Origin: Desulfosporosinus nitroreducens
Lineage (GTDB): Bacteria > Bacillota > Desulfitobacteriia > Desulfitobacteriales > Desulfitobacteriaceae
Direction: 5' to 3'
DNA length: 39,422 bases
Assembly: GCF_023897015.1 (NCBI RefSeq)
Contig: NZ_JAMHFY010000036.1
Coordinates: 1-39,422, forward strand
Below the pieces are notes generated by a model. It ran no database searches. It was not told the DNA's origin and saw nothing but the letters and a program-made list of their open reading frames with translations. The translations under genes were made by a program, and so were the position numbers. Numbering within the stretch: the first letter of the stretch is position 1; every line of letters starts with the position of its first letter. Below, piece by piece: positions 1-39,422 of this stretch.

Positions 1-18
1 CCCTCATTATAAGTAAAT

Positions 19-64
19 AAGCACAAGCATCCAACCCGTAAATTCGGATCGTTTACTTGTGCTT
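19..64. terminator. Stem-loop near left edge
   Basis: The arms at 19-27 (AAGCACAAG) and 56-64 (CTTGTGCTT) pair perfectly across a 28-nt loop that itself contains ATCC/GGAT. It lies downstream of the minus-strand gene ending at 97, so it may end that transcript. The tract after it on the minus strand is only modestly T-rich, so terminator function is uncertain. Confidence 0.35.
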
Positions 65-96
65 TTATAGTACCAATGGGAAGACCTAAGTTTTAT

Positions 97-356
97 TTAG
101 TTATCCCAATTAAGAGGTTTCCATTCTAAGTCTTTTTCGTCATCTAAAAATGCGGGCCTTACCCATTTAATTTGTTCTGTTCTAAAACGGGCAAATATTC
201 ATTTTCTAACCATTCTCTAAACTTTAATAAATCTTTATCCTTTTCATCAGTTGGATAATATACATCCCAACTCTCATTATCATTTTGAAATCCTATGGCT
301 TCGATACAATAACCGTTATCATAATATCCAATATGCCAATGAGAAATTTCTGACAT
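97..356 (-). pseudogene. Small acidic hypothetical protein, frameshifted
   Basis: The gene starts at ATG 354-356, after a G-rich stretch. The start frame stops after 65 codons at 159. At about 172-182 the plus strand contains a tandem GTTCTGTTCT. Removing one 5-bp unit joins the first frame to a second frame that continues PVLEQIKWVRPAF and ends in PLNWDN with a stop at 97-99. The repaired product would be about 84 residues, acidic and aromatic-rich, with no signal peptide or membrane segment. I do not recognise the family. Either the copy is inactive or the duplication is a sequencing error. The continuation looks coding because it keeps the same acidic and Trp-rich composition. Confidence 0.6.
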
Positions 357-430
357 TAAACTGCCCCCATTCTATCCTTAACAAACCGTCACTATAAAGA
401 ATGAATTGCATCGCCACTTTATAGGGCCAC

Positions 431-784
431 CTAGAACAAATCTCTCTGTATGTATGTTTCAACAGATGTGGAAGGAGAAAATCTAATGCAATATTGATTA
501 CCTAGCTCACTCTCAACTTTGAGAAATAGCCTCAAGCCCCACTCGTTATGTTCTCTCTGAAGTTCAAACGCACGGTTTACTAATTTGTCAGTATTCAAAT
601 CTAACCATTTCCCATATTCCAATATCCACTTCATCAACTCATTCTTTAGCTCAAAGGATAAAGGTAACGTAGGTAAATCAAGATTAGAGCTACATATATC
701 ACACCATATTGGGTCGGATGAGAAGTCTGCCTCCATTCTCAGAAATTTTGTTGGCTTTTCGCATCTACACCCTGTATTAAACAT
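431..784 (-). CDS. Hypothetical protein with N-terminal Cys pairs
   Basis: This is a 117-residue soluble protein. Its ATG is preceded by AGGAGA at a 7-nt spacing. The N-terminal third has Cys at about residues 6 and 8 (CRC) and a CDIC pair near residues 28-31, which could bind one metal ion. The rest is mixed alpha/beta with no membrane segment. I do not recognise the family. Genes before and after it on the minus strand are also small proteins with no clear shared function. A 12-bp repeat (837-848) lies about 50 bp upstream of its start. Confidence 0.65.
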   Translation of the reverse strand: MFNTGCRCEKPTKFLRMEADFSSDPIWCDICSSNLDLPTLPLSFELKNELMKWILEYGKWLDLNTDKLVNRAFELQREHNEWGLRLFLKVESELGNQYCIRFSPSTSVETYIQRDLF

Positions 785-836
785 AATTTATTCTCCTATA
801 TCTAAATTGTTGGTTAATTTCTTACAAGACAAATCT

Positions 837-848
837 TACGAATGCGTC
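837..848 (+). repeat. 12-bp repeat TACGAATGCGTC, copy 1
   Basis: This exact 12-mer also occurs at 1237-1248 and 36953-36964. All three lie in intergenic DNA between minus-strand genes and in the same orientation. Confidence 0.5.
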
Positions 849-959
849 CACAGGTGGGATGGCATTTAGACTGATGGTTTTAAGAATGGGAAGTTGGGTT
901 TGTGGCGTAATATGAGAATGATGCGACAATGTCCCATAATTTGCAGTTATGTTAATGTA

Positions 960-1169
960 TTAATTGTGCGGATTTTTGTTTTGTCTTAAATAACGTAAAA
1001 CTTTACCTTCAATCGAGATTAATACATCACGAGAAATGTTGAAATTGGAATACAACTGTTCTAATGTAGCTGGGTCTAATTCTACGCCATGCCTCGCCTT
1101 AAAGATAACTTTTTCATGGTCATCTAAGCATGTTTCCATTGCTTTAAGAATTTCATCTTTGCTATACAA
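960..1169 (-). CDS. Sigma-70 region 4-like small protein
   Basis: The most likely start is TTG at 1167-1169, because AAAGGAGG (1178-1185) sits about 8 nt before it. The frame stays open upstream to a TTG at 1223, but that site has no ribosome binding site. The product has 69 residues. From about residue 18 it follows the sigma-70 region 4 pattern: EKVIFKARHGVELD, then TLEQLYSNFNISRDVLISI and EGKVLRYLRQ, which matches the family's order of helix, turn and recognition helix. No region 2 or other sigma domain is present. It could be a stand-alone DNA-binding regulator, an anti-sigma-like decoy or a sigma relic. Its position among small hypotheticals gives no target. Confidence 0.6.
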   Translation of the reverse strand: MYSKDEILKAMETCLDDHEKVIFKARHGVELDPATLEQLYSNFNISRDVLISIEGKVLRYLRQNKNPHN

Positions 1170-1236
1170 ATCTATTCCCTCCTTTGAGGTTGATAGTATT
1201 TCAAAAATTACGAACCTATACAAATTCGCATTTTGC

Positions 1237-1248
1237 TACGAATGCGTC
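1237..1248 (+). repeat. 12-bp repeat TACGAATGCGTC, copy 2
   Basis: This copy is identical to those at 837-848 and 36953-36964. Read on the minus strand it lies within a dyad, CGCATT and AATGCG separated by 8 nt. Confidence 0.5.
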
Positions 1249-1284
1249 ATACGGATAATGCCAAGCTAAATCATCATTAGAGTA

Positions 1285-1758
1285 TCAGTCTCTAACCAAC
1301 CTTCCCTCACTCCTTACCGATGTTCCTAGTACGATTCGGTCATTCTTACTAAATATTCCTTCAATGTTTACAACAATGTTTTCTTTATCTGTACGCTCGT
1401 AAACATCAAATAACTTTTTGGGAATTTCTACTTTATATATGAATTCTTTTTTACTAGTATGTTCAGTAATTTGTTCAGCTTGTAATTGAATTGGGTTTGG
1501 CTTGATAGTATCAACCCCATTCTCTACATATCTAATTTGGTATTCAACAGAAACTGCTATCGGTAAAAAATCATAACTAGTGCTATTTTGGAACTGGATT
1601 TTCGCAATATATTTTTCATCATCTTCCGATGTTATTGAAAATTGTTGTTTAAATTTAACTCCTTTTAGTTCTTCAGGAATACTTTTAGTTTGAGAATTAC
1701 ATCCAGAGACAAATAACAGTATAAATATCATAAAAACTAAGGATAATGCTTTTTTCAT
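1285..1758 (-). CDS. Predicted lipoprotein, hypothetical
   Basis: This 157-residue protein has a charged start (MKK), a hydrophobic stretch and a lipobox VSGC with Cys at about residue 20, so it should be exported and lipid-anchored on the outer face of the membrane. The mature part is rich in beta-forming segments and has no catalytic motif I can identify. The ATG follows GAGGAGTGAGG. It is one of two small lipoproteins in the window; the other is at 36421-36852, and both are near copies of the 12-bp repeat. I do not recognise the family. Confidence 0.75.
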   Translation of the reverse strand: MKKALSLVFMIFILLFVSGCNSQTKSIPEELKGVKFKQQFSITSEDDEKYIAKIQFQNSTSYDFLPIAVSVEYQIRYVENGVDTIKPNPIQLQAEQITEHTSKKEFIYKVEIPKKLFDVYERTDKENIVVNIEGIFSKNDRIVLGTSVRSEGRLVRD

Positions 1759-1874
1759 TTCCTCACTCCTCGTTAATTGGAATTTTCTTTAATTTCAGCC
1801 CTATTTAACGAACTGAATATTGGGGCAATTGCACCCATCTCATAAAACTTAACCATGTGTAAGTGTTCGGCCAA

Positions 1875-2092
1875 TCAGAGCAATTTTTCTTCCGAATCGA
1901 TAAGAGACGTTTGACTATCTTTTAATTCGATTTTCTTATTCGACTTATTTTTAGTAATGTAAATATCTAGTGCTTTAATACCCTTAGTTAAAAATCGTAG
2001 AAGCTGAATTAAACAAAGCCCATAATCAATAATAAAAAGTTGAAAGTAGCGGCCAAACCAAATAGGCCAAAATTGAAACTAATATTATTCAT
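1875..2092 (-). pseudogene. Small membrane protein, frameshifted
   Basis: ATG at 2090-2092 follows AGGGGG at about 9 nt. The start frame ends after 27 codons. At the plus-strand run AAAA (2069-2072) a one-base shift leads into a long open frame reading FWPIWFGRYFQLFI, then LRFLTKGIKALDIYITKNK, and ending EEKLL with a stop at 1875-1877. Restoring one T gives a protein of about 72 residues with one membrane segment followed by a basic, then acidic, cytoplasmic tail. The second frame has no usable start of its own. This supports one broken gene rather than two. I do not recognise the family. Confidence 0.55.
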
Positions 2093-2189
2093 ACTCTAGC
2101 CCCCTATCTTTGTATGTATTCGACCCATTGGAATAAATATCCTTTCTATAATAACTTTAGCTTTACTGCGCATTATCCTACTAATTGAT

Positions 2190-2555
2190 TTAAAGTATAA
2201 TCATGGGGAGTAAGGCACATAGAAACATAACAGCAATTAAAAATCCGTATATTAAGATGTTCCTCATTAACCTTTCTCTCGAAGTCATAGACTCTAATCT
2301 TTTGTTTTCCTTCTCGATTTGTATTTGAACATCTCCCAACTTACTAGCTGTTCCAAAATAGACCAAAGCAGGTGAAATGATTAGAATAACTAACCCAAAA
2401 TAGTCTTTATTACCTTTGAAAAACTCAAATATCCCCCAGATTGTAAATGGAATAAGCGCCAGCCCAAAGGGTATTGCAAAATCCTCGTCTGAACACCTTT
2501 CCGAAGTGCTTTCATACAACCCAATGCATCGCTTCCATCTATGTGTTGTTTCCAT
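2190..2555 (-). CDS. Hypothetical membrane protein
   Basis: I chose ATG at 2553-2555 because AGGAAG precedes it closely. The frame is open upstream to a TTG at 2597, but that stretch lies next to the broken 3' end of the LysM gene. The 121-residue product has a Cys-containing N-terminus, two hydrophobic segments close together at about residues 28-65, a charged helical linker rich in Glu and Lys (about 70-90) and a C-terminal membrane helix. No family is recognised. Confidence 0.6.
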   Translation of the reverse strand: METTHRWKRCIGLYESTSERCSDEDFAIPFGLALIPFTIWGIFEFFKGNKDYFGLVILIISPALVYFGTASKLGDVQIQIEKENKRLESMTSRERLMRNILIYGFLIAVMFLCALLPMIIL

Positions 2556-2583
2556 TCTTCTTCCTAAATTATCCGGATTTCTA

Positions 2584-3111
2584 TCAACTAGTTCCAAGTG
2601 TTAACAGTGCAGTATCCAGGTCTGCAACATCCACAGTGTAACTGGTAGCACCTGGAACAGGAGTCCAGGTTATTTCGATATCGCCATAAGGAAGCATAGC
2701 CCCATCCTTAGGATAGATGATACGTATAGATGGATCCGTTAAATAAATAGGATAGAGCTGAATTGCTTGACCAATCCTCAACCTTTGGGGATCAAGGCCT
2801 GGATTAGCAGCGATGAGCCCTGAAAGGGACGTGTTATTGGCACGAGCTATTTTGTAAAATGTATCGCCTAGCTTGATAATGTAAATTTTATAGGCAGTAC
2901 TCTGGCGTTGTAGATACCCCTAGGTTATTGGCCCTACTATTCCATCGGGAACAAGTCCGTAGTCTTTTTGAAATTGGATTACGGCAGACGCTGTTTTTAC
3001 TCCGAATATCCCATCAGTTATCCCTGGATTATAGTTTAAGATACTTAAAGTGGACTGTAATTGAATAACATCTTCTCCAGTCGATCCTATACGTAATATG
3101 CGCAACTCCAT
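2584..3111 (-). pseudogene. Peptidoglycan-binding/LysM/FN3-like protein, amber codon
   Basis: ATG at 3109-3111 opens a frame with a PG_binding_1 domain (residues about 1-62: LRIGSTGEDVIQLQ, then GITDGIFGVKTASAVIQFQ). An in-frame TAG at 2920-2922 follows GIVGPIT. The same frame then continues without another stop for 111 codons. It encodes a LysM domain (YIIKLGDTFYKIARANNTS, IAANPGLDPQRLRIGQ) and part of a fibronectin III-like domain (IEITWTPVPGATSYTVDV), ending at 2584. The TAG sits where related proteins commonly have Trp after GPIT, so TGG to TAG is a simple explanation. The FN3-like part is short and its end abuts the next gene, so the 3' end may also be truncated. An intact protein would bind the cell wall or spore cortex. 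Confidence 0.7.
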
Positions 3112-3171
3112 CACCCCTGTCACATTAATACCCTTATACAATATGTTATTAATAATGGTATAGTGTTTCAG

Positions 3172-3237
3172 GGAGATCGTCGGTTGCGATCTCCTTAGCC
3201 TAAAAATTGATAGGCTTAGCAATTTACTACTGCTAAG
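3172..3237. other. Three consecutive hairpins
   Basis: Three perfect stem-loops follow one another: GGAGATCG/CGATCTCC (3172-3194), AGCCTA/TAGGCT (3197-3216) and CTTAGCA/TGCTAAG (3215-3237). They lie about 60 bp upstream of the start of the LysM gene on the minus strand, so they would form in its 5' leader. I do not recognise a riboswitch class. Confidence 0.45.
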
Positions 3238-3401
3238 TCTATCTTTATGTGCCATTAACCCGCCCCAGACATTCCGCACATGCACCCTGTATGCCCTTAA
3301 ACAAGTTTAAATATGTCATACTATGAGAGACTATTTATGAAAAGTATAAAGGTAAACTTGAACAAAATAATTATCATTTTGAGTTCCGCGAACTCCTTCT
3401 C

Positions 3402-3453
3402 CTTGGCTTGTACCAGGAATCTTACGCGCGTAAGATTCTTGGTACAAGCCAGG
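3402..3453. repeat. Long palindromic repeat, copy 1
   Basis: This is an almost perfect inverted repeat centred at 3427/3428, with half-site GGCTTGTACCA, then GAATCTTACGC and its complement. The only imperfections in the core are G-T pairs. A second copy is at 12658-12707. A smaller perfect hairpin, GAGTTC/GAACTC, lies just before it at 3381-3395. No T-tract follows, so it is not a simple terminator. Apart from these, 3240-3614 shows no gene. Confidence 0.85.
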
Positions 3454-3614
3454 CCGCTTACCCCCCCCCTCCCATTACGTACAGTGCCAATATGGCAAAG
3501 GACCAGCAAACATACATTGGTTAAACTTAGCCCTGCTGTAGGTGAAAAGCGGGTCTTGTGTTTATAATATTATAGAAGGAAATATCGCATACAAATTTTC
3601 GAAAGGGCTTTAAT

Positions 3615-4172
3615 ATGAAGAAAACAGCCAATAATCATGACGCATCCGGATATATTCTAGAGAGCGCTCGCTTAAAGTTTCGCCAAATAACCCACGAAGA
3701 TTTTGCTTCCCTTAAAGAAATGCTCTCTGACCCCAAGGTTTTGTACGCCTGGGAACATACCTTTACTGACGATCAAATTCATGATTGGATACAAACTCAA
3801 TTATCCTACTACCGGCAAGACAACGCAGGCTATTTTGCTGCTATTGAAAAAACAACCGGGGCATTTGTGGGCCAGATGGGTCTCCATCGCTGTGAATTCA
3901 ATCAGCAAAGTATTTTTGAAGTTTGTTACATGCTCAAGCACCGGTACTGGCACTATGGCTATGCTTTAGAGGGTGTCCGGGCACTGACAAATTATGCTTT
4001 TAGAGAAATAAGTTTGCCTGAGGTCTATGCCCAGATCAAAACAAATAACGCCCCTTCCATAGCTGTTGCTGAATCAGCAGGCTTTGAAAAAAAGGCAACC
4101 TTTATAAAGCATTATAACGGAAAAAACATGGAGCATTTCCTCTACGCAAAAACAAAAGAGTGTCTGCCTTAA
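3615..4172 (+). CDS. GNAT acetyltransferase (RimJ/RimL type)
   Basis: This 185-residue soluble protein of the GNAT fold would transfer acetyl from acetyl-CoA to an amine. The order is typical of the RimJ/RimL branch: RLKFRQITHEDFASLKEM near the N-terminus, a beta-bulge region with FVGQMGLHR, then YWHYGYALEGVRALTNYAF, where the acetyl-CoA loop lies, and a C-terminal NAPSIAVAESAGFEKKATF helix-strand pair. The loop is weaker than the canonical R/QxxGxG/A. ATG is preceded by GAAAGGG. It stands alone between a palindromic repeat and a frameshifted gene. The substrate (protein N-terminus, antibiotic or small amine) cannot be told from sequence. Confidence 0.85.
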   Translation: MKKTANNHDASGYILESARLKFRQITHEDFASLKEMLSDPKVLYAWEHTFTDDQIHDWIQTQLSYYRQDNAGYFAAIEKTTGAFVGQMGLHRCEFNQQSIFEVCYMLKHRYWHYGYALEGVRALTNYAFREISLPEVYAQIKTNNAPSIAVAESAGFEKKATFIKHYNGKNMEHFLYAKTKECLP

Positions 4173-4314
4173 TACTCAGTTCCTTGAATAGTAGGAAGGA
4201 AAACAATACAGAAGATTCAGCAAACAAGGGATATAGGGAAATAACAATGATCCGAGATTCAATGCATAAATGGTTGTTTTGAAACGCTAAAATTTATTTC
4301 AGGAGGGAATATTA

Positions 4315-4735
4315 TTGAAAAAAATCAGACTCTTATTCATTATAATAAGTATAGTGGGGTTAATTGGAATCTTAAATTATGTACCACAGCCTGATAAGAT
4401 AATAATTACACATGGTGGCATAACCAAGGAAATTACTAAGACGGATAATACTTATAATTTGATTTTAGAAGTTGTGCGAAAGTGCATATATTTTTAATAC
4501 TGTCAATTTGGAGAAACTCAAATGTGCAGCACCGTCAGAACCAAATAAGATTGATGGCATCGAGTTTTTTTATAATAGACCAATTGTTTTAGGTTCAAAC
4601 ATTTTAATAAACAAATTCTTTATCGATGACCATTCCGTCCTGTTTGTTTACAAAAATGGTCAATACATTTATGGCGGGCAAAAACTGAAATACAGGACAC
4701 ATTTGTATGACGAAATTATCCAATATTTAAGTTGA
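4315..4735 (+). pseudogene. Signal-anchored hypothetical protein, frameshifted
   Basis: TTG at 4315 follows AGGAGGG at a good spacing and opens a hydrophobic N-terminal segment (LLFIIISIVGLIGIL), then 40 polar residues, and stops at 4497. The second frame, from about 4472, continues CESAYIFNTVNLEKLKC and runs to 4735. The junction is in GTTGTGCGAA. Two more bases (GT) there would join the frames as NLILEVV-CESAYIF without a stop. The second frame has no convincing start of its own. The repaired product would be about 140 residues, anchored in the membrane with an extracytoplasmic domain. I do not recognise the family. Confidence 0.6.
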
Positions 4736-4920
4736 ATGGGTAAAAATCCAATGTGTTATTGTTATACTTTGCCCCAAGGGCGGCTGTATTTTCCCCACTG
4801 AGTAGAGAAGCAGAGGTTTTTCAATCGTCGATGATAACATAATATGTATGAGAATTTTTATCCAAGTGAATTGCAAAATTAAGAACCATGACCCTCCCCA
4901 GTCTTAACTGTCCAAACGGA

Positions 4921-4988
4921 AAAAGAAACTGCCGGCAGCCTTATAGCTGCCGGCAGTCCTCTTCACTATAAAGGGTCTTTTTCTAAAT
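4921..4988. repeat. Hairpin-containing repeat, copy 1
   Basis: A perfect 10-bp stem (CTGCCGGCAG at 4929-4938 and 4947-4956) is followed by TATAAAGGGTCTTTTT. A related element with the same stem half and TATAAAGG-like tail, CATAAAGGAGCTTTTTT, is at 12735-12797. It could act as a terminator on the plus strand. The rest of 4736-5004 shows no gene that I can support. Confidence 0.5.
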
Positions 4989-5004
4989 CAAAAACCTGCT
5001 GTAA

Positions 5005-5062
5005 GAAGAACAAGCCTCCATATATAGCGAAAAAGGATGCCTTAGCTGCCACCGGAGATTCG
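5005..5062 (-). pseudogene. Fragment of a BceB-type permease gene
   Basis: On the minus strand this reads ESPVAAKASFFAIYGGLFF, against ESPVEAKESFFAIYGGLFF in the intact permease at 21347-23344 (plus strand 21728-21785). At DNA level only a handful of bases differ over about 58. Similarity stops on both sides, so this is a relic of a second BceB-type gene or a copied piece, not a functional gene. Confidence 0.8.
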
Positions 5063-5146
5063 TTCCGTATCTATCCCTGAAAGCCCCTCCCTTTTCGCCT
5101 GCCAAGCTCATATAAACACTGCTTTGCATCTGTAATGGCTGGATCA

Positions 5147-5548
5147 TCATAAAATATTAGCGGCATTTTTTATGACGGTTATTAATTCATCCCTTTTCGT
5201 GCCGCTAACGCACACATCATAAAAACCCATGTCCTTAAGAATTTTAACATCATTCGGCGGAATGACTCCACCAATGACAAAGGCCATACTTTTAGCAATG
5301 CCTTTTTTTGTGGCTAATTCCAAAAGGTGTTTGCCTGTACGCAAATGAGCTCCCGATAGTGAGCTGACACCAATAATTTGTACATCTTCTTCCATGGCTG
5401 CTTTGATTGCATTTTCTGCAGTGGTGTTGCCCATATAGACAACTTCCATACCTTCTTCTTTTAAAATAGTACTCACGACGATGATTCCGCGATTATGTGT
5501 CTCGGGTCCGAGACAACACATTAAAACTTTAATTCTTTTAGCATCCAA
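5147..5548 (-). CDS. B12-binding small subunit of acyl-CoA mutase
   Basis: I chose TTG at 5546-5548 because AAAGGGGTGG lies 6-7 nt before it; a longer frame only overlaps the large-subunit gene. The 133-residue product is a single Rossmann-like cobalamin domain, the usual length for split mutases. It carries ETHNRG at the lower-ligand loop, VSSLSGAH at the nucleotide-loop position and VIGGVIPP at the glycine pair. The His that would coordinate cobalt is present, but the first residue of the DxHxxG motif is Glu, not Asp. It should pair with the TIM-barrel subunit 19 bp upstream in the same operon, using adenosylcobalamin for a carbon-skeleton rearrangement. Confidence 0.9.
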   Translation of the reverse strand: MDAKRIKVLMCCLGPETHNRGIIVVSTILKEEGMEVVYMGNTTAENAIKAAMEEDVQIIGVSSLSGAHLRTGKHLLELATKKGIAKSMAFVIGGVIPPNDVKILKDMGFYDVCVSGTKRDELITVIKNAANIL

Positions 5549-5567
5549 TGTTGTCCACCCCTTTCCT

Positions 5568-7328
5568 TTAAAATACACCCGGCCGTTTCCAAAGGCCAAA
5601 AACTTCTTTAAAAATCTTCCATTGTTCACCGACCGTACAACCTGCTCGAGCACAATTCACAGTATATTCCATGACGTTCTTACCCTCTCTGCAAGCTATC
5701 CTTAATTCATTAAGGGCTTTTTCAACCTCGGCACTATTTCTATTCTTTCTGTGATCCTCAAGGCGTTGTAATTGTCTGGCCTCACATTCCTCAGGATAAT
5801 GGAAGGCTTCAAAATCTTTTCCTTCACCACTTTTTTGGTAATTATGACCGACAATTTTAATTTCACCTTTTTCAATTCTCATTTGTTCTTTGTACATATA
5901 ATTATATATTTTCCGGCTGAGATAGCCGTTGGCAATAGCTTCTACATAGCCCCCTTGGTTCTCAATCTCTGTGATCTCTGCTAAGATTTTCTCTTCCATC
6001 TGATTGGTCAAAGCCTCTATGTAATAAGAACCTCCCAATGGATCAACAACAGCGGTAACTCCTGTTTCATGTTCAATAATTTGTTGGGTCCGTAAAGAAA
6101 GCAGGGATGCTTCCTCAGAAGGAACCGAAATTGCCTCGTCATAGGAATCGACATGCAAAGACTGGACCCCGCCAAGAACAGCAGCCAGCGCCTCAAAAGC
6201 CGATCGAATAGCATTGTTATAGGGTTCTTCCCTTACTAAGCTTATACCGGAAGTCTGTAGATGACATCTCATCCAGGTTGACCGATCCTTCTTAGCATTA
6301 TACTTATACTTAAGGATTCTGTACCAAAGTCTCCTCATCGCCCGTAGTCTGGAGACCTCCTCGAAGATATCCATCCCTCCGGACCAGAAGAAGGCTAATC
6401 TCTCAGCTACCCAATCCACTTCGTAACCGCGACGAATCATTTCATCCAAGATTGCCATCCCGTGAGTTGCTGCTACAGCCATCTCTGTGACACCGGATGT
6501 CCCAAATTCCCGGAAATTATAACCATTAAGCGTAATGAAATTCCATTTTGGTACATTCTTGCGGATGAATTCAATATTGTCACACTCAATCCGGAAACAG
6601 TCTTTAGGTGGAATATATTCAGAAGAATTACGAACGAGTTCTTCAAGGGTCATATCATTTTGTGAACTGCCTTTAAGTTGATCCCAAGGTACCCCTCTTT
6701 TTTCGGCCATGACCAAATACATGGGAAAGAGACAGGCAGTATTGGAAGGGTAGTGGGTAACGATGGAGGAAGTTTCTTTAGCAATATTAATCCCTTCATA
6801 AAGCAATTCCCAGTCAGGAACATGGTTGACACTGACTCCACAGGACCCGACAGAACCTTGGGCCATTGGGTCGTCACAATCATACATTTGAATCGTTGGC
6901 ATATCAAAAAGGAGATTAATTCCTGTAGCTCCGTGATTCAGCAAATACTTTATGCGAAGGTTCGTGTCCTCCGGACCGCCAAAACCGACCAATTGACGTT
7001 GGGTAAAGGTACGGCCGCGATACATGTTACTATGAATTCCCCGAGTAAAGGGAGCTTCGCCTGGATTTCCCAGTTGATCACAGTAATCCGTATCAGCAAT
7101 ATTCAATGGAGTATAGATCATTTCCCGTGGAATTTCAGAACCCAGAACTGTTAAGGGAATATTTTCCCAATTGGCGAGATCCTGGGGTTTAACCCTTTCT
7201 TTTTTCCATTGCTCAAGACCTTCTTGAACTTTGGCCAGATAAGTTGGGTCATAGACTTGACAATTTTCAGTTTTCTTCATAGTCTCTTTAAGTATTTCTA
7301 AGGTTGTTTTCTGTTGCTCACTTTGCAT
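5568..7328 (-). CDS. Acyl-CoA mutase large subunit, non-canonical active site
   Basis: This 586-residue protein belongs to the methylmalonyl-CoA mutase alpha family (substrate-binding TIM barrel, about residues 90-430) without the B12 domain, which is encoded next. ATG follows GAGGAAGG overlapping the MeaB stop. Aligning by hand to Propionibacterium MutB: T109/R111 match T85/R87, Q223 (SSQND) matches Q197, and R233 matches R207, the carboxylate-binding Arg. But L113 stands at Tyr89, H99 at Tyr75 and N271 (GYNFREFG) at His244. Isobutyryl- and hydroxyisobutyryl-CoA mutases change Tyr89 and lose R207, so this combination fits neither. The likely role is isomerising a branched dicarboxylic or otherwise carboxylated acyl-CoA; the substrate is unknown. 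Confidence 0.9.
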   Translation of the reverse strand: MQSEQQKTTLEILKETMKKTENCQVYDPTYLAKVQEGLEQWKKERVKPQDLANWENIPLTVLGSEIPREMIYTPLNIADTDYCDQLGNPGEAPFTRGIHSNMYRGRTFTQRQLVGFGGPEDTNLRIKYLLNHGATGINLLFDMPTIQMYDCDDPMAQGSVGSCGVSVNHVPDWELLYEGINIAKETSSIVTHYPSNTACLFPMYLVMAEKRGVPWDQLKGSSQNDMTLEELVRNSSEYIPPKDCFRIECDNIEFIRKNVPKWNFITLNGYNFREFGTSGVTEMAVAATHGMAILDEMIRRGYEVDWVAERLAFFWSGGMDIFEEVSRLRAMRRLWYRILKYKYNAKKDRSTWMRCHLQTSGISLVREEPYNNAIRSAFEALAAVLGGVQSLHVDSYDEAISVPSEEASLLSLRTQQIIEHETGVTAVVDPLGGSYYIEALTNQMEEKILAEITEIENQGGYVEAIANGYLSRKIYNYMYKEQMRIEKGEIKIVGHNYQKSGEGKDFEAFHYPEECEARQLQRLEDHRKNRNSAEVEKALNELRIACREGKNVMEYTVNCARAGCTVGEQWKIFKEVFGLWKRPGVF

Positions 7329-7330
7329 AA

Positions 7331-8290
7331 TTAGTCACCTTCCTCATGTGTCTTGGTAAAAAACAATTGCAGAATTTCATCCGCGGCCTGATAAGGATTT
7401 AAACCGTCCTCTTGAACTCTTACTAAAATATTTTTAACTTCCTCAACTTCTAAAAAACTTTCACGCAAGTAGTTCTTCAATCTTTCTTCTATAGCTCCAT
7501 AGCAGGCATGTTTACGCTGCAGATGGGTCTGTTGTTCTTTTAATCCCGATTGACCTAAAAATGTTCTATGCCTTTGAATGGCTGCATCGAGGTCTGAGAT
7601 CCCTCGGTCATTGAGGGCTTCCGTCAATACTATTTCCGGAGTCCAGTCACTGTCTTTCCTCAAATAGAGCATCATTTGCAGGTCATCGACAACCTCCCGA
7701 GCACCTGGAAGATCAGCTTTATTGACTACTAAAACATCGGCAATTTCTAAGATCCCGGCTTTTAAGGCCTGCATCTGATCGCCCAATCCCGGAACAGAAA
7801 CCACAATCTTTGTGTCAGCATAACGAATGATATCGGCTTCTATTTGACCTACTCCTACGGTTTCGACAATGATAACCTCTTGCCCAAAGGCATCCATCAG
7901 TTTAATAATTTCACTTAACCTGGGAGCCAAACCGCCCAGCGCTCCACGGGTGGCTAAACTCCGCAAGTAGACACCGTCATCTTGATAAGCCCACTCCATT
8001 CGCACCCGGTCACCAAGAAAAGCTCCCCCGCTAAAAATACTGCTAGGGTCTACGCAGAGCACACCGACACTATAATCTTTACTTCTAAAATTACGGATCA
8101 ACTTATCAACTAAGGTGCTTTTTCCTGCGCCGGGAGGACCGGTAACCCCGAGAACATACGCTTTACCTGTCAGGGGATAGATTGCCTTCATAATATCCAG
8201 GGATTTAGGGCTATCATTCTCGACCATTGTGATTAGCTTACTAAGAGCTATGCGATCTTTTTGGATTAAACCTTCAATAAGTTTTTCCAT
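7331..8290 (-). CDS. meaB: MeaB/ArgK-type G3E GTPase, mutase chaperone
   Basis: This 319-residue P-loop GTPase loads and protects adenosylcobalamin mutases. It shows GVTGPPGAGKSTLVDKL (Walker A, about residues 48-64), CVDPSS and GDRVRM (switch regions typical of MeaB), EIIIVETVGVGQIEADI-type Walker B/switch, and VVNKADLPGAREV (base-recognition NKxD). It stops 2 bp before the mutase start, so the two are almost certainly co-translated. Such genes almost always accompany a radical B12 mutase. No fusion domains are present. Its presence supports the neighbour being an active mutase despite its odd residues. Confidence 0.95.
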   Translation of the reverse strand: MEKLIEGLIQKDRIALSKLITMVENDSPKSLDIMKAIYPLTGKAYVLGVTGPPGAGKSTLVDKLIRNFRSKDYSVGVLCVDPSSIFSGGAFLGDRVRMEWAYQDDGVYLRSLATRGALGGLAPRLSEIIKLMDAFGQEVIIVETVGVGQIEADIIRYADTKIVVSVPGLGDQMQALKAGILEIADVLVVNKADLPGAREVVDDLQMMLYLRKDSDWTPEIVLTEALNDRGISDLDAAIQRHRTFLGQSGLKEQQTHLQRKHACYGAIEERLKNYLRESFLEVEEVKNILVRVQEDGLNPYQAADEILQLFFTKTHEEGD

Positions 8291-8337
8291 CTCTGCATCT
8301 CCAATAGCAATTTTGTAAATATGCTTTTGAATGATCT

Positions 8338-9084
8338 CTAAATAAAATACCCTCCATTGATATCGATAACCGCACCTGTCATGTAGGATGCAGAATCAGC
8401 CGCGACAAACACCACGACATCTGAGATTTCAGCCGGTTCTGCCAAACGGCCGGCAGGAATCTTGGCAATGAGTGCCTGAAGTTGTTCTTCAGGATATTTC
8501 ATCATCATATCCGTTTTAATATAACCGGGGGCCAGGGCATTACAGGTAATTCCTTTGGACATATTCTCAACCGCTGTAACTTTGGTTAAGCCGATTAAAC
8601 CCGATTTTGCCGACGCATAATACCCAGTCCCAGAGATACCTAGTCTAGCCGTAAGAGATGAAATATTGACAATTCGGCCATAATTATTTTGTCTCATACT
8701 AGGCAATACAGCTTTTGTACAGATGAAAGGCCCGGTAAGATTTACATTCATTACATCATTCCAATTCTGTAAATTGCCTTTATGGATCAAACCGTCACGA
8801 TTAATACCGGCATTGTTAACAAGGATATCGATACGACTGAAACGTGCTAGGATTTCCTCAACCATCTTATTGACTTCACTTTCTTGAGTCACGTCTGCGA
8901 GAAAAACCTCAGCCTCTGTTCCTATTTTACGAAGTTCTGAGACGGTCTCCCGGGCTTTTACTTCATTCAGGGAGATATCGTTAATTGCCAGTTTAGCCCC
9001 CTCATTTGCTAAGGCGAAAGCAATTGCTTTTCCTAATCCCTGACCGCTGCCTGTTACCAGAGCAACTCTGTCTTTAATTTTCAT
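8338..9084 (-). CDS. FabG-like short-chain dehydrogenase
   Basis: This 248-residue classical SDR uses NAD(P)H to interconvert an alcohol and ketone. VTGSGQGLGKAIA is the TGxxxGxG cofactor loop, NNAGIN the structural motif, and Ser in NISSLTARLG with YYASAKSG the catalytic Ser-Tyr-Lys set. D32-region residues (INDIS) suggest an acidic residue after beta-2, which leans toward NAD. As the first gene behind the sigma-54-type promoter and in one operon with the mutase, it probably acts on a hydroxyacyl- or oxoacyl-CoA of the same pathway rather than in fatty-acid synthesis. The exact substrate is not visible. Confidence 0.9.
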   Translation of the reverse strand: MKIKDRVALVTGSGQGLGKAIAFALANEGAKLAINDISLNEVKARETVSELRKIGTEAEVFLADVTQESEVNKMVEEILARFSRIDILVNNAGINRDGLIHKGNLQNWNDVMNVNLTGPFICTKAVLPSMRQNNYGRIVNISSLTARLGISGTGYYASAKSGLIGLTKVTAVENMSKGITCNALAPGYIKTDMMMKYPEEQLQALIAKIPAGRLAEPAEISDVVVFVAADSASYMTGAVIDINGGYFI

Positions 9085-9203
9085 GGCTTACCTTCCTTTC
9101 GTCCTGATCTTTAAATCCCCTCTGCTCGCCCATTTTCAACTGCAACTTGCTGAGACGAGTCTGCCTGTTCCTTTAGACCTTTAGAGCGCTCATCTAGATT
9201 TAA

Positions 9204-9219
9204 TGCAAAACATATGCCA
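9204..9219 (-). promoter_or_regulatory. Sigma-54-type promoter of mutase operon
   Basis: On the minus strand the sequence is TGGCATATGTTTTGCA: a -24 TGGCA(T), 5 nt, and a -12 TTGCA, close to the consensus TGGCAC-N5-TTGCW. It lies about 120 bp upstream of the dehydrogenase start and just after the gene for a sigma-54 activator. Transcription would begin near 9192. Confidence 0.75.
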
Positions 9220-9229
9220 TTATATTTTA

Positions 9230-9246
9230 AATATTCAGATAATATT
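9230..9246. promoter_or_regulatory. Possible activator-binding site
   Basis: AATATT occurs twice, 5 nt apart, about 10-25 bp upstream of the -24 element. This is close for a bacterial enhancer, so it is only a candidate. Confidence 0.2.
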
Positions 9247-9284
9247 GCGGGCATTTTTATTGAGATTTTCAGACAATTATAGCT

Positions 9285-9319
9285 AAATAAAAAGAAGCGA
9301 TGCTCTATTGCATCGCTTC
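9285..9319 (-). terminator. Rho-independent terminator of the activator gene
   Basis: A 10-bp perfect stem (GAAGCGATGC/GCATCGCTTC, 9294-9319) with a 6-nt loop is followed on the minus strand by TTTTTATTT. It sits between the activator stop and the sigma-54-type promoter and insulates the two units. Confidence 0.85.
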
Positions 9320-9352
9320 AGGTCATTTTACCGGCAATCCCTGATGCACCAG

Positions 9353-11122
9353 CTAATCAGTGATGTCTCTCGGCATCACCAAAGTCTCTTTTCTATAAAG
9401 CTTCAGCTTGCGCACTACGGTAGATTGATTAATGCCTAACATTGAAGCAGCTTTCCTGGTACTTTGGGTCAAATGATAGGCTTGTAAGATCATTTTCTTC
9501 TCTGTTTCAGCTAAGGCATCTTTTAAAAGACTAAGCGGAGGCGGATCTGCAGCAGTTGTTTCTTTAGAGCCATTGCCCTTAAATAAAGAAGGATCGATCC
9601 CTTCATCAGGGCTTAAAATTACCATGCGTTCAATGGTATTTTCGAGTTCACGAATGTTTCCCGGCCAATCGTGTTCCGTCAAGGCTTGCATGATTTCCGG
9701 AGAAATTTTGCGATTAAGGTTATATTTCTTAGAGAATTTTCGCATGAAGTACTCCACTAATATAGGAATATCGATTACACGTTCGCGGAGAGGCGGGACA
9801 TAAATATTGACAACATTTAAGCGATAAAAAAGATCCTGGCGAAACGTCCCCTCTTTAACCATTTGCTCTAAATTTCGGTTTGTCGCTGTAATCAAGCGCA
9901 CATCAACAGAAATACTCTGCGTCCCACCCAGGCGGGTAATCTCCTTTTCTTGAATCACCCTTAGTAACTTGACTTGAAGGTCAAGAGGAAGTTCACCCAC
10001 TTCATCGAGGAATAAGGTTCCATTTAATGCAAGTTCAAAGATTCCAGGCTTCCCCTTCTTGGCTGCCCCTGTAAAGGCTCCTTCCTCATAACCAAATAGT
10101 TCAGACTCTATCAGACTCGGGGCGAGAGCTCCACAATTAATTTTAATAAAAGGTCCGGTAGATCGTTGGCTTGCTTCGCGAATCATCCGAGTTATAATTT
10201 CCTTGCCTACGCCGGATTCCCCAGTGATTAGTACATTTGTATCCACTCGCGCCACACGAATGGATAATTCCACAACTTTTCGGATTTCTGGGCTATTAAA
10301 GATAAAGCCCTCCTCAAGTGCTTTTATCTTTAAGCGGGATAGTTCAGAGCGATAGTTATCCATCTCTTGAGTAAATTTATGAAGACTTCGTCTTAGGGAA
10401 TTTAGTTCAGTGAGGTCTCGTATATTGGCAATTACACGTACTACCTTTCCCTTAGTATTGAAAACAGGGGTCCCTGTAAACAGAATTTCTCTGCCCTTAA
10501 TTTCTTGAATCATAGTAGCGGAGTTAAGGGTTTGGAGGACTTTGGATGTGACAAGTTCTGATAAGTAACCTCTTGTGACAAGTTCTGTTACAGGTTGTCC
10601 TGTAAAATTCTCTTCAAGGGGAATACCAAGCATTAATCGGTAGGCCTTGTTCATGCGGATTATGCAGCCTTGACCATCTGAAATTACTAAACCATCAGCC
10701 GAAGAATCGATCAAGGCGCTGAGTTCGCTATTCAGTTCTTGAACAGAATGTATTTGGTGAGAGACCAATTCCAGGTCAGTAATATCTAAAAAAGAGCTTA
10801 CTGCTCCGGTTATTTGCCGATTAATGATAATGGGAGTGCGATTGGTTAATACTGTTCTGTCTCCAATCTGCAGCTTAACCCCATATTGGGGCTTAGCACT
10901 ATGTAAAACATCTTTGATCCTAGACAAAGGAATAAGTTCATTAACATCACGCCCAATAATTTCTTCACCGCAGACCATAAACTTCTTGGCAGTTTCGTTG
11001 ATATAGGTTATTTTTCCATTGATATCAACAGCGATAATTCCACTGTAGATTGAGTCAAGCACAGCTCGAAGTTCATTCATAAGAATTCCTGGCTTCTGGC
11101 TCTCTGTACTTTCATAGCCCAT
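9353..11122 (-). CDS. PAS-PAS-AAA+-HTH sigma-54 transcription activator
   Basis: I chose ATG at 11120-11122 because GGGGGG precedes it; the earlier TTG has no ribosome binding site. The 589-residue protein has two PAS sensor domains (about residues 15-110 and 130-240), a short coiled linker, an AAA+ domain with GESGVGKE, GAFTGA (the sigma-54 contact loop), LFLDEVGELP and a WPGNIRELEN segment, and a C-terminal Fis-type helix-turn-helix (STRKAASMLGINQSTVVRKL). No receiver domain is present, so it probably senses a small molecule or redox state through PAS. It is the obvious regulator of the adjacent sigma-54-type promoter and mutase operon. Confidence 0.95.
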   Translation of the reverse strand: MGYESTESQKPGILMNELRAVLDSIYSGIIAVDINGKITYINETAKKFMVCGEEIIGRDVNELIPLSRIKDVLHSAKPQYGVKLQIGDRTVLTNRTPIIINRQITGAVSSFLDITDLELVSHQIHSVQELNSELSALIDSSADGLVISDGQGCIIRMNKAYRLMLGIPLEENFTGQPVTELVTRGYLSELVTSKVLQTLNSATMIQEIKGREILFTGTPVFNTKGKVVRVIANIRDLTELNSLRRSLHKFTQEMDNYRSELSRLKIKALEEGFIFNSPEIRKVVELSIRVARVDTNVLITGESGVGKEIITRMIREASQRSTGPFIKINCGALAPSLIESELFGYEEGAFTGAAKKGKPGIFELALNGTLFLDEVGELPLDLQVKLLRVIQEKEITRLGGTQSISVDVRLITATNRNLEQMVKEGTFRQDLFYRLNVVNIYVPPLRERVIDIPILVEYFMRKFSKKYNLNRKISPEIMQALTEHDWPGNIRELENTIERMVILSPDEGIDPSLFKGNGSKETTAADPPPLSLLKDALAETEKKMILQAYHLTQSTRKAASMLGINQSTVVRKLKLYRKETLVMPRDITD

Positions 11123-11169
11123 TAAAGGTCCCCCCAATCGTTCAGTCTGGAATCCCTGTTAAATTCTAA

Positions 11170-11273
11170 AATAGCTCAATTTTGAACAGGTCTAGGCCAG
11201 TTCGCTACTTTGCTCCATACTTTGAGCAGTCATGAAGCAGTCCCTTACTTTTTACGATACTATTCTATCATGA
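11170..11273 (-). pseudogene. Relic: BceR start region fused to BceS core
   Basis: On the minus strand, TGATAGAATAGTA then a G-rich site and CTGCTTCATG matches the upstream region and start codon of the response-regulator gene at 30333. Immediately after the ATG, the sequence reads TAQSMEQSSELA and a stop, matching TAQSMEQNRELA in the histidine kinase at 28614-29660 (plus strand 29131-29189). It looks like a Bce two-component operon that lost everything between the regulator start codon and the kinase core, then decayed. Confidence 0.75.
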
Positions 11274-11349
11274 AATTGACATACTGGGTGTAGCGGAACC
11301 CATTTTAGCCAGGAGCTTGTTCAGCCTCTGAGGCAAGCTTTTCACTGAA

Positions 11350-11378
11350 GAAGCCGATTGCATAATGCAACCGGCTTC
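11350..11378. terminator. Stem-loop downstream of HEPN gene
   Basis: GAAGCCG-ATTGCAT and its complement form a 12-bp stem with one internal mismatch and a 3-nt loop. It follows the HEPN gene stop by about 55 bp on the minus strand. The following tract is not strongly T-rich, so it is a moderate candidate. Apart from this and the relic, 11123-11432 holds no gene. Confidence 0.5.
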
Positions 11379-11432
11379 GACCATGAACTATTATTTAATT
11401 TTCAGAGTCCAATTACCGTTAAATCACAAAGC

Positions 11433-11816
11433 TCATATTGTTTGGCATAGTATGAAATCATGTATTGCTTTCACTCCGGCTAACGCATGATTCATATCGT
11501 TTTCCTCCAGCGCCAAATCCATCGGATATCTCGGCTGTACGCCATAAGCCGTCAGGTCTGAGCAATGGTCGGCGATGTCCGCAAAGGCGTCGGAAAACTT
11601 TAAACAAAGCTTATTAAGCTGATCTAAATCATGCGTTTTCGGAGGATTGACCCCGTTTAGGACAAGATAGCCCTTCAGATACTTTTCGGCGGACTGCTGG
11701 CAGTGATAACAGATGATTTCAATGGGAACAGGCTTCATGTTGGTTAAGTATTCTGCGCTTCGCATATCCATCACCGCAAGATTGAACCACTCCTGCGCTC
11801 CTGTTTTATTGTCCAT
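11433..11816 (-). CDS. HEPN-domain protein of MNT/HEPN pair
   Basis: I chose ATG at 11814-11816, preceded by AGGGGTTG. The 127-residue helical protein shows EWFNLAVMDMRSAEYL and the family signature YHCQQSAEKYLKGYL, with KTHDLDQL after it. This is the HEPN branch paired with minimal nucleotidyltransferases. I do not see a clear R-x4-6-H RNase motif of HepT toxins. The start overlaps the end of the nucleotidyltransferase gene by 11 bp, so the two are translationally coupled. The pair is usually described as a toxin-antitoxin or nucleotide-modification module; which activity applies here is not shown. Confidence 0.85.
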   Translation of the reverse strand: MDNKTGAQEWFNLAVMDMRSAEYLTNMKPVPIEIICYHCQQSAEKYLKGYLVLNGVNPPKTHDLDQLNKLCLKFSDAFADIADHCSDLTAYGVQPRYPMDLALEENDMNHALAGVKAIHDFILCQTI

Positions 11817-12132
11817 ATAAAACAACCCCCTCTTCCATGATTGTTCTCTCAATGGTAGGGGCTATTTTACGCTTATTAAATATATTCTCCTTCCCAACGA
11901 CAATATCAACGGGCATGGTCTTTTTGTCACGGATTGCTCTATGGATTAAGCGCATCGCGTCAATTTCACGGATATCCGAGCTTTCCGGCATCACCACATA
12001 CAAATCAAGGTCTGAATCAGCATTGGGTACACCGGCGGCATATGACCCGAAAAGATAAATCTTTGCTACCGGAACAGTTTTTATAATAATACCCTTAATG
12101 GTTTCAAGCTCGTCCTGTATACGTTTTTCCAT
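11806..12132 (-). CDS. Minimal nucleotidyltransferase (MNT) of MNT/HEPN pair
   Basis: This 108-residue protein of the DNA polymerase beta-like nucleotidyltransferase fold has the core IYLFGSYAAGVPNADSDLDLYVV, with the GS motif and DxD metal ligands, and a third acidic position in MPVDIVV. MNT proteins in such pairs can AMPylate or otherwise neutralise the partner HEPN protein. ATG follows AGGGGTG. It overlaps the HEPN gene that follows. It is the first gene of a two-gene unit set among decayed regulatory genes. Confidence 0.9.
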   Translation of the reverse strand: MEKRIQDELETIKGIIIKTVPVAKIYLFGSYAAGVPNADSDLDLYVVMPESSDIREIDAMRLIHRAIRDKKTMPVDIVVGKENIFNKRKIAPTIERTIMEEGVVLYGQ

Positions 12133-12320
12133 ATAGCACCCCTGTTCCTGAAGACAAATATTTACATTTGCATTATAGCATACCCCTTCTCATTTTCCAA
12201 CGCACTATTCTGCTCTTCACGGGTTTGCTTGACGCGAACCTTCGATTTGACATCGTATTTAATTAATATAATACAGATTTAATCACAGTTTGACGGCTAA
12301 ACAACCGTATTGAATAATAA

Positions 12321-12352
12321 CTCCCGTCCTTCAATTTTCCGAAGGACGGGAG
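12321..12352 (-). terminator. Strong stem-loop at end of kinase relic
   Basis: CTCCCGTCCTTC and GAAGGACGGGAG form a perfect 12-bp stem with an 8-nt loop. On the minus strand TTATTATTC follows. It lies just downstream of the histidine-kinase relic and probably terminated that gene. 12133-12320 shows no gene. Confidence 0.65.
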
Positions 12353-12400
12353 CATACTCCCGGGTTACACCCTCTCTTTACTTCATAGGCTTTAGGTTTA

Positions 12401-12651
12401 TCCCCTGTATACCGGCAATCGTGGTAATGGGGTTTTGAGTTCATGGGTCACATTCAAAGAAGCGTTTATTTTCTTGCTGGACTTGCTCCAAAACGTCTTT
12501 GTCATGCTGAATGACGGCAATCTGCTCCCGGATCTTTTCCACCATCATTTTGAAATGAGCCGCCAGGTAACCGATTTGATCCTGTTAACGAATGTTTAAA
12601 TTGGGATTGTAATTGCCCTGGGAACCACTGTCGCTAAAATTAGTGAGAGAC
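12401..12651 (-). pseudogene. Histidine kinase relic (HAMP to H-box)
   Basis: Reading leftward on the minus strand, frame pieces encode SGSQGNYNPNLNIR, a stop, QDQIGYLAAHFKMMVEKIR, EQIAVIQHDKDVLEQVQQE and NKRFF. A one-base shift leads to NVTHELKTPL, the phospho-acceptor H-box of sensor kinases, and a second shift to TTIAG. This is the end of a HAMP linker followed by HisKA. Nothing of the ATPase domain remains before the terminator. It is a different kinase type from the BceS-like one at 28614. Confidence 0.8.
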
Positions 12652-12657
12652 TCCTCC

Positions 12658-12707
12658 CGGGCTTGTACCAAGAATCTTACGCACGTAAGATTCTTGGTAC
12701 AAGCCCG
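12658..12707. repeat. Long palindromic repeat, copy 2
   Basis: This is a 50-bp inverted repeat with half-site CGGGCTTGTACCAAGAATCT and its complement; only the central C/A pair is unmatched. It is nearly identical to the element at 3402-3453. It abuts the kinase relic. Confidence 0.85.
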
Positions 12708-12734
12708 CAGGTTACCTCCTGCTCTCCGACTGAA

Positions 12735-12797
12735 AAGCCGATTGCCGGTAGCGTCCATCTGCCGGCAGTGGGTTTTTCATCATAAAGGAGCTTTTTT
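12735..12797. repeat. Hairpin-containing repeat, copy 2
   Basis: TTGCCGGTAG and CTGCCGGCAG can pair, with wobbles, and are followed by CATAAAGGAGCTTTTTT, resembling the element at 4921-4988. Between here and 13206 I see no gene. That stretch includes a 9-bp inverted repeat (GTTTATTAT/ATAATAAAC, 13008-13035) and a 12-bp palindrome ACGAATATTCGT (12959-12970). Confidence 0.45.
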
Positions 12798-13206
12798 GAA
12801 TAGCACCAGATAATTTTTTCTCCAACCTCGATGTCACCTGCCGGACTCTTATTTCCTCATCACCGGACGGGAGTATATTTAAGAGATTAACAAGTTGAAT
12901 TTTGTCGCAAATAGCTTTGGTAATGCTCGATCGCCATAAATATTAATAATATTCAAATACGAATATTCGTTTGTAGAATCTTTCTAAAAGCGCCAAATGC
13001 CATTGAAGTTTATTATGCCTGAGGGTATAATAAACGCAGTAAAACTAGTTTGAATTATCAGAACAATTAAACTTATATGATATAATCCTTTAAAACAGGG
13101 CTTTTTTGGCGATCGCTTTCTTCTATTCATCAAAAAGTTAATAGTTGTAAAGTAAAAAATGCCGTTGTCATCATAGTCTATATTTATGGAAAGGAGTTAC
13201 TAAATA

Positions 13207-13335
13207 ATGAAAAGAAGAGCATTGTCAATGGTCTTACCCCTGGATATTTTAATAGTACCCGAGCCATTACTTGGAAAGTACACCTTCGAAATTGATGGGG
13301 TTTGTGATCTTTGTGATAAAAAGGAAATGAGATAA
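13207..13335 (+). CDS. Possible 42-residue protein
   Basis: ATG follows AAAGGAG at about 10 nt and opens a 42-codon frame. The product begins MKRRALSMVLPLDILIV and ends with a CDLCDKK pair of cysteines. No family is recognised. The good ribosome binding site and the CxxC argue for a real small gene. The short length and lack of homologues in view argue against. It lies about 120 bp before the EtfD-like gene. Confidence 0.4.
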   Translation: MKRRALSMVLPLDILIVPEPLLGKYTFEIDGVCDLCDKKEMR

Positions 13336-13456
13336 ACATGAACTCCACAGTATGTTTTACCCTTAGCTATAACAAAAACAGAAGCTTCTAAAACATAAAT
13401 TCAATCTGCAAAGCTCTTGTTCAGGTGCTTCGCAGATCAAATGAGGAGAGATGAGC

Positions 13457-15496
13457 ATGGCCACACGTCAAGTGTATTGGAACATTGAAGGAGAGCATTG
13501 GCTCTATTTGTTCTTCATCATTGCCCTTATTTTCTTCGGCTACGGAGTGTACAAACGAGTGTCACTTTGGAAATTAGGTCAGCCTGAGAATCGCTGGAAG
13601 AATCTATGGCCAGGCCTAAAAGATATTATTGTCTATGGATTCGGGCATAAGAGAATCCTCAAAGATTCTTATCCGGGAATTATGCACCTTTGTATTTTTT
13701 GGGGATTTGTATTCTTAGCCTTTGCCACAGCAATAATTACTTTGCAAGCTGATTTTGGCTTACAAATATTCCACGGCTGGCTTTATCTGTTTATAAAGCT
13801 GACCGCAAATCTCTTTGGCTTGGCGGCTATCCTCGGTATCCTAATAGCAGCATATCGTCGCTATATCCAAAGACCCGACCGCCTAGACAATAAAACGGAT
13901 GACGCAATTACACTAGCCTTAATATTTGTAATACTGCTAACCGGCTTCCTAATTGAAGGAGCTCGGATTGCGGCAGCACCTGATCCCTGGGCCGGATGGG
14001 GATTTATTGGCCAATGGATATCAATTCCCCTCAAAGCCTATCTCAACCAGGCACAGTTACTTTCCTTGCATAGATTTTTATGGTGGTTCCATCTACTCTT
14101 AGCAATGTCGTTCATCGCTTACTTCCCTTATTCGAAGCTGTTCCATGTACTATTGGGTCCATTAAATATGGTTTTCCGTAACAGAGGACCCATCGGAATC
14201 CCTGAGCTTATAAATTTTGAAGATGAAAGTCTGGAAACCTTTGGGAAAAGTCAGCTTCGCGAATTTTCTTGGAAAACTTTATTCAATACGGATGCTTGCT
14301 TGCGTTGTGGACGTTGTCAGGATAACTGTCCAGCTTATTTAAGTGGAAAACACTTAAATCCCAAAAAGATCATTCAGGATATGCGGGTTTTAATGGAAGA
14401 AGAAGGCACGGCCGTTAAAGCCGCACAGAAAGACGCTTTAGCCAATCAAACAGCGGAAGCCGAAACCGTAGCAACCGAAGAGACCGTCGAACTGCCGGTA
14501 CCTTCTCTCATAGGTGAAGTTATTCCTGAGGAAGACTTATGGTCCTGTACTACCTGCCGTGCTTGTGAACAGCAATGCCCAGTTTTCGTCGAGCATGTTG
14601 ATAAAACGATTGATCTGAGACGACATTTAGTCTTAATGGAAACCAGGTTCCCTGCTGAGGCTCAGTTAGCCTTCAGAAATATGGAGAATAACGGGAATCC
14701 CTGGGGCATCGGTTGGACAACACGGGCCGACTTTTTAAAAGGATTAGGAGTAAAAACCTGCGCAGAAGATCCTACAGCTGAATATTTATATTGGCCTGGC
14801 TGTTCAGGTGCCTTTGATGCACGTAACCAGAAAGTCTCCGCTGCCTTAGTCAAACTGTTACAAAAGGCTGGTGTTCATTTTGCAATCTTAGGCAACGAAG
14901 AAAAATGCTGTGGTGACTCTGCCCGTAAATTAGGAAATGAATACTTGTTTTATACGTTAGCCTCAGAAAACATCGAAGTCATGAAGGGATATGGGGTTAA
15001 GAAAATTATCACTCAATGTCCTCACTGCTTCAACACTCTTAAAAATGAGTATCCTCAATTCAATGGGAATTTCGAAGTTGTGCACCATTCAACCTTCTTG
15101 CTTGAGCTCGTAAAGTCCGGAAAACTTGCGCTAAACAATATTTCCGGAAAATCAATTACCTATCATGATTCTTGTTATTTAGGCCGCTATAATCAGATAT
15201 ATGCTCAACCCCGTGAATTGCTCAAAATTGCTGGCCTTGAAATAAAAGAAATGGCTCATAGTGGTGAAAAAAGCTTCTGTTGCGGGGCCGGCGGCGGTCG
15301 AATGTGGCTAGAAGAACATGAAGGCAACCGCATCAATGTCATGCGTACCGACGAAGCAATTGCCGCTAAGACAGATTATGTAGGTACCGCATGTCCTTTC
15401 TGCTTAACCATGATCGTCGACGGAATAGCGTCTCGTGAAGCGGGAGTAGCCTTAAAAGCTCTCGATATTTCCGAAATTTTAGAAGGTTGTATATAA
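13457..15496 (+). CDS. EtfD-like membrane Fe-S oxidoreductase (HdrD/DUF224 type)
   Basis: I chose the second ATG (13457), since GAGGAG lies 8 nt before it and only 2 nt before the first. The 679-residue protein has about six membrane helices in the NarI/HdrE-like N-terminal part (to residue 240). Then come two 4Fe-4S motifs, CLRCGRCQDNCP and CTTCRACEQQCP, and two CCG-domain repeats with EKCCGDSARKLGN and SFCCGAGGGRMW. Relatives accept electrons from electron-transfer flavoprotein and reduce menaquinone during acyl-CoA oxidation. No EtfAB genes are adjacent. A link to the mutase pathway about 2.3 kb away is plausible but inferred. Confidence 0.9.
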   Translation: MATRQVYWNIEGEHWLYLFFIIALIFFGYGVYKRVSLWKLGQPENRWKNLWPGLKDIIVYGFGHKRILKDSYPGIMHLCIFWGFVFLAFATAIITLQADFGLQIFHGWLYLFIKLTANLFGLAAILGILIAAYRRYIQRPDRLDNKTDDAITLALIFVILLTGFLIEGARIAAAPDPWAGWGFIGQWISIPLKAYLNQAQLLSLHRFLWWFHLLLAMSFIAYFPYSKLFHVLLGPLNMVFRNRGPIGIPELINFEDESLETFGKSQLREFSWKTLFNTDACLRCGRCQDNCPAYLSGKHLNPKKIIQDMRVLMEEEGTAVKAAQKDALANQTAEAETVATEETVELPVPSLIGEVIPEEDLWSCTTCRACEQQCPVFVEHVDKTIDLRRHLVLMETRFPAEAQLAFRNMENNGNPWGIGWTTRADFLKGLGVKTCAEDPTAEYLYWPGCSGAFDARNQKVSAALVKLLQKAGVHFAILGNEEKCCGDSARKLGNEYLFYTLASENIEVMKGYGVKKIITQCPHCFNTLKNEYPQFNGNFEVVHHSTFLLELVKSGKLALNNISGKSITYHDSCYLGRYNQIYAQPRELLKIAGLEIKEMAHSGEKSFCCGAGGGRMWLEEHEGNRINVMRTDEAIAAKTDYVGTACPFCLTMIVDGIASREAGVALKALDISEILEGCI

Positions 15497-15528
15497 TATC
15501 GACCTGTCAGATAGAGAGTAAAATTCTC

Positions 15529-15568
15529 AAGAGCAAGAAGCCCTCCAACAAATGGGCTTCTTGCTCTT
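15529..15568 (+). terminator. Terminator of EtfD-like gene
   Basis: A perfect 15-bp stem (AAGAGCAAGAAGCCC and its complement) with a 10-nt loop lies 33 bp after the stop. The tail is short (TTAGCTTTCC). Confidence 0.8.
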
Positions 15569-15622
15569 AGCTTTCCTGCAGAGCATTATGGCCTAGATCC
15601 AGCCTCTGAATTAACAAACTTA

Positions 15623-15631
15623 TGTTATAAT
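15623..15631 (+). promoter_or_regulatory. Extended -10 promoter for M23 gene
   Basis: TGTTATAAT gives an extended TG and a perfect TATAAT about 32 bp before the start codon of the peptidase gene. No clear -35 hexamer is visible. Confidence 0.5.
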
Positions 15632-15662
15632 GGAAAAGAAAGTACTCAACCGGGAGGTTTAT

Positions 15663-16544
15663 ATGAACCGAATTGTTTCTATATCCGGCAAACTTAAATA
15701 TATAGGTCTTTTGGGCCTGCCAATGTTCTTTTCGGATGCGCCGATCTGGAAATACCTTTGGTTATTCTGGCTGTTTGCTTTTGTGGAAATTTTCGCCTCT
15801 CTCTCAATTTTTGTGCAGTCCTTACAGCAGTTGATTGCTATACCCTATATCTATCTTTCCCATGGCTTCCGACTGCCGGATCAAAATAACTATCAGCCTG
15901 CCATACGCTATTCCCTGCCCTTCAGCGGGGAATGGACAGCGGTCAACGGCGGCCCGGACAAGGAAACCTCTCATTCCTGGAGCATTTTAACCCAGCGCTA
16001 CGCCTATGACTTTTTGATCTTGGATGACAGCGGTCAAAGCTGTTCCGGCGACAAAACCCTTTTGCCGAACTACTATTGCTATGGCAGGGAAGTCTTGGCT
16101 CCGGCTGACGGAGTTGTTGTGGAAGCAATCGACAAATACCCTGATTCCCGCACCTATGGCAACGGTTCGGTGGATCATGCCGCCAAAGACATTCGCGGCA
16201 ATTACATCGTAATCAGGCACGCGGCAAAAGAGTATAGCTTGATGGCTCACCTTCTGCCCCACAGCATTAAGGTCCAGGCGGGCCGGCAGGTAAAGCGCGG
16301 CGAGCCCATCGCGCAATGCGGCAACTCCGGCAATACAACTGAGCCTCACATCCATTTTCAAATTCAGGATGGCCAAAGCTTCCTTGCCTCGGCAGGATTG
16401 CCCATTTCCTTTGAGGGAATTGAGACGAAGCCCGCTGAAAACTATGCCAAATTTGATCCGCGTCCGGTATATGAGCAAAAGGAAAGGGATACATCAACGA
16501 TTCAACGCGGCTCTTGCGTAGGGAATATGGAAAGTTCAATGTAG
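15663..16544 (+). CDS. M23-family peptidase, membrane-anchored
   Basis: I chose ATG at 15663 because GGGAGG lies 6 nt before it. The 293-residue product has two hydrophobic segments (about residues 12-60), then an extracytoplasmic M23 (lysostaphin-type) domain: YAYDFLIL, VLAPADGVV, GNYIVIRH, SLMAHLLPHS and the zinc-binding EPHIHFQI. The first metal ligand, His in most M23 enzymes, appears as Tyr in QRYAYDF, so peptidase activity is uncertain. The last 20 or so residues overlap a helicase fragment on the other strand and probably replaced the original C-terminus. A terminator follows at 16605-16637. Confidence 0.85.
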   Translation: MNRIVSISGKLKYIGLLGLPMFFSDAPIWKYLWLFWLFAFVEIFASLSIFVQSLQQLIAIPYIYLSHGFRLPDQNNYQPAIRYSLPFSGEWTAVNGGPDKETSHSWSILTQRYAYDFLILDDSGQSCSGDKTLLPNYYCYGREVLAPADGVVVEAIDKYPDSRTYGNGSVDHAAKDIRGNYIVIRHAAKEYSLMAHLLPHSIKVQAGRQVKRGEPIAQCGNSGNTTEPHIHFQIQDGQSFLASAGLPISFEGIETKPAENYAKFDPRPVYEQKERDTSTIQRGSCVGNMESSM

Positions 16545-16609
16545 AATTGAATCGGCGTGTAATCCTGCATTTCGTCGATGACCAGATGCTTATCACTTGC
16601 CTTTGAGAA
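16502..16609 (-). pseudogene. Fragment of UvrD/HelD-type helicase gene
   Basis: On the minus strand the frame reads FSKASDKHLVIDEMQDYTP, then IQFYIELSIFPTQEPR and a stop. VIDEMQDYTP matches motif II (DExQD) of superfamily 1 helicases of the HelD type. Only about 35 codons remain, with no start. It overlaps the end of the M23 gene, so a deletion or insertion joined the two. Confidence 0.7.
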
Positions 16610-16637
16610 CAATTTTCAATTGTTCTCGGGTTTTTTT
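16605..16637 (+). terminator. Terminator of M23 gene
   Basis: A perfect 10-bp stem, GAGAACAATT/AATTGTTCTC, with a 3-nt loop is followed by GGG and seven T. Confidence 0.85.
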
Positions 16638-16687
16638 ATACCCACCGGCTAAACCTTAGCTCCTAGGAATCCATCGCTCTGTAGTAA

Positions 16688-16747
16688 CCCCAAATCCAAT
16701 TACGACATTCAGGATCTCTATCCAGTCTTAAGCAGTTTTTTTCGCCC
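16688..16747 (+). repeat. Repeat A, copy 1
   Basis: About 60 bp starting CCCAAATCCAATTACGACAT and ending near TTCGCCC is repeated at 21032-21091 with only a few differences. It is followed by an 8-12-bp inverted repeat (AGCCGACA/TGTCGGCT, 16754-16789). Confidence 0.85.
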
Positions 16748-16794
16748 ACCTTTAGCCGACAACCACTCAGATACGAGTTGCTGTCGGCTATTAT

Positions 16795-17577
16795 TCATTT
16801 TTTATCCTTTGCATTCACCTCGGCAACTCGACCGGTCTCAAACTGCTCCATAACTTGCGGCAAATTTGCCTCCCCCATTCGTTCTGTAGGAAAATAAGAA
16901 ACAGAAAGGGAATTGACCCATGAGACTGCTTGATTTTCACTTTGCGGCTTATCAGATAGGGGCAAAATACGAATGCTATACTCACGGACAGGAATATCCC
17001 GCTCATGTAAGACAGCTTCTAAAGCTTTGGCGACTTCTGCAATTTTGCTAAAGGAAACATCATGACTAAACAATGTCACATCAATCGTAAGTGGCAGCGG
17101 AGGATTGTGAATATCCAATGTCATATCCCGCTCAAGTTTCGTTGAATCTCCCTCCTTTACAAAAGGAAGTGAGATATGATCAAAGTCATAATCAAGCTCA
17201 CCGCCAATCATATCTTTCGCGATTTCCCGCAGCTCTTCATCCAATCTCCGAAAGGTGGTAAAGTTGTTAGCAACCTTGTACTCGTAGTCATCACGTATGA
17301 CATTTCCATAGCTGTCAACATAGATGCTAAAGGCAGTGTCCTCGCTCGTACCAGACTGTACAAACACAAAATATGAACTGAACTTGAAATTGTAATTGGA
17401 TTTTTCAATTTTCAGATTCAGATCACTGTACTTTGTGTCAATGTATTGTTGAGCGGCTTTTTTGGCTAAGGCATTAGATACAGGATTGCCGGCAAAGCTG
17501 TTTACAAAAAGCAGCAATAAGATAATAAGCCCAAATCCAAGGGCTCCAGCCAATATCTTTTTCATTTTTAAATTCAT
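16795..17577 (-). CDS. YfjL-like membrane-anchored protein
   Basis: ATG follows GAGGGTGAG. The 260-residue protein has one N-terminal membrane helix (about residues 8-27). Next comes a segment typical of YfjL-like N-terminal domains (AKKAAQQYIDTKYSDLNLKIE, then YNFKFSSYFVFVQ) and an extracytoplasmic C-terminal part rich in beta strands. Function is unknown; the family occurs in Firmicutes, often with small membrane proteins. A small membrane ORF ends 14 bp upstream and may be co-transcribed. This gene and that ORF lie between repeats A and B, which occur elsewhere (21032-21329) without it. Confidence 0.8.
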   Translation of the reverse strand: MNLKMKKILAGALGFGLIILLLLFVNSFAGNPVSNALAKKAAQQYIDTKYSDLNLKIEKSNYNFKFSSYFVFVQSGTSEDTAFSIYVDSYGNVIRDDYEYKVANNFTTFRRLDEELREIAKDMIGGELDYDFDHISLPFVKEGDSTKLERDMTLDIHNPPLPLTIDVTLFSHDVSFSKIAEVAKALEAVLHERDIPVREYSIRILPLSDKPQSENQAVSWVNSLSVSYFPTERMGEANLPQVMEQFETGRVAEVNAKDKK

Positions 17578-17591
17578 TTTATCTCACCCTC

Positions 17592-17749
17592 TTACTTCTT
17601 AAATGCATAGCATAATAGTCCTGCAATCAGAACACCCACGGCACTAAACGCTGCAAATACCCCAGACCACCAAGCTGACATGATGATTAAGTCTAATATA
17701 CATCCTGTTTATTCTGTTCGTAAATGGTTTGGATGTTTATTTTTGCCAT
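17592..17749 (-). pseudogene. Small membrane protein, probably frameshifted
   Basis: ATG at 17747-17749 follows GGGGG and encodes MAKINIQTIYEQNKQDVY, then TAG. In the next frame, ILDLIIMSAWWSGVFAAF continues as a single membrane helix ending YAFKK, with a stop at 17592-17594. One added base near 17697 joins the frames into a 52-residue protein. The second part could also be translated from its own ATG at 17681 (29 residues), but no ribosome binding site is visible there. It probably belongs with the YfjL-like gene. Confidence 0.45.
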
Positions 17750-17814
17750 ACGTTTCCCCCTTTCAGAAGATTAGTGTCAAATCCTTTGGATTTGTTACAA
17801 TACAGCATACATTA

Positions 17815-17933
17815 TTTTTTATTCGGCACCTGAAACTCACTTCATTTTTTTGACCTGTATATAAAAACAACGGCATCAAGATTTGCTGTCCTGATGCCGT
17901 TGTTTTTTCCTGCCTGAAATTGTAATTTTGAGG
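17815..17933. repeat. Repeat B, copy 1
   Basis: About 115 bp is nearly identical to 21214-21329. It includes TATTCGGCACCTGAAACTCA, a terminator stem and GCCTGAAATTGTAATTTT. The second copy forms the 3' untranslated region of the BceB-type gene, so this copy may mark the former end of a similar gene. Confidence 0.85.
17866..17904 (-). terminator. Terminator inside repeat B copy 1
   Basis: A perfect 13-bp stem, AACAACGGCATCA and its complement, with T-tracts on both sides, so it could work in either direction. Confidence 0.75.
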
Positions 17934-17987
17934 GAATATGGAATAAGAAAAGTACTCTGTCCGGAATGCTTTTCTTATTCCATATTC
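17934..17987. repeat. 19-bp perfect inverted repeat
   Basis: GAATATGGAATAAGAAAAG (17934-17952) and its exact complement (17969-17987) flank a 16-nt loop, directly beside repeat B. The DNA from here to 18103 has no gene I can support. Confidence 0.8.
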
Positions 17988-18103
17988 GGAGGGTCTTATA
18001 AGCATCCCTCGTCATGGAGAGTTTACTTGACATACCATTGGCTCCCAGGATAACGGCAGGGTTTATAAATGTTAACAATACCGTTCAGAACTCGAAAAAT
18101 GGT

Positions 18104-18445
18104 TTACGGGATATTACAAAGCCGGTCGATTTTTTTCTTCTTAGGTTTTGGAATCGGAATAACCGGCTCCAATAAAGTGATGACTTCTTTGCTGAATACG
18201 GAATTGTCTATGTCCAATATATAATGTTCTTTTGCTCTGTCATACGGAAAGCCTGTCTCTGCATCTTTCATCTTTTCACTGATACAGTCAAGTATTTTCA
18301 CAAAGACCATATTATCACAGACGAGAAGTATAGGCTTCTCATTCACATAAACCATATATTCTTCAAACATTTTCTTATATCTAACAGCACCAACGCCGCT
18401 GATCTGTTCACAAACATATTCAATAAAATCTGTTGTTGTTGCCAT
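18104..18445 (-). CDS. TfoX N-terminal domain protein
   Basis: This 113-residue protein matches the TfoX/Sxy N-terminal family: FIEYVCEQISGVGAVRYKKM near the start, then EEYMVYVNEKPILLVCDNMV and a C-terminal PYDRAKEHYILD segment. TfoX regulates competence in gamma-proteobacteria. In Firmicutes the stand-alone N-domain has no assigned role, and the C-terminal domain is absent here. The C-terminal tail is Pro/Lys-rich (IPKPKKKK). ATG follows AGGTGA. It is not in an obvious operon. Confidence 0.85.
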   Translation of the reverse strand: MATTTDFIEYVCEQISGVGAVRYKKMFEEYMVYVNEKPILLVCDNMVFVKILDCISEKMKDAETGFPYDRAKEHYILDIDNSVFSKEVITLLEPVIPIPKPKKKKIDRLCNIP

Positions 18446-18669
18446 ACTATCACCTCTCGATCATTGGTATGCTTCTCTTTATCTAATTCAGTGAATTTGA
18501 CTAGAACGCACTATTACGTAGAAAAGAGGGGGTCTTTTTATTATTCTCCCGTTTTTTATGTAGGGCAAACCCATTAGTATATTTTTTTGTGGTCTCAACG
18601 TGCCTTGAGTAGTCAATAAAACGTCGTACTTATCTGGTATCCCTTTAGGGGAGCTTATCTTATTTAAAC

Positions 18670-19485
18670 TTATTCAAACTTATTTTTATGCCTCTGAAAA
18701 AAATCATAGAAATATCTCACATTCTCAAGATCTGCCCAATTTACAACCTCTAATTCCCTTGAATCAAGATTATAGATTTTTGCATCTAACGTCGCCAGCA
18801 TAAATGGTGAATGCGTAGAAATAATAAACTGACATCCTAAAAACCTTGACATTTCATTTATCTTCTCAGCTAGCAACGTTTGATTTGCTGGCGACAAGGA
18901 TACCTCCGGTTCATCCAACAAATAAAGTGCATCAGTTTCAATATAATCATCCAACATTTGCAAAGTTGTTTCTCCATTCGAATACTTTTCCTGTGCAAAT
19001 TTTAATATTTCCATTTGTTTTCGCATTTTATCGGAGTTTTTTAATGGTTCTATTTGTTCCTTATTCATCCCTCTCCTAATATGTTCATATATGTACCCAT
19101 CACCTAGAATCTGTTCCTGTTGTATTTTTTTTATTTCATATAGAATATCTTCGCTTTTAATATACCTGCTTCTCTGAGGAAGTCTGCCAATCTGCCTGCC
19201 GCCTTCATCTTCACCTAAAGTATAACTGCATTCATCTACGAATTTTGTGAAATAAGGTGTAATTCCGTACTTATTGCAGGAGGCATACTCATATCCTTCA
19301 ATCTGCAACTTATTTGCAATAATATTCAGCAGCGTAGATTTTCCAGATGCATTATTACCATATAAAACTGCAATTGATCTGAAGAATAATGATTTCTCTA
19401 TTTTATCAACAAATACATTATATGGATAAATATTCGGATTACTTACTGTCTCCTTAGATAATGAAAAGTTGCTTAAATATATTAT
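18670..19485 (-). CDS. AAA/ABC-type ATPase, start codon apparently lost
   Basis: The coding frame is clear from about 19485: IYLSNFSLSKETVSNP, then VLYGNNASGKSTLLNI (Walker A), YLLDEPEVSLSPANQ (signature/Walker B region) and FIISTHSPFMLATL (switch). Families of this type normally begin MIYLxxF. Here the codon at that place is ATA (19483-19485), with an in-frame stop just upstream and no ATG, GTG or TTG before Walker A. The next start (TTG at 19308) would lose the P-loop. So it either uses ATA or is inactive. Intact, it would be a stand-alone RecF/SMC-like ATPase of about 271 residues, a type found near defence or repair genes; no partner is evident. Confidence 0.7.
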   Translation of the reverse strand: MIYLSNFSLSKETVSNPNIYPYNVFVDKIEKSLFFRSIAVLYGNNASGKSTLLNIIANKLQIEGYEYASCNKYGITPYFTKFVDECSYTLGEDEGGRQIGRLPQRSRYIKSEDILYEIKKIQQEQILGDGYIYEHIRRGMNKEQIEPLKNSDKMRKQMEILKFAQEKYSNGETTLQMLDDYIETDALYLLDEPEVSLSPANQTLLAEKINEMSRFLGCQFIISTHSPFMLATLDAKIYNLDSRELEVVNWADLENVRYFYDFFQRHKNKFE

Positions 19486-19603
19486 GGGTTACACCTTCTC
19501 CCATAAGTTTTTCGAGTGTCTCTTTCCTACTTAAAGTAAAACCACCTCCGATGGGCAATCACTTATTCGATCTGTTCACTGAATACTCGACGATCACTTC
19601 ATT

Positions 19604-20074
19604 TTATCTGTTGACAATAAACAATTCATTTTCTTCATCATAGGTATACCCCGCCGCCAGCAGCGTCTGGCGTGAGGCCAGGTTATCCTCGTCGGGCTGG
19701 GCAATAATTCTTTGCCCATTGGGAAGGGCAAAAATGAGGGATTGAAGCAGCTTCAGGGCTTGACAGGCACAGCCTTTACGCAAAAAATCCTCTTCGCCGA
19801 TTAAATAATCAATACTGTAGGTCTCTTCGACTGGAATGCTGCCCTGCCAATCCTCTCCGCTTCGCCAATAGGGGTAATACTGACAAAACCCAATGGGTGT
19901 TTCCTCGGCCAAAATGATGTAATGCCGTATCCAGCTGTATTCGCTTTCCCGCTTGCTTACTTCGTCGATCCAGGCTTCCACAGGCGCATACCAGCGCTGA
20001 ATATGCTCGCTGTGAAGCCAGTTGACAAACAACGTCAGGTCACTGTCTGTAAAAGGCTTGAGTTGAATATTCAT
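19604..20074 (-). CDS. GNAT acetyltransferase (AAC(6')-like)
   Basis: I chose ATG at 20072-20074, after GGGAGA; a start at 20098 overlapping the previous stop as ATGA is also possible. The 156-residue protein shows LKPFTDSDLTLFVNWL, the acceptor-side WRSGEDWQG and YSIDYLIGEEDFLRKG, with the acetyl-CoA loop altered, and DNLASRQTLLAAGYTY at the end. This pattern is close to aminoglycoside 6'-N-acetyltransferases and related IAT proteins. Whether it modifies an antibiotic is not shown. It is translationally coupled to the YoaP-like gene upstream. Confidence 0.8.
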   Translation of the reverse strand: MNIQLKPFTDSDLTLFVNWLHSEHIQRWYAPVEAWIDEVSKRESEYSWIRHYIILAEETPIGFCQYYPYWRSGEDWQGSIPVEETYSIDYLIGEEDFLRKGCACQALKLLQSLIFALPNGQRIIAQPDEDNLASRQTLLAAGYTYDEENELFIVNR

Positions 20075-20094
20075 GCTCATCTCCCTGTTTTTCT

Positions 20095-20844
20095 TCATTT
20101 TTTGAGTATTCTCTTTAAGTAGTCGACATCTAACAAATTCACTGTCTCAAAATTTCCTTTATAAAACACACCCCAGTTATTGAAAACACAAGGCAATTCC
20201 TTTGCTTTTTGTAGCGTATCCACTTGAATTAAAGATACAGGTACGTCATTCATTTCACAATACTGTTTTATCATCTCAATGTTTTGATAGACATAGGGGC
20301 ATTGCATATCATAATAAATTGTTAGCTCTTTGCTTTCAATTTCTTGGATTTTAACATTTTGTGCGAACTTTGGCGTTGTTCCGTCAAAAGAAAGTGCAAG
20401 CAATTCATATCCATTATCGGTAGTATCAACAACCTCAAAGCCGAACCTCTTCGCAAATGATTGGTCAGCAAGCCAAGATTTTTGTTTTTTTGCTCCAAGC
20501 ATACAAATGCCGGATTTCCCCCTTTCTTTGGCATCAGCCAGACAATACTCCATCAGCGATTTCCCATACCCTTTTCCTTTGTGACTACCAGAAACCCATA
20601 AGCAATACAGATAATAATAGTTGTCACCAATTATGGGAACCCAAGCTGTTTCAAGATGAGCATATTCAATAAAAACCGTAGCCCTTGCATTTAACTTTCT
20701 AAAGACATGACCGTCCTTTAGCCGGTCTGAAAGCCATTGTCGCTTGGCGTCAATACCTTGATGGGGCTTTTTACTGCGGATAATGCAGCATAAATGCTCA
20801 TTGACAAGGTTTTCTGTTGTTATGTTTACAAAATCAGTATTCAT
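20095..20844 (-). CDS. YoaP-like protein: GNAT plus thioredoxin-like C-domain
   Basis: This 249-residue protein has an N-terminal GNAT domain (YLYCLWVSGSHKGKGYGKSL includes the acetyl-CoA loop KGKGYG), then FAKRFGFEVVDTTDNGYELL. The C-terminal YoaP domain has thioredoxin-like strand order: ELTIYYDMQCPYVYQNIEM, PVSLIQVDTLQKAKELPC and NNWGVFYKGNFETVNLLD. CPY resembles a reduced thioredoxin motif with one Cys. The family's substrate is unsettled. ATG follows GAGGCGAGGG. It overlaps the next acetyltransferase gene by ATGA, so both are likely made together. Confidence 0.85.
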   Translation of the reverse strand: MNTDFVNITTENLVNEHLCCIIRSKKPHQGIDAKRQWLSDRLKDGHVFRKLNARATVFIEYAHLETAWVPIIGDNYYYLYCLWVSGSHKGKGYGKSLMEYCLADAKERGKSGICMLGAKKQKSWLADQSFAKRFGFEVVDTTDNGYELLALSFDGTTPKFAQNVKIQEIESKELTIYYDMQCPYVYQNIEMIKQYCEMNDVPVSLIQVDTLQKAKELPCVFNNWGVFYKGNFETVNLLDVDYLKRILKK

Positions 20845-20891
20845 ATGTACCCTCGCCTCAAATCTAAACTTGTAGTTCTTACTTTTTCGTC

Positions 20892-20969
20892 TTAATTGCC
20901 AAATGCGTACAAGTTATTAAAAACGGGTATCTCTGTGACAGTTTCATGTAACTCCACTGCATCAAACAT
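20892..20969 (-). CDS. Possible 25-residue ORF or gene remnant
   Basis: MFDAVELHETVTEIPVFNN continues to a stop within the leader of the YoaP-like gene. The composition looks protein-like but there is no ribosome binding site and an in-frame stop lies just upstream. It could be the remnant of a larger gene. Confidence 0.2.
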   Translation of the reverse strand: MFDAVELHETVTEIPVFNNLYAFGN

Positions 20970-21031
20970 TTGTTCGCTTCTATTTTAATTGAAATATTTA
21001 CCTATGTAAAGAGTAAAACGTCCCTCGAATT

Positions 21032-21091
21032 CCCAAATCCAATTACGACATTCCGGATCTCTAATCTAGTCTTAAGCAGTTTTTTACGCCC
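21032..21091 (+). repeat. Repeat A, copy 2
   Basis: This is the second copy of the 60-bp sequence at 16688-16747, in the same orientation. Between here and repeat B (21214) lie only about 120 bp, with a small hairpin AACTTTC/GAAAGTT (21174-21193) and no gene. Confidence 0.85.
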
Positions 21092-21213
21092 TAGCCCGAG
21101 GTAGATCAAGGCATATATAACTGGCTATGACAGGAATCAGATAAATGTAATAATGACGTCTTAGGTTAGAGGTAACTTTCGCGACAGAAAGTTGAGTTAT
21201 TCTTATATGCCAA

Positions 21214-21329
21214 TTTTTATTCGGCACCTGAAACTCACTTCATTTTTGACCTGTATAAAAAACAAAGGCATCAAGATTTGATGTCCTGATGCCTTTGTTT
21301 TTTTCTGCCTGAAATTGTAATTTTGGAGG
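21214..21329. repeat. Repeat B, copy 2
   Basis: This is the second copy of 17815-17933, here directly downstream of the BceB-type gene. Confidence 0.85.
21261..21299 (-). terminator. Terminator of BceAB-type operon
   Basis: AACAAAGGCATCA and its complement form a 13-bp stem; on the minus strand TTTTTTAT follows. It lies about 50 bp after the permease stop. Confidence 0.85.
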
Positions 21330-21346
21330 TTATATTTCTCCAAGGC

Positions 21347-23344
21347 TTATCCAGACGTCCCCCAACTGACAATCCGATAATACACTTTGGCCGTCAGCCC
21401 GTAGACAACAGCATAAAACAGGGCAAAAACCAGGATGGTACCCGCTGTGCACCAGGCGAACAACCCCACATTGGTGAGATTCAGTACTGCCAGCAATTTA
21501 GTAATGATGGGAAAAGCGAAGGCAATATGGATCCCGGCGGTAACCAGGGGCAGGAAAAATACGGTCAAGACCTGACTGCGGATCGAGCCTCTGACCTCTT
21601 CACGGCTCATTCCCACCTTCTGCATGATTTCAAAGCGGGCCTTATCGTCATACCCCTCGGAGACCTGCTTGTAATAGATGATCAGCACGGTGGCCATGAT
21701 GAACAGCGCCCCCAGGAAAATCCCCAGGAAGAACAAGCCTCCATATATAGCGAAAAAGGATTCCTTGGCCTCCACCGGGGATTCGATCCAGCTGCTGGGA
21801 TAATCGCTGCGCAAGGCAGTGCGGATGTCCTGGTAAACAGCCGAGATGTCAGCCTCGTCGGCTTCCAGATCAAAGCCCAGATAATATCGATACCCTGAGG
21901 GATCATCCCTATTTTCTTTGGCCCGGGCCTCCTCCATGGCTTTGACCACATCCATATCCTTGACCACGACATAATAGCTGCCTGAGATGGATACCCTATT
22001 CGGACTGTTTTCAAAAAACGAGTCCAGCCTTTCCTTGACTGTGAATGTCCGGTTTAATACCGTCAGGGTATCTTCTTCATACTTGCTGCCGCTGGAATAT
22101 ATCAGAATCTCATCATCCCCCAAGCTGGCCGTTCTCTTGGCCAGCCGGTTATAATCCTCCAGAGGAATCAGATAGAATTCCCTGACCGAAGAAGAGGCGT
22201 TGGAGATGTTGCTCATATCCGTGATCACCGTGTCCCCCTCTTGATTGCCGACTAAGGCCGCATACCTGTAGTCCAGCCTATCCTTCTCCTCCAGGCGGTG
22301 CTTCGCCAAGACCTCCTTTACCGACGTCTGCAATCCCTCCACGGATTGCTGGGCAGGCATGGGGGTGGAAATCATGATATTTTGAGGATACCGGGTGCGC
22401 AGCACGTCCTCCAGCCCAATGTACAAGGACACGGTGGTGGACACCATCACCAGCACGGCAGTGGCCATGATGCAGATATTGGCCAGCCCTACGGCGTTTT
22501 GCTTCATCCGGTACATCATCCCCGCTACTGTGGTAAAATGCCGGGTCTGATAATAATACCCCTTGTTCCTGCGCAGCAGTTTAAGCACTGCGATGCTGCC
22601 GGCGGTAAACAAACAATAGGTGCCGACCATCACCAGGAGGACGGCAAAGAAAAATTGGGTCAGGGCGTCCAGAGGAGATTGGGTGGTGAGGGAGATATAG
22701 TACCCCCCGCCCAGGCTCAAGGTTCCGATCACCACCAAAGGCCATTTTGTTTTCGGCTCCTTCTCCCCTGTCTGACCGCCCATCAGGAGTTCAACAGGCT
22801 TAGCCAGATGGATTTGGCGCAAGGTATTGAGGAGGGTCAACAGGAAAATTCCGGCGAACAGAAACAGCACGGCAGCCAGAGCGGGGCCGGACACGTCAAA
22901 GCCCAGGGGCACCTCAAAGTTGAGGATTTTCAGCAGAACCATGAAGATCAGCTTGGAGAGAAGTATCCCGCCCAGCAGGCCTACCCCCAGGCTGATCCCC
23001 GCCACATACAGGGTTTCGAAGGCTAATACTCTGGCGATATGCTTCTTCTCCATCCCCAGGATATTAAAAAGGCCAAATTCCTTTTTGCGCCGTTTGATCA
23101 GAAAGCTATGGGTATAGAAGAGAAAAATCGCCGAGAAAATAGCAATCACATAGCATCCCAGGTTAAGGATCATTTGTACTTGGGATCCGCCGGCCATTTT
23201 CCCCAAGCCCTCGTTTTCAGACAGGAAAACCATGATGTAATACATCATCACCGTACCGATGCAGGTCAGGATGTAGGGCAGATAGGTTTGGGCATTCTTT
23301 TTCAGATTGGTGGCGGCCAGCTTGGGATAAAAGAATCTACTCAT
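21347..23344 (-). CDS. BceB-type FtsX-like ABC permease
   Basis: I chose ATG at 23342-23344, which overlaps the ATPase gene by 8 bp. The 665-residue protein has the ten-helix plan of BceB/VraG permeases: helices near residues 15-75, 100-175, 195-300, a large extracytoplasmic domain at about 310-525, and three helices at the end. FtsX signatures appear as KKEFGLFNILGMEKKHIARV and KARFEIMQKVGMSREEV, each following a membrane pair. Such permeases sense and detoxify cell-wall-targeting peptides such as bacitracin with BceA and signal to a BceS kinase. The gene is visibly more GC-rich than the flanking intergenic DNA. Confidence 0.95.
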   Translation of the reverse strand: MSRFFYPKLAATNLKKNAQTYLPYILTCIGTVMMYYIMVFLSENEGLGKMAGGSQVQMILNLGCYVIAIFSAIFLFYTHSFLIKRRKKEFGLFNILGMEKKHIARVLAFETLYVAGISLGVGLLGGILLSKLIFMVLLKILNFEVPLGFDVSGPALAAVLFLFAGIFLLTLLNTLRQIHLAKPVELLMGGQTGEKEPKTKWPLVVIGTLSLGGGYYISLTTQSPLDALTQFFFAVLLVMVGTYCLFTAGSIAVLKLLRRNKGYYYQTRHFTTVAGMMYRMKQNAVGLANICIMATAVLVMVSTTVSLYIGLEDVLRTRYPQNIMISTPMPAQQSVEGLQTSVKEVLAKHRLEEKDRLDYRYAALVGNQEGDTVITDMSNISNASSSVREFYLIPLEDYNRLAKRTASLGDDEILIYSSGSKYEEDTLTVLNRTFTVKERLDSFFENSPNRVSISGSYYVVVKDMDVVKAMEEARAKENRDDPSGYRYYLGFDLEADEADISAVYQDIRTALRSDYPSSWIESPVEAKESFFAIYGGLFFLGIFLGALFIMATVLIIYYKQVSEGYDDKARFEIMQKVGMSREEVRGSIRSQVLTVFFLPLVTAGIHIAFAFPIITKLLAVLNLTNVGLFAWCTAGTILVFALFYAVVYGLTAKVYYRIVSWGTSG

Positions 23345-24104
23345 GGCGCCCACCGCCTGTGGCCATGGTGGTCAGGGTATCGGAGATCTTCTGGTACATG
23401 GCTTCATCCGACATTCCGGCTTTATAAAGCTGGTGGAAGACCTCACCATCCTTAATAAACAGTACCCGTTGGGCATGGCTGGCCGCTTTCACGCTGTGGG
23501 TCACCATTAACAGAGTCTGCCCCTCCTGATTGATTTCTTTAAACAGGCGGAGCAAGCCCTCAGCGGCCTGGGAGTCCAGGGAGCCGGTGGGTTCATCCGC
23601 TAGAATCAGCTGGGGTTTGGTAATCAGGGCGCGGGCTACGGCACAGCGCTGCTTCTGCCCTCCCGACACTTCATAAGGATATTTGGCCAGGATATCACCG
23701 ATGCCCAGCTTGCGGGCAATGGGCTCCAGCCGCCGGCTCATCTCCTCATAGGACTTGCCGGACAGCACCAGGGGCAGGAAAATGTTATCCTGCAAGGAGA
23801 AGGTATCCAGCAGATTAAAATCCTGAAACACAAAGCCGAGATTTTCCCGGCGGAAGGCGGAAATCTCCTTTTCCTTAATGGTGCTGAGCCCTTTCCCCTT
23901 GAGCAGCACCTCACCACTGGTGGGTTTGTCCAGGGAGGCCAGAATATTGAGCAAGGTCGTTTTCCCTGACCCCGATTCACCCATGATCGCTGCATATTCA
24001 CCCTCCTCTACGGAGAAGGACACATTGGCTAAGGCCTGAACAGGGCTGCCGCCAAAGCGGGTAGTATAGACTTTTTTAAGATTATTCACCTCGAGAATAG
24101 TCAT
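23337..24104 (-). CDS. BceA-type ABC transporter ATPase
   Basis: This 255-residue ATPase of the MacB/BceA group has [19 protein letters not shown] (Walker A), [17 protein letters not shown] (Q-loop), [17 protein letters not shown] (signature), [13 protein letters not shown] (Walker B) and MVTHSVKAA (H-loop). A perfect AAAGGAGG ribosome binding site precedes ATG. It overlaps the permease gene. A promoter with a long inverted repeat lies directly upstream, as expected for control by the BceR-type regulator encoded 5.5 kb away on the same strand. Confidence 0.95.
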
Positions 24105-24135
24105 GAAAAAAGAACCTCCTTTGCTGAGTAGGTTC

Positions 24136-24191
24136 AGTATAGCAAAACTGGAAAATGCCCTGCCATAACTTTGGCTTACATTTTCCAGTTT
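24136..24191 (-). promoter_or_regulatory. Putative BceR-controlled promoter and operator
   Basis: AAACTGGAAAATG (24145-24157) and its exact complement (24179-24191) form a 13-bp inverted repeat with a 21-nt spacer. On the minus strand TATACT (24136-24141) follows as a -10, with no good -35, as in activator-dependent promoters. The ATPase gene starts about 32 bp further on. Confidence 0.55.
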
Positions 24192-24225
24192 AAGCTTACC
24201 CTTTTGTAAGGTAGATTATATTTCA

Positions 24226-24774
24226 CTAAATGGCCTTTCCTGCTTCATAAGCTTTAGATAAGAGTTCTTGATTATTAGCTGCAGTGCTGGGGTCAGTGCC
24301 GCCGGTTTGTAAAATGGTATTAACTACATTCAAACCAAACATCTTAAACATAGCTTCATAGCTCTGAAAGGATGTCTGAAAAGCCTGGGCGTTGGGATTA
24401 CCTTGGGAATAAACCATAATCAGGCTTTTAGCAGCATACCTGGGCTTATGGTTTTCATCGAACAAGCCGCAGAGCCTATCCCACAACAATTTCATTTGAG
24501 CTGTAATCTGCCAAAGATAGACGGGGGATCCAAAAACCACAACATCGGCATCGATAATATGTTTGAACATATTCTGAAAATCATCTTGCATGACGCAGTT
24601 TCCGGTTTTGCGACAAGCTAAACAGCCTTTGCAGGGTTTAAGATTCATATCATACAGATCAAAAATAGTTGTTTCGGCCCCAGCCTCTTGTGCTCCACGA
24701 ATAACTTCTTTAACAAGGGTGACCGTGTTGCCATTTTTTCTTGGACTCCCCATAAAAGCGACCACTTTTTTCAT
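24226..24774 (-). CDS. Flavodoxin-fold (iron-sulfur?) flavoprotein
   Basis: I chose ATG at 24772-24774, after GGAGGGAA. The 182-residue protein is of the NADPH-dependent FMN reductase family: FMGSPRKNGNTVTLVKEV is the FMN phosphate loop and VVFGSPVYLWQITAQMK the flavin-contacting segment. CKGCLACRKTGNC (about residues 48-60) has the compact C-x2-C-x2-C-x5-C spacing of iron-sulfur flavoproteins (Isf), so it may hold a 4Fe-4S cluster and pass electrons. It lies between the exporter and the BceA gene on the same strand. The reaction partner is unknown. Confidence 0.85.
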   Translation of the reverse strand: MKKVVAFMGSPRKNGNTVTLVKEVIRGAQEAGAETTIFDLYDMNLKPCKGCLACRKTGNCVMQDDFQNMFKHIIDADVVVFGSPVYLWQITAQMKLLWDRLCGLFDENHKPRYAAKSLIMVYSQGNPNAQAFQTSFQSYEAMFKMFGLNVVNTILQTGGTDPSTAANNQELLSKAYEAGKAI

Positions 24775-24983
24775 GCTGTAATTCCCTCCGTAAACCATTA
24801 TTTTAGGATTATTTTACCCACATGTGAAACTCTTAATTAGTTGACTCTCTGCTATATGCTAATTCCACTAATACCCTTCTATTTCCTGCTAATGTGAGGC
24901 CCTATTTCCGCAAAGTCCTGCAGCTCCTCTATAGTGTCTAAAATCCCAGATCTCGCCTCACGGCAAGCACCCCTGTCCTATTC

Positions 24984-26729
24984 TTATTCTTTTTCTTTAC
25001 TCCCATGCTGCAGTATAAACATCTTATAATATAACCCTTCTTGAGCCAAAAGTTCGGCATGAGTTCCTCTCTCCACAATTTTGCCATGGTGAAGGACTAA
25101 AATCAGGTCGGCATCCTGAATGGTTGAAAGCCGGTGAGCAATAGCGATAGTTGTCCGGCCTTGGCGCATCTTTCTTAAAGCGTTTTGGATAGCTTCCTCT
25201 GTTTCCGTATCCACGTTGGCTGTTGCTTCATCTAAGACAAGTATCTTGGGATTGCCGGCCATAGTACGAGCAAAACAGATAAGTTGGCGCTGTCCGCTGG
25301 ATAACGTTGTCCCCCGTTCTCCCATCGGCTCTTTAAGTCCCAGGGGCAGCCTGCCAATAAAGTCTTCGGCCTGAACAAAAGAAACAGCTTCCCGAACTTT
25401 CTTTTCTGTAATCTCAGATCTGGCCAAGGCAATATTACTGGAAATAGTACCTACGAATAAGAAGGGATCTTGGGCTACCAGCCCTACTTTTGAGCGCAGC
25501 TCCTGATGGGAGTGCCGGGAAAGGGAAACTCCATCAATAAGGATTTCTCCTTGAGTGACCGGATAGAAGCCCATGAGCAGGTTAGCAATGGTACTCTTAC
25601 CGCTGCCCGTATGCCCGACTAAGGCGACAGTTTGACCCGGGTAGGCGGTGAAGCTGATTGATTTTAAGACCTTTGCCCCCTTGTCGCCATCATAAGAGAA
25701 ACTGACATCGTTAAATTCAATTTTTCCCTGACTGATCCCAGGAGAATCCACAGAGCTGCCCTTGGGAGCTATGCGCCGGTCATCCAATAATTCAAAAACC
25801 CGCTCGGCAGCAACGAAAGATTGTTGGAATTGGGTCAAACGCTCCATCATCATGTTGACAGGTTCAAAGAAACGGTCCAGGTAGTTGATAAAAGCGTAAA
25901 GCACCCCTATTTCAATGGGCTCCGTCAAAGATTGGAACCCAAAGTAATTTAAAACCATGACTAAGGCCAAGGTATAGATCAGGTCAACCGCCGGCCGGAC
26001 AAAAAGGCCTTCTAAACGAATATTAACCATCTCTTCCCGATAGTAATTATTGCTGATGGTCTGAAATTCCCGGCGAAAGCGCTTCTCCTGGCGCAGAGCC
26101 TGGATGATATTCATTCCCTGGACGGATTCATTCAGTTTGGCATTAAGATGACTAAGTTCCTGGCGCAACCTTCGGTAAACCTTGGTACTTACTTTGCGGT
26201 AGGAAATCATCAGGATGATAATCATCGGCAGCAAGATCAGACAAAAACAAGCTAAACGAACATCTAAATAAAACATAGCCACAAAAACACCCAGCATGAA
26301 AACCATATTCTGGACAAAGGCCGCTAAAACCCCTACAAACAGCTCTTTAATGGCTTCCGTATCATTGGTTATGCGCGAAATTAAGGCACCGGCAGGAGTA
26401 TTATCGAAAACCTTAAACTCCAGGTTTTGTACATGAGAGAAAACATCAATTCGCAGCTGCCGGACGATTTTCAGGGCAATTTCGTTAAAGCTGACTAATT
26501 GATAATAGTGTAATATTGCCGACAGTATGTTCAGCCCCAGATAGCTTGAGGCGAGAATGATCAAGGCCCCCCGGTCAAAGGAGCGGGGAACTAAGTGCTG
26601 ATCGAGAAAAACCTTAACCAGAACAGGACCTATAACATCGGCAAAGGTAGCCAGGATCAGAATAAACGAAGCCCAGGTCAAGGCTTTTTGATGAGGGATA
26701 AGATAGTTCAGTAAGCGTCGGATCACCAT
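24984..26729 (-). CDS. ABC exporter subunit, BmrD/YheH-like
   Basis: This 581-residue half-transporter has six membrane helices in the first 310 residues, then a nucleotide-binding domain with GHTGSGKSTIANLL, LSSGQRQLICFAR (signature with Ser in place of the first Gly), ILVLDEATANVDTETE and AIAHRLST. The Walker B Glu is present, so this subunit contributes the consensus Walker B. Together with the preceding gene it forms a heterodimer of the BmrCD/YheHI and LmrCD type, exporting drugs or lipids. ATG follows GGGGAGGAGC and starts 2 bp after the partner gene. Confidence 0.92.
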   Translation of the reverse strand: MVIRRLLNYLIPHQKALTWASFILILATFADVIGPVLVKVFLDQHLVPRSFDRGALIILASSYLGLNILSAILHYYQLVSFNEIALKIVRQLRIDVFSHVQNLEFKVFDNTPAGALISRITNDTEAIKELFVGVLAAFVQNMVFMLGVFVAMFYLDVRLACFCLILLPMIIILMISYRKVSTKVYRRLRQELSHLNAKLNESVQGMNIIQALRQEKRFRREFQTISNNYYREEMVNIRLEGLFVRPAVDLIYTLALVMVLNYFGFQSLTEPIEIGVLYAFINYLDRFFEPVNMMMERLTQFQQSFVAAERVFELLDDRRIAPKGSSVDSPGISQGKIEFNDVSFSYDGDKGAKVLKSISFTAYPGQTVALVGHTGSGKSTIANLLMGFYPVTQGEILIDGVSLSRHSHQELRSKVGLVAQDPFLFVGTISSNIALARSEITEKKVREAVSFVQAEDFIGRLPLGLKEPMGERGTTLSSGQRQLICFARTMAGNPKILVLDEATANVDTETEEAIQNALRKMRQGRTTIAIAHRLSTIQDADLILVLHHGKIVERGTHAELLAQEGLYYKMFILQHGSKEKE

Positions 26730-26730
26730 C

Positions 26731-28485
26731 TCAATGCTCCTCCCCCTCTGCTAGCAAGGATTCCAACTGCTGCCTTCGATAGGTGGCGGCATACCAGCCC
26801 TTAAGAGCCATCAGCTCCCTATGGGAACCTTGTTCCGTGATTTGTCCGTCTTTAAGCACAATGATTAGGTCTGCTTTTTCCACAGCGCTAAGGCGATGAG
26901 AGGATATAAAGGTGGTTTTTTGGACCCGCATTTTCCCCAGGCTCTCTAAAATCGTTTTCTCCGTTTTCGCATCAACTGCAGATAATGAGTCGTCTAAAAT
27001 GAGAATTTCCGGTTCCAGCAAAAGGGCCCGGGCAATAGATATCCTCTGCTTCTGCCCTCCTGAAAGTGTGACCCCTCGGTCACCAACCAAGGTGCCATAC
27101 CCCTCGGGAAAACTCAGCACATCTGCGTGGATGTCGGCTATTTCTGCTGCCTGATGAATTTCCTCTATGGAGGCCTCCGGTTTGCCTAAGGCAATATTTT
27201 CAGCAATGGTCGTGGAGAAAAGAAAACTATCTTGAGGCACATAACCTATTTTACTGCGCAAAGATTCCAGGGTTACATCGTAAATCGACGTGCTGCCTAT
27301 TTGCAGATCTCCCTGGTTAAGGTCAAACTCCCGCGGAAGCTGGCGCAGAAAGGTTGTCTTCCCGCTCCCTGTTTTACCGACAATCCCCAGGGTTTGCCCC
27401 TGCTCCACCCGGACATTGATATTTTGCAAAACGGGTGTATTGCTTTCGGGATACGTAAAAGAAGCTCCTTTATAGATGACATCACCATTGTTGAAGCAGG
27501 TAAGGGCCTCCTCCTTTTCCTGGATTGTTTGCTTAATCTTCAATAACTTCTCTATTCGGTCATAGGAGGCTCTGCCCCGTTCAAGAATGTTGAACAGCCA
27601 GCCGAAAGCGAGCATGGGCCAGATAAATTGGCCTAAATAGATGGTAAACTGAGTCAGCTGCCCAAAGGTTAATTTTCCATGAATCACGTCAATTGAGCCA
27701 AAAATAAGGGCCAGAAAAAAAGAAAGCCCAATAATCAGCTGGATTGTCGGGTCAAAGAGGGCATCTACTTTGGCAACAGCCAGGTTCTTCGCCGCCACAT
27801 CCTCGGATAACCCGCGAAAAGCTTCTAATTCTGCCTCTTCTTTTCCGAAGGCTTTGACAACTCTCATCCCATTAATGTTTTCCAGCACTTTATTGTTAAG
27901 ATCAGAAAAGGCGGCTTGGGCATGGTGAAACCGGTTGTGCAGCATTGTCCCATAACGGCTGGTAGACCAAGCCATCAGGGGCATTGGCAAGAGGGCAATA
28001 AGGGTTAGTTTCCAACTGATAAATACAGCCATTGATAAAACCACTAACCCCCCGGTTGTTATGGAGTCCACAAAAGTCAAGACCCCCATGCCGGCAGTCA
28101 TTTCAACGGCTTGGATGTCATTGGTGGCATGAGCCATTAAATCACCGGTGCGATGCTTTTGATAAAATTGCGGGGACATCAGGGTAAAGTGATCAAAAAG
28201 CTGCTTTCTAAGCAACCTGCTTAAACGGCTTGCCGCCCCAAATATCATTAACCGCCAGGAAAAGCGCAAAGCATAAACGGCCAAACCTATCCCGGCAAGG
28301 ATCAGCGTCCAATAAAGCAAGGATTCCGACCTTAGGGCCCCGCGGCTGACTTCATCAACAATAACACGAACAACATAGGGAGGTAATAAATTTAGCAAGG
28401 CGACCAGGACTAAGACAATGATCCCTAAGATATAGCCCTTTTTCTCCTGCTTAAAAAACCACATAAGATCTTTAAAAAGAAGCAA
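26731..28485 (-). CDS. ABC exporter subunit, BmrC/YheI-like (degenerate site)
   Basis: This 584-residue partner has six membrane helices (LGIIVLVLVALLNLL, and others to about 310), GKTGSGKTTFLRQL, LSGGQKQRISIAR and ILDDSLSAVDAKTEK. Asp replaces the catalytic Glu after Walker B (LDD), as in BmrC and LmrC, giving the asymmetric ATP sites of this family. The start is TTG at 28483-28485 with AAGGAG about 10 nt before. It begins a two-gene unit with the BmrD-like gene. The transported compound is not shown, but its neighbours suggest antibiotic or cell-envelope stress. Confidence 0.92.
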   Translation of the reverse strand: MLLFKDLMWFFKQEKKGYILGIIVLVLVALLNLLPPYVVRVIVDEVSRGALRSESLLYWTLILAGIGLAVYALRFSWRLMIFGAASRLSRLLRKQLFDHFTLMSPQFYQKHRTGDLMAHATNDIQAVEMTAGMGVLTFVDSITTGGLVVLSMAVFISWKLTLIALLPMPLMAWSTSRYGTMLHNRFHHAQAAFSDLNNKVLENINGMRVVKAFGKEEAELEAFRGLSEDVAAKNLAVAKVDALFDPTIQLIIGLSFFLALIFGSIDVIHGKLTFGQLTQFTIYLGQFIWPMLAFGWLFNILERGRASYDRIEKLLKIKQTIQEKEEALTCFNNGDVIYKGASFTYPESNTPVLQNINVRVEQGQTLGIVGKTGSGKTTFLRQLPREFDLNQGDLQIGSTSIYDVTLESLRSKIGYVPQDSFLFSTTIAENIALGKPEASIEEIHQAAEIADIHADVLSFPEGYGTLVGDRGVTLSGGQKQRISIARALLLEPEILILDDSLSAVDAKTEKTILESLGKMRVQKTTFISSHRLSAVEKADLIIVLKDGQITEQGSHRELMALKGWYAATYRRQQLESLLAEGEEH

Positions 28486-28613
28486 ATAGTCTCAGCTCCT
28501 TATTTCAATTGGTATCAGCTTCCACATCATCTTTTGGATAGGCCTATTCGACTACTCATCTTTTCAATCAAAACCGACTTATTTTTGACAAGCTACCCCA
28601 GTGCCCTTTAGAT

Positions 28614-29660
28614 TCACTCCATCACCATATCCACCGTATCCAGGCCGATCTTCACTTTCGTGCCCTTGCCCGGCTCCGCTTCGATCACCATGGTGTGGGA
28701 CAGCTGGGTCAGGATCCGCTTGCACAGATAGAGACCGATCCCTGTGGACTTTTTATCCCTTCGGCCGTTATAACCGGTAAAGCCTTTTTCAAAGACACGA
28801 GGCAGGTCTTCCCCGGCAATGCCTATCCCTGTATCGGCGATCACCAAGGTTTTGGCATCGTCCCTTTCCAGATAAATGGAGATCTTCCCCCGGTTGGTGT
28901 ACTTCAAAGCATTGGACAAGATCTGCTCAATGACAAACACCAGCCATTTTTCATCCGTCAGCACGTCACAGTTCAGCTGGGAGAAATCCAGGCTGATCTT
29001 CTTACGGATAAACATCTTGGCATATTTGCGCACCGCCTGCCGGACGATATCATCCAAAGCATAGCGTTTCAGCACAAAATCGGAGGAAGGGCTCTCCAGC
29101 CGCAGGTATTGGAGCACCATTTCCACATACTGTTCAATTTTAAACAGCTCCATGGCCAGCTCCCTGTTCTGCTCCATACTCTGAGCAGTACTCCCATCGT
29201 CCTCCGCCGAGGGGAGGGACTGGAGGAGGAGGCCCATGGCGGCGATAGGGGTTTTGATCTGATGGGCCCATAGGGTATAATAATCCACCAAATCCCTCCG
29301 CTCATTATCCGCCCGGGAAACCAGCCTGATCTTATCTCGGTAGAGGGCGGTGATCAGTTCCTGATACTCCTTTTCCAATAATCCCTTAGCCTCAGGGAGC
29401 CCTTCCAGGCTGAACATAATCTGTTTCTGCAAATCCCGGAGCACTCTGCAGCGTTGATAATAGCCATGGAAATCCGCCGTCAGGACCAGGAGAGCCAGGA
29501 CGGCACAGAGCAAAGCGGCATAAAGCACCGCTTCCGCCGGCAGTTGATACAGATAAAACACCAAGGCAAAGATACCGGCAAAGATGCAGTACAAAAGAAT
29601 TCCCCGGCTCTGCCCTCGGAGGTACTGCTTCCCCGCTGCCCCAAGGCTGATCTCTTTCAT
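28614..29660 (-). CDS. BceS-type intramembrane-sensing histidine kinase
   Basis: This 348-residue kinase has two membrane helices close together (about residues 22-62) with almost no extracytoplasmic loop, as in BceS. DYYTLWAHQIKTPIAAM is the H-box, ILSNALKYTNRG the N-box, IADTGIGIAGEDLPRVFEKG the G1/F region, and STGIGLYLCKRI the G2 box. Such kinases sense through a BceAB-type transporter, present here at 21347-24104. The start is 2 bp after the regulator stop. Part of this gene is echoed by the relic at 11170-11230. Confidence 0.95.
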   Translation of the reverse strand: MKEISLGAAGKQYLRGQSRGILLYCIFAGIFALVFYLYQLPAEAVLYAALLCAVLALLVLTADFHGYYQRCRVLRDLQKQIMFSLEGLPEAKGLLEKEYQELITALYRDKIRLVSRADNERRDLVDYYTLWAHQIKTPIAAMGLLLQSLPSAEDDGSTAQSMEQNRELAMELFKIEQYVEMVLQYLRLESPSSDFVLKRYALDDIVRQAVRKYAKMFIRKKISLDFSQLNCDVLTDEKWLVFVIEQILSNALKYTNRGKISIYLERDDAKTLVIADTGIGIAGEDLPRVFEKGFTGYNGRRDKKSTGIGLYLCKRILTQLSHTMVIEAEPGKGTKVKIGLDTVDMVME

Positions 29661-29661
29661 A

Positions 29662-30333
29662 TCACATCACCATATACCCTATCCCTTTTTTGGTCACAAT
29701 AAATCCGGCCAGCCCTGCCGCCTCTAATTTTTTGCGCAGCCGGGTCATGTTGACCGTCAGAGTGTTTTCGTCGATATAACTGTCCGTTTCCCACAGGCGG
29801 GCCATGATTGCTTCACGGCCCACGACCTTCCCTTTATTCTCCAGCAGCATTTTCAGGATCTTATAATCGTTCTTACTCAACTCGACCTTGCTGTCATTAT
29901 AGGTTAAGGAAGCATCGCTGGTATTAAGGATGGCTCCCCGGTGCTCCAACAAATCCGTCTGTCCGGCAAAATCATAGGTCCGGCGCAGCATGGCCTGCAC
30001 CTTGGCCGTTAAGACACTCAGGTCAAAAGGCTTGGCAATAAAATCATCACCGCCCATATTGATGGCCATGACGATATTCATATTATCGGCAGCGGAGGAA
30101 ATAAAGATGATCGGTACCTTGGACACCTTGCGGATCTCGCTGCACCAGTGGTAGCCATTGTAAAAAGGCAGTGAAATATCCAGGAGCACAAGCTGGGGAT
30201 TGAAAGAGATAAACAGAGACATCACCTGCTCGAAGTCGGTCACACATTCCCCTTCCCACCCCCAGGTCCCGATATGGTTTTTAATCGCTTTGGCAATGAC
30301 GGCATCGTCTTCAACAATCAGGATCTTATGCAT
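29662..30333 (-). CDS. BceR-type OmpR-family response regulator
   Basis: This 223-residue regulator has an N-terminal receiver domain with ILIVEDD acidic pocket, phospho-acceptor Asp in LVLLDISLP (about residue 52), FISSA switch and FIAKPFDLSVL with the conserved Lys. The C-terminal winged helix has VELSKNDYKILKMLLENKG and DENTLTVNMTRLRKKL. ATG follows AAAGGGAGGG. It is the first gene of the block and probably controls the inverted-repeat promoter before the BceA gene. Confidence 0.95.
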   Translation of the reverse strand: MHKILIVEDDAVIAKAIKNHIGTWGWEGECVTDFEQVMSLFISFNPQLVLLDISLPFYNGYHWCSEIRKVSKVPIIFISSAADNMNIVMAINMGGDDFIAKPFDLSVLTAKVQAMLRRTYDFAGQTDLLEHRGAILNTSDASLTYNDSKVELSKNDYKILKMLLENKGKVVGREAIMARLWETDSYIDENTLTVNMTRLRKKLEAAGLAGFIVTKKGIGYMVM

Positions 30334-30357
30334 GAAGCAGACCCTCCCTTTTCATGC

Positions 30358-30370
30358 TACTATTCTATCA
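30358..30370 (-). promoter_or_regulatory. Candidate promoter of BceRS genes
   Basis: On the minus strand TGATAGAATAGTA includes a -10-like TAGAAT, 25-30 bp before the regulator start. The identical 13-mer occurs at 11258-11270 in front of the relic of the same operon, so it predates the duplication. Confidence 0.45.
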
Positions 30371-31279
30371 CAATCCCTCAGTCCCGATAAGGAACATGCC
30401 GAGGATTACAAGAAGACCGCCCAACCACTGCTGGTAACCGGCGCTTTCGCCCAACACTGCAGTCGCCAGCAGCAGGGAAGTAAGCGGCATCATGCCTGAA
30501 AAAGCCGCAGCTGTGAACGCGCCGCAGCGCTTTATGCCAGAGTACCAGCAGATAAATGCCAGAGCTGTTACAAATACGCCATACCAAAGAAGAGCCGTCC
30601 ATTCCATAATGCCGATTCCGGCAAGTTCCTTCAGGGGATGCTCAAAGGAGGCCGGGATCAGGCAGAGAATCAGAGCAATTGCCGATACAATGGCGGTCTG
30701 AGCAAGAGGACTTGCTGGTTCTTTCAAGTCCGCCGCCGCCTTGACAGCGGAAATACGTGACAGCGTATTGAAGGCCGACTCACAAGCCGCCGCACAAAGT
30801 ATGAGCAGATTCCCGCCGATATGTTCTAAAGATAAACCCTTTCCCGGCGTTAATACTCCTTGAATGATCAGAATACCTCCCACAGTACAGAGTATTCCGG
30901 CAAGTTTTCTGCCGCTGACCGGCTCCCTTAATACAATCATAGCCAGCAGCGCTGTTATGGCCGGCGTCGCGCCGGTGAGTATGCCCGCTTCTCCGGAGCC
31001 GGTATAATGAAGACCCCATAGTAAAAACATACGGAACAGAAAAATACCGCATAAGGCCTGAAGTGACAAAAAGAGAAAATTGCGCAAGGACATTAATCGA
31101 AGATACCGGACAAGTTGTTTTCTGCATAATGGAAGCAAAAACACGAGGGCAAAAAACAGACTTACTGCCGTGATTGTAAATGTGCCCAGCTTTCCCGTAA
31201 CGAACCTGGCCGATATGACGCTGGTTCCTGCCAGGGAAAAAGCGCAAATCAAATATAATTTCCCGCTCAAACCATCCAT
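30368..31279 (-). CDS. EamA/DMT-family transporter
   Basis: I chose ATG at 31277-31279, after GGAGAG. The 303-residue protein has ten predicted membrane helices as two EamA repeats: LICAFSLAGTSVISARFVTG to GILTGATPAITALLAMIVLREPVSGRK, then GGNLLILCAAACESAFNTLS to LTSLLLATAVLGESAGYQQW. The repeated xATP/PLTSLLLAxxxLxE motif is typical of drug/metabolite transporters. It is divergent from a MocR-type regulator, which probably controls it. Substrate unknown; amino acids, vitamins or toxic metabolites are usual for the family. Confidence 0.9.
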   Translation of the reverse strand: MDGLSGKLYLICAFSLAGTSVISARFVTGKLGTFTITAVSLFFALVFLLPLCRKQLVRYLRLMSLRNFLFLSLQALCGIFLFRMFLLWGLHYTGSGEAGILTGATPAITALLAMIVLREPVSGRKLAGILCTVGGILIIQGVLTPGKGLSLEHIGGNLLILCAAACESAFNTLSRISAVKAAADLKEPASPLAQTAIVSAIALILCLIPASFEHPLKELAGIGIMEWTALLWYGVFVTALAFICWYSGIKRCGAFTAAAFSGMMPLTSLLLATAVLGESAGYQQWLGGLLVILGMFLIGTEGL

Positions 31280-31324
31280 TCTAACATCTCTCCAAAAATG
31301 CATTACATTCTTTTAACCTGATGG

Positions 31325-31390
31325 TATAATTCTACCCAGATCACTGGTTCTGTTAAAGAGCCAGTATAGAGCAGATTTTACGGAGCCAGT
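31325..31390. promoter_or_regulatory. MocR promoter with repeated operator half-sites
   Basis: An extended -10 (TGGTATAAT, TATAAT at 31325-31330) precedes the regulator gene. GAGCCAGT occurs at 31358-31365 and again at 31383-31390, 25 bp apart, and inverted as ACTGGTTC at 31343-31350. MocR/PdxR proteins bind direct repeats of this kind, so the sites could serve autoregulation and control of the divergent permease. Confidence 0.55.
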
Positions 31391-31400
31391 TGGAGGCATT

Positions 31401-32798
31401 ATGTTAGGAATTGAATTGAACCGGAACCATGAATTGCAGTTATGGCGTCAAATTTACCAGCACTTAAAGGAACTGATGCTATCCGGGCAGCTGAAAGCGG
31501 GAGAAGCTCTGCCCTCCACACGGGAATTAGCGAAGGAGCTGAAGGTTTCCCGCAATACAGTTTGCGAGGCTTATGACTTGCTGATTGCCGAAGGCTTTAT
31601 CATCAGCCGTCAGGGAGCCTCCACACGGGTTTCGGAGGGTTTATGCCTTGAACCGGTTAAACCGGCATCCTCTCCTAAGCTAAAAAGCAAGGCAGTCCGG
31701 TCAATTTCCGTAAGTTTTCGGACGGGCAGACCCGACTTAAGACAATTTCCCCGGTTTCTTTGGCAGCAGTTGCTGCATAAGGCCTCCGAAGAACTGCCCC
31801 TTGAGGATTTTGGTTATACCGGACCCCAGGGATTGCCTGTCCTTCGAGAGGAAATTACGGCTTGGTTGTTCAGAAGTCGAGGGCTTAAGGTTTCATCGGA
31901 GGATATCTTTATTACCGCCGGCGCAACCCAGGGACTGCATCTTATTGCGGATATTCTCTGTGGAGAGGGCCAAAAAATATTGATGGAGGACCCCTGTCAT
32001 CTCGGAATGCTTGGCACGTTCCTAAACAAGGGCTGCTCCATTATTCCAATCCCCGTTGACGCCGAGGGAATGCAACCTGATTACCTGTCAAAATGCGGAA
32101 GCACAGGCCCAATCTATGTTACGCCATCTCATCAGTTTCCCTTGGGCGGAATTCTTCCCGCCTCACGCCGTGCCGCGCTGATTCGCTTTGCCAGAGAAAA
32201 GGATCTTTATATCATCGAAGACGATTATGACAGCGAATTCCGCTATAGCGGCGAGCCCATTGCTCCCCTTTACACTTTGGACCCGCAACGTGTGATTTAT
32301 GTCGGCACCTTCAGTAAAGCAGTTTTTCCGGCACTGAGAATAGGTTATGTAATTTTGCCTTATCAGCTTCAAGAGCGCTGGCGAAATCTGCGTACTCATA
32401 CGGATGTACAAAATCCACCCTTAGAGCAGGCTGCTCTGGCAGAATTTTTAAGAACACGCAAGCTTGACAGGCATGTCCAAAAGATGCGTAAAATTTATGG
32501 CCGGCGCCGGCAAGTGTTGTTGGATTCGCTGGCAGAAGCTTTTGGCAGCGAGTGGATTGCTTATGGAGATTCCGCCGGGCTGCATGTTGCTATAGATTTT
32601 CCAGGAAGGCGATTTGACGAGGGGTTTAAAAGCAGCTGTCTAAAAAACGGAATATATATTACTCCTGTAGAAAGCCACTGCCTTGAAAAAGGCAGGCATC
32701 AAAGCAAGCTGCTTATGGGCTATGGACATCTGGAACCTGATGTAATCAGAAACGGTGTTGGCCTATTGTCTGATATTATGAAGAAATTAACTATCTGA
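31401..32798 (+). CDS. MocR-family regulator (GntR HTH plus aminotransferase fold)
   Basis: This 465-residue protein has an N-terminal GntR winged helix (LSGQLKAGEALPSTRELAKE, then LKVSRNTVCEAYDLLIAEGF, residues about 1-75), a Pro/Lys linker, and a class I aminotransferase-like domain from about 110. That domain includes GATQGLHLIADIL, DYDSEFRYSGEP and the PLP lysine in GTFSKAVFPALRIGYV. Such proteins use PLP or an amino-aldehyde adduct as effector. ATG follows GGAGGC. It is divergent from the DMT permease, with shared operator-like repeats between them. Confidence 0.95.
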   Translation: MLGIELNRNHELQLWRQIYQHLKELMLSGQLKAGEALPSTRELAKELKVSRNTVCEAYDLLIAEGFIISRQGASTRVSEGLCLEPVKPASSPKLKSKAVRSISVSFRTGRPDLRQFPRFLWQQLLHKASEELPLEDFGYTGPQGLPVLREEITAWLFRSRGLKVSSEDIFITAGATQGLHLIADILCGEGQKILMEDPCHLGMLGTFLNKGCSIIPIPVDAEGMQPDYLSKCGSTGPIYVTPSHQFPLGGILPASRRAALIRFAREKDLYIIEDDYDSEFRYSGEPIAPLYTLDPQRVIYVGTFSKAVFPALRIGYVILPYQLQERWRNLRTHTDVQNPPLEQAALAEFLRTRKLDRHVQKMRKIYGRRRQVLLDSLAEAFGSEWIAYGDSAGLHVAIDFPGRRFDEGFKSSCLKNGIYITPVESHCLEKGRHQSKLLMGYGHLEPDVIRNGVGLLSDIMKKLTI

Positions 32799-32887
32799 GT
32801 TGATACCGGGCTGGCATTTATATTATAAAAAGTCAACAGACCGCTGCACAATGCTGTTGCAAACGATGATTGCAGAAAAAATTAACC

Positions 32888-33031
32888 TTACTTTTTTTCC
32901 GTTAACTTCTTCTGATAGGCTTTCCAACCTGGACACCATCGAGTATGCCAGCGCCATAGTTTTGCTAAAATTGAACTTGGCTTCTGTTCTGCTTTAATAC
33001 GCATCTTGCAATTTTCGCAGTTCGAACTCAT
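32888..33031 (-). CDS. 47-residue CxxC/WCPGW small protein
   Basis: ATG at 33029-33031 follows a very strong GAGGAGGGG at 6 nt. The product is MSSNCENCKMRIKAEQK, then ILAKLWRWHTRWCPGWKAYQ and a Lys-rich end. It has a CENC pair at residues 5-8 and a basic, Trp-rich helix with a third Cys in WCPGW. It could bind metal or sit at the membrane surface. I recall similar LWRWHTxWCPGWK segments in other clostridial small proteins, but know no function. The opposite-strand reading frame here is a shadow of this gene. Confidence 0.75.
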   Translation of the reverse strand: MSSNCENCKMRIKAEQKPSSILAKLWRWHTRWCPGWKAYQKKLTEKK

Positions 33032-33420
33032 TTTTTGCCCCTCCTCTAATACACATCTTGCCTTAAAAGAAATTTACATTCTCTCAACTTTCTGAAAATA
33101 ATAAACCGGCTTTCTCAAAGAACTTCTCTGTCATTATACATGATAAGAAAAGGCTTAACGTGAACAAGTTCGTGAAATTGAGAAGAAAGTACTTAATTAT
33201 ATTAAGGAGCATTTGATTTAGATTAACGAGGAACTTTAATCTTCTAGAGTTTCAAATGAATTAGCACAAATAAAGTAGATTAAGTTCGTCTTTAACATAT
33301 GTAAATAAATCATAGCACTAGGCGTCCATTATGTAGATGCTCGGTGCTATTTGTTTTTCGAAATCATGTTCTCTCTAGGAACAGTAATTCAGTGTCATCG
33401 TGTTTACCAACATTTGTTAA
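33032..33420. other. Gene-poor stretch with coding scraps
   Basis: No intact gene is visible. On the plus strand 33162-33221 encodes EQVREIEKKVLNYIKEHLI followed by a stop, with an in-frame stop just before it, which looks like the end of a lost gene. Confidence 0.4.
33312..33357 (+). terminator. Stem-loop with T-tract
   Basis: ATAGCAC and GTGCTAT pair across a 25-nt loop and are followed by TTGTTTTT. It may have ended the lost plus-strand gene at 33162-33221. Confidence 0.45.
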
Positions 33421-33612
33421 GGGTTAAACTCACGTTACACGTTATTAGATACTTTTGTTGACCGTCCTAAGTTCAAATATATAGACGAAAAGGATATCAG
33501 GGGTGTTACTGACATAAAGATGTGGAATTTTGCCTAGCCTCACAATAAGAAGCCTAGGAAGTTCAACACATCCTTATTGACCGAGTGGGAGAAAAACTTC
33601 GGCTTAACTACT
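33421..33612 (+). pseudogene. Gene fragment interrupted by TAG
   Basis: The plus-strand frame reads GLNSRYTLLDTFVDRPKF, then KYIDEKDIRGVTDIKMWNFA, a TAG at 33535-33537, and PHNKKPRKFNTSLLTEWEK. There is no start codon with a ribosome binding site. Composition and continuity across the stop suggest a decayed gene interior. The family is not recognised. Confidence 0.45.
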
Positions 33613-33639
33613 GGCCGCAAAACACGATATTGCAAAAAA

Positions 33640-33674
33640 CCCCGGCACAATTCACGATTGCCGGGGTTTTTTTT
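33640..33674. terminator. Bidirectional terminator
   Basis: CCCCGGCA and TGCCGGGG form an 8-bp stem. T-tracts follow on the plus strand (eight T) and on the minus strand (six T). It serves the AraC-type gene that ends at 33678. Confidence 0.85.
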
Positions 33675-33677
33675 GCG

Positions 33678-34583
33678 TTAATTCACAGCAACAACAGGTC
33701 GGGCCTCAATATACCCTCTATACCCCATCGGGGCAAGTTGAAATCTCGGTGCTGCTTCAGGTGCCCAGTTAAATCCGTAAATTTTAGGGTCAAATTTTTC
33801 AATGTGCTGCCAAATTTCGCCGATTTCCTCCATAAAGTCATCATCGTTATAAGGTTCTCCCTGAAATATCATCATCTGGCATGGCGGCAGCTCAATCAGA
33901 TCATATCCATCCGGAACATCATTGTTGTAGGCAGGGGGCACCTCCACGCCCTGTACATATTGGGAAGTACCATCTTTTATCAGGTTTTCCGGCAGCCACA
34001 TTCCAATGGGTTCATAAATTGCTTCTTTAACACTTGAAAGCATTGACCACACATCACAGCCGACTTCCTCGCAATAGCCAAAATAATCCGTTGCTTTGAG
34101 TCCCCGCTTTAGAAGTACCTTTCTGGCAGGACGTTCAATAATTTGCACAAATACGGTTTTGGTTGCTTTTTTCTCACTCATAGTTATTCCTCCTTTATGC
34201 AATGCTCGGAAGGTATCGAAAACTTTTTCAGGCATAAAAAGTTGAATGGGCGGAGTGTTTTGACTATATCTTTTAGGGGGTAAGCCAAACTCTTTGGCAA
34301 AAGCACGGGTAAAGCCTTCGTGAGAGTCAAAAACATAATCCAAGGCAACATCGATTACTTTTCGTTCCTCATCACGAAGAACCAGGGCTGCTCTGGTTAG
34401 TCTTAATGCACGAATATAGTCAAAGGGGGTTCTCCCAGTTATCTCTTTAAAAATTCTCGCTGAGTGCCAGGGAGAATAACCGGCAGCATTGGAGAGTTGC
34501 TTAAGGGTAATCTCTTCAGATATATGGTCCTCAATATAATCCTGCATTCTTTGCACTGCCCTTATTGCTTCAACCTGATTCAT
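33678..34583 (-). CDS. AraC-family regulator with GyrI-like effector domain
   Basis: This 301-residue protein has an N-terminal AraC/XylS pair of HTHs (EITLKQLSNAAGYSPWHSAR, then TPFDYIRALRLTRAALVL and SHEGFTRAFAKEFGLPPKRY, residues 1-110). The C-terminal GyrI-like/SOUL-type ligand domain (VFVQIIERPARKVLLKRGLK to GYRGYIEARPVV) binds small hydrophobic or drug-like effectors in relatives such as BltR and Rob. ATG follows GGAGGTGAG. A promoter is visible upstream and a terminator downstream, so it is monocistronic. No target gene is adjacent apart from the DUF1835 gene. Confidence 0.92.
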   Translation of the reverse strand: MNQVEAIRAVQRMQDYIEDHISEEITLKQLSNAAGYSPWHSARIFKEITGRTPFDYIRALRLTRAALVLRDEERKVIDVALDYVFDSHEGFTRAFAKEFGLPPKRYSQNTPPIQLFMPEKVFDTFRALHKGGITMSEKKATKTVFVQIIERPARKVLLKRGLKATDYFGYCEEVGCDVWSMLSSVKEAIYEPIGMWLPENLIKDGTSQYVQGVEVPPAYNNDVPDGYDLIELPPCQMMIFQGEPYNDDDFMEEIGEIWQHIEKFDPKIYGFNWAPEAAPRFQLAPMGYRGYIEARPVVAVN

Positions 34584-34598
34584 TTTCTCACCTCCCGA

Positions 34599-34627
34599 AA
34601 TATAGCATAAATCAAAAGGAGAAGTAA
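34599..34627 (-). promoter_or_regulatory. Promoter of AraC-type gene
   Basis: On the minus strand TTACTT (34622-34627), a 17-bp spacer and TATATT (34599-34604) lie just before the ribosome binding site. Confidence 0.5.
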
Positions 34628-34714
34628 TTCTTGACCTGGATTGCTGGCAAAAACAATCTCTTTAGCTTTTTTGAACATCTCCGCAACGAGTTTCAGAGAA
34701 CTTCTGGACCCGAC

Positions 34715-34753
34715 GCGGAACAACAATAAATGACAACTCCAAAGTTGTTCCGC
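34715..34753 (+). terminator. Stem-loop, plus-strand orientation
   Basis: GCGGAACAAC and GTTGTTCCGC form a perfect 10-bp stem with a 19-nt loop, followed on the plus strand by ATATTTTTATTT. No plus-strand gene ends here. On the minus strand it lies downstream of the DUF1835 gene but without a T-tract. Confidence 0.5.
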
Positions 34754-34790
34754 CGAATATTTTTATTTAGTTTTTCAATGTCCAGTGTGC

Positions 34791-35762
34791 TCATAATCTG
34801 TAAGTACATCTTTTCAACACTCGATGATAGACGGGCATATCTTCAGCAACCTCAGACACTGCCTCGAGTTTTCCTTCACGAATCATTTCTTCGATACGAA
34901 ATGCGACCCAGGAATCACTAATTCCAAGTTGATATTTACCAAGCACCCGCCCAATAACCTTTACCTCCTGAAATTCCTCACCTTCTGCTGCGATTTCACG
35001 AAGGATAAAGTCATCATAGAGGGTTTCCGGTGCACTGATCAATTGTCCATTCAGCGTGGCCCGCAAAGGTGCGTTCTCCTTTTGCAGCTTTTGCCAATGA
35101 GATGCAAAGCTTTGTTCAAATACCGGCAACACAGGTTTTTGCAAGGCAAGATACCGATGCCATTCTTCGGGAGCAACTTCACCCCAGCCGCTTTTCTGCA
35201 CGATATTTCCCTTTTCGTCAGCTTCCCATTCCGGGAGCTTGACAATAGCAATCTGTTTGCTAGGCACTTTCCACTGATTCAACTGCTCCATGAACCAATA
35301 GAGTCCACACATTTCATCAGGCTGATTGCTGTACCAGATTCGAAGGGATTCTCCCATTGCTGCCTGTTCCTGAACCCTTTTCAGATCTTCTTTTGCCCTT
35401 TTAAATACTTCCTGAGCCGCCTGACGGCCCACGTCATTGGGAAAAACGCTGTATAAGTGTTCCAAAGTCTGCTTCCGCTTGATACCGGGCTGATTCTCGG
35501 AAATATCTCCGACGCTCATCATCAAGTTGAAGCCATAGATGTCTGCTGTATTTCCACCTAAGGGGACAGCGCTCTCCCATGCTAAGCGTGCCTTTTCCTC
35601 TGCTTCTCGTCGGGCAGCTTCAACTTCCTCTTTGGTTGGCTTACTTCCATCCGCATGACTAATACCAACGCCAATACACCCACCTTGATATTTCCCCTTG
35701 CCATAGTGCTGTGCTACTTTAAAACTTCCACAAGCACTGTCGCTGAATACTATTTCAATCAT
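34791..35762 (-). CDS. DUF1835/DUF3658 protein
   Basis: This 323-residue soluble protein has an N-terminal DUF1835-like part (IEIVFSDSACGSFKVAQHYG, and further SLRIWYSNQPDEMCGLYWFM, QIAIVKLPEW) and a C-terminal DUF3658-like part (LYDDFILREIAAE, then VIGRVLGKYQLGISDSWVAF and ending RVLKRC). A charged Glu/Lys/Arg helical insert sits at about residues 40-65. The biochemical role of this family is not known. ATG follows GAGAGGCGG. It stands alone. Confidence 0.85.
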   Translation of the reverse strand: MIEIVFSDSACGSFKVAQHYGKGKYQGGCIGVGISHADGSKPTKEEVEAARREAEEKARLAWESAVPLGGNTADIYGFNLMMSVGDISENQPGIKRKQTLEHLYSVFPNDVGRQAAQEVFKRAKEDLKRVQEQAAMGESLRIWYSNQPDEMCGLYWFMEQLNQWKVPSKQIAIVKLPEWEADEKGNIVQKSGWGEVAPEEWHRYLALQKPVLPVFEQSFASHWQKLQKENAPLRATLNGQLISAPETLYDDFILREIAAEGEEFQEVKVIGRVLGKYQLGISDSWVAFRIEEMIREGKLEAVSEVAEDMPVYHRVLKRCTYRL

Positions 35763-35939
35763 ATTATCCGCCTCTCAAATCCATAGTTGCTTATATCGGA
35801 TTATCCTTGAATAAATTCTTGCTAACTTCGCATTTTTAGCCGAATATGGATAATAGGAACCAGGCAATTTATACTGAGTGCCCTACGCTTAATGAGAATG
35901 ATGTCTAGCTAATATATTTATAATGAATATCCTATAACC

Positions 35940-36149
35940 ATAGTTACAAAGAAACTAAAAATAATCCAGAAACTGATCGGAAAAGATTTGGCTAAATGCC
36001 CTAACTGCGGATCAGAAAAACCGAAACAATTTATGAGTCTAGGCAAATCTCCCCGTGCTACTATCCAAACCTTCATGCGTTTAAAAAAATGCCCCGTTAT
36101 GGGGAGGGGGAAACTATACTCATTTTTGGTAAATGTAACGCTGCTCTGA
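35940..36149 (+). pseudogene. Zinc-ribbon coding relic, possibly IS91-like transposase end
   Basis: A 69-codon frame reads KKLKIIQKLIGKDLAKCPNC, then GKSPRATIQTFMRLKKC, and stops at 36147-36149, with no start codon or ribosome binding site. LIGKDxxKCPNCG resembles the LTGKDPxxCPxCG segment near the C-terminus of some IS91-type transposases. That is a pattern recollection, not a search result. If right, only the end of the transposase gene is left. Confidence 0.4.
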
Positions 36150-36306
36150 TACATTTTGCTACTTGTTTTTCATTAAGTCATCTAAATTAGACGGAAGATG
36201 AGATATTCAATCCCCATAATGAGGAGCACCAATCACCGCGATTTCGCGCTATTTTAATTATCCAAAGTTAGGTGCGAGTAGTCCTCAATATATCTGATGT
36301 AAAGTT

Positions 36307-36337
36307 ACTCAAGCGCTGCTACAGCTTGAGTTTTTTT
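36307..36337 (+). terminator. Rho-independent terminator, plus strand
   Basis: ACTCAAGC and GCTTGAGT form an 8-bp stem with a 9-nt loop followed by seven T. It would end the transcript of the zinc-ribbon relic. Confidence 0.7.
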
Positions 36338-36420
36338 GTAGCTAACTTCGGATAATTGGCTATGAATAACTAGAATTTGCCTTGCGACGCTATATCAAAA
36401 AATTGTTCACTATATACCTG

Positions 36421-36852
36421 TTACTCCCCACTCAAATTTTTACCCGTAATTAAGTTAAACAACTCTTCTGACTTTTCTTTGCTTAATTGAACATACTTAG
36501 TTTCGCTGTCTATAACAAGTTCTATTTTATCTTTATTAGGACTTATCCATAATCCATAAACTGCTCCACTTGTTTTACTGTTAGTGTCCTCAAAATGAAA
36601 TTTGTATTCAGGAGGATGTGCCATACTTACTGCCGCGTTTTCCCACTTGATACTATTAAGAATGTCCTTCGCATTTTGAACTTCCTTGCTATCCTTGATT
36701 TCATTATACAGTTCATATTTGTCTGTTCCATTATCTTGTTTTTCAACTACTATTTTATTCCCTTCAATTTTAAGGCTATTTGAACATCCTGCTATTAGTA
36801 GAGGAACTAAAAATATTACCATGAAGACAATAAATATTTTTTTGACTTTCAA
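36421..36852 (-). CDS. Predicted lipoprotein, hypothetical
   Basis: I chose TTG at 36850-36852 because GGGGGGA lies about 6 nt before it; the longer frame has no ribosome binding site. The 143-residue product has a signal peptide (KKIFIVFMVIFLVPLL) and lipobox LIAGC, then a beta-rich domain: KIEGNKIVVEKQDNGTDKY, WISPNKDKIELVIDSETKYV and SEELFNLITGKN. The family is not recognised. It follows the membrane protein gene at 37031 on the same strand, with a copy of the 12-bp repeat between them. Confidence 0.75.
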   Translation of the reverse strand: MKVKKIFIVFMVIFLVPLLIAGCSNSLKIEGNKIVVEKQDNGTDKYELYNEIKDSKEVQNAKDILNSIKWENAAVSMAHPPEYKFHFEDTNSKTSGAVYGLWISPNKDKIELVIDSETKYVQLSKEKSEELFNLITGKNLSGE

Positions 36853-36952
36853 ACTTATCCCCCCAGTAATAAATATCACTCTCAGTATATATAGACGAAA
36901 TCATTAATTATTTTATGACGGAATATGCAAGCCCTGTAGTAACACATTTTCC

Positions 36953-36964
36953 TACGAATGCGTC
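36953..36964 (+). repeat. 12-bp repeat TACGAATGCGTC, copy 3
   Basis: This copy is identical to those at 837 and 1237. On the minus strand it lies inside a dyad, CACATTTT and AAAATGTG. Confidence 0.5.
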
Positions 36965-37030
36965 ACGGTTTAAGAAAAATGTGAAGTAACTTTAAAGTAT
37001 TGTATAAGAAGTTAGAACATCTGATAATCT

Positions 37031-37636
37031 TTAGTCCGTATAACTATCGAATTTTTCTACTATATTATCTTTCATATATAATCTAAAGTAGTTGGTTGCA
37101 ATAAGGAATTGTCCAACAACATAATGGTAGACGTCATATCCGTCCTCATTTTTCATATACATCTTTTTACTTCCTAAAAGATCAAACATTTGTTCTTTAG
37201 TCATTCCTTTAATTTTATACTTGCTGTGAAGATCAGATATAGAATCTTCTCTTATATATGCATAAGTATTCCATTTTTCTGTCGTAAATTTTTTAGCCCA
37301 TTGATCACTTAAGAAGCCTGTTAAAAGCGATATAGAACACAGCAATGCTAAAACAACAAAGAGGTTTGTTGATAATTTTAAAATAGATATTCTTTTCAAC
37401 AAAGTTTTTCTTAAGAAAATCCATAGAAGTATTGACAGAATTAATGATATGCCTATTCCGAAAAGCAAGAGTATCTTATCAAAATCAAAATGTTCTAAGG
37501 AAAGAAGTGCGCCTATTCTATTTGCATGACCAAACAGAATCCAAAATGAAATATAGGTAAAAAATATTACTATTATTACTCCTAAAAAAAAGTTCAGTAT
37601 GTTGATTGTATTTACTTTATTACTTTCATCAATCAT
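37031..37636 (-). CDS. Membrane protein with BamE/SmpA-like tail
   Basis: I chose ATG at 37634-37636, after GGAGGAA. The 201-residue product has three membrane helices (about residues 15-37, 55-78 and 90-112). An extracytoplasmic domain of about 85 residues follows. It contains KGMTKEQMFDLLGSKKMYMK and a strand YHYVVGQFLIATNYFRLYMK, similar in order to BamE/SmpA-like folds (G-M-x-xEQ-x-x-x-LLG). Function unknown. Confidence 0.75.
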   Translation of the reverse strand: MIDESNKVNTINILNFFLGVIIVIFFTYISFWILFGHANRIGALLSLEHFDFDKILLLFGIGISLILSILLWIFLRKTLLKRISILKLSTNLFVVLALLCSISLLTGFLSDQWAKKFTTEKWNTYAYIREDSISDLHSKYKIKGMTKEQMFDLLGSKKMYMKNEDGYDVYHYVVGQFLIATNYFRLYMKDNIVEKFDSYTD

Positions 37637-37737
37637 AATTTCCTCCAAATGCGTGGCTAATAAACAATTTTTCTATATGACCAATTCGTAATATAGAAAA
37701 CCCAGATTGAGTAGATCCAATAACCAATTATTAATCG

Positions 37738-37896
37738 TTACATATAAAAATGTGCATTAAAAAGATCCTTGATAGGAGGAGAATTAAGACCTACATATCG
37801 ATACTTTCCGGGATATTCAATGGAAACTATTTGAAGATCTAAAGGCACAAAAACTTCCCGCATTAAATTGAATTTTGCCAGAGCTGGTACTAGGGG
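37738..37896 (-). pseudogene. C-terminal gene fragment
   Basis: Just after the PstS-like gene stops, another minus-strand frame reads WPLVPALAKFNLMREVFVPL, DLQIVSIEYPGKYRYVGL and PPIKDLFNAHFYM, then a stop. It has no ribosome binding site or start other than an internal ATG. It looks like the last 50 codons of a lost gene joined behind the lipoprotein gene. Family not recognised. Confidence 0.45.
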
Positions 37897-37906
37897 CCAA
37901 GTTCGC

Positions 37907-38968
37907 TTATTGCGGCGGCTGGTATAACGTCTTGAGAGAGCCCAGACCGGAAACGGCGACCTCCCATTGACCGTCACTCGTTTGAAGCCATTTGGCAATC
38001 TTACGCGCCGGATGGTCCTCCGGCAGGTCTTTCCGCATGACTGCATAGTAATTGATGGCAAGGGGATACTCCTTTGCCAAAATCGTTTCCGCCGTCGGAG
38101 CGACTCCGTTAAAGGCGAGGGTTTTGATACTCATTTTGCCGATCACACTCTGGGTAATCTGTATGTAGTAGTAAAGGGTATAGCCCAACGTATATGCGTT
38201 TTCTTCGCCGTCATGCGCGAAATGCCGGTATTCCTCCACCATTTGCAGCATCCCGTTCATGTCCCGCTCCATATAGTTCTCCTCGACGGCAGGGTTTATC
38301 TTTTTGTCCCCTAGCACCAAATTCTCCAACTGAGCCTGGGAACCGGAATCAGCGTTGCGGCAAATCGGTACGATACGCCCGTCTTTACCTCCCAGCTTGG
38401 ACCAGTCGGCAATAGACATATCGGCATAGATTTTCTGCACCTGAGAGGCATCAATATTGCTTACGGGATTGTCCGCATGTGTGATAAACACAAGGGCTTC
38501 AGCGCCGACAGGGATATATTCAAGCTCCGTTCCGGCCTTTTCCGCAACCTCCGCGACCTCTTTTGATGGATCCGGGACAAGGATTAAATCAACGTCTCCC
38601 GCGATGAGCAGCTCATATGACTTCATGGTTTTGGAGGCCTTTTCCGGAAGGCCCGGCCACCTGTCTTCCATGTTGTCAGAGGTATGAAACATCCTTTTGT
38701 AGATTCTCTGTACGAGGGGCAGCGTGGAAGTCGAGCCGTCGATGCGCGGATAATTTGCCGCTGTGATGCCGATGGCGGCGGCCTCCTCCGATGGGGTCAG
38801 AGTGATTGCTTTTGGAGCCGCGCTTGGCGCTGCCGGTATCTGAGACTGTGCCGATTCTCCCAAATTCCCGGTTTCCGAACAGCCCTGTGTCAAAAAGAGG
38901 AGTATCATTACAAGCATTAAGCATATTATAACTTTCAATACCCCAAGAATTTTTTGCTTGGTTATCAT
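37907..38968 (-). CDS. PstS-like substrate-binding lipoprotein
   Basis: This 353-residue periplasmic-binding-type protein has a signal peptide and lipobox (LFLTQGC, Cys at about residue 30), a low-complexity Ala/Pro/Ser linker, and then a type 2 binding fold: RIDGSTSTLPLVQRIYKRM (the anion-binding start of PstS-like proteins), DVDLILVPDP, IPVGAEALVFITHADNPVSN, QVQKIYADMSIADW and ICRNADSGSQ. Phosphate or another oxyanion is the usual ligand, but no transporter genes are adjacent here. ATG follows GGGGGAAAG and overlaps the stop of a small upstream frame. Confidence 0.85.
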   Translation of the reverse strand: MITKQKILGVLKVIICLMLVMILLFLTQGCSETGNLGESAQSQIPAAPSAAPKAITLTPSEEAAAIGITAANYPRIDGSTSTLPLVQRIYKRMFHTSDNMEDRWPGLPEKASKTMKSYELLIAGDVDLILVPDPSKEVAEVAEKAGTELEYIPVGAEALVFITHADNPVSNIDASQVQKIYADMSIADWSKLGGKDGRIVPICRNADSGSQAQLENLVLGDKKINPAVEENYMERDMNGMLQMVEEYRHFAHDGEENAYTLGYTLYYYIQITQSVIGKMSIKTLAFNGVAPTAETILAKEYPLAINYYAVMRKDLPEDHPARKIAKWLQTSDGQWEVAVSGLGSLKTLYQPPQ

Positions 38969-39152
38969 CTTCTTTCCCCCTTGGTCAGTGCTCTTTCTCT
39001 AATAGATGCATCATAATCCTGTTGACTATATTCTAGGTGAGCTTGTGTTTTAGGCGATTGTCGAGGCTGAACTGTCGATTGTGACAGATGCTGCGGCTGC
39101 ATTCGGAGGCAAAGTTAATAAAATAAACTATAGCCGCCGCAAGTAAGCTCAT
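38965..39152 (-). pseudogene. Small membrane protein, probably frameshifted
   Basis: From ATG at 39150-39152 one frame encodes MSLLAAAIVYFINFASE, a membrane helix. The next frame, from about 39102, reads MQPQHLSQSTVQPRQ and ends DASIRERALTKGERR, with its stop overlapping the ATG of the PstS-like gene as ATGA. A one-base shift near 39105 would make one protein of about 60 residues with an N-terminal helix and a hydrophilic tail. It is likely translationally coupled to the lipoprotein gene. Confidence 0.4.
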
Positions 39153-39422
39153 GATTGCAATAAAGCTATATATGGGTTGTTAACCTCCAATATATGTGTC
39201 ATAGCTTATTTCCACATTTTCCCTCAATATCCTCCCCTCGTAATTAAAAAAATCTCGCCAACACTCTGTCGTTCTTTTGCCCCATGATAAGGAAAGCCCT
39301 TCTCCCCATCCATCACGAACTCCGTTTAAAAATCCGGCGGTTTTTTGGGGGCAAAAAAACGAAAATGGACGAAAAACCCCCCGGTAATATAAGGACACAA
39401 AAAAAAACAGTACGGGCAGGGA
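39153..39422 (-). other. Right-edge stretch, weak coding
   Basis: A minus-strand frame of 72 codons (39180-39398) ends NVEISYDTYIGG with its stop inside a GGAGG ribosome-binding-type site. Composition is unusual, with runs of A, C and G, and the start (GTG) is weak. I cannot support it as a gene, but its end may be the tail of a gene preceding the small membrane protein. Confidence 0.25.

Follow-up and report, generated by a model that had tools for sequence, protein, structure and literature searches.

A three-species mosaic of dinB, bceR and bceS pieces upstream of a PAS/sigma-54 activator gene in Desulfosporosinus nitroreducens, probably the deletion scar of a separate Bce copy

The window analyzed here is a stretch of 39,422 nucleotides (positions 1 to 39,422 of contig NZ_JAMHFY010000036.1) from Desulfosporosinus nitroreducens, a sulfate-reducing bacterium of a free-living genus. 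Its minus strand carries an intact, resident pair of Bce-type two-component genes, as well as a gene for a PAS/sigma-54 activator that precedes a methylmalonyl-CoA mutase-type operon. The likely start codon of this regulator gene is the ATG at 11122, while the listed open reading frame begins at a TTG at 11137. Upstream of it lies a mosaic, hereafter the scar, which is longer than first described and consists, along the minus strand, of a piece of dinB, the leader and start codon of a bceR gene, an internal piece of a bceS gene, and the 5' region of the regulator gene. The features on which the analysis is based are the following, where G numbers denote genomes and G000 is the organism's own:

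5005-5096, minus strand: second Bce scar of comparable build, just downstream of the mutase operon: a leader-like, ribosome-site-type GAAAAGGGAGGGG read by eye at 5096-5084, followed at 5066-5005 by a piece from the interior of bceB
9353-11122, minus strand: PAS/sigma-54 activator gene, downstream of the scar (Pfam Sigma54_activat, 6.9e-69; PAS, 1.4e-16)
11123-11175, minus strand: 5' region of the regulator gene with a ribosome-site-like GGGGGGACC, matched in 9 of the 29 genus genomes, own included
11176-11187, minus strand: join to the regulator 5' region, GTTyAAAATTGA (by eye)
11176-11230, minus strand: internal bceS piece, residues 158-176, 82% identical to 29134-29189
11192-11233, minus strand: open frame of 13 codons, MTAQSMEQSSELA, plus stop (frame reading)
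11231-11270, minus strand: bceR leader, 85% identical to 30331-30370, with the extended -10 TGATAGAAT at 11270-11262, an altered Shine-Dalgarno stretch, and the ATG at 11233-11231
11271-11295, minus strand: spacer of 25 nt, similar across three scars (alignment of scars)
11296-11321, minus strand: piece of dinB (DNA polymerase IV, NKLLAKMGS region), matching the dinB genes of G003, G011, and G018 at 96% over 26 nt
28614-29660, minus strand: intact resident bceS-like kinase (Pfam HATPase_c; N-terminal hydropathy peaks, short linker)
29662-30333, minus strand: intact resident bceR-like response regulator (Pfam Response_reg and Trans_reg_C)

The central part of the mosaic had been noticed in a preliminary description, which regarded it as a bceR start region fused to codons from the middle of bceS and as what is left of another bceRS pair after a deletion running from the bceR start codon to a point inside bceS. 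The fusion is borne out, and its derivation from a further pair is supported. A blastn search of the own genome with positions 11130-11300 as the query returned the bceR leader match with an E value of 1.0e-5 and the bceS match with an E value of 6.8e-8. In local alignments, each half was compared with 1000 dinucleotide shuffles: the leader half scored 50 (shuffle mean 13.2, maximum 24) and the bceS half 60 (mean 17.3, maximum 29), with none of the 1000 shuffles reaching the real score in either case, so that the comparison with shuffled sequence that had been proposed as a check leaves both real scores far above the shuffle maxima. The bceS match begins at the base following the ATG and is in the bceS frame. 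The codons after the ATG do come from the middle of the kinase, more precisely from beyond its H-box at residue 133, and they do form an open frame, but this comprises the ATG plus 12 codons rather than 12 in all. The core likewise lies at 11170-11273 as described, but the scar continues to 11321. Three things had been missed: the presence of a dinB piece, the fusion to the regulator 5' region, and the agreement of two leader sites with the type found in G003, G016, and G008, with one site agreeing instead with the neighbouring operon.

The flanks of the fusion add further detail. In the scar of G007, the dinB piece measures 65 nt (92%), and the intact dinB gene of G003 is recognized by the Pfam IMS family (4e-36). 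A 266-nt internal dinB piece (92%) was also seen in G018 (L155 2146-2411; C59 24145-24410), where the intact gene is on another contig. The last 5 bases of the spacer agree with the bceR leader of G003 and G016, and the matches to loci L028 and L037 start at 11275. At the other end, GTTyAAAATTGA is common, with one mismatch, to bceS and the scar-free regulator 5' region of G016 (a 12-nt near-identity, by eye); at the bceR/bceS join, no shared word was found by eye.

Among 60 genomes searched (the own genome and 59 relatives), two others carry the scar, namely G018 (94% over 140 bases) and G007 (85% over 171 bases), with the same gene adjoining in each. Its recurrence at the same place in two further species of this genus excludes an assembly error and dates the scar to before their split; the PAS gene differs by 10-12% at fourfold degenerate sites among G000, G018, and G007, so that the scar is at least as old as the divergence of these three. 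A tree of the PAS gene, from which G019 was omitted on account of its truncated gene, sets G000, G018, G007, and G011 apart from G016, G025, G015, and G008 with a support of 0.999. G011, which belongs to the clade of the scar genomes, lacks the scar except perhaps for its last bases. The shuffles, together with the copies in two other genomes, rule out a chance match, and we consider the probability that the mosaic reflects chance resemblance or an assembly artefact to be negligible.

The DNA around the scar holds several further features. Adjacent to it, at 11433-12132 on the minus strand, is a toxin-antitoxin-like MNT/HEPN pair (Pfam NTP_transf_2 and HEPN). G018 has no such pair at the scar-side spot, and a short repeat, CAATCGGCTT...TCAGT, flanks the extra DNA of the window on both sides. 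A long near-perfect palindrome, GGGCTTGTACCAAGAATCTTACG..., occurs upstream of the regulator in two species (window 12659-12706; L028, about 10988-11037). A kinase-like remnant suspected by eye at 12444-12581 was discarded, as Pfam gave no kinase family, and the region from 11050 to 13460 contains no structured RNA with an Rfam match at E 0.1 or better.

The parent genes resemble those of Bce modules, whose kinases, in the available part of PMC3023708, are defined by two N-terminal membrane segments with a linker of under about 11 residues. In a simple hydropathy profile, the resident bceS peaks at residues 20-38 and 44-62, with an overlapping peak at 37-55, which agrees with this definition. 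The same source defines the permease by ten membrane segments and an outside loop of about 200 residues; the 668-residue FtsX-type permease lacks hydropathy peaks from about residue 318 to about residue 541, which fits a large loop, but its segments cannot be counted from the profile. The parent Bce system is a putative sensor of peptide antibiotics. Among the six best named matches of bceS, five are from Desulfosporosinus (90-97% identical) and one is from Desulforamulus (87%). Whole bceRS pairs are present in eight of the 29 genus genomes, own included, and a ninth has a partial copy. In G003, the first ABC exporter gene has been reduced to two short pieces between bceS and a flavodoxin-like gene (L037 8024-8498).

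The scar is too short for a tree of its origin, but some of its sites differ between the types of intact operon. The leader bases GTATCGT are shared by the scars, G003, G016, and G008, whereas the five window-type operons (G000, G018, G007, G011, and G006) have GTAGCAT; a contrary site, CTGCTTC, agrees between the scars and the window-type operon. The bceS piece of the window scar is closer to the bceS of G016 (87.5%) than to that of the window (82.1%). Given the shared GTATCGT and the closer G016 bceS, the lost copy would most likely have belonged to a separate, older lineage rather than having come from the neighbouring operon at 28.6-30.3 kb, and a recent duplicate of that operon is not favoured despite the CTGCTTC agreement.

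The regulator gene has a different upstream region in some of its relatives. In four of the nine genomes where its 5' region was matched (G016, G025, G019, and G008), the exact word GCAGGGTTTAAGAACTT stands approximately 120 bases upstream of the ATG. Allowing up to 3 mismatches, this word was not found in the window or in the fetched stretches of G018 and G007, nor in those of G011 and G015, which have other sequence there. As G011 and G015 are without the element and G011 is also without the scar, the regulator gene can evidently live without either. The word is not a dispersed motif, with one match (2 mismatches) in the own genome against one in the reversed control. Because it is present in four relatives and absent from the three scar genomes, the history behind the last join most likely removed an earlier upstream element, which is a candidate promoter. 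The regulator gene of G019 is continuous, after its first codons, with the interior of the mutase gene (L036 6050-6300, minus strand), as if the intervening genes had been deleted.

Bce genes and their debris recur around this metabolic operon. In G016, the regulator gene shares its strand with an intact bceRS pair upstream of it. The distance from the end of this pair to the regulator ATG is 3.0 kb, with pirin-like and AraC/GyrI-like genes (named by ORF reading) in between, and bceAB lies beyond the mutase operon, also on the same strand. The relatives had been proposed as a place to look for an intact operon at the scar site; apart from this more distant G016 pair, the search gave nothing, in that bceRS directly adjoins the regulator gene in none of the nine genomes with its 5' region. 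G019 has a bceA leader upstream of its truncated regulator gene, and in G011 a bceS piece 0.8 kb upstream of the regulator shares its reading frame with the end of a DUF2196 gene that we take to be YwbE-like (L033 8240-8347, minus strand). The bceB piece of the second scar in the window (90% over 62 nt, E 1.5e-17) is found in G018 as well (L031 773-848). Downstream of the mutase operon of G025, a weak match to the bceR leader (E 0.009) is followed by a bceA leader and a bceA piece, the order being that of the operon. The debris in G019, G011, G000, G018, and G025 is compatible with Bce copies having been lost several times through internal deletions, and is no proof of a single ancestral copy extending across the scar site. 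A wider comparison of the intergenic DNA of the window with the ORFs of the fetched loci gave 15 uncontrolled matches, many of them through the choice of start codon, from which no rate of scar formation is drawn.

Two other short resemblances were recorded. A 35-nt stretch at 17896-17930 on the minus strand matches (94%) the sequence just downstream of bceB in G003 and is also found in G011 (L033 14221-14255). In G019, relatives of the MNT/HEPN genes lie between two bceS pieces, one covering residues 63-144 and the other 248-285 (L149 4807-6060, minus strand); a simple insertion into a single gene would have left these pieces in the reverse order.

We interpret the stretch upstream of the PAS/sigma-54 gene as the deletion scar of a separate Bce copy that formerly stood there on the same strand, and assign this reading a probability of roughly 0.7. 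A separate and most likely older Bce copy would have been located upstream of the regulator gene. One deletion would have taken bceR and the first part of bceS, thereby joining the bceR ATG to bceS codon 158, and a further deletion, acting through the 12-nt near-identity, would have removed the DNA from bceS codon 176 to the regulator 5' region. The dinB piece would have become joined in front of the bceR leader, and the earlier upstream element of the regulator would have been lost along with the successive deletions. We infer that deletions, and not inserted patches, brought the pieces together, because the order and strand of the pieces follow the operon and because G016 keeps intact genes upstream.

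Counting against this history is the need for three or more deletions. Short-patch illegitimate recombination offers another route, by which short dinB, bceR leader, and bceS pieces would have been copied into a gap during break repair or illegitimate recombination, with no whole Bce copy ever present here. The pieces are indeed merely 26-65 nt long, G011 has its bceS piece fused to a DUF2196 piece, and isolated bceS pieces occur elsewhere. Moreover, at least 22 kb separate bceRS from the close dinB in the four genomes that keep this gene (G003, G007, G011, and G018), which leaves the dinB join unexplained. However, the bceR leader and the bceS piece stand in operon order and strand and are joined in frame, the pieces in G025 are likewise in operon order, and the intact genes of G016 are upstream on the same strand. 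We therefore regard an origin by inserted patches as unlikely.

A separate question is whether the scar does anything in its present place. All three scars and all eight intact bceR leaders have the extended -10 in identical form, and it starts 137-149 bases before the regulator ATG across the three scars (about 148 in the window). Between G000 and G007, the leader and the part upstream of it differ at 5/90 sites, compared to 14/58 for the bceS piece and join (Fisher p 0.002, with the groups picked after the alignment had been seen). Relative to fourfold sites in two neighbouring genes, the leader is not significantly slower (5/90 vs 61/533, p 0.10). The bceS piece changed at 8/36 and 9/36 sites in the two pairs involving G007, while between G000 and G018 it is no faster than the leader part (1/36 vs 3/91). 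The bceR promoter left in the scar may now transcribe the regulator gene, which would make it a candidate promoter capture, but we hold this view tentatively and at somewhat less than even odds. A stronger version, in which the bceR promoter would have replaced the earlier upstream region of the regulator and been kept by selection in one clade, with the bceS codons serving only as untranslated leader, is less likely than not.

It is a real possibility, albeit again short of an even chance, that the deletion history is right and the scar is nevertheless neutral, in which case the leader would drive nothing and would owe its survival to chance and to the short time elapsed. The leader divergence that is not significantly below that of fourfold sites, the altered Shine-Dalgarno stretch, and the absence of the scar from G011 would all fit such a neutral scar, and so would the promoter signals: no good -35 was seen, and a sigma-70 promoter scan found nothing on the strand of the scar. 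On the other hand, relatives have another element where the scar stands, so that the gene would need some other promoter, and both the invariant extended -10 and the faster change of the bceS piece in the two G007 pairs speak against mere neutrality.

The preliminary description also held that a ribosome binding site and a short frame had been kept, and neither claim is supported by the comparison of the three scars. The Shine-Dalgarno stretch, GGGAGG in the window bceR, reads GTAAGG, GGAAGG, and GGAAAG across the three scars (GTAAGG in the own scar), all unlike bceR. The frame has 13 codons in the own scar, whereas that of G018 has 36 and that of G007 has 17, and each stops at a different and unrelated end point. 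Owing to these lengths and the changed ribosome site, a conserved peptide is unlikely, and the frame is most likely an accident rather than a peptide gene. A functional leader peptide or upstream ORF controlling the regulator gene would be in keeping with the open frame that follows a genuine start region in each of the three scars, and with the alignable first 13 codons. However, the bceS piece changed at 8/36 sites between G000 and G007 against 61/533 fourfold sites (p 0.06), and with the disparate ends and altered ribosome stretch this makes such a role very improbable.

If the promoter was indeed captured, the decay of a spare antibiotic-sensing operon would have rewired a metabolic regulator. 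The scar provides a three-species example of debris from a lost operon occupying a place where, in related genomes, a live gene is preceded by different sequence, and it thereby opens 'promoter capture through operon decay' to a single transcription-start experiment. Bce genes in the genus appear to have broken up more than once, and of the short, still recognizable fragments left behind, several lie around this one metabolic operon. A literature search found no paper pairing Desulfosporosinus with BceAB.

Bce modules of Firmicutes have undergone numerous transfers, duplications, and losses, according to the accessible text of PMC3023708. The parent genes resemble the BceRSAB modules described there in comprising a response regulator, a short-linker kinase with two membrane segments, an ABC ATPase, and a long-loop permease, whereas the scar itself encodes no working part of a module. 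It is also akin to the pseudogene remnants of decaying genomes such as those of Rickettsia, as far as these are covered in the available part of PMC2374718, in that gene pieces are left after a gene has been destroyed. Unlike such remnants, it belongs to a 5.5-Mb genome of a free-living genus, and what survives includes promoter-like sequence ahead of a live gene. A close parallel is the deletion-born fusion described by Kaul et al. (2026 preprint, PMC12803068), where the beginning of one ORF becomes attached, through a deletion, to a later portion of a second ORF; in its accessible part, the preprint also names local promoter capture at deletions and reports no clear new function of a fused product. 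In the same manner, the scar joins the bceR leader and ATG in frame to bceS codon 158, with both ancestors identifiable. It differs from the fusions described there in that its parents come from one operon type, its ORF is tiny and was cut again, and its deletions are stacked. The end of the second ORF was not kept, the bceS match stopping at residue 176, and no new gene was formed; the likely beneficiary would be the transcription of the next gene rather than a fused protein. With these differences, the scar is probably a further case of the known deletion-born fusion, with a possible promoter capture.
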